In this document: positions 1 to 64,000 of the stretch, one piece after another
Position numbering within the stretch: the stretch's first letter is position 1
How the letters are laid out: every line of letters begins with the position of its first letter
Made by a program: the position numbers and the translations under genes
Origin: Ideonella aquatica
GTDB taxonomy: Bacteria; Pseudomonadota; Gammaproteobacteria; Burkholderiales; Burkholderiaceae_C
Direction: 5' to 3'
Length of the DNA stretch: 64,000 nucleotides
Assembly: GCF_018069755.1 (NCBI RefSeq)
Contig: NZ_JAGQDE010000009.1
Location: forward strand, 62,001 to 126,000
Notes under the pieces: generated by a model
Told to the model about the DNA's origin: nothing
What the model saw: only the letters and a program-made list of their open reading frames with translations
The model's database searches: none

Positions 1-1
1 C

Positions 2-298
2 TGCAAGGGGCCGGTCACCTACAACGCCTGTGCTTCGCAGAAATGGAACGGTGGCGTGTCGTTCCCGATCCAGTCGGGCCATGGCTGCATCGGCTGTTCG
101 GAGCCCGGCTTCTGGGATCGTGGCGGGCTGTACCAGCCGCTGTCGGCCGCCACGCTGCGGCCGGGGCAGGGGCGGGCGGCCTGGCTGGGGGGCGCGGCCG
201 TGGCCGGTGCGACCCTGGGTGCTGGCGCGGCCGCGCTGGCCCGCCAGCGCCAGAACGCCACAGAGACGCCGGCGGCCGGTGCCGCCACCACCGACTGA
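2..298 (+). CDS. hynS: [NiFe] hydrogenase small subunit, C-terminal part (5' end outside window)
   Basis: Only about the last 98 codons are present. The fragment opens with the [10 protein letters not shown] motif, followed by [12 protein letters not shown]. By comparison with known small subunits, these supply the last cysteine of the distal [4Fe-4S] cluster and three cysteines of the medial cluster. The subunit relays electrons from the active site in the large subunit. A hydrophobic stretch near the end ([20 protein letters not shown]) fits the C-terminal membrane anchor of periplasm-facing hydrogenases. It is followed 13 bp later by the cytochrome-b-like gene. The gene order small subunit-isp1-isp2-large subunit is that of Isp-type (Hyn) hydrogenases, so this identity is firm although the start is missing. 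Confidence 0.93.
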
Positions 299-311
299 GG
301 AGGCACCTTCC

Positions 312-971
312 ATGGACCTGCTCGATTTTGCCCGCGGCCCCGCGCTGCGTTTTGCCATGGCCGTGTTTGTGCTGGGCGTGGCCTGGCGCCTGATCGGCGT
401 GTTGCTGCTGCCGCGCATCGGCGACCGCTCACCTGCCCGCGAGGGCGCGCCACCGGCGGCCATGGCGGCGCTGGGCACTGTGCTGCGGCGCATGTGGCCG
501 CGGCGGGACATCTTTCCGCGCACCGTCTTCACCACCGTCAACAGCTTCGTCTTCCACCTGGGTCTGGCGGTGGTGGTGTTCGGGTTGGCGGCGCACATCG
601 TTTTCCTGCGCGACCTGCTCGGCCTGCACTGGCCGGCACTGCCCAGCAACCTGGTATTCGCGGTGGCGGTGGTCACGCTGGCCTCGCTGCTGGGGGCGCT
701 GGTGTTCCGGGTGTCCAGCCCGGTGACGCGCCTGATCACCCGGCGCAGTGACTACCTCAGCTGGCTGCTGACCTTCCTGCCGGTGCTGACCGGTTTGCTG
801 GCGACCGCCCACCTGGGCGCGCGCTACGAGACGCTGCTGGCCATCCACCTGCTCAGCATCGCCGCCTTTCTGGTGTGGTTCCCGTTTGGCATGCTGATGC
901 ACGCCGTGCTGTTCGCGTTCTCGCGCGGGGCCACCGGCATCCGCTTCAGCCACCGGGGGGTGAAGGTATGA
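312..971 (+). CDS. isp1: Isp1-type cytochrome b membrane subunit of the hydrogenase
   Basis: The protein is 219 residues with about five hydrophobic helices. It resembles the gamma subunit of respiratory nitrate reductase. Histidines inside the helices (NSFVFHLGL, GLAAHIVF, LLAIHLLS, MLMHAVLF) are candidate haem b ligands. In Isp-type hydrogenases this subunit passes electrons from the small subunit across or into the membrane, towards quinone or the partner Isp2. The ATG was chosen because a strong GAGGAGG ribosome site lies just upstream, overlapping the small-subunit stop region. The stop overlaps the start of isp2 as ATGA, which indicates translational coupling. The exact redox partner is inferred from the family. 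Confidence 0.85.
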   Translation: MDLLDFARGPALRFAMAVFVLGVAWRLIGVLLLPRIGDRSPAREGAPPAAMAALGTVLRRMWPRRDIFPRTVFTTVNSFVFHLGLAVVVFGLAAHIVFLRDLLGLHWPALPSNLVFAVAVVTLASLLGALVFRVSSPVTRLITRRSDYLSWLLTFLPVLTGLLATAHLGARYETLLAIHLLSIAAFLVWFPFGMLMHAVLFAFSRGATGIRFSHRGVKV

Positions 972-2275
972 ACACCGCCGCCACGACCACCAAGCCCGGC
1001 TTCGACCGCCAGGGTGAACAAGCTGATGCGGTGCGCGTTGAGGCCGCGATGCGCAGCTTCGTGCGCGAGTTCGGCGTCACCGCTGCGCTGCACATGGAAG
1101 CCTGCGTGCGCTGCGGCATGTGCGCCCAGGCCTGCCACTTCCACATCGCCACCGGCGACCCGAAGTACACGCCCATCTACAAGCTCGAGCCTTTCCGCAA
1201 GGCATACGCCCGCGAGGCCGGCCCGTTCGCGCCAATAGTCCGCGCACTGAACCTGGTGCCGCCGGTGACGGTGGCCGAGCTGGAGCAGTGGCAGGCCCTG
1301 ATCTACGACAGCTGCAACATGTGCGGTCGCTGCACGCTGGCCTGCCCGATGGGCATCGACATCGCCGAGCTGGTCAAGGAAGCGCGCCACGGCATGTACC
1401 AGGCCGGCCTGATCCCCGAGCGCCTCTCGCTGATGGACCGCACCGCGCGCCAGTGGGGCAGCCCGGCCACGCCGGCCGAGGACCTGCCCGACATCCTGGC
1501 CGAGATCGAGGCCGAACACGGCGTCAGCATCCCCTGCAACCGCGAGAAGGCCGAGGTGCTGGTCACCGCCGCGCCGGCCGAGCTGGGCGACCACACGCTG
1601 TCACTGGCCGCGGCGGCCAAGGTGCTGAACAAGGCCGGTGTCGACTGGACGATGCATCAGGAGGGCTTCGACGCCTCCAACATCGGCTTCAACAACGGCG
1701 ACATCGAGCTGCAGGAGCGCCTGACCCGCGCCCTGATCGACACCGCGGTGAAGATCGGCGCCAGCACCGTGCTGCTGCCCGAGTGCGGCCACGCCTATGG
1801 CGCCGCGCGCTGGGAGGCCGCCAAGTGGTATGGCGAGCGGCTGCCGGTGCGGGTGGTGCACATGACCGAGTACCTGGACGAGCTGCTGAGCAGCGGGCGC
1901 ATCCGGGTGCGCCGCGCGGCCGATACCGTGACCTTCCACGACCCCTGCCAGATCGTCCGTCGCGGCGGCCTGGAGGCGGCAGCCCGGCGCGTGCTGGCCG
2001 CGCTGGGCTTCGAGCTGCGCGAGTTGAAGAACCACGGGGTGGGCGGCTTCTGCTGCGGGGGTGGCGGGGGCGTGGTGTCCAACCAGCGCGCCACGCCACT
2101 GCGCCACCAGGTCTTTGCCATGAAGCAGGCCCAGGTCGAGGCCACCGGCGCCCAGCGGTTCGTCACCAGCTGCGGCCAGTGCCGCATCACGCTGGACCAG
2201 GGTGCCAAGCACGCGCATTGGGCGATGAAACCCGAAAGCCTGCTCGACATCGTCGCCGACAGCCTGGCCGATTGA
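968..2275 (+). CDS. isp2: Isp2-type Fe-S protein (heterodisulfide reductase HdrD-like)
   Basis: The protein is 435 residues. Two [4Fe-4S] ferredoxin motifs are visible: CVRCGMCAQAC at residues 46-56 and CNMCGRCTLAC at 116-126. In the C-terminal half are two CCG-type cysteine segments (HDPCQIV, GGFCCGGGGG and SCGQCR), as in heterodisulfide reductase subunit D and GlpC-like proteins. With Isp1 it is expected to form the electron-transfer module attached to the hydrogenase on the cytoplasmic side. The start codon lies inside the ATGA overlap with isp1. The large subunit gene begins 10 bp after its stop, so all four genes form one operon. The physiological acceptor (quinone, a sulfur compound or a thiol) cannot be told from sequence. 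Confidence 0.87.
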   Translation: MNTAATTTKPGFDRQGEQADAVRVEAAMRSFVREFGVTAALHMEACVRCGMCAQACHFHIATGDPKYTPIYKLEPFRKAYAREAGPFAPIVRALNLVPPVTVAELEQWQALIYDSCNMCGRCTLACPMGIDIAELVKEARHGMYQAGLIPERLSLMDRTARQWGSPATPAEDLPDILAEIEAEHGVSIPCNREKAEVLVTAAPAELGDHTLSLAAAAKVLNKAGVDWTMHQEGFDASNIGFNNGDIELQERLTRALIDTAVKIGASTVLLPECGHAYGAARWEAAKWYGERLPVRVVHMTEYLDELLSSGRIRVRRAADTVTFHDPCQIVRRGGLEAAARRVLAALGFELRELKNHGVGGFCCGGGGGVVSNQRATPLRHQVFAMKQAQVEATGAQRFVTSCGQCRITLDQGAKHAHWAMKPESLLDIVADSLAD

Positions 2276-2285
2276 AGGAAACCGC

Positions 2286-4016
2286 ATGAACACCCGCGTC
2301 GTCGTCGATCCGATCACCCGCATTGAGGGCCACCTGCGCATCGAGGCCGAGACCGACGCCCAGGGCCGCATCGCCCAGGCCTGGAGCTCGGGCACCATGG
2401 TGCGCGGCATCGAGCTGATCCTCAAGGGGCGCGATCCGCGCGAGGCCTGGGCCTTCGCGCAGCGCATCTGCGGCGTGTGCACGCTGGTGCACGGCATGGC
2501 CTCGATCCGCTCGGTGGAGGACGCGCTGCACTGGCAGGTGCCGGCGAATGCGCAGCTGATCCGCAACCTGATGATCGGCGCGCAGTATGTGCATGACCAC
2601 GTCATGCACTTCTACCACCTGCATGCGCTGGACTGGGTGGACGTGGTTTCGGCGCTGAAGGCCGATCCCAAGGCCACATCGGCGCTGGCGCAGTCGATTT
2701 CCGGCTACGCACGCTCCAGCCCGGGCTACTTTTCGGACACGCAGACGCGCCTGAAGCAGTTCGTCGAGAGCGGTCAGCTGGGCATCTTCGCCAACGGCTT
2801 CTGGGGCCATCCGGCCTACAAGCTGCCGCCCGAAGCCAACCTGATGGCGGTGGCGCACTACCTGGATGCGCTGGCCTGGCAGCGCGAGGTGGTCAAGATC
2901 CACGCCATCTTTGGCGGCAAGAACCCGCACCCGAACTTCCTGGTCGGCGGCTCACCCAGCCCGATCAGCGCCGGCCCGGGCAGCGGCGGGGCCGCGGCCA
3001 CCACAGTCAACATCGTGGCGCTGGAAGAAGTGCGGCAGGTGATCCGGCAGATGCAGTCCTTCGTCGATCAGGTCTATGTGCCCGACACGCTGGCCATCGC
3101 CGGCTTCTACAAGGACTGGTTCGCGCGCGGCGAGGGCCTGGGCCACTTCATGACCGTGGGCGACTTCCCCGGCCCCGATGGCAAGAACCTGATTCCCGCC
3201 GGTGTCATCCTCAACCGCGACCTCAGCCACATCGAGCCGATCGACCTGCGTGACCCGACCCAGGTGCAGGAGTTCGTGGCGCATTCCTGGTACGACTACA
3301 GCGGCGGCAAGGAGCAGGGCCTGCACCCGCACCAGGGAGAAACCACGCTGCACTACACCGGCCCGAAGCCGCCCTACGAGCAGCTCGATACCGCCGCCAG
3401 CTACTCGTGGCTGAAGTCGCCGCGCTGGAAGGACAAGCCGGTCGAGGTGGGCCCGCTGGCGCGCGTGCTGATGCTGCACGCCAGCGGCCACGAGCCCACG
3501 CGCGAGCTGGCCGCCAAGGCACTGGGCCAGTTGGAGCTGCCGATCACGGCGATGTTCTCCACGCTGGGCCGCACGGCGGCGCGCACGCTGGAGACCAAGC
3601 TGATCGCCGACCAGATGATGGGCTGGCTCGATGCGCTGGTCGCCAACATCAAGGCCGGCGATGCGGCCATGCACAACGACACCCTGTGGGACCCTGCGCG
3701 CTGGCCGGCCGAGGCCAAGGGGGTGGGCTTCCTCGAGGCACCCCGCGGCGCGCTGCTGCACTACATCGTCATCAAGAACGGCCTGATCGACAACTACCAG
3801 GCGGTGGTGCCCAGCACCTGGAACGCCGGCCCACGTGACGCCGCCGGCCAGCCGGGCGCCTACGAGGCGGCGCTGATGGACCGGCACGAGTTGCACGACG
3901 CCAAGCAGCCGCTGGAGATCCAGCGCACCGTGCACAGCTTCGACCCATGCATCGCCTGCGCGGTGCATGTGAGCGATCCGGACGGCCAGGCGCTGTCGAG
4001 CATCACGGTGCGCTGA
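2286..4016 (+). CDS. hynL: [NiFe] hydrogenase large (catalytic) subunit
   Basis: The protein is 576 residues, a normal length for group 1 large subunits. The nickel-iron ligands are all present: RICGVCTLVH near the N-terminus (C62, C65) and DPCIACAVH near the C-terminus (C555, C558). After H561 there is a 15-residue tail starting VSDPDG. In this family a dedicated endopeptidase removes the tail after metal insertion. A ribosome site (AAGGAAA) precedes the ATG. The enzyme takes up or evolves H2. Membrane-bound Isp-type enzymes are usually respiratory uptake hydrogenases. No maturation genes (hyp, endopeptidase) lie downstream, because the operon ends at a terminator, so they must be upstream or elsewhere. 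Confidence 0.95.
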   Translation: MNTRVVVDPITRIEGHLRIEAETDAQGRIAQAWSSGTMVRGIELILKGRDPREAWAFAQRICGVCTLVHGMASIRSVEDALHWQVPANAQLIRNLMIGAQYVHDHVMHFYHLHALDWVDVVSALKADPKATSALAQSISGYARSSPGYFSDTQTRLKQFVESGQLGIFANGFWGHPAYKLPPEANLMAVAHYLDALAWQREVVKIHAIFGGKNPHPNFLVGGSPSPISAGPGSGGAAATTVNIVALEEVRQVIRQMQSFVDQVYVPDTLAIAGFYKDWFARGEGLGHFMTVGDFPGPDGKNLIPAGVILNRDLSHIEPIDLRDPTQVQEFVAHSWYDYSGGKEQGLHPHQGETTLHYTGPKPPYEQLDTAASYSWLKSPRWKDKPVEVGPLARVLMLHASGHEPTRELAAKALGQLELPITAMFSTLGRTAARTLETKLIADQMMGWLDALVANIKAGDAAMHNDTLWDPARWPAEAKGVGFLEAPRGALLHYIVIKNGLIDNYQAVVPSTWNAGPRDAAGQPGAYEAALMDRHELHDAKQPLEIQRTVHSFDPCIACAVHVSDPDGQALSSITVR

Positions 4017-4036
4017 GCACCGTGCGCCAGAAAGAC

Positions 4037-4061
4037 AAAAGCCCGCCAGAGGCGGGCTTTT
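4037..4061. terminator. Bidirectional intrinsic terminator between hynL and rpmG
   Basis: AAAAGCCCGCC, loop AGA, GGCGGGCTTTT form a perfect 11-bp hairpin. It has an A tract on one side and a T tract on the other. It lies between convergent hynL and rpmG and can terminate both. Confidence 0.9.
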
Positions 4062-4089
4062 GGTCGCATGAAGCGCGGCGCGGGGCCGA

Positions 4090-4260
4090 TCACTTCAGCT
4101 TGGTTTCCTTGTACAGGACGTGCTTGCGGGCCTTGGGGTCGAACTTCATGAATTCGAGCTTGCCCGGAGTGGTCTTCTTGTTCTTGTTCGTGGTGTAGAA
4201 GTGGCCGGTGCCCGCGGTGGACTCCAGCTTGATCTTCTCGCGGCCGCCTTTGGATGCCAT
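4090..4260 (-). CDS. rpmG: 50S ribosomal protein L33
   Basis: This 56-residue protein begins [14 protein letters not shown] and contains FYTTNKNKK and the basic C-terminus [11 protein letters not shown], typical of bacterial L33. It is the Cys-free type, without the zinc-binding CxxC pairs. It lies 23 bp downstream of rpmB on the same strand, the usual rpmB-rpmG pair. It is a structural component of the large ribosomal subunit. Transcription ends at the hairpin at 4037-4061. Confidence 0.97.
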
Positions 4261-4283
4261 GGTGTCGCTCCTGATTCAGTGGA

Positions 4284-4517
4284 TTAGGCTTGACCGCGCG
4301 CGCGCAGGTCGGCCAGAACGGCGTCGATGCCCTTCTTGTCGATCAGACGCAGGGCGGCGTTGCTGATGCGCAGGCGCACCCAGCGGTTCTCGCTCTCGAC
4401 CCAGAAACGACGGTATTGCAGGTTCGGAAGGAACCGGCGCTTGGTCTTGTTGTTGGCGTGGGAAACGTTGTTCCCGACCATGGGCTTCTTGCCCGTGACT
4501 TCGCAGACGCGTGCCAT
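4284..4517 (-). CDS. rpmB: 50S ribosomal protein L28
   Basis: The protein is 77 residues, starting [20 protein letters not shown], which is a classic L28 N-terminus. An upstream in-frame extension is possible, but the chosen ATG has an AGGAG ribosome site at normal distance and gives the family length. It is a large-subunit ribosomal protein, co-transcribed with rpmG. The 190-bp gap upstream (4518-4709), before the trxB stop, presumably carries the rpmB promoter. No clear -35/-10 pair was identified there. Confidence 0.97.
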
Positions 4518-4709
4518 GAGGACACTCCTGTTGTTGTCCGGCGGAGCTCGCTTCCCAACCACCTCGGTGCAACAGTGCACCGCGCAGTTGTGAATGACCT
4601 CGGCCTCACCTCGCCATTCGCTTGTGCGGGGTGGCGGTCACCCCTTCCCCCGGCTTGCTCGCGCAGGAAAACCAGGCATTGTAGCAGATCCCGAACGATC
4701 TGCGCCAGC

Positions 4710-6529
<1,820 letters not shown>

Positions 6530-6539
6530 TGACCTGGAT

Positions 6540-8921
6540 GTGTCTGCGGAGCTGCCAAGGGGCAGCGTGGTCGGAGGCCCGGTGAGCGGGCTCGTGGGAT
6601 GGCGCCGCGGCATGGGCGCCGGGTCGGCAGGATCGGTGGCCGAGCCGCCGCGGCGGGTGCCCGCTTGGCGGCTGCTGGTGCGGGCATCGCTGTGGGGCGC
6701 GCTGTGGCTGGTGTTGACGCTGTCGCTGCTGAGCCGTCGCCCGGGCGATCCGGCCTTCAGCACCTCGGGCGTCGACGGCAGCACGCTGAACTGGCTGGGC
6801 GCACCCGGCGCCTGGGTGGCCGACCTGACGCTGATGCTGTTCGGCTTCTCGGCCTGGTGGCTGGTGCTGGCCGGGCTGCGGCACTGGCTGTCGGCGCTGG
6901 CGGCGCTGTGGCGCTCTGCGCAGCCGCCCGGTCCGGCCGCAACGGCGGCCGCCGAGGCCGATGGCACCGTGCCGCTGGGCCTGGCGCTGGTGATGCTGGC
7001 CAGCTGCGCGCTGGAATGGACCCGCATCTACGCCTGGGAAGCCCACCTGCCCGGTCCGGCGGGCGGCGTGCTGGGCCACTGGGCCGGGCCGGCCTCGCAG
7101 CAGTGGCTGGGCTTTGCCGGCTCTGGAGCCTTGTGGATTGCGCTGCTGGTGGCGGCGCTGCCCTGGGCGCTGCGCTTCTCGTGGGTGCGCACGGCCGACA
7201 CGATCGGCGGCTGGATCGATGGCGCCCGCGAGCGGCGCACACAGGCGCGCGAATTCCAGGAGGACGTGCGCCTGGGCGAGCAGGCCCTGCGTGAGCGCGA
7301 GCAGGAGGTGGTCGAGGAGCGCCTGGAGCAGGTGGAACACCGCCCCATCGTGATCGAGCCACCTGTGCTGGAGGTGCCCAAGTCCGAGCGCGTGGCCAAG
7401 GAGCGCCAGAAGCCGCTGTTCATGGAGTTGGCCGACACCAAGCTGCCGCAGATCGACTTGCTCGACAAGCCGCCGGTGCGGGTCGAGACGGTGACGCCCG
7501 AGTCGCTTGAGATGACCAGCCGCCTGATCGAGAAAAAGCTCAATGACTTCGGCGTCGAGGTGCAGGTGGTGGCGGCGCAGCCCGGGCCGGTGATCACGCG
7601 CTACGAGATCGAGCCGGCCACCGGCGTCAAGGGCTCGCAGGTGGTGAACCTCGCCAAGGACCTGGCGCGCTCGCTGAGTCTGGTCAGCATCCGCGTGGTC
7701 GAGACCATTCCCGGCAAGAACCTGATGGCGCTGGAGCTGCCCAACGCCAAGCGGCAGACGATCCGTCTGTCCGAGATCCTGGGCTCCAAGGTCTACCACG
7801 ACGCCGGCTCGCTGCTGACGATCGGCCTGGGCAAGGACATCGTCGGCTCGCCGGTGGTGGCCGACCTGGCCAAGATGCCGCACTGCCTGGTGGCCGGCAC
7901 CACCGGCTCGGGCAAGTCGGTGGGCATCAACGGCATGATCCTCAGCCTGCTCTACAAGGCCGAGGCGCGTGATGTGCGCCTGATCCTGATCGACCCCAAG
8001 ATGCTGGAAATGAGCGTCTACGAGGGCATCCCGCACCTGCTGTGCCCGGTGGTCACCGACATGAAACAGGCCGGCAACGCGCTGAACTGGTGCGTCGGCG
8101 AGATGGAGCGGCGCTACAAGCTGATGAGCAAGCTGGGCGTGCGCAACCTGGCCGGCTACAACAAGAAGATCGACGAGGCGGCGGCCCGCGGCGAGCACCT
8201 GCCCAACCCCTTCAGCTTGACGCCCGAGTCGCCTGAGCCACTGGAGCGCCTGCCCTACATCGTCATCGTCATCGACGAACTCGCCGACCTGATGATGGTG
8301 GTGGGCAAGAAGATCGAGGAGCTGATCGCCCGCCTGGCGCAGAAGGCGCGCGCCGCAGGGGTTCACCTGGTGCTGGCCACGCAGCGGCCCTCGGTGGATG
8401 TGATCACCGGCCTGATCAAGGCCAACATCCCCACCCGGCTGTCCTTCCAGGTCAGCAGCAAGATCGACAGCCGCACCATCCTCGACCAGATGGGCGCCGA
8501 GGCCCTGCTGGGCATGGGCGACATGCTCTACCTGGCACCGGGCACCGGGCTGCCAGTGCGGGTGCATGGCGCCTTTGTCTCCGACGAAGAAGTGCATCGC
8601 GTCGTCGAGTCGCTCAAGGCCCAGGGTGAGCCCAACTACATCGAGGGCATCCTGGAAGGTGGCACGCTGGACGGCGAGGGCGACGCCGCCGGTGGCGGCG
8701 GTGCGGCCGGTGGCGATGGCGAAGCCGATCCGCTGTATGACCAGGCGGTGGCGGTGGTCTTGCAGCACCGCAAGGCTTCGATTTCGCTGGTGCAGCGCCA
8801 CCTGCGGATTGGTTACAACCGCGCGGCGAGGCTGCTGGAACAAATGGAGCAATCCGGGCTCGTATCCGCACTGTCCTCCAATGGCAGCCGCGACCTGCTG
8901 CTGCCCAAGCGCGATGAATGA
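6540..8921 (+). CDS. ftsK: DNA translocase FtsK
   Basis: About 793 residues from a GTG start; an ATG at 6612 is an alternative. Four hydrophobic helices lie in the first ~200 residues, followed by a charged linker with [15 protein letters not shown]. The RecA-like motor has Walker [14 protein letters not shown] and Walker [15 protein letters not shown]. The C-terminal winged-helix gamma domain ([19 protein letters not shown]) in this family recognises KOPS sites and activates XerCD at dif. The protein pumps chromosome DNA through the division septum. The linker is short compared with E. coli FtsK, matching the SpoIIIE/short-FtsK form. Its last 8 bases overlap lolA. Confidence 0.95.
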
Positions 8922-9543
8922 ACGAACCGTCGGACGACGGGAATGCCTGGGTCTGCTGGCCCTGGCGACGCTGTCGCCAGTCGCACGCGCCGATGCGCTG
9001 TCGGCCCTGAACACCTTCATCCGCGACGTGCGCTTCGGCCGCGCCGACTTCACCCAGACGGTGACCTCGCCCGACGGCTTGAAAAAGAAGGTCTCCAGTG
9101 GCCGCTTCGAATTCCAGCGCCCGAACCGCTTCCGTTTCGCCTACCTGTTGCCCTATGCGCAGACCATCGTCGGCGATGGCCAGAAGGTCTGGTTCCACGA
9201 CCCCGACCTGAACCAGGTCACGGTGCGGCCCTGGAACGAGGCGCTGGGCAGCACGCCCGCGGCCTTGCTGGCCGGCCAGTCGCTGGAGCGCGAGTTCGAG
9301 CTGAAGGTCCTGCCCTCGGCGGGCGGCCTCGACTGGGTGCAGGCCGTGCCGCGCCAGCCGGGTGGCACGATCGTCTCGATGAAGGCCGGTTTCCGGGGCA
9401 GTGCCTGGGCGGCGCTGGAGATTGCCGACAGCTTTGGCCAGCGCTCGCTGATCGAGTTTGGCGCGATGCAGACCGATGCCGCTCCGCCGCCCGAGAGCTT
9501 CCGCTTTGTCCCGCCTCCCGGCGCGGACGTCAACGCCGGCTGA
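8914..9543 (+). CDS. lolA: Outer-membrane lipoprotein carrier protein LolA
   Basis: The protein is 209 residues. The N-terminal hydrophobic signal ends around PVARADA, so export to the periplasm is expected. The mature part has the LolA features [20 protein letters not shown] and the [14 protein letters not shown] region. LolA takes lipoproteins released by LolCDE and hands them to LolB at the outer membrane. The start ATG overlaps the end of ftsK by 8 bp. The ftsK-lolA-rarA neighbourhood is common in Proteobacteria. Its stop codon directly abuts the stop of the convergent gene at 9544. Confidence 0.92.
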
Positions 9544-10230
9544 TCAGAAGGCGAAGCGCAGGCCCAGCGTCATCGCCCGGGCGTGCGGCGAGCCCGTCTG
9601 CCAGCCCCAGCTGGCGTCCAGCCACAGGCGGTTGGGCAGCGGATTCCAACGTACGCCGGCTTGGATCCACGGGCGGTGCGTGCGGTCGTTGTCGAACAGC
9701 TCACCCATCAGGTCCCACTGGCTACTGGCTGCATGTTCCACAGCCAGGGCCCAGGAGGTGGTGCTGGCATGCGCCAGCCGTGAGTGGTTCCAGCCGACAT
9801 TGCCATGCAGCACGAAGCCGGGCGCCATCGGCCAGCTGACCACGCCGTTGATGTAGCTCTGGTCCGACGTCAGGCCCGAGCCGTCGTCGGTGCCGCCCAG
9901 GCCATAGGCCAGGGCGACGCTGGCCCCTTCGTCACCGCCGTCGATGACGCGCGACTTGCCCGACAGCGTCAGGCTGCGGGCTGAGCTTGCGCCGCTGTGG
10001 GCGCGTTGGACCTGCAGGGCCAGCTGGGTGTGTTCGGTGGCACCGCAGCCCAGTTGCACGCTCTGCGTGCCCACGCTGGGCGCACCATCCTCGCTGCCGT
10101 GGCCGAGGAAGGACTCCAGTTCGCACACACCCTGGCTGATCGTGCCGGCATCCTCGGTGGTGGCGGGGCGGCCGGCCAGCGCGGGCAGCGACAGGCCCAG
10201 CAGCAGCGGGAGCAGGAGAGCGCGGTGCAT
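9544..10230 (-). CDS. Predicted secreted outer-membrane beta-barrel-like protein, function unknown
   Basis: The protein is 228 residues. A clear signal peptide (LLLPLLLGLSLPALAG) is followed by alternating hydrophobic/polar stretches (LGLRFAF at the end). The C-terminal phenylalanine is typical of outer-membrane barrels assembled by the BAM complex. I do not recognise the family. Two in-frame ATGs, 6 bp apart, could start it (10236 or 10230). The inner one has the better distance to the AAGG ribosome site. It follows cheW by a few bases on the same strand, so it is probably co-transcribed. Nothing in the sequence links it to chemotaxis. Confidence 0.7.
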   Translation of the reverse strand: MHRALLLPLLLGLSLPALAGRPATTEDAGTISQGVCELESFLGHGSEDGAPSVGTQSVQLGCGATEHTQLALQVQRAHSGASSARSLTLSGKSRVIDGGDEGASVALAYGLGGTDDGSGLTSDQSYINGVVSWPMAPGFVLHGNVGWNHSRLAHASTTSWALAVEHAASSQWDLMGELFDNDRTHRPWIQAGVRWNPLPNRLWLDASWGWQTGSPHARAMTLGLRFAF

Positions 10231-10241
10231 GTGCATGGCCT

Positions 10242-10769
10242 TCAGTGCAGGACGGCGTCCATCAATCCCATGTCAGCCGAGGTCATCATCTGTTCAATGT
10301 CCATCAGAATCAGCATGCGTTCATCGTCGCCGTGCTTGATCGTGCCCAGGCCGGTGATGTAGCTGGCATCGATCGCGCCGTTGAATTCAGGGGCCGGCTT
10401 GATCTGGCCGGCTGGCAGTTCCAGCACGTCGCTGACCGAATCCACGACCATGCCCACGGTGCGGTGGGCGATATTCAGGATGATCACCACGGTGAAGGCA
10501 TCGTACTTCACGTCGGGCAGGTCGAAGCGCAGGCGCATGTCGACGATCGGCACGATCACGCCGCGCAGGTTGACCACACCCTTGATGAAGTGCGGTGCGT
10601 TGGCGATGCGGGTGGGCTGCTCGTAGCCGCGGATCTCCTGGACCTTGAGGATGTCGATGCCGTACTCCTCGTGGCCCAGCTTGAAGGACAGGTATTCGCG
10701 TGGCGCGCCGGTGGCCGCCAGGCTGGGCTGCAGGGTGCTGCGTTGGTCGCTGGTCATCACGGTGCTCAT
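10242..10769 (-). CDS. cheW: CheW-like chemotaxis coupling protein
   Basis: The protein is 175 residues and is a single CheW domain. Typical features are [20 protein letters not shown], the [13 protein letters not shown] core and [11 protein letters not shown]. CheW links methyl-accepting receptors to the kinase CheA. The ATG was chosen because AGGAG lies 9 bp upstream. No cheA, cheY or receptor gene is nearby, so this is an orphan copy. It may serve a core cluster located elsewhere or a non-chemotactic signalling array. It is divergent from rarA, with a 124-bp intergenic region. Confidence 0.92.
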
Positions 10770-10893
10770 CAAAGGTGTCTCCTCGGGAGGCGGGTCAGGT
10801 GCCTGGAAGTGTGCGGCGCGTGCCTGGGCGGCAAGCCTTGAAAAGCAGGCGTGCGGGCGCGTTATTCGCGCCGACTGCGGCCACAATCCGGCC

Positions 10894-12255
10894 ATGGATC
10901 ACTCCCAGGACGGCCTGTTCGAGGACCCGCCGACGCCCCCGATCGGCTCGGCCGCCGCGGCCCAGGCGCCGTTGGCCGAGCGCTTGCGGCCCGCCACCGT
11001 GGACGAGGTGGTCGGCCAGACCCACCTGCTGGGGCCGGGGCGGCCGCTGCGTCTGGCCTTCCAGTCGGGCCGCCCGCACTCGATGATCTTCTGGGGGCCG
11101 CCCGGCGTGGGCAAGACCACGCTGGCGCGCCTGACGGCCCAGGCCTTCGAGTGCGAGTTCATTGCCCTGTCGGCGGTGTTCAGCGGCGTCAAGGACATCC
11201 GTGCGGCGATGGAGCAGGCCCAGCAGCACCAGCGGCGCGGGCTGCGCACCATCCTCTTTGTTGACGAGATCCACCGCTTCAACAAGGCCCAGCAGGATGC
11301 GCTGCTGCCCTATGTCGAGAACGGCCTGGTCACCTTCATCGGCGCCACCACCGAGAACCCGTCGTTCGAGGTGAACTCGGCGCTGTTGTCGCGCGCCCAG
11401 GTCTATGTGCTCAAGCCGCTCAGCGAGGACGAGCTCAAGCAGCTGCTTGAGCGTGCGCGCCGGCAGGTGATGCCTGAGCAGACGATCGATGCCGCCGCGG
11501 CCGACACGCTGGTGGGCTATGCCGACGGCGATGCGCGGCGTTTTCTCAACCTGGTCGAGCAGTGCGCCAGCGCGGCGGCGGCGGCCGGGGTGTGCGCCAT
11601 CGATGCCGAGTTCGTGCAGGCGGCGATGGCGCTCAACAGCCGCCGCTTCGACAAGGGCGGCGACGCCTTCTTCGACCAGATTTCGGCGCTGCACAAATCG
11701 GTGCGCGGCTCGCACCCCGATGCCGCCTTGTACTGGCTGTGCCGCATGCTCGACGGCGGCGCCGATCCGCGCTACCTGGCTCGGCGCCTGGTGCGCATGG
11801 CCTGGGAGGACATTGGACTGGCTGACCCGCGCGCACTGCAGATCGCCAACGATGCGGCCACCACCTATGAGCGCCTGGGCAGCCCCGAGGGCGAGCTGGC
11901 ACTGGCCCAGGCCACGCTCTACCTGGCCGTGGCCGCCAAGAGCAACGCCGGCTACAACGCCTACAACGAGGCGCGCGCCTTCGTGAAGCAGGACCGCAGC
12001 CGCGAGGTGCCGCCGCACCTGCGCAATGCGCCCACGAAGCTGATGAAGGAACTGGGCCACGGCCATGCCTACCGCTACGCGCATGACGAGCCCGACGCCT
12101 ACGCGGCCGGCGAAACCTACCTGCCTGACGGGCTGACCGAGCCCGGCTGGTACCGGCCGGTGCCTCGGGGTCTGGAGCAGCGCATCGCCGACAAGCTGGC
12201 GCAGCTGCGCCGGTGGGACGACGAGGCGCGCCAGGCCCCGCCAGCGACGCCCTGA
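10894..12255 (+). CDS. rarA: Replication-associated recombination protein A (AAA+ ATPase RarA/MgsA)
   Basis: The protein is 453 residues. It has Walker A GPPGVGKT (68-75), Walker [11 protein letters not shown], sensor-1 [10 protein letters not shown], and the long C-terminal MgsA domain containing [14 protein letters not shown] and [15 protein letters not shown]. RarA acts at stalled replication forks and is related to the clamp-loader and RuvB families. The start gives the normal family N-terminus. A short N-terminal DGLFEDPP segment resembles the SSB-like acidic tail seen in some homologues, but that is only suggestive. Confidence 0.95.
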
Positions 12256-12263
12256 ACCACCGC

Positions 12264-12311
12264 ACGGCTTGTCCACGGCGGCCGTGCGCAAGCCTGTGGG
12301 CAAGTCGTGGG
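12264..12311 (+). repeat. 48-bp direct repeat, copy 1, with inverted DnaA-box-like arms
   Basis: The copy starts ACGGCTTGTCCACGGCG, has a 7-bp variable middle, then GCAAGCCTGTGGGCAAGTCG. It matches copy 2 at 12379 in the first 17 bp and in 23 of the last 24 bp. Within the copy, CTTGTCCAC and GTGGGCAAG are inverted with one mismatch. Both resemble the DnaA box TTATCCACA with two mismatches. It lies in the rarA-psd gap. Confidence 0.75.
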
Positions 12312-12378
12312 AGAGGCGCGCAAGTGCTTGTCAATGCTGCGCTTTTTCTGGTCTGCCGGGAAATGTGGCAGTTCGGTG

Positions 12379-12426
12379 ACGGCTTGTCCACGGCGCTGCA
12401 GAGCAAGCCTGTGGGTAAGTCGTGGG
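12379..12426 (+). repeat. 48-bp direct repeat, copy 2, with inverted DnaA-box-like arms
   Basis: This is the second copy, 115 bp downstream of the first. The arms are TTGTCCACG and TGTGGGTAA; the latter is one base from a reverse DnaA box. Only the 7-bp centre differs between copies, as expected if the arms but not the spacer are constrained. Confidence 0.75.
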
Positions 12427-12538
12427 CGGATGCGGCAAGTGCGCGCTGCCGCATGGGTTTTCCTGGCTTGCCCAAAAAGCGGGCAGGGGCGCGCCGAGCG
12501 CCTACACTGGCAGGCTGTTCCCGCTGAACCCCCGCAAC

Positions 12539-13390
12539 GTGTCGCTGTCCGATCGTCTGGCCGTGCTGCCGCAATACCTGCTGCCCAAGCAGGCCCTGAC
12601 CCAACTGGCTGGCGCCTTCGCCCAGCACCGTGGCGGCGCGCTCACCACGGCGGTGATCCGGCGCTTCATCGCCCGCTACGGCGTCGACATGGCAGAAGCG
12701 GCCAACCCCGACCCCGCGGCCTACGCCAGCTTCAACGACTTCTTCACCCGCGCGCTGCGCGACGGCGCGCGGCCGCTGGCTGACCAGGGCCTGCTGTGCC
12801 CGGTCGATGGCGCGATCAGCCAGTTCGGGCCGGTCCAGGGCGACCAGGTCTTCCAGGCCAAGGGCCACGCCTACAGTACCACCGCACTGGTGGGTGGCGA
12901 CGCGGCGCTGGCCGCTCAGTTCCAGGATGGCCACTTCGCCACGCTGTACCTGAGCCCGCGCGACTACCACCGCATCCACATGCCCTGCGCCGGCCGGCTG
13001 CGTCGGATGATCCATGTGCCGGGCGATCTGTTCTCGGTCAACCCCACCACCGCGCGCGGTGTGCCGGGGCTGTTCGCCCGCAACGAGCGCGTGGTCTGCG
13101 TATTCGACACCGAACACGGTCCCTTCGTGCTGGTGCTGGTGGGTGCCACCATCGTCGGCAGCATGGCCACCGTCTGGCATGGCGTGGTCAACCCGCCGCG
13201 GCCCGGCGCGGTGCGCGAATGGACCTATGAGGACCAGGACATCCGCCTGGCGCGCGGCGCCGAGATGGGCCGTTTCCTGCTGGGCTCGACGGTGGTCATG
13301 CTGTGGCCCAAGGGCCCGCTGCGCTTCAACCCGGCCTGGGCGCCGGGTCGGCCGATCCGCATGGGCGAGCCGATGGCCGGTCTAGCCTGA
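12539..13390 (+). CDS. psd: Phosphatidylserine decarboxylase proenzyme
   Basis: The protein is 283 residues from a GTG start, the normal length. The self-cleavage site LLGSTVV is near the C-terminus; S250 becomes the pyruvoyl group of the alpha chain. Other family motifs are FNDFFTR, the CPVDGAISQFG segment, and YLSPRDYHRIHMP with its catalytic-region histidines. It converts phosphatidylserine to phosphatidylethanolamine at the inner membrane. The open frame extends upstream, but family similarity begins at this GTG. The ribosome site is weak. Confidence 0.94.
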   Translation: MSLSDRLAVLPQYLLPKQALTQLAGAFAQHRGGALTTAVIRRFIARYGVDMAEAANPDPAAYASFNDFFTRALRDGARPLADQGLLCPVDGAISQFGPVQGDQVFQAKGHAYSTTALVGGDAALAAQFQDGHFATLYLSPRDYHRIHMPCAGRLRRMIHVPGDLFSVNPTTARGVPGLFARNERVVCVFDTEHGPFVLVLVGATIVGSMATVWHGVVNPPRPGAVREWTYEDQDIRLARGAEMGRFLLGSTVVMLWPKGPLRFNPAWAPGRPIRMGEPMAGLA

Positions 13391-13427
13391 CATGCGACAC
13401 TGACCCACCCCACCGCAGGAGATCACC

Positions 13428-14201
13428 GTGGCCGCGCCGCGCATGAGCACCGATGACGAGATCGACGCACTGGACCGCGTCTGCCAGCGCCTGGCCGGCT
13501 TCGAGGACGACGTGTCACTGGAGTGGCTGGACGGCTACATGACCGCGCTGCTCTCCGGCCCCCGCCGCATCGCCCGCGATGAATGGCTGCCGCGCCTGGC
13601 GCAGGGCGTGTTCGCCCGCGCCTATGGCGACCCCGAGGACGCCGCACCCGCGCTGGCCGCGATCGACGCCCGCTACGACGTGCTGGCACAGCAGCTCGAC
13701 CCCGACCAGATCCTCGACGACCCCGACGTGCTGCGCCTGGCGCCGCTGATGATCGAGCTGACCGATGAGGACAAGCAGCGCCTGGTGGCCGAAGGCCATG
13801 TGCAGGAAGATCAGCTGCACCTGCTGGAGCAGACTGGGGAGGTCTGGGCGATCGGCTTCATCGAGGCCACCCGCGACTTTCCCGACGACTGGCCGCCGCA
13901 GGACACCGAGACCGAGGACGGTCAGCTCTTCGACGAGTGCCTGACCCGCATCGTCTCGCTGACCATGGAGCCCGAGGAGCTCAAGGAAGTCTTCGAGGAC
14001 CTCTACGACGGCGAGGAGCTGAACCGCGACGAGCTGGTCAACGAGGCGCTCTATGCCGCGCAGGACCTGCGCCTGTACTGGCTGGACCACGCGCCCAAGC
14101 CGGCGCCGCGCCGCGTCGAGGCCCTGCCGGGCCGCAACGACCTGTGCCCCTGCGGCAGCGGCAAGAAGTTCAAGAAGTGCCACGGCGCGCAGATGCAGTG
14201 A
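13428..14201 (+). CDS. UPF0149/YecA-family protein with C-terminal SEC-C zinc motif
   Basis: The protein is 257 residues, starting at a GTG with AGGAG 7 bp upstream. The N-terminal ~190 residues are acidic and helical, of the UPF0149 (YgfB/YecA) type (EWLDGYMTALLSGPRRI). The end carries the SEC-C motif RNDLCPCGSGKKFKKCHG, a zinc-binding element also found at the end of SecA. The function is unknown; a role in protein quality control or ribosome/SecB contact has been proposed for SEC-C proteins. It is followed 4 bp later by coaBC. Confidence 0.85.
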   Translation: MAAPRMSTDDEIDALDRVCQRLAGFEDDVSLEWLDGYMTALLSGPRRIARDEWLPRLAQGVFARAYGDPEDAAPALAAIDARYDVLAQQLDPDQILDDPDVLRLAPLMIELTDEDKQRLVAEGHVQEDQLHLLEQTGEVWAIGFIEATRDFPDDWPPQDTETEDGQLFDECLTRIVSLTMEPEELKEVFEDLYDGEELNRDELVNEALYAAQDLRLYWLDHAPKPAPRRVEALPGRNDLCPCGSGKKFKKCHGAQMQ

Positions 14202-14205
14202 GACC

Positions 14206-15426
14206 ATGGCTGATCGACTGGATCTGAGCGGCCGCCACATCGTTCTCGGGCTCTCCGGCGGCATCGCCTGCTACAAGGCGGCCGAACTGGCGCGCGAGCT
14301 GGTCAAGGCCGGCGCCACGGTGCAGGTGGTGATGACCGAGGCGGCGACGCACTTCATCACCCCGGTGACGATGCAGGCCCTGACCAACCGCCCGGTCTAC
14401 ACCCACCAGTGGGACCCGCGCGAGGCCAACCACATGGCCCACATCAACCTCTCGCGCGAGGCTGATGCGGTGCTGATCGCCCCGGCCAGCGCCGACTTCA
14501 TGGCCAAGCTGGTGCACGGCCGCGCCGACGAGATCCTGTCGCTGCTGTGCCTGGCCCGGCCCGCCGAGCGCGTGCCGCTGCTGGTGGCGCCAGCGATGAA
14601 CCGCGAGATGTGGGCCCACCCTGCCACGCAGCGCAATGTGGCTGCGCTGCGCGCCGATGGCGTCACCGTGCTGGGCCCGGCCGCCGGTGACCAGGCCTGT
14701 GGCGAGGTGGGCGACGGCCGCATGCTGGAGGCCGCCGAGCTGCGCGATGAACTCATCGCCTTCTTCCAGCCCAAGGCGCTGGCCGGCCGGCGCGTGCTGA
14801 TCACCGCGGGCCCCACCTTCGAGGCGATCGATCCGGTGCGGGGCATCACCAACCACTCCAGCGGCAAGATGGGCTTCGCGATCGCCCGCGCGGCGCAGGA
14901 GGCCGGGGCCCAGGTCACGCTGGTGGCTGGCCCGGTGCACCAGCCCACGCCGGCCCATGTGCGGCGCATCGATGTGCAGAGCGCGCAGCAGATGCACGAC
15001 GCAGTGTTGCCCCTGGCAGGCGCGCACGATGTTTTCATCGCCACCGCGGCGGTGGCCGACTGGCGCCCGGCCGCGGCCGCCGGCCAGAAGCTCAAGAAGG
15101 ACGGCAGCGGCCGTCCACCGGCCTTCGAGATGGTCGAGAACCCCGACATCCTGGCCGCTGTGGCGCGGCTGGACGACGGGCCGTACTGCATCGGCTTCGC
15201 GGCCGAGAGCCACGATCTGCTGCGCCATGCGCAGGAGAAGCGCGCGCGCAAGAACGTGCCGCTGCTGGTGGGCAACATCGGCCCGGCCACCTTCGGCCAG
15301 GACACCAATGCGCTGCTGCTGGTCGATGCTCACGGCCACCGCGAGCTGCCGCAGGCCGACAAGCTGACGCTGGCGCGACAGCTGGTGGCCGAGATCGCTC
15401 TTCGTTTGAACCCGAGCACCCCATGA
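14206..15426 (+). CDS. coaBC: Bifunctional phosphopantothenoylcysteine decarboxylase / phosphopantothenate-cysteine ligase
   Basis: The protein is 406 residues. The N-terminal CoaC flavoprotein half has [12 protein letters not shown] and the active-site region APAMNREMW. The C-terminal CoaB half starts near [14 protein letters not shown] and contains NHSSGKMG and ATAAVADW. It performs two sequential steps of coenzyme A synthesis from phosphopantothenate. The start lies 4 bp after the preceding stop. Its own stop overlaps dut as ATGA. The coaBC-dut pair is conserved in Proteobacteria. Confidence 0.96.
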
Positions 15427-15872
15427 CCACGATCGACGTGAAGCTGCTGGACCCGCGCATGGCGGACCAGCTGCCCGCCTACGCCACCCCCGGCAGCGCC
15501 GGCCTGGATCTGCGCGCCTGCCTGGACGCACCGCTGGAGCTGGCGCCCGGCCAGACCGCGCTGATTCCCACCGGGCTGGCGGTGCACATCGCCGATCCGG
15601 GCCTGGCGGCCATGATCCTGCCGCGCTCGGGCCTGGGCCACAAGCATGGCATCGTGCTGGGCAACCTGGTGGGGCTGATCGACTCCGATTACCAGGGCCC
15701 GCTGATGGTCAGCTGCTGGAACCGCGGCCACACCGCGTTCACGGTGCAGCCGCTGGAGCGCATCGCGCAGATGGTGATCGTGCCGGTGGTGCAGGCGGCG
15801 TTTCGCGTGGTCGAGGACTTCGAAGCCAGTGACCGCGGTGCCGGCGGCTTTGGCTCGACCGGCCAGTCCTGA
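15423..15872 (+). CDS. dut: dUTP diphosphatase
   Basis: The protein is 149 residues with the trimeric dUTPase motifs in order: [10 protein letters not shown] (1), [10 protein letters not shown] (2), [11 protein letters not shown] (3), the [10 protein letters not shown] region (4) and the glycine-rich tail GAGGFGSTG (5). It hydrolyses dUTP to dUMP and pyrophosphate, preventing uracil incorporation and feeding dTMP synthesis. Start and stop are unambiguous. The gene is coupled to coaBC by a 4-bp overlap and is convergent with slyD, with no gap. Confidence 0.97.
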
Positions 15873-16391
15873 TCAGTGCACCGAGCTGCCCGGTGGCGGG
15901 CCGCTGAGCACCGCCAGCGGTGACTCGCCCACGCTGCCGGCGGCCTGTTCGTCCTGGGTGGCGGCGCGCACGCCCATGACCTTCAGCGCAATGCGCAGCG
16001 CGATGCCGGCCAGCGGATGGTTGGCGTCCAGCACCACGTGCTCGGGGTAGATCTCGGTGACGGTGTAGATCAGGCCCTCGGGCATCTCCGAGGCGGCGCC
16101 ACCGGGCAGGCCGTCAAAGCGCATGCCGGGCTCCAGATCGTCGGGGAACAGGGCGCGGCGCTCGAAGCAGACCAGCTCGGCGTCGTAGTCGCCAAAGGCG
16201 TGCTCGGGTTCCAGGTGCAGCTGGGTCTCGAAGCCCTCGGCCTGACCGGCCAGGGCCTCCTCGACCTTGGGCAGCAGGTCCTCGCCGCCATAGAAGAACT
16301 CGACCGGCTCGTCGAGTTCGTCGATCAGCTGGCCCTGGGCGTCAGACAACGTCCAGGTCAGCGTCACGACGCAAGGGGAAGTGATGTCCAT
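15873..16391 (-). CDS. slyD: FKBP-type peptidyl-prolyl isomerase, SlyD-like
   Basis: The protein is 172 residues. The FKBP half is split by an insert-in-flap domain, as in SlyD: DELDEPVEFFYGGEDLLPKVEEAL, then the HAFGDYDAELV insert, then VVLDANHPLAGIALRI. SlyD is a prolyl isomerase and chaperone. The histidine/cysteine-rich metal-binding tail of the E. coli protein is absent here; the tail ends GPPPGSSVH. A TTG one codon upstream of the ATG is an alternative start. It is divergent from roxA, with about 50 bp between them. Confidence 0.88.
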   Translation of the reverse strand: MDITSPCVVTLTWTLSDAQGQLIDELDEPVEFFYGGEDLLPKVEEALAGQAEGFETQLHLEPEHAFGDYDAELVCFERRALFPDDLEPGMRFDGLPGGAASEMPEGLIYTVTEIYPEHVVLDANHPLAGIALRIALKVMGVRAATQDEQAAGSVGESPLAVLSGPPPGSSVH

Positions 16392-16441
16392 CAACGGATC
16401 ATCGCACAGCGCCTGCGGCGGCCGCGCGACAATCCAGGCCC

Positions 16442-17563
16442 ATGGACATCGATCAAGCGCTGCCGCTGCTCGGCGGCCTCTCCCCCGCGGCCTTCATGCG
16501 CCGCTACTGGCAGAAGAAGCCCTTCGTCATCCGCCAGGCCGTGCCCGGCGTGGTGCCGCCGCTGCCGCGCGCCGAGCTGTTCGAGCTGGCCGGGCGCGAG
16601 GACGTGGAGTCGCGCCTGCTGCAGCAGTCGCCCACCACCTGGACCCTGCGCCACGGACCGTTCACGCGTCGCCAGATTCCGCCGCTGGGCAAGCCGGGCT
16701 GGACGCTGCTGGTGCAGGGGCTGGACCTGCATGTGCCGGCAGCGCATGAGCTGCTGTCGTGTTTTCGCTTTGTGCCCGAGGCGCGCCTGGACGACCTGAT
16801 GATCAGCTACGCCAGCGATGGCGGCGGCGTCGGTCCGCACATCGATTCGTATGACGTGTTCCTGCTGCAGGTCAGCGGCCGGCGCCGCTGGCGCATCGGC
16901 CCAGTGAAGGACGTGCAACTGCTGCCCGACAAGCCGGTGAAGATCCTGGCCAACTTCCAGCCCACCGAGGACCTGGTGCTGGAGCCCGGCGACATGCTCT
17001 ACCTGCCGCCGCGCTGGGGCCATGATGGCATCGCGGTGGGCCCCGACTGCATGACCTGTTCGATCGGCTTTCGCACCCCCACGCCCACCGAGACCGCGCG
17101 CGAGGTGCTGCAGCGCATGGTCGACGCGCTCGAGCCCGACACCGACGAGCCACACTACCGCGATCCGGCCGGCAGCGCCACGGCCACGCCGGGTCGGATT
17201 CCCGAGGCCTTGCAGCGCTTTGCGCAAAAAGCGGTCATCGAGGCGCTGAACGACGCCCGCAGCCTGGCCTGCGCGCTGGGCGAAACGCTGACCGAGCCCA
17301 AGGCCATTGTCTGGTTCGACGGCGGTGAGCCGCTGGCGGCGGGGCAGGGGGCGCGGCTGGATGCGCGCTCGCGCATGATGTACGACGAGCACCATGTGTT
17401 CATCAATGGCGAATCGTTCCGCGCCGGCGGCCGAGATGCGCGGCTGATGCGGCAGCTGGCCGACGCGCGGCGACTCTCCGCAGCGCAGCTGTCGCAGCTC
17501 AGCGAGGCCGCGCGGGCACTGATCGACGAATGGGCCTGTGATGGATGGGTCCGCGCCGACTGA
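16442..17563 (+). CDS. roxA: Ribosomal protein L16 arginine hydroxylase (JmjC/cupin oxygenase RoxA, YcfD-like)
   Basis: The protein is 373 residues. The N-terminal half is a JmjC cupin with the iron-binding HxD (GPHIDSYDVF) and distal His (RWGHDGIA). A conserved dimerisation and winged-helix C-terminal region follows. YcfD-type enzymes are 2-oxoglutarate-dependent and hydroxylate an arginine of ribosomal protein L16. Length and the motif FQPTEDLVLEPGDMLYLPP match this family well. The hypothetical gene downstream overlaps it by 23 bp. Confidence 0.9.
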   Translation: MDIDQALPLLGGLSPAAFMRRYWQKKPFVIRQAVPGVVPPLPRAELFELAGREDVESRLLQQSPTTWTLRHGPFTRRQIPPLGKPGWTLLVQGLDLHVPAAHELLSCFRFVPEARLDDLMISYASDGGGVGPHIDSYDVFLLQVSGRRRWRIGPVKDVQLLPDKPVKILANFQPTEDLVLEPGDMLYLPPRWGHDGIAVGPDCMTCSIGFRTPTPTETAREVLQRMVDALEPDTDEPHYRDPAGSATATPGRIPEALQRFAQKAVIEALNDARSLACALGETLTEPKAIVWFDGGEPLAAGQGARLDARSRMMYDEHHVFINGESFRAGGRDARLMRQLADARRLSAAQLSQLSEAARALIDEWACDGWVRAD

Positions 17564-18068
17564 GACCCCGTCCTGGCCCGAGGAGCCGGGACGCCTGGCG
17601 TGGACTGGCCGCGCGGCCTGGGCCGACGCGCTGGCGCGCCTGGTCGATGTGCTGGAGGCGGCCCGCGTCACACGGCTGTGCTGGGTCACGCAGGACCCCC
17701 TGGCCTGGCCCTGGGAGCAGGCCGAGCTGCTGGAGCGGCTGGCGCACTGGGCGCGCCCTGCGGGCCGGCAGTGGCTGTGGCTGGGCGGGGACTATGAGCC
17801 GGTGCGCCATGGCGCACCGCGCCTGATGCGCTGGCGCGCCACCTGGGACCATCGGGTACAGTGTCTGGCGGTGGATGAGCCTCGCCAGCTGGATGGGCGT
17901 GAGTGCCTGCTGGCGCAGGGGCTGGGCTTGATTGAGCGCTTGCCCGGGCCGCAGGTGCAGGGCCGCGTCAGCACCGATCCACGTGAACTTGTCCTCATCG
18001 CGCGGTGGTTTGATGCAGTTTCGCAACGGGCCACCGTGACGTTCCCCGTGACAACCGTGGGTATCTAG
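17541..18068 (+). CDS. Hypothetical protein downstream of roxA
   Basis: The protein is 175 residues, rich in Trp, Leu and Arg (WLWLGGDYEPVRHGAPRLMR), with no signal peptide or helix long enough to cross a membrane. A GTG one codon earlier could also start it. It overlaps the end of roxA, so it is likely co-translated with it. I do not recognise a domain; the C-terminal half (DPRELVLIARWFDAVSQR) looks like a compact fold. Codon use matches its neighbours. Confidence 0.6.
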   Translation: MDGSAPTETPSWPEEPGRLAWTGRAAWADALARLVDVLEAARVTRLCWVTQDPLAWPWEQAELLERLAHWARPAGRQWLWLGGDYEPVRHGAPRLMRWRATWDHRVQCLAVDEPRQLDGRECLLAQGLGLIERLPGPQVQGRVSTDPRELVLIARWFDAVSQRATVTFPVTTVGI

Positions 18069-18070
18069 GG

Positions 18071-18084
18071 ACTCTACCTAGAGT
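18071..18084. promoter_or_regulatory. Perfect palindromic operator-like site ACTCTA-CC-TAGAGT
   Basis: Two 6-bp arms flank a CC centre, 3 bp upstream of a consensus -10 hexamer. An overlapping second symmetry (TCTAGG at 18064 and CCTAGA at 18077) strengthens the impression of a protein-binding site. No -35 consensus is present at the right distance. The site could belong to an activator replacing it, or to a repressor. Confidence 0.45.
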
Positions 18085-18087
18085 GGG

Positions 18088-18093
18088 TATAAT
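18088..18093 (+). promoter_or_regulatory. Consensus -10 box (TATAAT) of the alanine-rich lipoprotein gene
   Basis: An exact TATAAT lies in a locally AT-richer stretch, 148 bp upstream of the lipoprotein ATG. This predicts a leader of roughly 140 nt. No -35 match at 16-18 bp spacing was found; the palindrome at 18071-18084 occupies that place. Confidence 0.55.
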
Positions 18094-18240
18094 GTAAGGC
18101 TAGGCACAGGATTGATCTGCTGCGGCGCGATGGCGCCGGGCCGTCCTGGTCTGTGTCGAGGAGGAGGTTCGCCAGAACAGCGGGCCTTCAGAACAACCGG
18201 TTTTTCTGTTCGACCCCAACTTTTCTCTTTGAGGAACTTC

Positions 18241-18507
18241 ATGAACAAGTCGCTCCTGCTGGCCTCCCTGATCGCTGTTGCTGCCCTGGCCGCTTGCGGC
18301 AAGAAGGCCGAAGAAGCTGCCCCGGCCGCTGCCGCTGCCGTCGCTTCCGCCGCCGCCCCGGCGGCCGACGCCGCCGCTTCGGCTGCTGCTCCGGTGGCTG
18401 ACGCCGCTGCCTCCGCTGCCTCGGCCGTCGCCGATGCCGCCAAGGACGCCGCTGCCGGCGCCGTGAACGCCGCCGCTTCGGCCGCGATGGACGCTGTCAA
18501 GAAGTAA
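18241..18507 (+). CDS. Small alanine-rich lipoprotein with 11-residue repeats
   Basis: The protein is 88 residues. It begins with a lipoprotein signal, MNKSLLLASLIAVAALAAC, so lipidation is expected at C19. The mature part is over half alanine. It contains about four 11-12-residue repeats: ADAAASAAAPV, ADAAASAASAV, ADAAKDAAAGAV and NAAASAAMDAV, ending in KK. An AGGAA ribosome site precedes the ATG. Strong terminator, consensus -10 box and long leader suggest a highly expressed single gene. The size, lipid anchor, helical repeat and C-terminal lysine recall Braun's lipoprotein, but sequence similarity is not evident. Function unknown. Confidence 0.8.
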   Translation: MNKSLLLASLIAVAALAACGKKAEEAAPAAAAAVASAAAPAADAAASAAAPVADAAASAASAVADAAKDAAAGAVNAAASAAMDAVKK

Positions 18508-18523
18508 GCTTCTTCTGCGCAAG

Positions 18524-18550
18524 AAAAAGCCGCCCTCGGGCGGCTTTTTT
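18524..18550 (+). terminator. Intrinsic terminator after the alanine-rich lipoprotein gene
   Basis: AAAAAGCCGCCC and GGGCGGCTTTTT pair perfectly around a TC loop and are followed by a T run. It lies 17 bp past the stop codon. Confidence 0.9.
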
Positions 18551-18604
18551 GTTGTCGGCGACGGGGCCCGTGCAAGGTGCCGTGGCGCACCTCGCGGACC
18601 CGGA

Positions 18605-19765
18605 TCAGCGGCGCAGCTCGGTCAGCAGCAGAGCGGCCACGCGGCGCGCGTTCTCGGACGCATCGGGCCGGCCTTCGGCGTCCAGCACGTTCACGGCGGT
18701 GCTGCCGTCGGGCTGCGACTTCAGGGCCAGGCGGAAACGCGACAGCTGCACCGCATCCTTGGCGCCAAACAGGCGCGAGAAGAAGCCCGGCTGCTCCTCG
18801 CTGGCGGTCGACGGATCGGCAAAGCGCACGAAGTAGGTGGCCTGGCCGCGATCGCGGTCTTCCACCGTGAAGCCGCTGCGGTCCAGCGCCAGGCCCACTC
18901 GGCGCCAGGTGCGCTCCAGATCCTCGGTCACACGCAGTGCGGCGCCGGGCTGGCCGCTCAGTTCCTCGGCGCGCGAGGACACGGCCGCCGGTGCCGCCGC
19001 AGCCACGGCCGGAGCGGCCGGGTTGGCCTTGGCGTCCTTGGCGGCCTGCTCGGTGGCGCCCAGCGCCAGCATCAGCCGCGACAGCATTTCAGCTTCCAAC
19101 TGGGGATCGGTGGGGCGGGGCGTCCAGACCAGGTTGTCCTCGCGCTGCTGGCTGCTGAAGACCTCCTGCACGCCGCGGTGGCTGATCAGGATCTCGGTGC
19201 CGCGCGCGGTGCGCTCCAGGCGGGTGCGGAACTTGTCGCGCTCGCCGGTGGAGTACAGTGAATCGATGACCTTGCCCAGGGTGTTGCGCAACAGGTCATC
19301 GGGAATCTTGGCGCGGTTCTCGGCCCAGTCCGTCTCGAAGGTGCCGGTTTCGGGGCTGTCCTTGACCAGCGTGAAGCCCATCTCCTGCCAGAACTGGCGG
19401 ATGCGCGGCACCAGTTGCTCCGGCGTCTGGGGCGCCACGAGCCAGCGCGTGTTGCCCTCGCGCTCCATGCGGATGCTGCCCACCTGGGTGGGCGCTGCTG
19501 CCGGGCCGGCGGCACTGGCGCGCGGGGTGCCGGCCTGTTGCATCTGGCTGGCGCTGACGGCGCCGGTCTGGGGCAAGAAGCGGCCGTCGCGGCTGAGCGG
19601 TGTCAGGTCCGGCGGCACCTCCAGCGGGTTGGTCTTGCGCGCGGCCTTGCCATAGTCGAGCTTGTCGCCGCCCAGCGTGTTCTCCAGGGCGCTGCAGCCT
19701 GCCAGCCCGACGATCATGAGAAGGACGGCGGCACGCAGGGGCGTCGAGGCGAAGGCATGTTTCAC
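18605..19765 (-). CDS. bamC: Outer membrane protein assembly factor BamC (NlpB-like lipoprotein)
   Basis: The protein is 386 residues from a GTG start with GGAG about 9 bp upstream. It has a lipoprotein signal (LLMIVGLAGC). The conserved N-terminal segment LDYGKAARKTNPLEVPPDLTPL follows; in BamC this unstructured region contacts BamD. Two helix-grip domains follow, separated by an Ala-rich linker (AAPAVAAAAPAAVSSR). It is a component of the BAM complex that inserts beta-barrel proteins. It lies directly downstream of dapA on the same strand, the same order as E. coli dapA-bamC. Confidence 0.9.
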   Translation of the reverse strand: MKHAFASTPLRAAVLLMIVGLAGCSALENTLGGDKLDYGKAARKTNPLEVPPDLTPLSRDGRFLPQTGAVSASQMQQAGTPRASAAGPAAAPTQVGSIRMEREGNTRWLVAPQTPEQLVPRIRQFWQEMGFTLVKDSPETGTFETDWAENRAKIPDDLLRNTLGKVIDSLYSTGERDKFRTRLERTARGTEILISHRGVQEVFSSQQREDNLVWTPRPTDPQLEAEMLSRLMLALGATEQAAKDAKANPAAPAVAAAAPAAVSSRAEELSGQPGAALRVTEDLERTWRRVGLALDRSGFTVEDRDRGQATYFVRFADPSTASEEQPGFFSRLFGAKDAVQLSRFRLALKSQPDGSTAVNVLDAEGRPDASENARRVAALLLTELRR

Positions 19766-19836
19766 TGAAGCGGTCTCCAAGAAAGCCGACGGACCAGCGA
19801 GCGGTGCGGCGGCTTGGAACAGGTGAGGGGGTGGAA

Positions 19837-20721
19837 TCAGGCCAGCAGGCCGGCGTCGCGCATCGCGCTGCCAACCAGGGACTGGCCGGCGTCACTCAGC
19901 GGGGTGAGCGGCAGCCGCACGGTGGTGCCGCAGCGGCCCAACTGCGACAGGGCCCACTTGGCAGGGGCGGGGCTGTTCTCGCAGAACAGCTGCTTGTGCA
20001 GCGACAGCAGCTGGAAATGGATCCGGCGCGCGGTGGGAATGTCGCCCGACAGCGCAGCGGCGCACATCTCGTGCATCAGGCGCGGCGCGACGTTGGCGGT
20101 GACACTGACGTTGCCGGCGCCACCCAGCAGCATCAGCGCGATGGCGGTGCCGTCGTCGCCGGAGAACACCTTGAAGCCGGCCGGCGCATGCTTGATCAGC
20201 CACGCGGCGCGCTCGATGTTGCCGGTGGCTTCCTTGATGCCGAAGACGCCGGGGATGGTGGCCACGCGCAGCGTGGTCTCGGGCAGCATGTCCGCCACGG
20301 TGCGGCCGGGCACGTTGTAGACCATCACGGGGATGTCCACCGCCTCGGCGATTGCCTTGAAGTGGCGGTACATGCCTTCTTGAGACGGCTTGTTGTAGTA
20401 GGGCACGACCTGCAGCGTGCAGTCGGCACCCACCTGCTTGGCATAGCGGCTGAGCTCGATCGCCTCGGTGGTGTTGTTGGCACCGGCGCCGGCCATGATG
20501 GGGATGCGGCCCTTGGCGTGCTCGACGGCCACCCGGATGATCTCGAAGTGTTCCTCGAAGCTGACCGTGGCCGATTCACCGGTGGTGCCGACCACACAGA
20601 TCGCGTCGGTGCCCTCGGCCACATGCCAGTCGATCAACGCGCGCAGGCCGGAGTAGTCGACGCTGCCGTCTTCGTGCATCGGCGTCACCAGCGCCGGGAT
20701 GCTGCCTTGAATGGATCTCAT
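19837..20721 (-). CDS. dapA: 4-hydroxy-tetrahydrodipicolinate synthase
   Basis: The protein is 294 residues. Active-site features are GTTGES (substrate-binding threonines), [10 protein letters not shown] (Tyr135, Arg140) and the Schiff-base lysine K163 in FGIKEATGN. It condenses pyruvate with aspartate semialdehyde, the first step of the lysine/diaminopimelate branch. The ATG has an AAGGAA ribosome site. bamC follows 71 bp downstream. Confidence 0.97.
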
Positions 20722-20746
20722 CGTGATTCCTTGCGAATGGTGGATT

Positions 20747-21295
20747 CTAGCCACCCGGTGCAACGGCCCAGAGAGGCAGAGGGTGCACCGCGTCATCGCG
20801 TTGCGCAGCAATGCGCTGAACCACGCGCTCGGGCGAGCGCAGCTGTCCGCTCTCGTAGCCCAGCACCTGCAGGTCGCGGCAGGCCTGCAGCAGTTCGCCC
20901 GGCTGCAGCAGGAAATCCGGCCGCGCGGGGCGGCCATGGCGTTCATTGCCGATGGCAAAGGTCTCATAGACCAGCCGTCCACCGGGCGCCACGGCATCGA
21001 TGATGTGCTGCAGCAGCGGCCGCCACAGGTAGTTGGTGACGACGACCAGGTCGAAGCGGCGGCCGTCCAGCGGCCAGGGACCGTTCTCGATGTCGGCGTG
21101 CAGCATCTCGCCCAAGCCCTGCAGGCCGGCCAGGGCCTGGGCATCGCGGTCGACGCCTGTGACCCGCCAGCCCTGCCGGGCCAGCCAGCGCAGGTGCCGG
21201 CCCTGGCCGCAAGCCAGATCCAGCGCCTGTCCGGGGGGCAGATCGCCGCACCAGCGGCGCACCCAGTCCGAGGGTGGGGGGGAGGTGTCGTGCAT
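20747..21295 (-). CDS. Class I SAM-dependent methyltransferase
   Basis: The protein is 182 residues. The SAM-binding motif I is [15 protein letters not shown], followed by [11 protein letters not shown] (motif II) and the [11 protein letters not shown] strand (motif IV). Overall it resembles small TehB-like methyltransferases, but the substrate is unknown. Its ATG overlaps the stop of the 39-codon gene upstream as TGATG, so translation is likely coupled. It forms the end of a three-gene set with the MFS transporter. Confidence 0.85.
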
Positions 21296-21414
21296 CAGAA
21301 GCAGGCCCACAGGCGGTCGGCCAGGTCGCGCGCCAGGTGCGGGCTGGAATAGGCCAGGAAGACCATCAGCAGGGCGCCCAGCACCAGCGTCCAGGCCAGC
21401 AGTCGGGGCCACAT
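21295..21414 (-). CDS. 39-residue predicted membrane peptide between MFS transporter and methyltransferase
   Basis: The peptide starts MWPRLLAWTLVLGALLMVFL and continues AYSSPHLARDLADRLWACF. One hydrophobic helix (about residues 5-22) is followed by a short amphipathic tail. Its ATG lies 4 bp after the MFS stop. Its stop overlaps the methyltransferase start as TGATG. This tight two-sided spacing is the main evidence that it is a real gene. The ribosome site is weak. Below usual annotation length limits, so often missed. Function unknown. Confidence 0.5.
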   Translation of the reverse strand: MWPRLLAWTLVLGALLMVFLAYSSPHLARDLADRLWACF

Positions 21415-21418
21415 GGCG

Positions 21419-25436
<4,018 letters not shown>

Positions 25437-25536
25437 CCCTGTGTCAGACCTCGACCCTTCGAGTTGGGGGGTTGACGCTGCCGGGGGTGGTCCGGGACAG
25501 TCGGTCGCTTCGTGTTACCTGACTGAGGATCTCGCC

Positions 25537-27111
25537 ATGTCCATTCCCTCGTTCCAGCTTCGTCGCCTGTGTGTCGCCGTGGCCGTTGCAGCACCGGCCG
25601 CGCTGATTGGCAGCGGCGCCGTCGCCGCCGAGAAAACCGTCAAGCTGATCGTCAACCATGGCCAGGCCAGCACCATGGCCGTGGGCAGCCACGCCAGCAC
25701 CGTGGGCGGCCGCGTGACCCGTGACCTGTCGCGCCTGGGCGCCACGGCAGTTGAAGTCCCGGCCAGCAAGGTCGAGCAGTTCAAGGCCCTGGTGGGCGCG
25801 GCCAACGTCGAAGTCGACGCTGAGCGCACCATCCTGGGCCAGCGCGTCGGCCCCACGGCCACGCCCGTGCTGCGCAGCGCCGCTGTCGCCAGCACCGAAG
25901 TGGCGCCGTACGGCATCCCGCTGGTGCAGGCCGACAAGGTCAAGGGCACGGGCTCCTGGCAGCCGGTGGTCTGCATCATCGACTCGGGCATCGACGGCAA
26001 GCACGAGGACCTGAAGAAGAACACCATGTCGGGCAAGAACTTCACCACGTCCGGCAAGTGGAACACCGACGAGAATGGCCACGGCACGCACGTGGCTGGC
26101 ACGGTCGCCGGCGTCGACAACCAGATCGGCGTGGTGGGCGTGAACGGCAAGAGCCAGGTCATCCTGCGCATCAACAAGGTCTTCGATGCCTCTGGTACCG
26201 CCTCCTCGTCCACCGTGGCCGATGCGATGATGGATTGCCTGGACTCGGGCGCCAACGTGGTGTCGATGTCGCTGGGCGGCTCGACCTCCACCGCGGTCGA
26301 GAAGAACGCTGCCCAGGCCCTGGACGCGGCCGGCATCCTGACGATCGCCGCGGCCGGCAACGGCGGCAACACCGCCATCTCCTACCCGGCGGGCTTCAAG
26401 GAAGTCATGTCGGTGGCGGCGGTTGACGCCAACAAGGCCTGGGCGACGTTCTCGCAGTTCAACGCCGACGTCGAGATCGCCGGCCCCGGTGTGCTGACCC
26501 TGTCGTCGGTGCCCACCGGCACCGGCGTGATTGGCAGCCTGACCGTGGACGGCTCCAGCTACGAAGCCATCGCCATGACCGGCTCGGCGCAGGGCAGCGT
26601 GTCGGCCCCGCTGTACGACTTCGGCCTCGGCCAGACCGATGACGCTGGTGTGGCCGGCAAGGTCTGCCTGATCTCGCGTGGCACGATCACCTTCGCCGAG
26701 AAGGTCACCCGCTGCGAGGCCAACGGCGGCGTTGGCGCGGTCATCTACAACAACGCCCCTGGCAACTTCGCGGGCACGCTCAACGGCGCGCCGACGACGA
26801 TTCCGTCGATGAGCGTGTCGCAGGCCGATGGCGCGATGCTGGTGACCAAGGTGGGCATGACCGCCGATGCCGGTGTCGTGGCCTCCAACTACGCCTACCT
26901 CAGCGGCACCTCGATGGCCACCCCGCACGTCTCCGGCGTGGCGGGTCTGATCTGGAGCTTCCACCCCGAGTGCAGTGCAGCTCAGGTCCGCAAGGCCCTG
27001 AACAACTCCGCCATGGACCTGGGCGACCCGGGCCGTGACGACAAGTTCGGCAACGGCCTGGTGCAGGCCAAGGCGGCGCTGAAGAAGCTGGAGAGCTGCG
27101 TCGCGAACTGA
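25537..27111 (+). CDS. Secreted subtilisin-like serine protease (S8) with PA insert
   Basis: The protein is 524 residues. A signal peptide ends around SGAVAAEK. An inhibitor-I9-like prodomain (~32-105) follows, then the catalytic triad: D149 (IIDSGIDG), H182 (NGHGTHVAGT) and S459 (GTSMATPHVSG). Between H182 and S459 sits a protease-associated domain (about 325-430, with FAEKVTRCEANGGVGAVIYN), as in some bacterial lactocepin- and Vpr-like proteases. A pair of cysteines near the end (PEC, ESC) may form a disulfide. It lies between two topoisomerase IV genes with its own ribosome site (GAGG) and a hairpin downstream, so it probably is a separate unit. Confidence 0.92.
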   Translation: MSIPSFQLRRLCVAVAVAAPAALIGSGAVAAEKTVKLIVNHGQASTMAVGSHASTVGGRVTRDLSRLGATAVEVPASKVEQFKALVGAANVEVDAERTILGQRVGPTATPVLRSAAVASTEVAPYGIPLVQADKVKGTGSWQPVVCIIDSGIDGKHEDLKKNTMSGKNFTTSGKWNTDENGHGTHVAGTVAGVDNQIGVVGVNGKSQVILRINKVFDASGTASSSTVADAMMDCLDSGANVVSMSLGGSTSTAVEKNAAQALDAAGILTIAAAGNGGNTAISYPAGFKEVMSVAAVDANKAWATFSQFNADVEIAGPGVLTLSSVPTGTGVIGSLTVDGSSYEAIAMTGSAQGSVSAPLYDFGLGQTDDAGVAGKVCLISRGTITFAEKVTRCEANGGVGAVIYNNAPGNFAGTLNGAPTTIPSMSVSQADGAMLVTKVGMTADAGVVASNYAYLSGTSMATPHVSGVAGLIWSFHPECSAAQVRKALNNSAMDLGDPGRDDKFGNGLVQAKAALKKLESCVAN

Positions 27112-27122
27112 TCGGTAGGGCG

Positions 27123-27141
27123 TCCGTGCCGCTGGCACGGA
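27123..27141 (+). terminator. Hairpin downstream of the S8 protease gene
   Basis: TCCGTGCC and GGCACGGA pair perfectly around a GCT loop, 11 bp after the stop codon. There is no T tract, so it is either a stabilising hairpin or the first of a tandem terminator pair with the one at 27158. Confidence 0.5.
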
Positions 27142-27157
27142 CCTGCGGCTGCCCGGC

Positions 27158-27193
27158 GGGCCGCCTGTTCCCTTGGGACAGGCGGCCCGTTCT
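27158..27193 (+). terminator. Probable intrinsic terminator between the protease gene and parC
   Basis: GGGCCGCCTGT-T-CCC pairs with GGGACAGGCGGCCC, a 14-bp stem with one bulged T and a TT loop. It is followed by the T-rich GTTCTTC. Confidence 0.7.
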
Positions 27194-27341
27194 TCATGGG
27201 GCAGCCGCTCGCGGCCGCCCCGGTAAGATGGCGGGTTGACGTCGGGTTGAGCGATCCCGACGGCGAGAGGCGTGCTCGGCCGCTGCGGCGCCGCGCGGCT
27301 GGGTGCCTGTGGCCCCGGCGCCTCCCCCTCACCTGCGAACC

Positions 27342-29663
<2,322 letters not shown>

Positions 29664-29715
29664 CAGGCCGTGCGTCGGGCAGCGGGGCGAGCACCGCCCC
29701 GTGCAGGCCTGACGT

Positions 29716-31008
29716 TCAGCGCAGCAGGTCGGACAGCGGCGGCAACTTGGGCAGCTTCGGCAGGGCCGGCAGCTGCGGCAGCGGCGGCGCCTTCAGGTCG
29801 CCCCACGGCGTCTTCAGCCGGTCGCCGGTCAGCTGGCGCGTGACCGCGCTCTTGATCGGCGGCACCCAGTTGGTCACCCGCACGATGGCCTCGCGGGCCA
29901 GCTGGGCGGGCGCGGTGTCGGTGGTGAAGAGCTTGACCACCAGGTTGGTGCCCAGGTAGATCGGCAGCGTCACGCGGCGGTGTTCGTCCGCGTAGGCCTG
30001 CAGCGCCCGGGCGTCGCCCAGGTCGCGGCCCTCGGCGCGTGCCTGGGCCAAGCCGGCCGCCAGCACCTCGATGCCGTAGAGGCCGAAGTTGTAGCCATGC
30101 GCGGTGACCGGGTGCATGCCCACGGCGGCGTCGCCGATCAGCGCAAAGCGCTCGGCGCAGAAGCGTTGCGCGTAGACGGCGACCAACGGGTAGGCGTGGC
30201 GCTGGCCGGCCAGCTCGAGGCGGCCCAGGCGGTGGCCGAAGGCGGCGTCCACCTTGTCGGCGAACTCGGTCTCGGGGGCGGCCATCAGCGCGCCGGCGCC
30301 GTCACTGGTGACGGTCCACACCGCCGAGCTCTGGCGGCCGGCCATCGGCAGCATCGCCAAGGTATGGCCGTGCAGGAAGCACTCGTGGGCGGTGCCGTCG
30401 TGTTCCAGTTCGTGGCGCATGCGCGCGACGATGGCCGTTCGGCCGAAGTCCAGCATGCGCGCGCCGATGCCGGCCATGCGCCGCACAGTGGAAAAGCGGC
30501 TGTCAGCGGCGATCACCAGCGGGGCGCGCAGGCGTTGGCCGCTGGCCAGCGTGACACTGGCGCCAGTGGCATCGCGGTCCAGTGCGGTGACGCGGGCATC
30601 GCCGGTGATCGTCACGAGATCGGCTCGGACGCTGGCACCGGCAAAGCAGGCTTCGCGGATGCGGTGGTTGGGCACCAGCCAGCCGAGTTGCTCGTGGCCA
30701 TCGGCGCGGCCATCGAAGGGCAGCACCATGGGGGACTCGCCATTGGTGACCTGCGCGGCCTTGAGCGGCGCAATGTCATCGGCCGGCAGGCGTTCCCACA
30801 GGCCCAGCTGGGTGAGGATGCGGCGGGCGCGGTGGGTCAGGGCAATGTCGCGGCCGTCTTCCGGCGGCGCCACCAGGCTGTCGCGCGGGGCCTGCTCAAG
30901 GACATGGCTGCGGATGCCGGCATCCGCCAGCGCGCAGGCCAGCGCCAGACCGGCGGGGCCGGCGCCGACGATCAGCACGTCGGTATCGAAGGAGGTGGAG
31001 TTGCTCAC
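29716..31008 (-). CDS. FAD-dependent hydroxylase of the UbiH/UbiF/UbiM family
   Basis: The protein is 430 residues from a GTG with GGAG-like sequence upstream. It has an N-terminal FAD motif (DVLIVGAGPAGLALACALADAG is the region; GAGPAG is the core), a DG-type motif (LVIAADSRFSTVR) and the second FAD motif ALIGDAAVGMHPVTAHGYN. It is a flavin monooxygenase, probably hydroxylating the ubiquinone precursor ring. UbiM-like regiospecificity is possible, but UbiH/UbiF/UbiM cannot be separated by eye. An unusual tail repeats a Pro-Leu pattern (PPLPQLPALPKLPKLPPL). Downstream of dsbB on the same strand. Confidence 0.82.
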   Translation of the reverse strand: MSNSTSFDTDVLIVGAGPAGLALACALADAGIRSHVLEQAPRDSLVAPPEDGRDIALTHRARRILTQLGLWERLPADDIAPLKAAQVTNGESPMVLPFDGRADGHEQLGWLVPNHRIREACFAGASVRADLVTITGDARVTALDRDATGASVTLASGQRLRAPLVIAADSRFSTVRRMAGIGARMLDFGRTAIVARMRHELEHDGTAHECFLHGHTLAMLPMAGRQSSAVWTVTSDGAGALMAAPETEFADKVDAAFGHRLGRLELAGQRHAYPLVAVYAQRFCAERFALIGDAAVGMHPVTAHGYNFGLYGIEVLAAGLAQARAEGRDLGDARALQAYADEHRRVTLPIYLGTNLVVKLFTTDTAPAQLAREAIVRVTNWVPPIKSAVTRQLTGDRLKTPWGDLKAPPLPQLPALPKLPKLPPLSDLLR

Positions 31009-31117
31009 GGCAGAACTTTCGCGGCAGGTGGCGGCAGCGGCAGCGCTGCCCAGGGGCAGCGTGCATCATCGCTGTGCATTGTCGCGCGGGGCTTGACCCG
31101 CGTCAGCCGCGCGGGCT

Positions 31118-31597
31118 TCAGCGGCGCAGCGCCGACAGGCAGGCCAGACCGGCCAGCGCGAACAGCGCCAGGCTCCAGAAGGCGTAGGGTACGCCCAGCA
31201 GGTTCACCGCCGCATCGGCGCACGAGGCCATGGGCATGAAGACCTCGGGGGCGAGGTCCAGCAGGCCCAGGCTCTCCAGGATGCGGTCGGCCAATGTCAG
31301 ATTGCAGGAGGCGCTGGCCGCGGCCACGAAGTGCTGCCACAGCGCCGCCGCCGCGCCGCTGAGCGCCAGCAGCACCCCCAGCCCGGCCAGCGGCTTGCGC
31401 AGCGGCTCGACCGCCGCGCCCAGCAGCGCCGCGGCGCCCAGCACCAGGAAGATCAAGCGCTGCAGCGTGCACCAGGGGCAGGGCGGCATGTCGAAGCGGT
31501 ATTGCGACAGCAGGGCCAGGCCCACGCCTGCCCAGCAGGCCAGCGCGGTCAGCACCAGCAGCGGACGCGGCCGGACCAGCGAGCGGATCAGCGACAT
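31118..31597 (-). CDS. dsbB: Disulfide bond formation protein B
   Basis: The protein is 159 residues with four hydrophobic helices. The first periplasmic loop carries PPCPWC (C40, C43). The second loop carries two separated cysteines (SASCNLTLA and MASCADA). This is the DsbB arrangement, which reoxidises DsbA and passes electrons to quinone. The ATG lies 2 bp past the stop of the RidA-like gene. Function depends on ubiquinone, which may explain its position next to the hydroxylase gene. Confidence 0.92.
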   Translation of the reverse strand: MSLIRSLVRPRPLLVLTALACWAGVGLALLSQYRFDMPPCPWCTLQRLIFLVLGAAALLGAAVEPLRKPLAGLGVLLALSGAAAALWQHFVAAASASCNLTLADRILESLGLLDLAPEVFMPMASCADAAVNLLGVPYAFWSLALFALAGLACLSALRR

Positions 31598-31599
31598 CG

Positions 31600-32061
31600 T
31601 CAGGCCTTGAGCTCGGCGATCAGCTCGATCTCGACGCAGGCGCCCAGCGGGATCTGCGCCACGCCGAAGGCGCTGCGGGCATGGGCGCCCACCTCGGGGC
31701 CGAAGACCTCGGCCAGCAGCTCCGAGCAGCCGTTGGTGACCAGGTGCTGTTCGGTGAAGGTGGGCGTGGAGTTCACCAGGCTCATCACCTTGACGATGCG
31801 GGCCACGCGGTCCAGGTTGCCGCAGGCGGCCTGCAGTGTGCCCAGCAGATCGATCGCGATGGCGCGGGCGGCGGCCTTGCCGTCGTCGGTGCCCATCGTC
31901 AGGCCCAACTGGCCCTCCCAGGGCTTGCCGTCCTGCTTGGCAATGTGGCCGGACAGGAAGACCAGGTTTCCGCTTTGGACAAAGGGCACATAGGCGGCGG
32001 CGGGCACGGCCACCGGCGGCAGGGTGATGCCCAGGCTCTGCAGGCGGGCGGCAACGGACAT
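31600..32061 (-). CDS. RidA/YjgF-family protein (YjgF_endoribonc)
   Basis: The protein is 153 residues and is a single YER057c/YjgF-like domain. Recognisable parts are LVFLSGHIAKQDGKPW, the ARAIAIDLLGTLQAACGNLDRV helix region and LGACVEIELIAEL. Members are trimeric and often deaminate reactive enamine/imine intermediates. The canonical RidA arginine (Arg105-type, in RxxV near the end) is not evident. This variant has IPLGACVEIE, so the reaction is uncertain. It is the first gene of a minus-strand set with dsbB and is divergent from comEC. Confidence 0.85.
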   Translation of the reverse strand: MSVAARLQSLGITLPPVAVPAAAYVPFVQSGNLVFLSGHIAKQDGKPWEGQLGLTMGTDDGKAAARAIAIDLLGTLQAACGNLDRVARIVKVMSLVNSTPTFTEQHLVTNGCSELLAEVFGPEVGAHARSAFGVAQIPLGACVEIELIAELKA

Positions 32062-32087
32062 GGATGGCTCCTTTGGGGGAGAGGCGA

Positions 32088-34634
32088 ATGCGGGCCGCGA
32101 TCCTACACTGGGCCATGGCTGCTGCGACGCCCGTCGACCGCTGCGCAGTACCTCCCGCCCGGCGGCCGACGCCCTGGCGCCTGCTGGCCTGGCCCGTGGC
32201 CTGGATGCTGGGCCTGGGTGGGCACTTGCAGCTGGCCGAGCTGCTGGCGCCGGCCGCGGCCTGGGCGGTGACGGTGCTGGGCGCGCTGGGTCTGGTTCTG
32301 GTGGCGGCCTTCGGTCGTCAAGGCGGCGTCGCTGCCGCCGGGCTGCTGGCCATCAGCCTGCTGGCCCTCGCATTCGGCAGCACCGACCTGCGTGCCCGGG
32401 AGCGCCTGCTGGACCGGCTGGACAGCGGGCTGGAAGGTCGCGAGCTGCGCATCCAGGGGCGGGTGCAAGGCCTGGTGCAGGTGCAGGCCGATGGTCTGCA
32501 CTTCGTTTTCGAGCCCGACCCGACTGCGCCGGTGCTGGACGATGCCGATGGGCGGCTGCTGGCCCAGCTGCCCAGTCGGCTGTGGCTGGTCTGGCCCACC
32601 GCCGACGGCGTGCTGGCCGCACCCGCGGCACTGGCAGCCGGCGAGGCCTGGCGGCTGCCGGTGCGACTGCGCTCACCCCATGGCCAGCTCAACCCGCAGG
32701 GCTTTGATGCCGAGCTGTGGGCCTTCGAGCGCGGCCTGGGCGGCTTCGGCCAGGTGCGCACCGGCCGCGGCGCCGTGGCGCAGCGCCTGGACAGCCCGCG
32801 CTGGTGGGTGCCTAACGAGGCGCTGGGCCGGCTGCGCCAGGCGGCACGTGACCGCATCCTGCTGTCCGGCACCGACCCGGCCACCGTGGGTGTGCTGGCC
32901 GCGCTGGCCATCGGCGACCAGTCGGCGATCGGGCCTGTGCTGTGGGCCCAGTTCCGCGACACCGGCGTCGCCCACCTGATGTCGATCAGCGGCCTGCACA
33001 TCACCTTGTTCGCTGCGCTTGCGCAAGCCGTGCTGGCGGCGCTGTGGCGGCGCTGGCCGGCTGGCGTGGCGCGCTGGCCCACGCCGCGGGTTGCGCGCTG
33101 GGGTGGGCTGGCGCTGGCGGCCGCCTATGCAGTGCTGTCGGGCTGGGGGGTGCCCGCCCAGCGCACCGTGGGCATGCTGGCGCTGGGGGTGGCCATGGAC
33201 CATGCCGGCTGGCGCTGGCCAGCGCTGCTGCGCGGCGTCTGGGCGGCCGCTGGTGTGGCCACGCTGGACCCCTGGGCGCTGCTGCAGCCGGGCTTCTGGC
33301 TGTCGTTCGTGGCGGTGACCTGGCTGCTGGCGGCCGATCCGGACGCGCCTGCGGTGTCGGCGTCCTGGCGGCAGCGCGTCGGGCAGGCCTTGGCCCAGAC
33401 CTGGCGCAGCCAGTGGGTGGTCGGCCTGGGCCTGGCGCCGCTGGTGGTGTTGTGGTTCAACCAGTGGTCGCTGGCAGCCTGGCCGGCCAACCTGCTGGCC
33501 GTGCCCTGGGTGACCTGGGTCATCACGCCACTGGCCTTGCTGGGTCTGCTGTTGCCGCCGGTGCTGGGCCTGGCGGCGCTCCTGCTGGAGCCGTTGCTGG
33601 GGCTCACCGCTGTGCTGGCGCAGCCGTCCTGGGCCAGCCTGCCGGTGCCGGCCGGCCCGGCCTGGCTGGTGGTACCCGCGCTGCTGGGCGCCTGGCTGGC
33701 GGTGGCGCGCCTGCCCGCCGTGGTGCAGGCCCTGGCGGCCCTGCTGGTGCTGCCGGTGCTGTGGCCGGCGGTCTATCGACCCGCCCCGGGCGATTGGTGG
33801 GTGCAGGCGCTGGATGTGGGGCAGGGCAGTGTGGCACTGGTGCACACCCATCAGCATCTGCTCGTCTACGATGCCGGCCCCGCCCAGGGCCATGGCGAGG
33901 ATGCGGGCGAGCGGGTGATCTGGCCGGCACTGCGTGCGCTCGGGCAGCGGCAGATCGACGAACTCGTCCTGAGCCACGGCGACCAGGACCACATTGGCGG
34001 CGCCGCCAGCCTGCTGCGCCGCCTGCCCGTGGCGCGCTTGCGGCATTCACTGGATCCCGACCACCCGCTGCTGGCGGACCGGGCCGGTGCCCAGCCCTGT
34101 CAGGCCGGTCAGACCTGGACCTGGGACGGTGTGCGCTTCGAGGTGCTGTGGCCCCCCGAGCCGGGGGCCCGCCGCCACGGCGCCACCAATGCCGCCAGCT
34201 GCGTGCTGCACATCGAGGACGCAAGCGGCCGCGCGCTGCTGCTGACCGGCGACATTGGCGTCGCCGAGGAGGCCTTGATCGCCGCAGCGCTGGGCAAGCG
34301 CCCCGCTGTGGCGGTGCTGCTGGTGCCCCACCACGGCAGTCGCAGCTCCTCGTCGCAGGCGCTGCTGGCCGCCACACGGCCGGCGGTGGCCGTGATGCAG
34401 CAGGGCTACCGCAACCGCTATGGCCATCCGCACCCCGAGGTGCTGGCCCGCTATCTGGCAGCGGGCATCGATGTGGTGCGAACGGATGCCTGCGGCGCCT
34501 GGCGGTGGGATGATGCTGGTGCATCGTGCACCCGTGATGTGCATCGGCGCTACTGGCACCACCGCCTGGTGGATGCGCCGCACCCGTCGGCTGGTGCGCT
34601 TGTTGCTAATCCGGAGGCAGGAGAGACCGAATGA
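32088..34634 (+). CDS. comEC: DNA internalization competence protein ComEC/Rec2
   Basis: The protein is 848 residues from an ATG with GGGGGAGAGG upstream; an in-frame ATG at 32064 is possible. It has an N-terminal OB-like domain, then the Competence membrane domain (AHLMSISGLHITLFAALAQA and the helices after it). A C-terminal metallo-beta-lactamase-like domain has SHGDQDHIGG (H630, D632, D634, H635) and VPHHGSRSSSS. ComEC is the inner-membrane channel for single-stranded DNA during natural transformation. The stop overlaps the ATP-grasp gene as ATGA. Confidence 0.93.
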   Translation: MRAAILHWAMAAATPVDRCAVPPARRPTPWRLLAWPVAWMLGLGGHLQLAELLAPAAAWAVTVLGALGLVLVAAFGRQGGVAAAGLLAISLLALAFGSTDLRARERLLDRLDSGLEGRELRIQGRVQGLVQVQADGLHFVFEPDPTAPVLDDADGRLLAQLPSRLWLVWPTADGVLAAPAALAAGEAWRLPVRLRSPHGQLNPQGFDAELWAFERGLGGFGQVRTGRGAVAQRLDSPRWWVPNEALGRLRQAARDRILLSGTDPATVGVLAALAIGDQSAIGPVLWAQFRDTGVAHLMSISGLHITLFAALAQAVLAALWRRWPAGVARWPTPRVARWGGLALAAAYAVLSGWGVPAQRTVGMLALGVAMDHAGWRWPALLRGVWAAAGVATLDPWALLQPGFWLSFVAVTWLLAADPDAPAVSASWRQRVGQALAQTWRSQWVVGLGLAPLVVLWFNQWSLAAWPANLLAVPWVTWVITPLALLGLLLPPVLGLAALLLEPLLGLTAVLAQPSWASLPVPAGPAWLVVPALLGAWLAVARLPAVVQALAALLVLPVLWPAVYRPAPGDWWVQALDVGQGSVALVHTHQHLLVYDAGPAQGHGEDAGERVIWPALRALGQRQIDELVLSHGDQDHIGGAASLLRRLPVARLRHSLDPDHPLLADRAGAQPCQAGQTWTWDGVRFEVLWPPEPGARRHGATNAASCVLHIEDASGRALLLTGDIGVAEEALIAAALGKRPAVAVLLVPHHGSRSSSSQALLAATRPAVAVMQQGYRNRYGHPHPEVLARYLAAGIDVVRTDACGAWRWDDAGASCTRDVHRRYWHHRLVDAPHPSAGALVANPEAGETE

Positions 34635-36064
34635 GACCCAGCTTCGACGAGATGCAGGCCACCCCCACCACGGTGCGGCCGCATTACAAGACCTACGACC
34701 AATGGCTGGCCCGCCAGCCCCGCGACGACATGCAGGCGCGGCGCGAAGAGGCGGAGATGATCTTTCGCCGCGTCGGCATCACCTTTGCCGTCTACGGTGA
34801 CAAGGACTCGGGCGAGGGCACCGAGCGCCTGATCCCCTTTGACCTGATCCCGCGCGTGATCCCGTCCCATGAGTGGCGCGAGATGGAAAAAGGCCTGCGC
34901 CAGCGCGTCACCGCGCTGAACCGCTTCATCCACGACATCTACCACGGCCAGGAGATCCTCAAGGCCGGCATCGTCCCGCGCGAGCAGATCCAGAACAACG
35001 CCCAGTTCCGCCCCGAGATGATGGGCGTCGATGTGCCGCAGGATGTCTACTCGCACATCGCCGGCATCGACATCGTGCGCGCCGCCCAACCCGATGGCAG
35101 CGGTACCTACTACGTGCTGGAAGACAACCTGCGTGTGCCCAGCGGTGTCAGCTACATGCTGGAGAACCGCAAGATGATGATGCGGCTCTTCCCCGAGCTG
35201 TTCGCCCAGCACCGCGTGGCCCCGGTGGCCCACTACCCCGACCTGCTGCTCGAAACCCTGCGCAGCGTCGCGCCGCGCCAGGTGGCCGACCCCACCGTGG
35301 TGGTGCTCACCCCTGGCATGTACAACTCGGCCTACTTCGAGCACGCCTTCCTGGCCCAGCAGATGGGCGTCGAGCTGGTCGAGGGCCAGGACCTGTTCGT
35401 CAAGGACCGCACCGTTTTCATGCGCACCACCCAGGGCCCGAAGCGGGTGGACGTGATCTACCGCCGCCTGGACGATGACTTCCTGGACCCCCAGGTCTTT
35501 CGGTCTGACTCCACGCTGGGCTGCGCCGGCCTGGTCGACGCCTACAAGGCCGGCAACGTCACGCTGAGCAATGCCATCGGTACCGGCATTGCCGACGACA
35601 AGTCGATCTACCCCTACGTGCCCAAGATGGTCGAGTTCTACCTGGGTGAGAAGCCCATCTTGCACAACGTGCCCACCCACCTGTGCCGCGAGAAGGACGA
35701 CCTGGCTTACGTGCTGGCCCACCTGGACGAGCTGGTGGTCAAGGAGGTGCATGGCGCCGGCGGCTACGGCATGCTGGTCGGCCCGGCGGCCACGAAGGCC
35801 GAGATCGAGGACTTCCGCGCCCACCTGGTGGCCAACCCCAGCAACTACATTGCCCAGCCCACGCTGAGCCTGTCGACCTGTCCCACCTTCGTCGACAGCG
35901 GCATTGCGCCACGCCATATCGACCTGCGGCCCTTCGTGCTCTCGGGCACCGAGGTGCAGATGGTCCCCGGAGGCCTCACCCGCGTGGCCCTCAAGGAAGG
36001 CTCGCTGGTGGTCAACAGCAGCCAGGGCGGTGGCACCAAGGACACCTGGGTGCTTGAAGACTGA
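34631..36064 (+). CDS. Circularly permuted ATP-grasp protein (DUF404/DUF407 type), predicted amidoligase
   Basis: The protein is 477 residues and cytoplasmic. Diagnostic stretches are GIVPREQIQNN, YVLEDNLRVPSGVSYMLENR, VDVIYRRLDDDFLDP and VVKEVHGAGGYGMLVGP. These belong to the circularly permuted ATP-grasp family. ATP-grasp enzymes form amide or peptide bonds through acyl phosphates. The family is predicted to build a peptide-like product; no substrate is known. The start overlaps comEC, and the alpha-E gene follows 32 bp later. Its paralogue is the N-terminal part of the fused protein at 40740. Confidence 0.88.
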   Translation: MRPSFDEMQATPTTVRPHYKTYDQWLARQPRDDMQARREEAEMIFRRVGITFAVYGDKDSGEGTERLIPFDLIPRVIPSHEWREMEKGLRQRVTALNRFIHDIYHGQEILKAGIVPREQIQNNAQFRPEMMGVDVPQDVYSHIAGIDIVRAAQPDGSGTYYVLEDNLRVPSGVSYMLENRKMMMRLFPELFAQHRVAPVAHYPDLLLETLRSVAPRQVADPTVVVLTPGMYNSAYFEHAFLAQQMGVELVEGQDLFVKDRTVFMRTTQGPKRVDVIYRRLDDDFLDPQVFRSDSTLGCAGLVDAYKAGNVTLSNAIGTGIADDKSIYPYVPKMVEFYLGEKPILHNVPTHLCREKDDLAYVLAHLDELVVKEVHGAGGYGMLVGPAATKAEIEDFRAHLVANPSNYIAQPTLSLSTCPTFVDSGIAPRHIDLRPFVLSGTEVQMVPGGLTRVALKEGSLVVNSSQGGGTKDTWVLED

Positions 36065-36096
36065 CCCCCCGATCGGCCCCTTCAGGAAACAAGAAC

Positions 36097-37053
36097 ATGC
36101 TCTCACGTACCGCCGATCACCTGTTCTGGATGTCCCGCTACATGGAGCGGGCCGAGAACACGGCCCGAATGCTCGACGTCAATTACCAGACCTCGCTGAT
36201 GCCGCAGTCCACGGACGCGGCCGAGCAGGGTTGGCGCGGCCTGCTGTCGATCTCTGAACTCACCCAGGACTACCAGGCCCGCTATGGCGCGATCGACGCC
36301 GCACGGGTGCAGGACTTCATGGTCCGTGACGAGCGCAATGCCTCGTCCATCCTGTGCTGTCTGCGCGCCGCACGCGAAAACGCCCGCGCCATCCGCGGCA
36401 CCCTCACCACCGAGGTCTGGGAGACCACCAACCAGACCTGGCTGGAGTTCAACCGCCTGCTGAAGGACGGGCTGCTGGCCCGTGACCCGTCGGCGCTGTT
36501 CGAGTGGGTCAAGTTCCGCTCGCACCTCTCGCGTGGCGTGACCGTGGGCACGATGCTGCAGGACGAGGCCTTCAACTTCATCCGCATCGGCTCCTTCCTG
36601 GAGCGCGGCGACAACACCGCCCGGCTGCTGGACGTGAAGTTCCATGCGCTGCAGGGCGGTCTGCCGGCGGCCGATGCCGCGCCGCGCGGCGGCGAGCAGG
36701 ATTTCTACCACTGGTCGGCGATCCTGCGCTCGGTCTCCGCCTTCGAGATCTACCGCAAGGTCTACCGCAACGTGATCGAGCCGCACAAGGTGGCCGAACT
36801 GCTGATCCTGCGCGCTGACATGCCGCGCTCGCTGGCGCACTGCACCGGCCAGGTCCTGCGCAACCTCAAGCGCGTGGCCAACCAGCAATCGGCCGAGACG
36901 CTGCGCCTGGCCGGCCGCCTGGCCAGCGACCTGGAATACGCCCGCATCGAGGAGATCCTTGAGACCGGCCTGCATGCCTTCCTGAGCCAGTACCTCGACC
37001 GTGTGGGCGATCTGGGTGCCGGCATCAGCCGCGACTTCCTGGTGCCGTCCTGA
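36097..37053 (+). CDS. Alpha-E domain protein (DUF403)
   Basis: The protein is 318 residues, almost entirely alpha-helical. It begins MLSRTADHLFWMSRYMERAE, the alpha-E signature, followed by NTARMLDVN. Conserved later segments are FNFIRIGSFLERGDNTARLLDVK and HWSAILRSVSAFEIYRKVY. Alpha-E proteins are consistently encoded with circularly permuted ATP-grasps and are thought to assist them; no enzymatic activity is known. The same domain is fused to the second ATP-grasp downstream, where the LFWLGRYTERAENCVRLA signature recurs. Confidence 0.88.
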   Translation: MLSRTADHLFWMSRYMERAENTARMLDVNYQTSLMPQSTDAAEQGWRGLLSISELTQDYQARYGAIDAARVQDFMVRDERNASSILCCLRAARENARAIRGTLTTEVWETTNQTWLEFNRLLKDGLLARDPSALFEWVKFRSHLSRGVTVGTMLQDEAFNFIRIGSFLERGDNTARLLDVKFHALQGGLPAADAAPRGGEQDFYHWSAILRSVSAFEIYRKVYRNVIEPHKVAELLILRADMPRSLAHCTGQVLRNLKRVANQQSAETLRLAGRLASDLEYARIEEILETGLHAFLSQYLDRVGDLGAGISRDFLVPS

Positions 37054-37154
37054 GCGTCACGACCTGATCACCGTCGACGGCGATCCTCGGGCGCTCCACC
37101 GCCCGGGGCAGCGCCGCCGCCGGCCCGAGATTCGATTTCCACCAAGGAACGCCC

Positions 37155-40100
37155 GTGTCCATCCACGTCGCCCTCAAGCACGTCACCCATTACCGCTATG
37201 ACCGCCGTGTGGGCTTGTCGCCGCAGATCGTCCGCCTGCGGCCGGCACCGCACTGCCGCACGCCGATCCTGTCCTACTCGATGCAGGTCGAACCCAGCGG
37301 CCACTTCATCAACTGGCAGCAGGACGCCTTCGCCAACTACATGGCACGCCTGGTCTTCCCCGAGAAGACCACCGAGTTCAAGGTCACCATCGATCTGGTG
37401 GCCGAGATGTCGGTCTACAACCCCTTCGACTTTTTCCTGGAGCCCGAGGCCGAACACGTCCCCTTCGCCTACTCCGACAGCCTGCGTGCCGAGCTGGCGC
37501 CCTACCTGGTCACCGAACCCGCCACGCCCAAGTTGGCGGCGCTGCTGGCCAGCGTGCCCACCGAGAAGACCCGCACGATCGACTTTCTGGTGGGTCTGAA
37601 CCAGCGCCTGCAGCAGGACATCGCCTACACCATCCGCATGGAGCCCGGCGTGCAGACGCCCGAAGAAACGCTGACCAAGGGCAGCGGCTCCTGCCGCGAC
37701 ACCGGCTGGCTGCTGGTGCAGATGCTGCGCCACCTGGGGCTGGCGGCGCGCTTCGTCTCGGGCTACCTGATCCAGCTCGCCCCGGACGTGAAGGCGTTGG
37801 ACGGCCCCAGCGGCACCGAGGTCGACTTCACCGACCTGCACGCCTGGTGCGAGGTCTACCTGCCCGGCGCCGGCTGGATCGGCCTGGACCCCACCTCGGG
37901 CCTGCTGGCCGGCGAGGGCCACATCCCTCTGGCCTGCACGCCGCAGCCCAGCAGCGCGGCGCCCATCTCGGGCGCGGTGGACGAATCCGAGGTCAGCTTC
38001 GGTCATGAGATGGGCATCACCCGGATCTGGGAGTCGCCCCGCGTCACCAAGCCTTACACCGAAGACCAATGGGAGCGCGTGCTGCGCCTGGGCGAACAGG
38101 TTGACGCCGAGCTGCAGGCCGGCGACGTGCGCCTGACCATGGGCGGCGAGCCCACCTTCGTTTCGGTCGACGACCGCGACGGCGCCGAGTGGAACACCGA
38201 CGCCCTGGGCCCGACCAAGCGCCTCTACGCACAAGACCTGGTGCACCGCCTGCGCGCCGAGTACGGCCAGGGGGGCTTCCTGCACTACGGCCAGGGCAAG
38301 TGGTACCCCGGCGAGCAACTGCCCCGCTGGGCGCTGTCGATCTGCTGGCGCGCCGACGGCCAGCCGTGCTGGCACGACCCGTCGCTGTTCGCCGATGAGC
38401 GCGAGCCGCATGCCTACACCTCGGACGATGCGCAGCGCTTCCTGCGGGCGCTGACCCAGCGGCTGGGCCTGAGCACCGACTACATCCAGACCGGCTTCGA
38501 AGACACCTGGTACTACCTGTGGCGCGAGCGCCGTCTGCCGGTCAACGTCGATCCGTTCGAGTCCCGTCTGGACGACGAACTGGAGCGCCTGCGCCTGCGC
38601 CGCGTCTTCAACCAGGGACTGGACCACCCGGTCGGCTATGTGCTGCCGATCAAGGCCGAGGACGGCCCCGGCCTGAGCGGCACGCGCTGGGTCACCGGGC
38701 CCTGGTTCTTCCGCGACGAGCGCATGTACCTGTTCCCCGGCGACTCGCCGATGGGCTACCGCCTGCCGCTGGACTCGCTGCCCTGGGTGGGCGAGTCCGA
38801 CTACCCGTTCATGCACGAACACGACCCCTTCGCGCCGCGCGACGCGCTGCCGGCCGCCAGCCGGCTGAAGGCGCAGTTCGCCCATGAGCTGGGTGGCGAG
38901 CAGGGCTATGCCGCCCACCGTGTGGGCGGCGGCTTTGCCGAGGGCGGCACGGTGGCGCTGCAGTCGGCCGATCTGGATGGCGGCGGGGTCAGCGGCGGCG
39001 GCATGGCGGCCGACGTGGGCCAGGGTAGCAGCGAGGCGCGCCTCGCGCCTGCCGCCTCGTCCGTGCCGCTGGACCAGCGCCCCGAGCGCTTCCAGAGCGC
39101 CCACTGGATCACCCGCACCGCGCTGTGCGTGGAGGTGCGCGACCCGCGCCGCGCCAACGGCCCCAAGGCCGAGGCGGTCGGGCAGGCCACCGGCGTGATG
39201 TACGTCTTCATGCCACCGCTGCAGCGCCTAGAGGACTATCTGGCGCTGCTGGCGGCGATCGAGGCCACGGCCGCTGAGCAGGGCGTCAAGCTGGTCCTGG
39301 AGGGCTATCCGCCGCCGCGTGATCCGCGCCTGAAGCTGCTGCAGGTCACGCCCGACCCCGGTGTCATCGAGGTCAACATCCACCCCGCCCACCACTGGCG
39401 CGAGGTGGTGCAGCACACCGAGTTTCTCTACGACGCCGCCTGGCGCTCACGCCTGTCCACCGAGAAATTCATGCTCGATGGCCGCCACACCGGCACCGGC
39501 GGCGGCAACCACATCGTGCTGGGCGGCGCCACGCCGGCTGACTCGCCCTTCCTGCGCCGCCCGGACCTGCTGGCCTCGCTGCTGGCCTACTGGCATAACC
39601 ATCCGTCCCTGAGCTATCTGTTCAGCGGCCTGTTCATCGGCCCAACCAGCCAGGCGCCGCGCGTGGATGAAGCGCGCAACGACCAGTTGCGCGAGCTGGA
39701 GATCGCACTGGGCGAGATCGATCGCAACCAGACGCTTTACGGCCAGCACATGCCGCCCTGGCTGGTCGACCGCGCGCTGCGCAACGTGCTGGTCGACGTG
39801 ACCGGCAACACCCACCGCAGCGAGTTCTGCATCGACAAGCTCTACTCGCCCGACAGCAGCACCGGCCGCCTGGGCCTGCTGGAGCTGCGCGCCTTCGAGA
39901 TGCCGCCGCACGCCCGCATGAGCGTGGTGCAGCAGCTGCTGCTGCGCGCGCTGATCGCCCGCTTCTGGACCACGCCCTACCGTGCGCCGCTGGTGCGCTG
40001 GGGCACCGAACTGCATGATCGATTCCTGCTGCCAGCCTTTGCGCAGATGGACTTTGCTGATGTGCTTGAGGAGATGCAGCAGGCCGGTTACGCGATGGAG

Positions 40101-40679
40101 CCCGGCTGGTTTGCGCCGCACTTCGAGTTCCGGTTCCCGAAGATCGGCGAGTTCGCCGCCCGCGGCGTGCACGTCACGCTGCGCAGCGCGCTGGAGCCCT
40201 GGCATGTGATGGGCGAGGAGGGCGCGGCCGGAGGAACAGTGCGCTACGTCGACTCGTCGCTGGAGCGGTTGGAGCTGCGCGTCAGCGGGCTGATCGATCC
40301 GCGCCACCGCATCACCGTCAATGGCGTCGGCGTCGACCTGCAGCCCACCGGGCGGGCGGGCGAGTTCGTCGCCGGCGTGCGCTACCGCGCCTGGCAGCCG
40401 CCGTCGGCGCTGCACCCCACCATCGGCGTGCACGCGCCGCTCACGGTCGACCTGATCGACACCTGGATGCGCCGCTCGCTGGGCGGCTGCCAGTACCACG
40501 TGGCCCACCCGGGCGGGCGCAACTACGTCACCTTCCCGGTCAATGCCTACGAGGCCGAGAGCCGCCGCCTGGCGCGTTTCTTCGCGATGGGCCACACGCC
40601 GGGCACGGTGGAAGCCCCAATGCCGGTGCGCAGCCTGGAGTTCCCGTTCACCCTTGACCTGCGCCGCGCAGGGCGCTGA
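37155..40679 (+). CDS. Transglutaminase-like protease domain fused to DUF2126
   Basis: The protein is 1174 residues from a GTG with AAGGAA upstream. Residues 1-~280 are a bacterial transglutaminase N-terminal domain plus the papain-like core, with triad C180 (GSGSCRDTG), H229 (DLHAWCEVY) and D245 (GLDPTSG). The rest (~300-1174) is DUF2126, with RLTMGGEPTFVSVDDRDG and TGTGGGNHIVLGG-type motifs. Such proteins are predicted peptidases or amide-forming enzymes that act on the product of the adjacent ATP-grasp. No signal peptide is seen, so it is cytoplasmic. It is the largest gene in the window. Confidence 0.88.
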   Translation: MSIHVALKHVTHYRYDRRVGLSPQIVRLRPAPHCRTPILSYSMQVEPSGHFINWQQDAFANYMARLVFPEKTTEFKVTIDLVAEMSVYNPFDFFLEPEAEHVPFAYSDSLRAELAPYLVTEPATPKLAALLASVPTEKTRTIDFLVGLNQRLQQDIAYTIRMEPGVQTPEETLTKGSGSCRDTGWLLVQMLRHLGLAARFVSGYLIQLAPDVKALDGPSGTEVDFTDLHAWCEVYLPGAGWIGLDPTSGLLAGEGHIPLACTPQPSSAAPISGAVDESEVSFGHEMGITRIWESPRVTKPYTEDQWERVLRLGEQVDAELQAGDVRLTMGGEPTFVSVDDRDGAEWNTDALGPTKRLYAQDLVHRLRAEYGQGGFLHYGQGKWYPGEQLPRWALSICWRADGQPCWHDPSLFADEREPHAYTSDDAQRFLRALTQRLGLSTDYIQTGFEDTWYYLWRERRLPVNVDPFESRLDDELERLRLRRVFNQGLDHPVGYVLPIKAEDGPGLSGTRWVTGPWFFRDERMYLFPGDSPMGYRLPLDSLPWVGESDYPFMHEHDPFAPRDALPAASRLKAQFAHELGGEQGYAAHRVGGGFAEGGTVALQSADLDGGGVSGGGMAADVGQGSSEARLAPAASSVPLDQRPERFQSAHWITRTALCVEVRDPRRANGPKAEAVGQATGVMYVFMPPLQRLEDYLALLAAIEATAAEQGVKLVLEGYPPPRDPRLKLLQVTPDPGVIEVNIHPAHHWREVVQHTEFLYDAAWRSRLSTEKFMLDGRHTGTGGGNHIVLGGATPADSPFLRRPDLLASLLAYWHNHPSLSYLFSGLFIGPTSQAPRVDEARNDQLRELEIALGEIDRNQTLYGQHMPPWLVDRALRNVLVDVTGNTHRSEFCIDKLYSPDSSTGRLGLLELRAFEMPPHARMSVVQQLLLRALIARFWTTPYRAPLVRWGTELHDRFLLPAFAQMDFADVLEEMQQAGYAMEPGWFAPHFEFRFPKIGEFAARGVHVTLRSALEPWHVMGEEGAAGGTVRYVDSSLERLELRVSGLIDPRHRITVNGVGVDLQPTGRAGEFVAGVRYRAWQPPSALHPTIGVHAPLTVDLIDTWMRRSLGGCQYHVAHPGGRNYVTFPVNAYEAESRRLARFFAMGHTPGTVEAPMPVRSLEFPFTLDLRRAGR

Positions 40680-40739
40680 GCACGGGCAGCGTTCGTGGAG
40701 GCGGACCAGCCCGGCCCGCAGGCAAGGCATCATTGGGGC

Positions 40740-43346
40740 ATGCAGCCGCAGCAACCCAGCCTCCTGCCCGATGACGCCGCCGTCGATCCGGTGGCGCTGG
40801 CGTTGGCGGCCGCCGTGCGCGGGCGCGACGGCCACTACAGCGAACTGCTGGGCCGCCTGGGCGAAGCCGGCGCGCCGGTGGCGGGCATGGCGCCGCTGTG
40901 GCGCGACTTCTTCAGCGCCATCGGTGCCGAGGGCTGGGCCGACCTGCCCGCCCGCCAGGCACGCATCCAGCGTCGGGTGCTGGAGGATGGCGCCACCTAC
41001 AACGTCTATGCCGATGGCAGCCAGAGCCAGCGCGCCTGGCCGCTCGAGTCACTGCCCACACTGATCGGCCCGGAGGACTGGACCCAGATCGAGCGCGGCG
41101 TGGCCCAGCGCGCCCGCTTGCTGGACGCTGTGCTGCGCGACGCCTACGGCGAGCGCCGCCTGCTGGAGGAAGGCCTGCTGCCGGCCTCGCTGGTGCTGGG
41201 CCACCCGCAGTACCTGCGGCCCATGCACGGCTGCCAGCCGGCCGGCGGCGTGTTCTTGCATGTCTCGGCCTTCGACCTGGTGCGCGGGCCAGAGGGGCGG
41301 TGGTGGGTGGCGGCCCAGCGCACCCAGGCGCCGTCGGGCCTGGGTTATCTGTTGGAGAACCGGCTGATCGTGGCCCAGCAGTTCCCGATCGCCTTCCGCG
41401 AGCTGCGCGTGCAGCGCCTGGCGTCGAGCTTTCTGGGCATGCTGCAGGGCCTGATGCGGCTGTCGCCCGCTGGAGAGCGCTCGCGCGTGGTGCTGCTCAC
41501 CCCCGGGCCGGCCAATGAAACCTACTTCGAGCAGGTCTTCCTGGCGCGCTACCTGGGCATTGCCCTGGTCGAAGGCGCCGACCTGACGGTGCGTGCCAAC
41601 CGTGTCTACCTGAAGACGCTGCACGGCCTGGAACGCGTCCACGTGGTGCTGCGTCGGGTGGACGACGAGTACCTCGACCCGCTCGAGCTGCGGCCCGACT
41701 CGGCGCTGGGTGTGGCCGGCCTGCTGCAGGCGTTGCGCGCCGGTGAAGTGGTGGTCGCCAACGCGCCCGGCGCCGGCTGGCTGGAGAGCCCCGGCCTGGC
41801 CGCCTTCTGGCCGGCGGTGGCCGAGCGATTGCTGGGCGAGCCGCTGGCCATGCCGGCGGTGACCACCTGGTGGTGTGGCGAGGAGGCCGTGTGGCAGGCG
41901 CACCGTGCGCGCCTGGCCGATTTCATCGCCGTGCCCACCTTTGCCCCGGGTCCCGGCCGACCCGGCCTGGTGCCGCAGCGCGTGGCCGCCCTGGAGGCCC
42001 GCGCCCGGGCTGACCTGGTGCAGCGCATTGACGACGACCCCGCTGCCTGCACGCTGCAGGCACCGATGCGCGGCGCCGAAACCCCGGTCTGGCGCGAAGG
42101 CCGGCTGCTGGCGCGCAGCGCGGTGCTGCGCGTCTTCGCGCTGGCCGATGGCCGCGGCGGCTGGCGCGTGGTGCCCGGTGGCATGGCCCGCGTGGCAGCC
42201 GAGGGCGATGGTGGCGCCAACCCCTGGCTGTCGATGCAGCACGGCCACAGCAGCGCCGACACCTGGGTGCAGACCGGCGGCGAGGTCGACCCGACCAGCC
42301 TGCTGCCGCGCCCCTTGAGCGCCGCTGACCTGGCCAGTTGGCACCGCAGCGTCACCAGTCGCTCGGCCGAGAACCTGTTCTGGCTGGGCCGCTACACCGA
42401 GCGCGCCGAGAACTGCGTGCGCTTGGCCCGGCTGACACTGGAAGCCCTGACCGGCTCACTGATCACCGGCGCCTCGGCCGAGGTGCTGGAGGTGCTGGAC
42501 ACCCTGGCCCGCCACCACGGCCTGGTCGGCACCGGCGTGCCCACGCCGCTGCAATCGGTGCGGGTGTTCGAGCGGGCGCTGGTGCATGCGCTGGGTGATG
42601 CCCAAGGCGCCACCAGCGTGGCCTACAACCTGCAGGCCCTGATGCGCTGCGCCCAGGCCCTGCGCGAGCGCCTGTCGCCCGAGCACTGGAAGCTGATCCG
42701 CGAGGTCGGCGAGCACTTTGACCAGCACCTGCGTGCCGCGCTCGACACCGCCGCTGCCGAGCCGCTGGCCGATGTGATGGGCGTGCTGGCCCGTGCCGCC
42801 ACCCACCTGGCCGCCATCACCGGCGCCCAGACCGACCGCATGACCCGTGACGACGGCTGGCGCCTGCTCAGCGTGGGTCGCCAGATTGAGCGCCTGGAGT
42901 TCCATGCCCACGCGTTGGCGCTGGGCATCGAGCGGGGCCTGCACCGCCGCGACGAGGGCTTCGCGCTGCTGCTGGGCCTGTTCGACTCCACCATCACCTA
43001 CCGTGCCCAGTTCCAGGCGCGGCGCGAGCTGCCACCGCTGCTGCACCTGCTGGTGCACGACACCGACAACCCGCGCGCGCTGGCCTGGGTGGCACGCACC
43101 ATGCGCGATCGCTTCGTCAAGCTCTCGCGTCACGATGCCGCCTGGGCGCAGGAGGTGGCGGCCACGCTGCCGCGGCCCGAAGACTGGCCGCTGGAGCTGA
43201 TCAGCACTCCCGACGATGCTGGCGGCCATGCGCCGCTGATCGCGCTGCTGGCACAGTGTGGCCAGCAGGTGAGGGGCCTGTCGGATGCGCTGGGCCAGCG
43301 CCTGTTCTCGCATGTCGGTCCGGCAGACCGCATGGTCTGGCAGTGA
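40740..43346 (+). CDS. Circularly permuted ATP-grasp fused to alpha-E domain
   Basis: The protein is 868 residues from an ATG; a GTG at 40695 would add 15 residues. The N-terminal ~480 residues repeat the ATP-grasp pattern of the gene at 34631 (GYLLENRLIVAQQFP and VVLRRVDDEYLDPLEL). In the paralogue these read SYMLENRKMMMRLFP and VIYRRLDDDFLDPQVF. The glycine-rich VKEVHGAGGYG of the paralogue is replaced by NAPGAGWLESPGL, so the ATP site may differ. Residues ~540-868 are an alpha-E domain (ENLFWLGRYTERAENCVRLA). The fusion itself supports physical cooperation of the two domains. Confidence 0.85.
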   Translation: MQPQQPSLLPDDAAVDPVALALAAAVRGRDGHYSELLGRLGEAGAPVAGMAPLWRDFFSAIGAEGWADLPARQARIQRRVLEDGATYNVYADGSQSQRAWPLESLPTLIGPEDWTQIERGVAQRARLLDAVLRDAYGERRLLEEGLLPASLVLGHPQYLRPMHGCQPAGGVFLHVSAFDLVRGPEGRWWVAAQRTQAPSGLGYLLENRLIVAQQFPIAFRELRVQRLASSFLGMLQGLMRLSPAGERSRVVLLTPGPANETYFEQVFLARYLGIALVEGADLTVRANRVYLKTLHGLERVHVVLRRVDDEYLDPLELRPDSALGVAGLLQALRAGEVVVANAPGAGWLESPGLAAFWPAVAERLLGEPLAMPAVTTWWCGEEAVWQAHRARLADFIAVPTFAPGPGRPGLVPQRVAALEARARADLVQRIDDDPAACTLQAPMRGAETPVWREGRLLARSAVLRVFALADGRGGWRVVPGGMARVAAEGDGGANPWLSMQHGHSSADTWVQTGGEVDPTSLLPRPLSAADLASWHRSVTSRSAENLFWLGRYTERAENCVRLARLTLEALTGSLITGASAEVLEVLDTLARHHGLVGTGVPTPLQSVRVFERALVHALGDAQGATSVAYNLQALMRCAQALRERLSPEHWKLIREVGEHFDQHLRAALDTAAAEPLADVMGVLARAATHLAAITGAQTDRMTRDDGWRLLSVGRQIERLEFHAHALALGIERGLHRRDEGFALLLGLFDSTITYRAQFQARRELPPLLHLLVHDTDNPRALAWVARTMRDRFVKLSRHDAAWAQEVAATLPRPEDWPLELISTPDDAGGHAPLIALLAQCGQQVRGLSDALGQRLFSHVGPADRMVWQ

Positions 43347-43356
43347 AGGGCGGCCG

Positions 43357-44298
43357 ATGACCGCTGCGCTGCGCTGGCTCCGCATCTGCCACGACACCCA
43401 CTACGACTACGAGCTGCCGGTGGAGCTGGCCCACCATGTGGCCTGCCTGGTGCCCCGCAGCAGCGAAACCCAGCTGGTACGCGCCTGGGACCTGAGCATC
43501 GACCCCACGCCCGATGAATGGCTGGCGCTGGCCGGGCCGGCGGCGCAGGCCCTGCCGCCCAGCCAGATCAGCGAAGACCCCTGGGGCAATGGCCGCATCA
43601 CCTTCAGCCATTCACGGGTCCACGAGAAACTGCGCGTGCGCAGCCGCTTCGAAGCCGGGCTCAGCGCCCCGGTGCCCATCGATCCGCTGGCCAGTCCGCC
43701 CTGGGAGGCGGTGGCCGAGTCCCTGCGCTACCACGCGGGCGCCACGCACCGCGAAGCCGTGGAATTCACGCTGGGCACCGAACTGGCGCCGCGCGATCCG
43801 GCCTTGGCCGCCTACGCCCGCACCTGCTTCACGCCCGGCCGTCCGATGGCTGCGGCGGCGGTCGATCTGATGGCACGTGTGCACGACGACTTCCAATACG
43901 AACACGGCGCCACCGATGCCGGCACCACCGCCGTACAGGCCCTGGCGCTGCGCCAGGGCGTGTGCCAGGACTTCGCGCACGTGATGATCGGTGCCTGCCG
44001 CTCGCTCGGCCTGGCGGCACGCTATGTCAGCGGCTATCTGCTGACCCAGCCCCCGCCCGGCCAGCCGCGTCTGGTGGGGGCGGATGCCTCGCACGCCTGG
44101 GCGGCGCTGTGGTGCCCCGAGCAGGGCTGGCTGGCGCTAGACCCCACCAACCGGGTGCCGGCCGGGCTGGACCACGTGACCCTGGCCTGGGGTCGCGACT
44201 ACGCCGACGTGGCGCCGCTGCGCGGCGTGATCCGCGGCGGCGGCCGGGTGCAGCCGCGGGTGGCGGTGACGGTGCAGCCGCTGGACGAGTCGCCCTGA
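43357..44298 (+). CDS. Transglutaminase family protein (second copy of the cluster)
   Basis: The protein is 313 residues. It has an N-terminal beta-rich domain (RICHDTHYDYELPVELAHH) and a transglutaminase-like core, with C203 (QGVCQDFAHVMIG), H246 (ADASHAWAALW) and D262 (LALDPTNR). It shows the same fold as the first ~280 residues of the 37155 gene, but without DUF2126. It closes the amidoligase cluster. GAAGGG lies upstream of the ATG, 10 bp after the fused gene. It is convergent with the ETF oxidoreductase gene, with a 19-bp gap and no clear terminator. Confidence 0.9.
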   Translation: MTAALRWLRICHDTHYDYELPVELAHHVACLVPRSSETQLVRAWDLSIDPTPDEWLALAGPAAQALPPSQISEDPWGNGRITFSHSRVHEKLRVRSRFEAGLSAPVPIDPLASPPWEAVAESLRYHAGATHREAVEFTLGTELAPRDPALAAYARTCFTPGRPMAAAAVDLMARVHDDFQYEHGATDAGTTAVQALALRQGVCQDFAHVMIGACRSLGLAARYVSGYLLTQPPPGQPRLVGADASHAWAALWCPEQGWLALDPTNRVPAGLDHVTLAWGRDYADVAPLRGVIRGGGRVQPRVAVTVQPLDESP

Positions 44299-44317
44299 CG
44301 CGGCTGCCTTCAACGCA

Positions 44318-46000
44318 TCACATGCCGGCGTAGTTCGGGCCGCCGCCGCCCTCGGGCGTGACCCAGGTGATGTTCTGGGTGGGGTCCTTGATGTCGCAGG
44401 TCTTGCAGTGCACGCAGTTCTGCGCGTTGATCACCAACTGGTCGGCGCCGTCCTTGTTGACGAACTCGTAGACGCCGGCCGGGCAGTAGCGCCCCTCGGG
44501 GCCGGCGTACTTCGCCAGGTTCACCGCCACCGGCACCGCGGCGTCGGTCAGACGCAGGTGGGCCGGCTGGTTTTCCTCGTGGTTGGTGTTGCTGATGAAC
44601 ACCGAGGACAGGCGGTCAAAGGTGAGCTGGCCGTCCGGTTTGGGGTAGTCGATCTTCTGGCACTGGTCGGCCGGCTTCAGGCAGACGTGGTCGGGCGTGT
44701 CGTTGTGCAGCGTCCACGGCGCGATCGGCATGCCCAGCTTGGGCAGCAGCCACTGCTCGATGCCGGTCATCAGCTTGCCCACCGTCTGGCCCTTCTTGAA
44801 CCAGAGCTTGAAGTTCTTGGTGCGCTGCAGTTCATCGTGCAGCCAGCTCGCCTCGAAGGCGTTGCTGAAGGCGCTGAGTTCATCCAGGCTGCGGCCGGCC
44901 TGCAGGGCCTCGAACAGCGCCTCGGCGCACAGCATGCCGCTCTTGATGGCGGCGTGGCTGCCCTTGATGCGCGCGGCGTTCATGGTGCCGGCATCACAGC
45001 CCACCAGCGCGCCGCCCGGGAAGACCAGCTTGGGCAGGGCCTGCGGCGTGCCGTTGTTGATCGCCCGCGCACCGTAGCCGATGCGCTTGCCGCCTTCGAG
45101 GTGGGCGCGGATGGCCGGGTGGGTCTTCCAGCGCTGCATCTCCTCGAAGGGGCTCATCCAGGGGTTGGCGTAGTTCAGGCCGATCACATAGCCCAGGGTG
45201 ACCTTGTTGCCCTCCAGGTGGTAGAGGAAGCCGCCGCCGAAGGTGTCGTCGCTGAGGGGCCAGCCGGCGGTGTGCACCACCTTGCCGGGCTGGGCCTTGT
45301 CGGCCGGGATCTCCCACAGCTCCTTGATGCCGATCGCAAAGGTCTGCGGATCCTTGCCCTCGGTCAGCTTGAAGCGCTGCAGCAGTTGCCTGCCCAGGTG
45401 GCCGCGGGCACCTTCGGCGAAGATGGTGTACTTGCCCAGCAGCTCCATGCCCAGCTGGAAGTTGTCGGTGGGCTCACCGTCCTTGCCCAGGCCGACGTTG
45501 CCGGTGGCCACGCCCTTGACGCGGCCCTGCTCGTCATAGACCAGTTCGGCCGCGGTGAAGCCGGGGAAGATTTCCACGCCCAGCGCCTCGGCCTGCTCGC
45601 CCAGCCACTTGGTGACCGCACCCAGGCTGATCACGTAGTTGCCGTGGTTGTGGAAGCAGTCGGGCACCAGCCAGTCCGGGGTGCGGGTGGCGCCGTCGGC
45701 CGATAGGAACAGGATGTCGTCGCTGGTGACCGGCTGGTTCAGCGGCGCACCGCGCTCTTTCCAGTCGGGGAACAGCTCGGTGATCGCGCGCGGGTCCATC
45801 ACCGCGCCCGACAGGGTGTGGGCGCCCGGCTCGGAGCCCTTTTCCAGCACCACCACGCCAATCTCGGCGCCTTTCTCGGCGGCCAGTTGCTTCAGGCGGA
45901 TCGCGGTGGACAGGCCGGCGGGGCCGCCGCCGACGATGACCACGTCGTAGTCCATCGAGTCACGGGGGCCGAACTGGGCGAGGAGTTCTTCGGAAGTCAT
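44318..46000 (-). CDS. Electron transfer flavoprotein:ubiquinone oxidoreductase
   Basis: The protein is 560 residues. It has an N-terminal FAD motif (DVVIVGGGPAGLSTAIRLK) and the ETF-QO membrane-surface region. A C-terminal [4Fe-4S] cluster motif, NCVHCKTCDIKDPTQNI, is preceded by CPAGVYE. It takes electrons from reduced ETF, filled by acyl-CoA dehydrogenases, and reduces ubiquinone in the inner membrane. AGGAA precedes the ATG. An operator-like palindrome 80 bp upstream is shared with the beta-oxidation operon at 58061. Confidence 0.96.
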   Translation of the reverse strand: MTSEELLAQFGPRDSMDYDVVIVGGGPAGLSTAIRLKQLAAEKGAEIGVVVLEKGSEPGAHTLSGAVMDPRAITELFPDWKERGAPLNQPVTSDDILFLSADGATRTPDWLVPDCFHNHGNYVISLGAVTKWLGEQAEALGVEIFPGFTAAELVYDEQGRVKGVATGNVGLGKDGEPTDNFQLGMELLGKYTIFAEGARGHLGRQLLQRFKLTEGKDPQTFAIGIKELWEIPADKAQPGKVVHTAGWPLSDDTFGGGFLYHLEGNKVTLGYVIGLNYANPWMSPFEEMQRWKTHPAIRAHLEGGKRIGYGARAINNGTPQALPKLVFPGGALVGCDAGTMNAARIKGSHAAIKSGMLCAEALFEALQAGRSLDELSAFSNAFEASWLHDELQRTKNFKLWFKKGQTVGKLMTGIEQWLLPKLGMPIAPWTLHNDTPDHVCLKPADQCQKIDYPKPDGQLTFDRLSSVFISNTNHEENQPAHLRLTDAAVPVAVNLAKYAGPEGRYCPAGVYEFVNKDGADQLVINAQNCVHCKTCDIKDPTQNITWVTPEGGGGPNYAGM

Positions 46001-46077
46001 GGGGTTCCTGGAGATGTCGTGCAGGGGCCGCCCAGGCGGGCGCATGGGGGCGATTCTATCGGCTGCAGGCTGAAAAA

Positions 46078-46091
46078 AGCACGATCGTTCT
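46078..46091. promoter_or_regulatory. Operator-like palindrome upstream of ETF:quinone oxidoreductase
   Basis: AGCACGATCGTTCT contains the perfect 8-bp palindrome ACGATCGT. The string ACGATCGTTCTA is identical to the site upstream of the FadB-like gene at 58015-58026. It lies between the ETF oxidoreductase gene (minus) and the H-NOX gene (plus). A TetR-family regulator of fatty-acid genes (FadP-like) is a plausible binder; this is inference. Confidence 0.6.
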
Positions 46092-46203
46092 AATATGACG
46101 CCGGAGAAGCGGCACAGGCAGGCTGCAGTTCGTTGCGACAGGGGCACGGTGCCGCACTAACATGCCTGCAAGGTGCGGGTTCACCGCCGGACAAGGAGTG
46201 CCC

Positions 46204-46737
46204 ATGCTGGGCATGGTGTTCACCGAATTCATCGAAATGGTCGAGGCCCGCTTCTCCCCGGAAGTGGCCGATGACGTGCTGGCCGACGCCGGCCTGTCGC
46301 ATGGCGGGGCCTACACGGCCGTCGGCTATTACCCCGCAGACGAGTTGCGGACCATGGTCGACGGTCTGTCGCGGCGCACGGGTCGGCCGGTGGATGAACT
46401 GGTTCGCGCCTTTGGCAGCCACCTGGCGCAGCGGTTCAGCCAGGCCCATGGCCAGTATTTCTCGGCGCACCGCCATCCCTTCGACCTGATCGCCGCCATC
46501 GACGGGCACATCCATGTTGAAGTGCGCAAGCTTTACCCACAGGCCCAGTTGCCGCAGTTTGATGTGCTGGAGAGGCTGCCTGGGCGGATGCGCTTGCGCT
46601 ACCGGTCCGAGCGGCGGCTGCACCTGCTGGCACTCGGCCTGATCGAAGGCGTCATCGCCTGGTACGGCCGGCCGTGCCAGGTGGCCATGACCACGCTGGA
46701 GGACGGCGCCGAGTTCCTGCTCGAGGAGGCGCCTTGA
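46204..46737 (+). CDS. Haem NO-binding (H-NOX) sensor protein
   Basis: The protein is 177 residues, exactly one H-NOX domain. It starts MLGMVFTEFIEMVE, the usual H-NOX opening. The proximal haem ligand is H104 (IDGHIHVEVRKLYP). The haem-propionate motif YxSxR is Y133-R-S-E-R137, with the standard 29-residue spacing from the histidine. H-NOX proteins bind NO (some O2) on haem and control a partner protein. AAGGAG precedes the ATG. Its stop overlaps the start of the GGDEF-EAL gene (TTGA), making that protein the likely partner. Confidence 0.93.
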   Translation: MLGMVFTEFIEMVEARFSPEVADDVLADAGLSHGGAYTAVGYYPADELRTMVDGLSRRTGRPVDELVRAFGSHLAQRFSQAHGQYFSAHRHPFDLIAAIDGHIHVEVRKLYPQAQLPQFDVLERLPGRMRLRYRSERRLHLLALGLIEGVIAWYGRPCQVAMTTLEDGAEFLLEEAP

Positions 46738-48881
46738 CCGAGCCACTGCCGCCCACCGAGCCGATGCCGCTGGCCACCTCGGATGACGCGGTGGTGCTGT
46801 CGCGGCGCCTGGAGCGCGAGCGGCTGGCGCGCAAGTCGGCCGAAGCGCTGCTGATGAACAAGAGCCGTGAGCTCTTCGACGCGCTGCAGCAGGCCCGCGA
46901 ATCCGAACACCGGCTGCAGATGGCGCTGTGGGCCAGCGGCGAGGGCATCTGGGAATGGTCGGCACAGGCCGAGCGTTTTGAGGTGCATGGGCTGTTCATC
47001 GACGGCGTCGAGGTGGCCTGGCCCGACGTCGGCGGCCGCGCCTTCATCGATCTGGTCCATCCCGATGACCGCGACTCGATGACCCTGGCCTGGCGCCTGC
47101 ACCTGGCCGGTGCCCGCGAGGATGTGGACATGGCCTACCGCATCCAGCTGCCGCCCGGCGAGCGCTGGGTGCGCGTGCGTGGTCGCGCACTTGAGCGCGA
47201 CAATCTGGGCCGCCCGGTGCGGGTGGCGGGCACGATCAAGGACATCACCGCCCAGCGCGAATCCGAGCAGTCGCTGCACCTGCTGGCCACGGCCTTCGCC
47301 AGCACGCACGATGCGTTGCTGGTGGTCGACGACGAAGGCCGGGTGGTCGAGGCCAACAAGGCCTTCAGCCTGCTGTCGGGCTACACACCCGGTCAGGTGC
47401 GGGGCGAGCTGTTGTCTCGCTTCATCGGCCTGCCCGACACCTCGTCCGAGGGCAGCGGCTGGCGTGGGGAGGCGCGCCTGCGCGCCCAGCCGGGCGAGGT
47501 GCCGGTGGCGGCCACGGTCACCTTCGTGGCTGGGCATGCGGGCCAGAGTGCCTGTCGCATCGTGTCGATGCATGACATCAGCGAACGCCTGAAGGCCGAG
47601 ACCCTGCTGGCTCGCCAGGCCCTGCACGACAGCCTGACCGAGCTGCCCAACCGCGCTGCGATCCAGAAGCACCTGGAAGAGCGCCTGCACCAGAGCAGCG
47701 GCGACTCCTTCGGCCTGCTGTTCATGGACCTGGACGGCTTCAAGTCGATCAACGACAGCTTCGGCCACGGCGCCGGCGACATGGTGCTGCAGGAGGTGGC
47801 GCGGCGCCTGACGCGCGCGCTGCCCGAGGCCTTCATCGGCCGCTGGGGCGGCGACGAGTTCGTGCTGGTGCTGGCCCCCGGCAGCGGTGACTTCGAGGTG
47901 CGCCAGAGCGCCCAGGTGCTGCTGGCCACGATGGCCTCGCCCTTTGGCGTGGGCTACTCGCAGGACATGATGATGAGCCCCAGCATCGGCGCCGTGCTGC
48001 ATCCGCACGACGGCATTGATGCCCAGACCCTGCTGCGCAAGGCCGACGCGGCGATGTACACCGCCAAGGAGCAGGGCAAGAACTGCCTGCGCATGTACGA
48101 GCCGCAGATTGAGGAAGGCGCCATGCGCCGGGTGCGCCTGCAAAGCCTGTTGCGCATCGATGCCGAGCGCAGTGGCTTTAGCTTTGTGGTCCAGCCCAAG
48201 GTCGACGCCCAGCGCCAGCCGCAGGGCGCCGAGCTGCTGGTGCGCTGGAGCACGCGCGACTTCGGCGTGGTCTCGCCGGCCGAGTTCATCCCCATGGCCG
48301 AGCAGACTGGCGCGATCGAGCTGTTGGGCCGCCAGGCCCTTCACTCGGCGGCGCGTCTGGCGGCCGAGCTAGGCCGGCGTGGACGGCCGATGCCGGTGGC
48401 TGTCAACCTGTCGCCGCGGCAGTTGCTGAACCCTTCGTTTGAGCGCATCGCCTTGCACGCCTGCCAGCGCCATGGCGTGCTGCCGTCGGCGCTGGAGCTG
48501 GAGCTGACCGAGTCGGCGCTGACCGAGTCGGCCGTGTACCCGCTGCTGGGGCGCTTGCGTCGCCACGGCTTCAGCCTGGCGCTGGACGACTTCGGCACCG
48601 GCTACTCGTCGCTGTCGCATCTGCTCAAGCTGCCGTTCCAGAAGGTCAAGATCGACCGCGCCTTCGTGGCGGAGGCACTGCACAACGCCAAGGCCGGGGT
48701 GGTGATCCGCGGCACGCTGGAGATCTGCAGGGGCCTGGGGCTGCGCACCGTGGCTGAGGGCGTCGAAACCGACGAGCAGTTCGAGCTGCTGCGTTCGCTG
48801 GGCGTGGACGAGTTCCAGGGCTACCTGTTCGACCGTCCGATGCCGCAGGACGATTGGCTGGCGCAGCTGTTCACATGCTAG
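46734..48881 (+). CDS. PAS-PAS-GGDEF-EAL cyclic-di-GMP enzyme coupled to H-NOX
   Basis: The protein is 715 residues from a TTG with GAGGAGG 8 bp upstream; ATG at 46764 is an alternative. Two PAS domains (about 60-180 and 190-295) precede the GGDEF domain (RWGGDEFVLV). The RxxD inhibitory site is not in its usual place. The EAL domain has the catalytic Glu in GAELLVRW, NLSPRQL, ELTES, LDDFGTGYSS, KIDRAFV and EGVET, so phosphodiesterase activity is likely. H-NOX proteins in other bacteria tune such enzymes in response to NO and affect biofilms. The net direction here is unknown. Confidence 0.92.
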   Translation: MTEPLPPTEPMPLATSDDAVVLSRRLERERLARKSAEALLMNKSRELFDALQQARESEHRLQMALWASGEGIWEWSAQAERFEVHGLFIDGVEVAWPDVGGRAFIDLVHPDDRDSMTLAWRLHLAGAREDVDMAYRIQLPPGERWVRVRGRALERDNLGRPVRVAGTIKDITAQRESEQSLHLLATAFASTHDALLVVDDEGRVVEANKAFSLLSGYTPGQVRGELLSRFIGLPDTSSEGSGWRGEARLRAQPGEVPVAATVTFVAGHAGQSACRIVSMHDISERLKAETLLARQALHDSLTELPNRAAIQKHLEERLHQSSGDSFGLLFMDLDGFKSINDSFGHGAGDMVLQEVARRLTRALPEAFIGRWGGDEFVLVLAPGSGDFEVRQSAQVLLATMASPFGVGYSQDMMMSPSIGAVLHPHDGIDAQTLLRKADAAMYTAKEQGKNCLRMYEPQIEEGAMRRVRLQSLLRIDAERSGFSFVVQPKVDAQRQPQGAELLVRWSTRDFGVVSPAEFIPMAEQTGAIELLGRQALHSAARLAAELGRRGRPMPVAVNLSPRQLLNPSFERIALHACQRHGVLPSALELELTESALTESAVYPLLGRLRRHGFSLALDDFGTGYSSLSHLLKLPFQKVKIDRAFVAEALHNAKAGVVIRGTLEICRGLGLRTVAEGVETDEQFELLRSLGVDEFQGYLFDRPMPQDDWLAQLFTC

Positions 48882-48907
48882 GCTCAAGGCCTTGAGACCC
48901 TGAAAGG

Positions 48908-48926
48908 ACGGCGGCGTGGCCGCCGT
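48908..48926 (+). other. Perfect 8-bp hairpin in the SDR leader
   Basis: ACGGCGGC and GCCGCCGT pair around GTG, 27 bp after the GGDEF-EAL stop and 9 bp before the SDR ATG. There is no T tract. It may reduce readthrough or mask the SDR ribosome site (AAAGGA lies just before the stem). Confidence 0.4.
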
Positions 48927-48934
48927 GAAGAACA

Positions 48935-49717
48935 ATGAGCTACCAGATCGATCTGTCGGGCCGCGTGGCCCTGGTGACCGGCGCCTCCAGTGGCCTGGGC
49001 GCGCAATTCGCACGCACGCTGGCCAAGGCCGGCGCCGCGGTGGTGCTGGCCGGTCGCCGCACCGATCGCCTCAAGACCCTGCGCGCCGAAATTGAAGGTT
49101 CCGGTGGCGACGCCCATGTGGTGGAGCTGGATGTCACCGACGTCGACAGCATCAAGTCGGCCGTGGCGCACGCGGAAACGGAAACCGGCACGCTGGATAT
49201 CCTGATCAACAACTCGGGCGTCAGCACCACCCAGAAGCTGCTCGATGTCACGCCGGACGACTACGACTTCGTCATGGACACCAACACCCGCGGCGCCTTT
49301 TTCGTTGCGCAAGAGGTGGGCCGGCGCATGATCGCGCGCTCGCGCGGCGCAGCGCCGGGCACCTTCACGGGCGGGCGCATCGTCAACATCGCCTCGATGG
49401 CCGGCCTGCGCGTGCTGAGCCAGATCGGCGTCTACGCGATGAGCAAGGCCGCCGTGGTGCACATGACCCGCGCGATGGCGCTGGAGTGGGGCCGCTTTGG
49501 TGTCAACGTCAACGCGATCTGCCCGGGCTACATCGACACCGAGATCAACCACCACCACTGGCAGACCGATGCCGGCCAGAAGCTGGTGCAGATGCTGCCG
49601 CGCAAGCGCGTCGGCCAGCCGCAGGACCTGGACACCACGCTGCTGATGCTGTGCGCCAATGAAAGCCACTTCATCAACGGCGCCGTGATCCAGGCCGACG
49701 ATGGCTTCGGCGTCTGA
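48935..49717 (+). CDS. Short-chain dehydrogenase/reductase (SDR)
   Basis: The protein is 260 residues. It has an N-terminal cofactor motif TGASSGLG, the NNSG motif in ILINNSGVS, a catalytic Ser in IVNIASMAG, and YAMSK with Tyr and Lys in the active site. GRRTDR after the second strand suggests NADP(H) preference. It belongs to the classical SDR family, substrate unknown. The stop overlaps the YceH-like gene by 17 bp. Confidence 0.92.
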   Translation: MSYQIDLSGRVALVTGASSGLGAQFARTLAKAGAAVVLAGRRTDRLKTLRAEIEGSGGDAHVVELDVTDVDSIKSAVAHAETETGTLDILINNSGVSTTQKLLDVTPDDYDFVMDTNTRGAFFVAQEVGRRMIARSRGAAPGTFTGGRIVNIASMAGLRVLSQIGVYAMSKAAVVHMTRAMALEWGRFGVNVNAICPGYIDTEINHHHWQTDAGQKLVQMLPRKRVGQPQDLDTTLLMLCANESHFINGAVIQADDGFGV

Positions 49718-50357
49718 GGTGCTGCGCCCGCTGACAAGCCTTGAGTTGCGCGTGCTCGGGGTGCTGGTCGAAAAACAGCGCACGGTGCCCGATACCTACC
49801 CGTTGTCGCTCAATGCGCTGGCGGCCGGATGCAGCCAGAAGACGGCCCGCCACCCGGTGATGGACGTCACCGAGGCCCAGGTGCTGGAGGCGGTGGATGA
49901 TCTGAAGCCGCTGAACCTGGTGATCGAGGTCAGTGGCGCGCGTGTCGCCCGCTACGAGCACAACCTGGCCCGCGTCTATGGCGTGCCCAGCCAATCGGCC
50001 GCGCTGCTGGCCGCGCTGATGCTGCGCGGTCCGCAGACCGCGGCCGAGTTGCGCCAGAACGCCGAGCGCCTGCACCGCTTTGCCGACACCGGCTCGGTTG
50101 AGGCCTTTCTGGACGAGTTGGCCGCGATGAATCCGCCGCGGGTGCGCCGCCTGGAGCGGGCCCCTGGCGCGCGCGAGGCGCGCTGGGCGCACCTGCTCGG
50201 CGACGAGCCCCTGACGGAAGCCGCCGGCGCCCCCGCCAACCTGCCGACCGATGACGCCCCCGGGCTGCACGCCGAGGTGGCACGGCTGTCGGACGAGGTG
50301 CGCGCCCTGCGCGAGGAACTGGCCGAGATCAAGCGCCAGCTGGGCCTGGCACCCTGA
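49701..50357 (+). CDS. YceH family protein (DUF480, UPF0502)
   Basis: The protein is 218 residues with two winged-helix-like units: LTSLELRVLGVLVEKQRTVPDTYPLSLNALAAGC is the family-defining N-terminus (core VLGVLVEK), and ALMLRGPQTAAELRQNAERL is the second. A C-terminal coiled-coil-like segment (LSDEVRALREELAEIKRQLG) follows. Function is unknown; the fold suggests DNA binding. The start overlaps the SDR gene, so translation is coupled. Confidence 0.9.
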   Translation: MASASEVLRPLTSLELRVLGVLVEKQRTVPDTYPLSLNALAAGCSQKTARHPVMDVTEAQVLEAVDDLKPLNLVIEVSGARVARYEHNLARVYGVPSQSAALLAALMLRGPQTAAELRQNAERLHRFADTGSVEAFLDELAAMNPPRVRRLERAPGAREARWAHLLGDEPLTEAAGAPANLPTDDAPGLHAEVARLSDEVRALREELAEIKRQLGLAP

Positions 50358-50367
50358 CGGAGACTGC

Positions 50368-50787
50368 ATGCGTTTCACGCTGCCCGAGCACAAGACCCTC
50401 AGCCACGAAATGGTCATTCCCATCCGCTGGGGTGACATGGACATGATGGGCCACGTCAACAACACGGTCTACTTCCGCTACATGGAGATCGTGCGCATCG
50501 AGTGGCTCAGCGCCATCGGCGGCCAGCCCAACCCGGCCGGCCAGGGCCCGGTCATCGTCAACGCGTTCTGCAACTTCATCCGTCAGCTGGAATACCCGGG
50601 CGATGTGCTCGCCCGCCACTACGTGGCCAACCCGGGCCGCAGCAGCTTCGACACCTTCATCACGCTGGAGCGCACCGACCAGCCCGGCGTGATCTACGCC
50701 GAGGGCGGAGCCACTACCGTCTGGATGGACTTTCCCAGTGGCAAGTCCACGCCAATGCCCGACTGGCTCAGAGCGAAGGTCGGCTGA
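50368..50787 (+). CDS. Hotdog-fold acyl-CoA thioesterase (4HBT family)
   Basis: The protein is 139 residues. The motif IRWGDMDMMGHVNN contains the catalytic Asp of 4-hydroxybenzoyl-CoA-type thioesterases, and VYFRYMEIVRIEWL is the long central helix. It hydrolyses an acyl-CoA whose chain is not known. GGAGA lies upstream of the ATG, 10 bp after the yceH-like stop, so it is the last gene of the SDR-yceH operon. The inverted-repeat island begins at its stop codon. Confidence 0.9.
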   Translation: MRFTLPEHKTLSHEMVIPIRWGDMDMMGHVNNTVYFRYMEIVRIEWLSAIGGQPNPAGQGPVIVNAFCNFIRQLEYPGDVLARHYVANPGRSSFDTFITLERTDQPGVIYAEGGATTVWMDFPSGKSTPMPDWLRAKVG

Positions 50788-51135
50788 CTGCCCACAGCGG
50801 CCGTAGGCCGCTTCGGAGCGTCGCAGAACGCTGACGGTGACCTCAGCCAAGGAATGAGCGGCCTGGGGCTGGCGGCGCTGTCGGGGGCGCCGAGGAGCGC
50901 AGACGCCCCGGGGGGCGCGCCGCAGGCGCGCCTCGTGCACTGACTTGGTCGACACTGTCTGACCGGAGCGAGCCGCAGGCGAGCGTAGGGAGTTTGTCGA
51001 CCACCCCGGGGGGTTGAGCACCCGAGGGGAGTCGGCGTAGCCGACCGCCACCGTCTGCGACGACAGACCCAGGTCGCTCAGGCCTTGGCTGTGCGCCAAG
51101 CTTTGCAGCAAAACCACTTGCAACTGTTGGAGCGA

Positions 51136-51168
51136 GCCAAAGGCTGGGCAGGCAGGCAGAGCCGGCCA
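51136..51168 (+). repeat. 33-bp inverted repeat, left arm
   Basis: Begins GCCAAAGGCTGGGCAGGCAG and is the exact reverse complement of 51325-51357. Unlike the other arms it is not nested in the same order. The left arm lies in the centre of the palindrome, and the right arm lies near its outer end. Confidence 0.9.
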
Positions 51169-51324
51169 GCGAGGGCGGTCGGCTGCGCCGACTCCCCTGT
51201 GGTGCTCGGCCTGCAGGGCGGCCCCCAAACTCGCTACGCTCACCTACGGTTCGCTTCGCTCAAACAGTGTGGGCCAAGTCAGAGAGATTTGCCCTGCAGT
51301 CCTGCGCTCCTCGGCGCCCTCCAA

Positions 51325-51357
51325 TGGCCGGCTCTGCCTGCCTGCCCAGCCTTTGGC
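51325..51357 (-). repeat. 33-bp inverted repeat, right arm
   Basis: Ends CTGCCTGCCCAGCCTTTGGC. It is the perfect partner of 51136-51168, 156 bp away. It interrupts the right half of the larger palindrome. Confidence 0.9.
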
Positions 51358-51552
51358 GGCACGGTTGGCGTAGCGCGTTGGCCCACAGCGGCCTACGGCC
51401 GCTGTGGGCAGGGAGCAGCCGTCCGAAGGCGCCCCGGTTGTCCCCCCCGTGACAGGCTTTAGTGGTAGTCCCTGAACCTCAATCGCCGGAGCATCCGCTA
51501 CCGTTCGCGTCGATCGCCCCTTGTGATCACCACCGAACCATTGGAGACCCGG

Positions 51553-52791
51553 ATGAAGTTCACTCGCAAGCTCTTTGGCATCTCTGTCGGCGCCGCCATC
51601 GCCCTGTCGAGCACGGTGGCGTTCGCGCAGAAGGGCGAGACCGTCAAGATCGCCTGGATCGACCCGCTGTCGGGCCTGATGGCGCCAGTGGGCCAGAACC
51701 AGGTCAAGACCTTCCAGTTCCTGGCCGAGCACTTCAACAAGAGCAACCCGGCCGGCGTGAAGTTCGAGATCATCACGATCGACAACAAGCTCAGCCCCGC
51801 CGAGAGCCTGAACGCGCTGAAGTCGGCCATCGACCAGGGCGTGCGCTACATCACCCAGGGCAATGGCTCCAGCGTCGCGCTGGCGCTGGTGGATGCGGTC
51901 AACAAGCACAACGAGCGCAACCCCGGCAAGGAGGTGATCTACCTCAACCATGCCGCGGTCGATCCCGACCTGACCAACAGCAAGTGCAGCTACTGGCACT
52001 TCCGCTTTGATGCGGACACCTCGATGAAGATGGAAGCGCTGACCACCTTCATCAAGGACCAGCCCGAGACCAAGAAAATCTACCTGCTGAACCAGAACTA
52101 CTCGCACGGCCAGCAGGTCAGCAAGTACGCCAAGGAAATGATGGCGCGCAAGCGTCCGGACATCCAGTTCGTCGGCGACGACCTGCATCCGCTGGCCCAG
52201 GTCAAGGACTTCGCGCCCTATGTGGCCAAGATCAAGGCCTCGGGTGCTGACAGCGTGATCACTGGCAACTGGGGCTCCGACCTGACGCTGCTGGTCAAGG
52301 CCGCCAATGACGCCGGCCTGAACATCAAGTTCTACACCTACTACGCCTCGGTCAGCGGCGCCCCCACCGCCATCGGTGCGGCCGGTGCCGGCCGGGTGTA
52401 CATGGTCGCCTACGGCCACTCCAACATGGGTGAGCCGCTGGGCAAGCTCGGTGACGCCTTCAAGGCCAAGTTCAACGAAGACCTCTACACCCAGGCGGTC
52501 TACAACGAACTGCTGATGCTGTCGTCGGCCATGGCCAAGGCCAAGTCCACCGACCCGGTCAAGGTGGCCGCGGCGATGGAAGGCATCGGCATCAAGGGTT
52601 TCAATGGTGACGTCGAGATGCGCAAGACCGACCACCAGCTGCAGCAGCCGCTGTACATCTCGATCTGGCAGAAGATGGACGCCAAGAACAAGTACAACGT
52701 CGAGAACACCGGCTTCACCTTCGCGCCGGTCAAGGCCTACGATTCCTACGTGTCGAGCACGCCCACCTCGTGCCAGATGAAGCGCCCCTGA
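51553..52791 (+). CDS. Branched-chain-amino-acid-type ABC transporter, substrate-binding protein
   Basis: The protein is 412 residues with a cleavable signal peptide (AAIALSSTVAFAQ). The mature protein is a type I periplasmic binding fold (VKIAWIDPLSGLMAPVGQNQ, YITQGNGSSVALAL, DSVITGNWGSDLTLLVKAAND). It captures a small ligand for the permease below. The LivK-like family takes amino acids, amides and aromatic acids, so the ligand cannot be fixed. GGAG precedes the ATG. A strong hairpin separates it from the permease gene. Confidence 0.92.
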   Translation: MKFTRKLFGISVGAAIALSSTVAFAQKGETVKIAWIDPLSGLMAPVGQNQVKTFQFLAEHFNKSNPAGVKFEIITIDNKLSPAESLNALKSAIDQGVRYITQGNGSSVALALVDAVNKHNERNPGKEVIYLNHAAVDPDLTNSKCSYWHFRFDADTSMKMEALTTFIKDQPETKKIYLLNQNYSHGQQVSKYAKEMMARKRPDIQFVGDDLHPLAQVKDFAPYVAKIKASGADSVITGNWGSDLTLLVKAANDAGLNIKFYTYYASVSGAPTAIGAAGAGRVYMVAYGHSNMGEPLGKLGDAFKAKFNEDLYTQAVYNELLMLSSAMAKAKSTDPVKVAAAMEGIGIKGFNGDVEMRKTDHQLQQPLYISIWQKMDAKNKYNVENTGFTFAPVKAYDSYVSSTPTSCQMKRP

Positions 52792-52833
52792 GGCCTTGTC
52801 CGTCCGCCGCCCGCCCGGCGGCAAACTGCCTGC

Positions 52834-52864
52834 AGGCCCGGGGGAGTGACCTCCGCCCGGGCCT
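52834..52864 (+). terminator. Intercistronic hairpin between binding protein and permease genes
   Basis: AGGCCCGGG-GGAG pairs with CTCC-(G)-CCCGGGCCT, a 13-bp stem with one bulge. It is followed by CGTCGTTTCC. It probably acts as a partial terminator or mRNA stabiliser giving more binding protein than permease. Confidence 0.55.
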
Positions 52865-52886
52865 CGTCGTTTCCTGACGCGCCACT

Positions 52887-53906
52887 GTGGACCAGATCCT
52901 CATCAACCTGCTCAACGGCATCAGCTCCGGGCTGCTGCTGTTCATGCTGAGTTCGGGCCTGACGCTGATCTTCAGCATGATGGGCGTGCTGAACTTCGCC
53001 CATGCCAGCTTCTACATGGTGGGCGCCTACGCCGCCTATACGTTGACGCCGCTGATTGGCTTCACCGCCTCGCTGCTGTTGTCACCGCTGCTGGTGGGCG
53101 GCCTGGGGGCGCTGTTCGAGCGCACGGCGCTGCGCCGCGTGCACAAGTTCGGTCATGTGCCTGAGCTGCTGATCACCTTTGGCCTGAGCTATGTGGTGGG
53201 CGAGGTGGTGGCGCTGATCTGGGGCCGCTCGCCGCTGACCTTTGATCCGCCCACCTGGCTGCAGGGGCCGGCCTTCACCATTGTGCAATCGGCGCAGAAC
53301 GGGCTGTCGCTGGCCCTGGGCGCCGCACCGGCCGAGGTGTGCAATGCAGTGGGCGCGGCCTGCTCGCGCTTCCCGCTGACCCGGGCCTTCATGGCGGTGG
53401 TGGCACTGGGCATGCTGGTCTCGCTGTGGCTGCTGCTCACCCGCACCCGCATCGGCCTGGTGATCCAGGCGGCGCTGACCCACCCCGAGATGGTCGAGGC
53501 GCTGGGCCACAACGTGCCGCGCGTCTTCATGCTGGTGTTCGGCAGCGGCTGTGCGCTGGCCGGGCTGGCGGGCGTGATCGGCGGCGTCACCTTCGTCACC
53601 GAACCCAACATGGCCAACATCGGGCCAATCATCTTTGCCGTCATCGTCATCGGCGGCATGGGCTCGCTCAGCGGCGCCTTCGTCGGCTCGCTGGTGGTGG
53701 GCCTGTTGCAGACCTTGCCACTGACCGTGGACGCCAATGGCGTGGACATGTTCCGGCTGATCGGTGTGAGCATCAGCCCTGACAGTCCGGCCATGGCGCT
53801 GCTGCGCATCAAGCTGTCCGAGACCGCGCAGATCCTGCCCTACCTGGCGCTGGTGCTGATCCTGATCCTGCGGCCCAAGGGCCTGCTGGGCACGCGTGAG
53901 GGCTGA
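52887..53906 (+). CDS. ABC transporter permease, LivH-like
   Basis: The protein is 339 residues from a GTG with a weak ribosome site. About eight hydrophobic helices are seen. The N-terminal pattern NGISSGLLLFMLSSGLTLIFSMMGVLNFAHA is typical of LivH (core GLTLIFSMMGVLNFAHA). GGMGSLSGAFVGSLVVG is the conserved cytoplasmic-loop motif that contacts the ATPase. It forms one half of the inner-membrane channel with the LivM-like protein. Confidence 0.92.
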   Translation: MDQILINLLNGISSGLLLFMLSSGLTLIFSMMGVLNFAHASFYMVGAYAAYTLTPLIGFTASLLLSPLLVGGLGALFERTALRRVHKFGHVPELLITFGLSYVVGEVVALIWGRSPLTFDPPTWLQGPAFTIVQSAQNGLSLALGAAPAEVCNAVGAACSRFPLTRAFMAVVALGMLVSLWLLLTRTRIGLVIQAALTHPEMVEALGHNVPRVFMLVFGSGCALAGLAGVIGGVTFVTEPNMANIGPIIFAVIVIGGMGSLSGAFVGSLVVGLLQTLPLTVDANGVDMFRLIGVSISPDSPAMALLRIKLSETAQILPYLALVLILILRPKGLLGTREG

Positions 53907-53913
53907 GACTGCC

Positions 53914-55221
53914 ATGCACCACACACGCGAATCCCGTCCCAATTTCCACTTCAAGCCCTGGAATGTCGGCCGCATCCTGATCTGGAGCCTGTACGCGCTG
54001 CTGCTGGGCGTGGCGCCGCTGTGGTGGACCAGCAGCTTCGGGCAGACCATGCTCAGCCAGATCGGCATCGGCATCATCGTCTGCCTGGCCTACAACGTGC
54101 TGCTGGGGCAGGGCGGCATGCTCAGCTTCGGGCATGCGGTCTACAGCGGGCTGGGTTCGTTCCTGGCCATCCACACGCTGAACATGGTGGGGGCCGGCAC
54201 GCTCGGTCTGCCGGTCAGCCTGGTGCCGCTGGTCGGCGGTCTGGGGGGCCTGTTCTTCGCGGCCGTGCTGGGTTGGGTGACCACCAAGAAATCGGGCACC
54301 ACCTTCGCGATGATCACGCTGGGGGTGAGCGAGCTGGTGTGGTCGATGTCGCTGATGATCCCCGAGTTCTTCGGCGGCGAGGGCGGCGTCTCGGGCAACC
54401 GGGTGGTCGGCGAAAAGCTGCTGGGCATCAGTTTCGGCCCGCAGATCCAGGTCTACTACCTGATCGCCGTCTACTGCTTCATTTGCACGGCGGCGCTGTT
54501 CGCGCTGACGCGCACGCCGCTGGGCCGGATGCTCAATGCGGTGCGCGACAACCCCGAGCGGGTCGAGTTCATCGGCTACTCGACCCAGCGTGTGCGCTAC
54601 CTGGCCTTCATGATCTCGGGCTTCTTCGCGGGCATCTCGGGCGGCCTGGCGGCGATCAACTTCGAGATCGTCACCGCCGAGGTGGTGGGCGCGGCGCGCT
54701 CGGGCGCCTACCTGCTGTTCGTCTTCCTGGGCGGCGCCACCTTCTTCTTCGGGCCCATCCTGGGTGCGGTGCTGATGGTCGTGGCCCTGGCGCTGCTGTC
54801 CGAGATCACCAAGGCCTGGCTGCTCTACCTGGGCCTGGTCTTCGTATTGATGGTGATGTATGCGCCAGGCGGCTTTGCCAGCCTGATCATGATGAACCTG
54901 CGCGTGGCGGCCTTTGGCAAGCTGCGCCAGCTCTGGACCGCCTACCTGGCGCTGGGCGGTGCCGGCGCGGCCGTGCTGCTGGGGGTGGCGGCGATGATCG
55001 AGATGATCTACCACCTGCAGCTCAATGCCGCCCTGGGCCCCCAGCTGCCCTTCATGGGCGCGATGATCGACGCCAGCGGCACCGACGCCTGGGCAGGAGC
55101 CGTGTTCGTGACCCTCACCGGCGTGGCACTGTTCGAGTTGGCCCGCCGCCAGTTCGCCCGTCAATGGGGCGAGGTGCAGGAAGACATCGAGAAAGAGATC
55201 AAGCGGAGGGAGACGCTGTGA
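53914..55221 (+). CDS. ABC transporter permease, LivM-like
   Basis: The protein is 435 residues with about ten hydrophobic helices. The segment NVLLGQGGMLSFGHAVYSGL is the LivM hallmark. MISGFFAGISGGLAAINF and APGGFASLIMM follow. It is longer than most LivM proteins (300-380) because of an extra C-terminal helix pair (AYLALGGAGAAVLLGVAA, AGAVFVTLTGVALF) and a charged tail. It is coupled to the next gene by a GTGA overlap. Confidence 0.92.
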   Translation: MHHTRESRPNFHFKPWNVGRILIWSLYALLLGVAPLWWTSSFGQTMLSQIGIGIIVCLAYNVLLGQGGMLSFGHAVYSGLGSFLAIHTLNMVGAGTLGLPVSLVPLVGGLGGLFFAAVLGWVTTKKSGTTFAMITLGVSELVWSMSLMIPEFFGGEGGVSGNRVVGEKLLGISFGPQIQVYYLIAVYCFICTAALFALTRTPLGRMLNAVRDNPERVEFIGYSTQRVRYLAFMISGFFAGISGGLAAINFEIVTAEVVGAARSGAYLLFVFLGGATFFFGPILGAVLMVVALALLSEITKAWLLYLGLVFVLMVMYAPGGFASLIMMNLRVAAFGKLRQLWTAYLALGGAGAAVLLGVAAMIEMIYHLQLNAALGPQLPFMGAMIDASGTDAWAGAVFVTLTGVALFELARRQFARQWGEVQEDIEKEIKRRETL

Positions 55222-56006
55222 ATGCGGCCACCCAGTCCCCGTATGCGCTGGAACTGCTGGACGCCTACAAGCGCTTCGGCAAGACCGAGATCATCCGCGG
55301 CGCCACGCTGCAGGTGAAGCCGGGCGAGCGCGTGGCCATCATCGGCCCCAATGGCGCCGGCAAGTCCACGCTGTTCAACCTGATTTCGGGCCGCTTTGGC
55401 CTGAGCAGTGGCGAGATCCGCCTGCACGGCCAGCGCATCGACGGCCTGGCGCCCTACGAGATCAATCGCCGCGGTCTGTCGCGCAGCTTCCAGGTCAGCA
55501 ACCTGTTCACGCGCCTGAGCGTGTTTGAGAACCTGCGCTGCGCCGTGCTGTGGTCGATGAAGCAGCGCTACAGCTTCTGGCGCTTCCTGGCCGACCTGCA
55601 CGAGGTCAATGACCGCGCCGAGGAAGTGCTGGAGATGATCAAGCTCGACAAGCGGCGCGACCAGCTGGCGATGAACCTGACCTACGCCGAGCAGCGCGCG
55701 TTGGAGATCGGCATCACCATCGCCGGTGGCTCCAGCGTGATCCTGCTGGACGAGCCCACCGCCGGCATGAGCAAGAGCGAGACCAAGCGCTTCATCCAGC
55801 TGATCCGCGAGGTCACCGAGGGCAAGACCCTGCTGACCGTGGAGCACGACATGGGCGTGGTCTTCGGCCTGGCCGACCGCATCGCGGTGGTGGTCTACGG
55901 CGAGGTGATCGCCTTCGACACCCCCGAGGCGGTGCGTGCCAACGCCAAGGTGCAGGAGGCCTACCTGGGCAGCGTGCTGGCCGAGACGCAGGCGGCAGGA
56001 GCGTGA
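55218..56006 (+). CDS. ABC transporter ATP-binding protein, LivG-like
   Basis: The protein is 262 residues from GTG inside the GTGA overlap, with GGAGG upstream. Walker A is GPNGAGKST and Walker B SVILLDEPTAGM. The signature segment reads NLTYAEQRALEIG, a variant of the LSxGxQ motif. LTVEHDMGVVF is the H-loop. With the following LivF-like subunit it drives transport. The open frame extends far upstream into livM, but that part is out of the ABC family. Confidence 0.93.
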   Translation: MNAATQSPYALELLDAYKRFGKTEIIRGATLQVKPGERVAIIGPNGAGKSTLFNLISGRFGLSSGEIRLHGQRIDGLAPYEINRRGLSRSFQVSNLFTRLSVFENLRCAVLWSMKQRYSFWRFLADLHEVNDRAEEVLEMIKLDKRRDQLAMNLTYAEQRALEIGITIAGGSSVILLDEPTAGMSKSETKRFIQLIREVTEGKTLLTVEHDMGVVFGLADRIAVVVYGEVIAFDTPEAVRANAKVQEAYLGSVLAETQAAGA

Positions 56007-56008
56007 CG

Positions 56009-56716
56009 ATGAGCAGCGAACTGCTGAAGCTGGACAACGTCCACGCCTACTACGGCAAGAGCCATGTGCTGCATGGCGTGTCGATGTCGGTGGGCGAGGG
56101 CGAGATCGTCAGCCTGCTGGGCCGCAATGGCTCGGGCCGCTCCACCACCGTCAAGGCCATCATGGGCCTGGTGGATGCCACCGGCGGCATCGCCTGGCGC
56201 GGCGAGCAGATCACTGGCCGCAAGGCCTTCGAGATCGCCCACCGCGGCATCGGCTACGTGCCCGAGAACCGCGACATCTTTCCCAAGCTGACCGTGCACC
56301 AGAACCTGCTGCTGGGCGAAAAGTCGGGCCGCAAGAGCACGCGCTGGCAGATCGACGACATGTATGGCCTGTTCCCGCGCCTGAAGGAGCGCCAGCACAC
56401 CGAGGCCGGCGTGCTCTCAGGTGGCGAGCAGCAGATGCTCACGCTGTGCCGCACGCTGATGGGCGACCCCGACCTGATCATGATCGACGAGCCTACCGAA
56501 GGGCTGGCGCCGAAGATCGTGGAACTGGTGGCCGAGTACCTGCGCGAACTCAAGCGCCGCGGCATCAGCGTGCTGCTGGTCGAGCAGAAGCTGACGATTG
56601 CGCTGGAGGTCTCCGAGCGCTGCCTGGTGATGGGCCACGGCCGCATCGTCTTCGAGGGCACGCCCGCGGGGCTGAAGGCCGACAGCTACGTCCGCAAGGA
56701 GTGGCTGGAGGTGTGA
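56009..56716 (+). CDS. ABC transporter ATP-binding protein, LivF-like, with Walker A Lys replaced by Arg
   Basis: The protein is 235 residues. ATG was chosen over a GTG 6 bp earlier because AGGAG is better spaced to it. The Walker A reads GRNGSGRSTT: residue 44 is arginine (codon CGC) where ABC ATPases have the catalytic lysine. The other motifs are normal: LSGGEQQMLTL, LIMIDEPTEGLAP and LLVEQKL. If the substitution reduces ATP hydrolysis at one site, the LivG-like partner would carry the cycle. Confidence 0.92.
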   Translation: MSSELLKLDNVHAYYGKSHVLHGVSMSVGEGEIVSLLGRNGSGRSTTVKAIMGLVDATGGIAWRGEQITGRKAFEIAHRGIGYVPENRDIFPKLTVHQNLLLGEKSGRKSTRWQIDDMYGLFPRLKERQHTEAGVLSGGEQQMLTLCRTLMGDPDLIMIDEPTEGLAPKIVELVAEYLRELKRRGISVLLVEQKLTIALEVSERCLVMGHGRIVFEGTPAGLKADSYVRKEWLEV

Positions 56717-56752
56717 GTGGCGGGGGCCTTGCACAGGCTCCCCGCCGACGAT

Positions 56753-57835
56753 TCAATGCACCGGTGCCAGTTCAACCTGGATGCTGGTGCTGGTCACGGT
56801 CCAGCGCAGCGCGCGCATCGGGCCGCCATCCACCAGGTTGCCGTAGCCGACGATCATGCCAGCGTCATTGATGCCGGTGGCCACACTGTGGGTGCCGCCG
56901 GGGTAGTGGCCCAGCGTGAGGGCAGCGCCACCGCGCCACAGCACGGCGATCGAGTGCACACCCACACCTGGCGATGGGCCGAAGCCGACCATGTCGCCCA
57001 GGTTGTTGATGCCCAGCACCTCGTGGCCATAGGCGCGCTTGCCGCCATCGCGGCCGGGCAGGTAGCGCATCGTTCCCTTTTTCCAGATCACCGGGATGCG
57101 GCCCGGGGCCAGACCGGCGATCAGACCTTTGTCGTTGACATGCGTGGCATTGCCCAGACCCAGATCTGTGAACTGGCCACCCTTCCAGGAAAAAGCCCGG
57201 AACGCCGATCCGACCAGGGCAGTGCCCACCACCACGCCCTTGTTGCTGATGCCATGGGCTTCATGGAAGGCCAGATAGCCTGGGTCCGGCGACCCCATCT
57301 CGCCCAGCTGGGTGACGCTGCCATCGGGGTTCCAGCGCACGGCACGCTGGGCGAAGTTGTCGGTGACCGAGGAACCCACCGCTTGCCCAGCGTCGTTGAT
57401 GGCGAACGCCCGAGCCAGGCCGTAGCTGCCAAGCGATGGCAGGTACTGCGCGTTGCCGTTGGCGGCCCACTTCACCGCGGCCCAATGGTCGCGCGTGGCC
57501 TGGTGGGAGCCCACGGCTTCACCCGATCGGTTGATGGACGCCGGCATGGCCAGGAAGCCGCTGCAGCAGTCGGGCAGCGCACTGATGACGCCGCCGGAAG
57601 ACCACTGCGCATTGACGATCTGGAAGTCGCCATCGCGCATCGCGATGCCAATGGCCTGCCCCGACTGGCTCAGCGCCAGGGCCGATGAAAAGCCACCGGT
57701 GTAGAGACCGCCCAGGTCCTGCACCGTCGTCGCGGCCTGTCCGCTCGCGGGCCACGCGAGCGCCGCGGCCAGGGTGCCGGCCAGGAGCCAGGCCGAGGCC
57801 CGTGAGCGGTGGGTGGTGGAGGTCGTGTCACTCAT
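56753..57835 (-). CDS. Secreted HAF-repeat protein
   Basis: The protein is 360 residues with a signal peptide (LLAGTLAAALAWPASGQA). The body is a series of ~45-residue repeats around INDAGQAVG, ISNKGVVVG, VNDKGLIAG, INNLGDMVG and INDAGMIVG, followed by W-rich segments. This is the HAF / DUF3466 extracellular repeat family, probably a beta-propeller. Function is unknown. AAGGGGA precedes the ATG. It is convergent with the ABC operon and divergent from the fatty-acid operon. Confidence 0.8.
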   Translation of the reverse strand: MSDTTSTTHRSRASAWLLAGTLAAALAWPASGQAATTVQDLGGLYTGGFSSALALSQSGQAIGIAMRDGDFQIVNAQWSSGGVISALPDCCSGFLAMPASINRSGEAVGSHQATRDHWAAVKWAANGNAQYLPSLGSYGLARAFAINDAGQAVGSSVTDNFAQRAVRWNPDGSVTQLGEMGSPDPGYLAFHEAHGISNKGVVVGTALVGSAFRAFSWKGGQFTDLGLGNATHVNDKGLIAGLAPGRIPVIWKKGTMRYLPGRDGGKRAYGHEVLGINNLGDMVGFGPSPGVGVHSIAVLWRGGAALTLGHYPGGTHSVATGINDAGMIVGYGNLVDGGPMRALRWTVTSTSIQVELAPVH

Positions 57836-58008
57836 CAGGTATCCCCTTGTAAATGGTCGTTTTGCACATCATGACCGCATGCATCACCACGCACAAGCCC
57901 AAACCTGTGTCCGGATGAATCGTTGCTGCCGCTGGGGCCCGCGCATCAGGGTTAATGAGGAGTCCTGCTGTCGCTGGGGCGACGCGGGCGCCCGCCGCTT
58001 CTCCATAG

Positions 58009-58028
58009 AATCGAACGATCGTTCTATT
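58009..58028. promoter_or_regulatory. Palindromic operator of the beta-oxidation operon
   Basis: AATCGAACGATCGTTCTATT is a 20-bp palindrome with a single mismatched pair. Its core GAACGATCGTTC is perfect. It overlaps a possible -10 box (TAGAAT, 58006-58011) 33 bp upstream of the FadB-like start. Repression by a dimeric TetR-family protein is the likely mode. Confidence 0.7.
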
Positions 58029-58060
58029 TGCGTCTTACCCCTTCGCGAGGACACGCCGAC

Positions 58061-60154
58061 ATGACTGCACGCTATGAGACCCGCGGCCCGGTGGCCGTGA
58101 TCACGCTGGACAACCCGCCGGTCAACGGCCTGGGCTACGCCACCCGCGTGGGCGTGGCGCAGGGCCTGGAGCAGGCCGACGCCGACCCGGCCGTGAAGGC
58201 GGTGGTGATCACCGGCGCCGGCAAGGCCTTCTCCGGCGGCGCCGACATCAAGGAGTTCGGCTCGCCCAAGGCCACCGCCGCGCCCAACCTGCTCGACCTG
58301 ATCCGCGCCTGCGAGCTGTGCAGCAAGCCGGTGGTGGCCGCGGTGCACAGCGTGGCCATGGGCGGCGGCCTGGAGCTGGCGCTGGGCTGCCACTACCGGG
58401 TGACGGCGCCGGGCGCCAACATCGCGCTGCCGGAGGTGAAGATCGGTCTGATCCCGGGCGCCGGTGGCACGCAGCGCCTGCCGCGCGTGCTGGGCGTGGA
58501 AACTGCGCTGAACATCATCGTCTCGGGCGATCCGGTCAAGAGCGAGCTGCTGGCCAGCCTGCCGGGCCAGAAGCTCTTTGACAAGGTGATCGAGGGCGAC
58601 CTGCTGGACGGCGCCATCGCCTTCGCGCTGGAGAAGGCCGATGTGCGTCCGCTGCCGCTGGTGCGCGACCTGAAGGTGCGCCACGAGAACCCGGACGGTT
58701 ATTTCCAGTTCGCCCGCAACATGGTCAAGGGCATGGCCAAGAACTTCCCGGCGCCGGCCAAGTGTGTGGACGCCGTCGAGGCCTCGATCAGCAAGAGGTT
58801 CGACGAGGGCATGGTTTATGAGCGCGAGATCTTCACCGCGCTGATGTTCACGCCCGAGTGCAAGGCGCTGCGCCATGCCTTCTTCGCCGAGCGCGCCGCC
58901 AGCAAGATCCCCGACGTGCCCGAGGACACCCCGGTGCGCGCCATCAACAAGGTCGCGGTGATCGGCGCCGGCACCATGGGCGGCGGCATCAGCATGAACT
59001 TCCTGAACGCCGGCATCCCGGTGGTCATCCTGGAGATGAAACAGGATGCGCTGGACCGCGGCATCGGCACCATCCGCAAGAACTACGAGGCCCAGGTCAA
59101 GAAGGGCAAACTCAAGGTCGACAAGTACGAGCAGCGCATGGCGCTGCTGAGCACCACGCTGAGCTACGCCGACATCGGCGACGCCGATCTGGTGATTGAG
59201 GCCGTGTTCGAGGACCTGGACGTCAAGAAGGCCGTCTTCGAGCAGCTGGATGCGGTGATGAAGCCCGGCGCCATCCTGGCTTCGAACACCTCCACACTGG
59301 ACCTCAACAAGATCGCTGCCTTCACGAAGCGCCCGCAGGACGTGGTGGGCATGCATTTCTTCAGCCCCGCCAACGTGATGAAGCTGCTGGAGGTGGTGCG
59401 CGGCGCCGCCACGGCCAAGGACGTGCTGGCCACCGTGATGCAGCTGGGCAAGAAGATCCGCAAGACCTGCGTGGTCTCGGGCGTGTGCGACGGCTTCATC
59501 GGCAACCGCATGATCGAGCAGTACAGCCGCCAGGCCGGCTTCCTGCTGGAAGAAGGCTGCACGCCGCAGCAGGTGGACAAGGCGGTCGAGAAGTTCGGCT
59601 TCGCGATGGGCCCGTTCCGCATGGGCGACCTGGCCGGCAACGACATCGGCTGGTACATCCGCAAGCGTCGCTACCTGGAAAAGCCCAACCTGCGCTACTC
59701 CAAGACGGCTGACCTGCTGTGCGAGCTGGGCCGCTACGGCCAGAAGACCGGCGCCGGCTGGTACGACTACGTGCCGGGCAAGCGCGATGCGATCCCGTCG
59801 GCGGTGGTCACCGAGATGATCGACAAGCACCGGGCCGAGCTGGGCATCACGCCGCGCCAGATCAGCGACGAGGAGATCGTCCAGCGCCTGGTCTTCGCGC
59901 TGGTCAACGAGGCGGCCAAGCTGCTGGAGGAGGGCATTGCCAACCGCGCCTCCGACGTCGACATGGTCTACCTGACCGGCTATGGCTTCCCGCTGCACCG
60001 CGGCGGTCCGATGTGCTATGCCGACACGCTGGGCCTGTGGAACGTGGCGCAGGCGATGAAGCGCTTCGCCAAGAACCCCCACGACGACGCCGAGTTCTGG
60101 CAGCCCGCGCCGCTGCTGGCCCGTCTGGCCGCCGAAGGCAAGAGCTTCTCCTGA
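58061..60154 (+). CDS. Bifunctional enoyl-CoA hydratase / 3-hydroxyacyl-CoA dehydrogenase (FadB/FadJ-like)
   Basis: The protein is 697 residues. The N-terminal crotonase domain has [22 protein letters not shown] and [14 protein letters not shown], with both catalytic glutamates. The dehydrogenase domain has the NAD motif [13 protein letters not shown] and the active-site His in [17 protein letters not shown]. It performs steps two and three of beta-oxidation. GAGGAC precedes the ATG. It is the first gene of the operon with thiolase, two thioesterases and acyl-CoA dehydrogenase. Confidence 0.95.
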
Positions 60155-60185
60155 TCCACGCCTCCAACGCAACCCAGGACACACC

Positions 60186-61360
<1,175 letters not shown>

Positions 61361-61361
<1 letters not shown>

Positions 61362-61798
61362 TGAGCGACGCGCGTGCCAGCCCCGAGGCCTTTCTGCAGA
61401 TGGGCCGGGAGATCCTGGCGAAGCAGCCCTTCAGCGGCCTGCTGGGCGCGGAGCTGACGGCCCTGTCGCCGGGTCAGGTGGAGCTGCAACTGCCGCTGCG
61501 CGACGAGCTCAAGCAGCAGCACGGCTTCGCCCATGGCGGCGTGGTCAGTTACCTGGCCGACAACGCGCTGACCTACGCCGGTGGCACGGCCATGCAGGTG
61601 CCCGTGGTCACCTCCGAGTTCAAGATCAACTATGTTCGGCCGGCGCTGGGCCAGCGACTGGTGGCGCGCGCCCGCGCCGAAGCCACCGGCAAGGCGCAGA
61701 GCGTGGCGCGCTGCGAGGTGTACGCGGTGACCGACGGCGTCGAGAAGCTGTGCGCGCTGGCGCAGGGCACGATCGTTCGCCTGGGTGAGGGCGGCTGA
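61361..61798 (+). CDS. PaaI-family hotdog thioesterase, copy 1
   Basis: The protein is 145 residues. The PaaI pattern is QHGFAHGGVVSYLADNALTYAG, with catalytic Asp in LADNAL and the HGG motif. The strand TSEFKINYVRPALGQRL follows. It removes CoA from acyl or aromatic-acyl thioesters that stall the pathway. It is fused in translation to the thiolase gene (TGATG). Confidence 0.9.
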
Positions 61799-61800
61799 GC

Positions 61801-62220
61801 ATGGACCTCGACACGCTCCGCCGCTTCTTCCAGCTCTCGCCCTTCATGCGCGACCTGGGAGCGGAGCCCACAGCCGTGTCGCCGGGCCGGGTGACTGCGG
61901 TGCTGCCCATGCAGGACCGGTTCCGCCAGCACAGCGGCCACGCCCACGCCGGGGTGCAGACCACGCTGGCCGACCACAGCATGGGCTCGGCCGCCCAGAC
62001 CCTGGTGGCCGATGGCCACTGGGTGCTGACCGCCGACCTGAAGGTGAGCCTGCTGCGCCCGGCCGATGGCGAGCGCCTAGTCTGCGAGGCCTGGGTGGTC
62101 AAGCCCGGCCGCACGCTGAGCTTCACCGAGGCCGAGGTCTGGGCCGAGCGCGAGGGCGACCGCACGCTGGTGCTGAAGGCCTCGGCGACGATGGCCGTGG
62201 TGCCGCTCGATCGGCGCTGA
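61801..62220 (+). CDS. PaaI-family hotdog thioesterase, copy 2
   Basis: The protein is 139 residues, the same fold as its neighbour but clearly diverged (GHAHAGVQTTLADHSMG, with HAG in place of HGG). It starts 2 bp after copy 1. It is probably another acyl-CoA thioesterase with different chain preference. Asp in LADHS corresponds to the catalytic Asp of the family. Confidence 0.87.
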   Translation: MDLDTLRRFFQLSPFMRDLGAEPTAVSPGRVTAVLPMQDRFRQHSGHAHAGVQTTLADHSMGSAAQTLVADGHWVLTADLKVSLLRPADGERLVCEAWVVKPGRTLSFTEAEVWAEREGDRTLVLKASATMAVVPLDRR

Positions 62221-62250
62221 GAGCGCCCACACCGCAACCAAGGAGGGCGC

Positions 62251-64000
62251 ATGCGTCCGATCGTCGATTTCCAGCTGAACGACTGGCTGAAGGTGGCTGC
62301 GCTGGCCCAGCGCCAGCGCTTTGCCGACCACAGCGCCGAAACCTTCGCCCAGGTGCTGGACACCTGTGAGCGCATCGCGCGCGAGAAGTACGCGCCCTTC
62401 AACCGGCTGGTCGACACCCAGGAGCCGTCCTTCGACGGCGAGAAGGTCCACCTGCCTCGGGCCACGCATGACGCCTGGGCGGCCTATGCCGGCAGCGGCA
62501 TGCTGGCCGCTGCGCAGGACTACGAGATCGGCGGCATGCAGCTGCCCTACGCGGTGGAGGCGGCGGCCAACGCCTTCTTCGCCAAGGCCTCGGCCAGCAT
62601 CGGCGCGGGCATGCTGACCAGCGGCAACGCGAACCTGCTGATGGCGCATGGCACGGCGCTGCAGCAGCAGGTCTTCGCCCACAACGAGTTCAGTGGCCGC
62701 TGGGCCGGCACGATGTGCCTGTCCGAGCCGCAGGCCGGCTCCAGCCTGTCGGACATCGCCACCCGCGCCGAGCCCGATGGCGCCGATTTCCAGGACGACC
62801 CGCTGGGCCCGCGCTACCGCCTGCGCGGCAACAAGATGTGGATCTCCGCCGGCGAGCACGAACTGACCGAGAACATCGTCCACCTGGTGCTGGCCAAGAT
62901 CCCCGGGCCGGATGGCCAGCTGGTGCCCGGCGTCAAGGGCATCTCGCTGTTCATTGTGCCCAAGATGCTGGTGGACACCGACGGTCAGCTGACCGGCGAG
63001 CGCAATGACGTGGCCCTGGCCGGCCTGAACCACAAGTGCGGCTGGCGCGGCACCACCAACACGCTGCTGAACTTCGGGGAAGGCAAGTACCCGGTGCGCG
63101 GCGGTGCCGGCGCCATCGGCTATCGCGTGGGTGCGCCGGGCGAGGGCCTGCGCTGCATGTTCCACATGATGAACGAAGCGCGCATCGCGATCGGCCTGTC
63201 GGCCGCGATGCTGGGCATGGCTGGCTACGAGGCCGCGCTGGCCTATGCGCGGCAGCGGCCGCAGGGTCGTCCGATCGGGGATGGCGGCAAGGATGCCTCG
63301 AAGCCGCAGTCGCTGCTGATCGAACACGCCGACATCAAGCGCATGCTGCTGGCCCAGAAGGCCTACGCCGAGGGCGCGCTGGCGCTGTGCCTGTACTGCG
63401 CGCGCCTGGTCGACGAAAAGCACACCGGCACGCCCGAGGCCAGCGCCGAGGCCGCGCTGCTGCTGGAGGTGCTCACGCCCATTGCCAAGAGCTGGCCCAG
63501 CGAGTGGTGCCTGGAGGGCAACTCGCTGGCGATCCAGGTGCATGGCGGCTACGGCTACACCCGCGACTTCCCGGTTGAGCAGTACTGGCGCGACCAGCGC
63601 CTGAACATGATCCACGAGGGCACGCACGGCATCCAGGCGCTGGACCTGCTGGGTCGCAAGGTGGTGATGCAGGGCGGTGCCGGCCTGAAGCTGCTGGCCG
63701 AGCGCATCAGCGACACGCTGGCCCGCGCCGGCCAGGACGAGCAACTGGCCGCCTATGTGCCCGCGCTGGGCGGTGCGGTGCAGCGCCTGGGGGCTGCCAC
63801 CAAGGCGGCCTGGTCCACCGGCGTGCCCGAGGAGGCGCTGGCCAATGCCACGCCCTACCTGCAGGCCTTCGGCCATGTGGTGCTGGCCTGGGTGTGGCTG
63901 GAGCTGGGCCTGGCGGCCCGCGCCGCGGCGCCCGCCAGCGACGCCGAGCGCGCCCGCAACGCCGGCCTGCTGTCGGCGCTGCGCTTTTTCCATGTGTACG
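62251..64000 (+). CDS. Acyl-CoA dehydrogenase (C-terminal end outside window)
   Basis: About 583 codons are visible and the frame is still open at the window edge. AAGGAGG lies 7 bp before the ATG. Landmarks are MCLSEPQAGSSLSDI, NKMWISAGEHELTENI, NEARIAIGLSAAMLGMAGY and VHGGYGYTRDFPVEQYWRD, the last in the flavin-binding region. The catalytic base and C-terminal extension match the long (~590-600-residue) FadE12/DmdC-like acyl-CoA dehydrogenases. It oxidises acyl-CoA and gives electrons to ETF, which the ETF:quinone oxidoreductase at 44318 would reoxidise. Confidence 0.93.
   Translation, partial: MRPIVDFQLNDWLKVAALAQRQRFADHSAETFAQVLDTCERIAREKYAPFNRLVDTQEPSFDGEKVHLPRATHDAWAAYAGSGMLAAAQDYEIGGMQLPYAVEAAANAFFAKASASIGAGMLTSGNANLLMAHGTALQQQVFAHNEFSGRWAGTMCLSEPQAGSSLSDIATRAEPDGADFQDDPLGPRYRLRGNKMWISAGEHELTENIVHLVLAKIPGPDGQLVPGVKGISLFIVPKMLVDTDGQLTGERNDVALAGLNHKCGWRGTTNTLLNFGEGKYPVRGGAGAIGYRVGAPGEGLRCMFHMMNEARIAIGLSAAMLGMAGYEAALAYARQRPQGRPIGDGGKDASKPQSLLIEHADIKRMLLAQKAYAEGALALCLYCARLVDEKHTGTPEASAEAALLLEVLTPIAKSWPSEWCLEGNSLAIQVHGGYGYTRDFPVEQYWRDQRLNMIHEGTHGIQALDLLGRKVVMQGGAGLKLLAERISDTLARAGQDEQLAAYVPALGGAVQRLGAATKAAWSTGVPEEALANATPYLQAFGHVVLAWVWLELGLAARAAAPASDAERARNAGLLSALRFFHVY

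Follow-up and report, generated by a model that had tools for sequence, protein, structure and literature searches.

Predicted NtrC/sigma54 control of an operon in Ideonella aquatica encoding ATP-grasp, Alpha-E and transglutaminase-like proteins, with a probable pseudo-ligase

Gene clusters described by Iyer, Abhiman, Burroughs and Aravind in 2009 reportedly include DUF2126 proteins. In later reports, a peptide-forming or peptide-modifying role of the circularly permuted ATP-grasp (CP-ATP-grasp) and related families is given as a prediction of that 2009 work (PMC5666114, PMC6376114), and the ATP-grasp protein of the Anbu operon in Y. bercovieri is described as releasing phosphate from ATP (PMC6376114). 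The genes PP_2685-2688 of P. putida are reported to be expressed in a nitrogen-dependent manner (PMC7801951, PMC8050072, PMC3325844); in the wild type, one of these studies gives an increase of 11- to 15-fold for PP_2686-2688, with PP_2685, which encodes Anbu, unchanged at 1.12-fold (PMC7801951). A similarly described cluster of Burkholderia cenocepacia H111, I35_5080-83, is listed as dependent on NtrC and sigma54 (PMC5491218). Furthermore, marine co-abundance has been noted between domains of this kind of operon and domains of urea metabolism (PMC3597751).

Here we analysed an operon of this kind in a 64,000-nucleotide stretch of DNA from Ideonella aquatica (the window). Five adjacent genes on the + strand (34631-44298) were assigned by Pfam, in order, to CP-ATP-grasp, Alpha-E, transglutaminase-DUF2126, CP-ATP-grasp-Alpha-E and transglutaminase (Table 1), which confirmed the arrangement proposed in an earlier sequence-only reading. 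The Pfam scores of all five genes lay far above the curated cut-offs, so that chance was excluded. CP-ATP-grasp, Alpha-E and transglutaminase are thus encoded together, as in the Alpha-E/CP-ATP-grasp amidoligase clusters of Iyer 2009. No NCBIfam family was found for any of the five proteins at an E-value of 0.001. ATG 43360 is more likely to be the start of Tgl2 than position 43285, because in the longer frame the Pfam N-terminal domain starts at residue 32, which is also where the homologues begin to align; the start given previously was over-long. The GTG start of fus is uncertain, since the first 27 residues were modelled with pLDDT below 50. With intergenic gaps of 32, 101, 15 and 13 bp, no precursor-peptide gene exceeding about 33 codons would fit between the operon genes. 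Judged by eye, none of the five proteins carried a signal peptide or membrane segment, and a cytoplasmic location fits the intracellular product suggested earlier. Among 300 sampled genomes of the order, Alpha-E was present in 170 and DUF2126 in 107.

Table 1 Features of the operon and of its upstream region (positions within the window)
Feature	Position	Strand	Basis
NtrC-type palindrome TGCAC-N7-GTGCA, 10/10, within 3' end of comEC	34527..34543	+	Match to consensus
Sigma54 -24/-12 sequence TGGTGCG-CTTG-TTGCT, 10/12, 23 bases before first start codon	34592..34607	+	Match to consensus
G1, stand-alone circularly permuted ATP-grasp, predicted active amide ligase	34631..36064	+	Pfam PF14403/PF04174; CP_ATPgrasp_2 558 bits
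aE, Alpha-E helical protein, two ER motifs	36097..37053	+	Pfam PF04168, 328 bits; 37-sequence alignment
TglD, transglutaminase-like cysteine hydrolase fused to DUF2126	37155..40679	+	Pfam PF08379 (Bact_transglu_N), PF01841 (Transglut_core), PF09899 (DUF2126, 1339 bits)
fus, pseudo-ATP-grasp (probable) fused to diverged Alpha-E	40695..43346, exact start uncertain	+	Pfam CP_ATPgrasp_2 440 bits, Alpha-E 186 bits
Tgl2, stand-alone transglutaminase-like cysteine hydrolase	43360..44298	+	Pfam Transglut_core + Bact_transglu_N

The strongest functional clue, which the earlier reading missed, is the pair of sigma54 and NtrC sites. Both a sigma54 promoter sequence and an NtrC site were matched before the first gene, by scoring against their consensus sequences. 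The perfect NtrC palindrome occurred at seven places in the 5.17-Mb genome, and a sigma54 site of at least 10/12 lay within 200 bp of two of them only, those of glnA and of the present operon.

The same sites were searched in two sets of related loci, whose counts are not independent events because the loci are related. In set 1, sigma54 sites of at least 10/12 were found before 35 of 42 operon-first G1 genes, compared with 2.7% of 6780 random windows, before 59 of 84 operon-first TglD genes, and before four of the five G1 genes lying close behind another gene of the operon. Inner genes gave 4/174 together (TglD 0/23, aE 0/45, fus 0/33, Tgl2 4/73). These counts leave out three loci in which the window itself recurs (L001, L002 and L014) and genes without 300 bp of upstream sequence or a near-complete N terminus. 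In set 2 (40 regions, 31 families), which shares at least 10 genomes with set 1 for TglD, the corresponding numbers were 15/27 for G1 and 13/34 for TglD, against 2.1% of 4000 controls, with 0/29 for aE, 0/9 for inner TglD and 1/25 for inner Tgl2. NtrC palindromes of at least 9/10 preceded operon-first G1 in 11 of 42 cases of set 1 (control 1.3%) and 6 of 27 of set 2 (control 1.7%). The pattern was not universal: no sigma54 site of this quality preceded G1 in 7/42 and 12/27 cases, or operon-first TglD in 25/84 and 21/34, of sets 1 and 2, respectively; in set 1, 31 of the 42 G1 promoters had no such palindrome, and just 6 of 84 TglD promoters had one. The term operon-first depends on detection of the preceding gene, and some TglD genes so classed follow an Anbu or transglutaminase gene outside the query set. 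The operon genes were also present in B. arboris, B. latens and B. territorii, where G1 was preceded by sigma54 sites of 10-11/12. The published expression of relatives agrees with the sigma54/NtrC sites, and the predicted regulation of the operon by nitrogen limitation is well supported.

G1 matched PDB 3n6x with a phmmer E-value of 2.5e-214. Its presumed Mg and phosphate residues (E164, N166, K371, the Gly-rich loop and D431), with roles assigned by analogy with Cp1B, were invariant in 24 of 24 sequences (the window and 23 of the 44 sequences at hand), and G1 is predicted to be a live amide ligase. In Cp1B, alanine changes of R139, D141, E163 and N165 are reported to abolish or weaken activity (PMC12568646).

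The ATP-grasp part of the fusion gave a different picture. The equivalents of E164, N166 and D431 were changed in all sequences of two sets, 43/43 (the window and 42 of 69 at hand) and 51/51 (a set holding three genomes twice, in which the 29 "phylum" loci were those with the best scores and all belong to one class), with other invariant residues kept. The Gly-rich loop was largely lost; the K371 equivalent was kept in 22/43 and 36/51 and is V in the window. The fusion is probably a pseudo-enzyme, and a protein that has lost the presumed Mg ligands yet keeps much of the family's invariant surface is probably a substrate holder or sensor. The sequence-only reading had counted two ATP-grasp modules, and both are present as Pfam domains, but catalysis by both is improbable; the loss of catalytic ATP-grasp residues, which that reading had named as evidence against itself, was seen in the fused module and not in G1.

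Both transglutaminase-like cysteine hydrolases kept their catalytic residues: the triad C180-H229-D245 of TglD was invariant in 46 of 46 sequences (the window and 45 of 76 at hand), and no fewer than 97% of 70 sequences had the triad C202-H245-D261 of Tgl2. The Pfam label of DUF2126 is putative amidoligase, and on the basis of this label the domain may be an additional ligase. Its model was poor (pLDDT 63.7) and at an E-value of 0.001 matched only transglutaminase-like proteins and no ligase fold. The DUF2126 profile gave no match to GCS2 or Amidoligase_2, in a comparison (9 of 19 GCS2 and 10 of 11 Amidoligase_2 frames past the length filter) whose positive control, Amidoligase_2 against GCS2, likewise gave none. 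The Alpha-E alignment comprised the window and 36 of 46 sequences at hand, and 39 of 43 fused Alpha-E domains were picked by the motif SRxAEN. For Alpha-E, no solved relative was found and the fold search of the fusion yielded no credible match; a viral library returned nothing at an E-value of 0.001.

We tentatively favour, with somewhat less than even confidence, a reading of the operon as a cytoplasmic system of amide conjugation and deconjugation that is induced by nitrogen limitation and in which a single live ligase acts alongside a pseudo-ligase and a pair of cysteine hydrolases. Phosphorylated NtrC would bind the palindrome at 34527-34543, and sigma54 RNA polymerase is predicted to start just upstream of 34631. 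As its family and intact residues suggest, G1 would convert a carboxylate to its activated form, an acyl phosphate, before joining it to an amine; the fused ATP-grasp and its Alpha-E would probably hold or sense the substrate as the partner of G1-aE. TglD and Tgl2 would cut amide bonds through their Cys-His-Asp triads, and DUF2126 could act as a further ligase. The most likely purpose in nitrogen stress would be that an amide or peptide substrate is conjugated or marked and trimmed and its nitrogen recycled; elsewhere, the same genes often have a peptidase as a neighbour, either Anbu or a zinc peptidase.

The neighbourhood of related loci bears on the view of the sequence-only reading, in which G1 and DUF2126 join amino acids into a peptide-like metabolite that the transglutaminases trim or cyclise. 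Among 80 named loci, 15 frame clusters recurred in at least six loci, and one member of each of 14 was checked against Pfam; the other, topoisomerase-like, was recognised by eye. Besides a zinc peptidase of family PF15887, the recurring neighbours were ordinary or unnamed (SLT transglycosylase, phasin, ABC ATPase, DUF3443, DUF2844, DUF4410, DUF1993, MFS, HlyD and MarR). The operon itself contains no exporter, as had been stated; an HlyD/MFS pair, a possible exporter, lay near the operon genes in just 6 of the 80 loci, and ABC-type ATPases recurred in 7/80 and in 5/40 loci of the second survey. The earlier reading had proposed a search for a conserved small peptide gene, and no precursor or tag gene was seen among frames of 80-90 codons and up; by eye, the frames that separate TglD from fus in 10 loci looked mutually unrelated. 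A metabolite would agree with the family predictions attributed to Iyer 2009 (PMC5666114, PMC6376114), with the fold similarity that the ATP-grasp part of the fusion shows to glutathione synthetases and to Cp1B, an enzyme of E-64 synthesis, and with the occasional HlyD/MFS pair. Against it stand activation by nitrogen limitation, which is odd for a nitrogen-rich peptide, the degeneracy of the second ATP-grasp, and the lack of a widely recurring exporter and of a precursor gene in frames of that size. We regard it as unlikely, though with an appreciable chance, and no evidence was found for a product or substrate of the "small biosynthetic system" once proposed.

Separately, comEC was nearby in 32 of the 80 loci, which looks like plain synteny. 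A TgpA-type membrane transglutaminase was near the operon genes in six loci. For two recurring clusters, one of them the largest (23 loci), no match was obtained, and these may be antisense frames.

The fold search of the fusion (model pLDDT 84.8) raised a second alternative. With Foldseek, its ATP-grasp part matched 3n6x, glutathione synthetases and Cp1B, as well as E. coli YgiC, YjfC and GspS and trypanothione synthetase (these four with E-values of 8e-6 to 9e-4). By analogy with glutathionylspermidine synthetase/amidase, G1 might link a peptide or glutamate to polyamines or to further amines, and the transglutaminases might hydrolyse the conjugate, thereby scavenging amines. The pairing of an ATP-grasp enzyme with Cys hydrolases is consistent with this idea, as are the matches to YgiC, YjfC, trypanothione synthetase and GspS, although these concern the fusion and not G1. 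YgiC and YjfC are termed peptidylpolyamine synthetases in one report (PMC12568646), and the NtrC table for B. cenocepacia includes putrescine transport genes, some down and one up (PMC5491218). However, the matches reflect the ATP-grasp fold alone, the closest, 3n6x, is uncharacterised, and none of the recurring neighbours in the 80 and 40 loci was recognisable as an amine-uptake gene. Amine scavenging appears improbable to us, with a small chance of being correct.

The peptidases adjoining the operon genes elsewhere point to a third possibility, for which pupylation is a loose analogy: in nitrogen starvation proteins would receive a small tag from the ligase, editing of the tag would fall to the transglutaminases, and Anbu or the zinc peptidase would degrade the target. 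A gene cluster with the PF15887 zinc peptidase, as assigned to its tested member, lay near TglD in 19 of the 80 named loci (16 of the Burkholderia group, 3 of Achromobacter), a confinement by which the adjacency may reflect few events; Alpha-E was present in 22 of 22 PF15887 genomes compared with 170/300 overall, in raw counts uncorrected for phylogeny or genome size. Anbu was found in 22 of the 40 regions of set 2, by a check of the Anbu cluster among their neighbours. The window contains no Anbu gene, and PF15887 is absent from the genome. An Anbu gene is located elsewhere in the genome, behind mutS (G000:C7:31593-32363), with a best sigma54 score of 8/12; it was detected with an Anbu protein query, scoring 18.8 bits with PF00227, under the cut-off, in a search that returned only HslV. 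A common sigma54 switch for dispersed Anbu genes was rejected, as sites of at least 10/12 preceded 2 of 20 Anbu genes away from the modules and 2.9% of 3000 controls; the Anbu link is thus not a shared switch. Tagging is in line with the NtrC/sigma54 sites, the peptidase adjacency and the Pfam label of DUF2126. It is weakened by the absence of a tag gene among frames of 80-90 codons and up, by the unlinked Anbu lacking the promoter, and by the failure to see a relation of DUF2126 to glutamine-synthetase-like ligases, with the poor model and with a profile comparison whose positive control also failed. In addition, YbAnbu is reported to show no amidase activity on the substrates tested (PMC6376114). 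We consider tagging very unlikely, and give as little credence to a fuller scheme of starvation tagging and recycling, in which the live ligase and a dead sister that reads the tag or substrate work with two cysteine proteases and with peptidases that differ by lineage (Anbu, zinc peptidase or none). If true, it would constitute a bacterial equivalent of ubiquitin or Pup that is assembled from unrelated enzymes, and a protein target would mean a new type of protein turnover in bacteria.

For the favoured reading of amide conjugation and deconjugation, the conserved NtrC/sigma54 promoter in the style of glnA indicates when to look, namely under nitrogen limitation, and the probable pseudo-enzyme status of the fused "ligase" spares fruitless assays and hints at a complex of two subunits. 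Overall, the domain calls of the sequence-only reading stood and its intracellular setting fits, and its count of two ATP-grasp modules overstates the catalysis.

In comparison with known systems, the operon is part of the system predicted in 2009 and not a new kind. As in the clusters of Iyer 2009, as far as these are covered by the sources available, CP-ATP-grasp, Alpha-E and transglutaminase are combined in one operon with the same predicted chemistry; the switch and the way it is spread across split modules, as well as the degenerate state of the fused ATP-grasp, were worked out in the present analysis. In the literature searched, mostly without subscription papers and judged largely from listings, no report of the operon product or of a degenerate second ATP-grasp was recognised. 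GspS pairs the ATP-grasp fold with cysteine hydrolase activity, and its amidase fold differs from that of transglutaminases. The present operon resembles glutathionylspermidine synthetase/amidase and YgiC/YjfC in this pairing, but uses separate genes and the transglutaminase fold, and adds Alpha-E and DUF2126. Like it, I35_5080-83 of B. cenocepacia H111 is listed as DUF404/DUF407, DUF403, transglutaminase and large transglutaminase (PMC5491218), the orthology being drawn from names and order; unlike it, B. arboris has an extra transglutaminase-like gene between Alpha-E and TglD. The Anbu operon (P. putida PP_2685-2688; Y. bercovieri) likewise contains ATP-grasp, Alpha-E and transglutaminase genes, whereas the present operon lacks Anbu and has DUF2126, the pseudo-ATP-grasp fusion and Tgl2 in addition.

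The sequence-only reading had placed two ATP-grasp, two Alpha-E and two transglutaminase modules in the operon at 34631-44298, and the five adjacent plus-strand genes indeed scored far over the Pfam cut-offs for these families; the start that it had given for Tgl2 (43285) was an over-long reading, and 43360 was adopted instead. An ETF-QO gene lies 3' of the operon on the opposite strand. The spacers within the operon measure only 32, 101, 15 and 13 bp, and therefore a precursor-peptide gene longer than about 33 codons cannot fit between the operon genes. Among the named loci returned for this 5.17 Mb genome, that of Ideonella alba was the closest, with a DUF2126 protein 93% identical. In 32 of the 80 named loci, comEC lay close to one of the modules, and here it houses the predicted promoter of the operon.

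Features of the amidoligase-type operon and its upstream region
Feature	Position	Strand	Assignment or location
comEC	32064-34634		3' end overlaps G1 start codon
NtrC-type palindrome	34527-34543		TGCAC-N7-GTGCA, perfect; 5' of G1, in comEC 3' end
sigma54 -24/-12 sequence	34592-34607		10/12 consensus bases including GG and GC; directly 5' of G1, in comEC 3' end
G1	34631-36064	+	CP-ATP-grasp (Pfam)
aE	36097-37053	+	Alpha-E (Pfam)
TglD	37155-40679	+	transglutaminase + DUF2126 (Pfam)
fus	40695-43346	+	CP-ATP-grasp + Alpha-E (Pfam)
Tgl2	43360-44298	+	transglutaminase (Pfam)

The two ATP-grasp domains differ in their conserved residues. G1 matched the solved but uncharacterised structure 3n6x over nearly its full length (E 2.5e-214), and E164, D165, N166, K371, the Gly-rich loop, R428, D431 and N462 were invariant in all 24 aligned sequences. 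The roles of K371, the Gly-rich loop and D431 are those we take them to have in the ATP-grasp fold. E164 and N166 are presumed to be catalytic by likeness to Cp1B, which, according to an excerpt of PMC12568646, lost some or all of its activity when R139, D141, E163 and N165 were changed. In the fusion, the fus product, all 43 Burkholderiales sequences had changes at the positions of E164, N166 and D431, as did all 51 of a second set. The latter comprised the window, 21 loci of the 40-region sample and the 29 loci that scored best in a sample of the phylum, these 29 falling in the same class; three genomes were represented twice in it. The Gly-rich loop of the fusion was mostly gone, and K371 was retained in 22/43 and 36/51 sequences (V in the window's copy). 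Further residues invariant in G1, including R92, Y175, R180, E237, D254, R279, D281, D286, Q409, R433, R451 and D471, were kept in all 51 fusions. The AlphaFold model of the fusion was good (pLDDT 84.8), and its Foldseek matches were ATP-grasp enzymes without exception (3n6x, eukaryotic glutathione synthetases, Cp1B, YgiC/YjfC, trypanothione synthetase and GspS). Both transglutaminase domains retained Cys-His-Asp. Thus, of the catalytic residues whose loss would have counted against the sequence-only reading, those of G1 and both transglutaminases were kept, whereas the fusion had lost E164, N166 and D431, and the operon probably combines one live (G1) and one dead (fusion) ATP-grasp. The first ER motif of the fused Alpha-E was kept (R556, W563, R566, Y567, E569 and R570 invariant in 43 sequences), whereas N173, R176 and K181 of the second were lost (39 domains). 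Since 49 of 107 DUF2126 genomes had a single Alpha-E match and 19 of 40 regions showed no fusion, the fusion is dispensable in many lineages.

DUF2126 carries the Pfam label of putative amidoligase. Beyond the transglutaminase part of TglD, no solved relative was found at a credible E-value; the DUF2126 model was poor (pLDDT 63.7) with no ligase among its fold matches, and profile comparison with ligase families gave no match, a comparison in which the positive control failed likewise. Alpha-E had no recognisable relative among solved structures. In Burkholderia arboris, an extra transglutaminase-like gene lies between Alpha-E and TglD (L057:10007-10984, in a fetched locus); by eye, its product has Ser at the expected catalytic Cys (EGTSRD) and may be inactive or altered.

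Promoter sites were assigned with what we take to be the sigma54 (12 bases) and NtrC (10 bases) consensus sequences. The perfect palindrome before G1 is expected 0.27 times in the window by chance and is unsurprising on the window alone; its weight comes from the whole genome and the relatives. Only seven perfect palindromes occurred in the whole genome, and two of them, that of glnA (identified as TIGR00653) and that of this operon, had a sigma54 site of at least 10/12 within 200 bp downstream in either direction (P about 0.007 for at least two of seven, given a background of 1.8% per point from the window). Across 109 loci of relatives and the window, such sites within 300 bp upstream preceded operon-first G1 in 35/42 and operon-first TglD in 59/84 cases (inner TglD 0/23, aE 0/45, fus 0/33, Tgl2 4/73; 2.7% of 6780 random 315-bp windows from the loci). 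They also preceded four of five G1 genes closely behind another operon gene and one of three first-position fus genes. In 40 regions drawn from 31 families within the order, a set sharing at least ten genomes with the first for TglD, sites preceded G1 in 15/27 and TglD in 13/34 (aE 0/29, inner TglD 0/9, inner Tgl2 1/25; 2.1% of 4000 controls). Hence, split operon parts tend to own separate sigma54 promoters. The site was absent before first G1 in 7/42 and 12/27 cases and before "first" TglD in 25/84 and 21/34, part of the latter shortfall arising where an Anbu or transglutaminase gene ahead of TglD fell outside the query set. NtrC-like palindromes (at least 9/10) preceded G1 in 11/42 (controls 1.3%) and 6/27 (controls 1.7%), and were weaker before TglD (6/84 and 3/34).

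Published expression of relatives agrees with the nitrogen switch read from these promoter sequences. An excerpt of PMC5491218 lists the Burkholderia cenocepacia H111 cluster I35_5080-83, with identical domain names, among NtrC- and sigma54-dependent genes; in our first set, B. arboris, B. latens and B. territorii have operon genes and sigma54 sites. The P. putida Anbu operon PP_2685-2688 is described in excerpts as nitrogen-responsive: under nitrogen limitation, PP_2686-2688 rose 11- to 15-fold in the wild type while PP_2685 stayed flat (1.12; PMC7801951), PP2685-2687 were up (PMC3325844), and PP_2685 and PP_2688 were expressed more on nitrate than on ammonium (PMC8050072). Association of these domains with urea-metabolism domains in marine metagenomes is reported in part of PMC3597751.

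Of 300 genomes of the order, 107 had DUF2126 and 170 had Alpha-E; the zinc peptidase family PF15887 was represented in 22 (21 above cut-off). Alpha-E was present in 106/107 DUF2126 and 22/22 PF15887 genomes, counts that ignore kinship and genome size. In 19 of the 80 named loci, TglD had a neighbour from one gene cluster, the tested member of which belongs to PF15887; it lay at most 400 bp away on the opposite strand in 16 and about 3.6 kb downstream in three. One such peptidase, encoded on the minus strand at L105:8580-9836 of a fetched locus, carries a zinc ribbon. Anbu was found in 22 of the 40 regions (17/19 without the fusion, only 5/21 with it) and in 1/80 named loci. From these counts, a peptidase is a frequent, non-obligatory companion. 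In the window's own genome, Anbu lies directly behind mutS on another contig (L203:5594-6415, contig 7), away from the operon, and falls below the cut-off of the Pfam Proteasome model, so it is easily overlooked. A switch shared with Anbu was rejected here, as no good sigma54 site was found before this gene or before 18 of the 20 unlinked Anbu genes fetched. An HlyD/MFS pair lay near operon genes in 6/80 named loci, and no widely recurring exporter was found among the neighbours in these 80. A TgpA-type membrane transglutaminase gene was seen in another fetched locus (L063:580-3495), its cluster lying in the fetched flank of 6/80.

The families, the kept and changed residues, and the promoter sequences with their distribution suggest a mechanism. 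A related ATP-grasp protein frees phosphate from ATP (excerpt of PMC6376114). G1 would make an amide via an acyl phosphate, substrate recognition may fall to the fusion and aE, and TglD and Tgl2 would open amide bonds. The system might thereby conjugate and trim a substrate in the service of nitrogen economy, and this substrate may be a protein, a polyamine or some other small molecule. Because of the nitrogen switch, a purely biosynthetic, nitrogen-consuming role is less likely.

The operon belongs to an already known type of system. A prediction made in 2009 covered its families and the way they cluster, according to excerpts of citing papers, and the papers cited above already report nitrogen control for two relatives. 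What is new, as far as our searches show, is the promoter pattern conserved over split modules, the pairing of the operon with glnA when palindromes were sought across the genome, the consistent degeneracy of the second ATP-grasp, the near alternation of the fusion and a neighbouring Anbu, and the link to the zinc peptidase.
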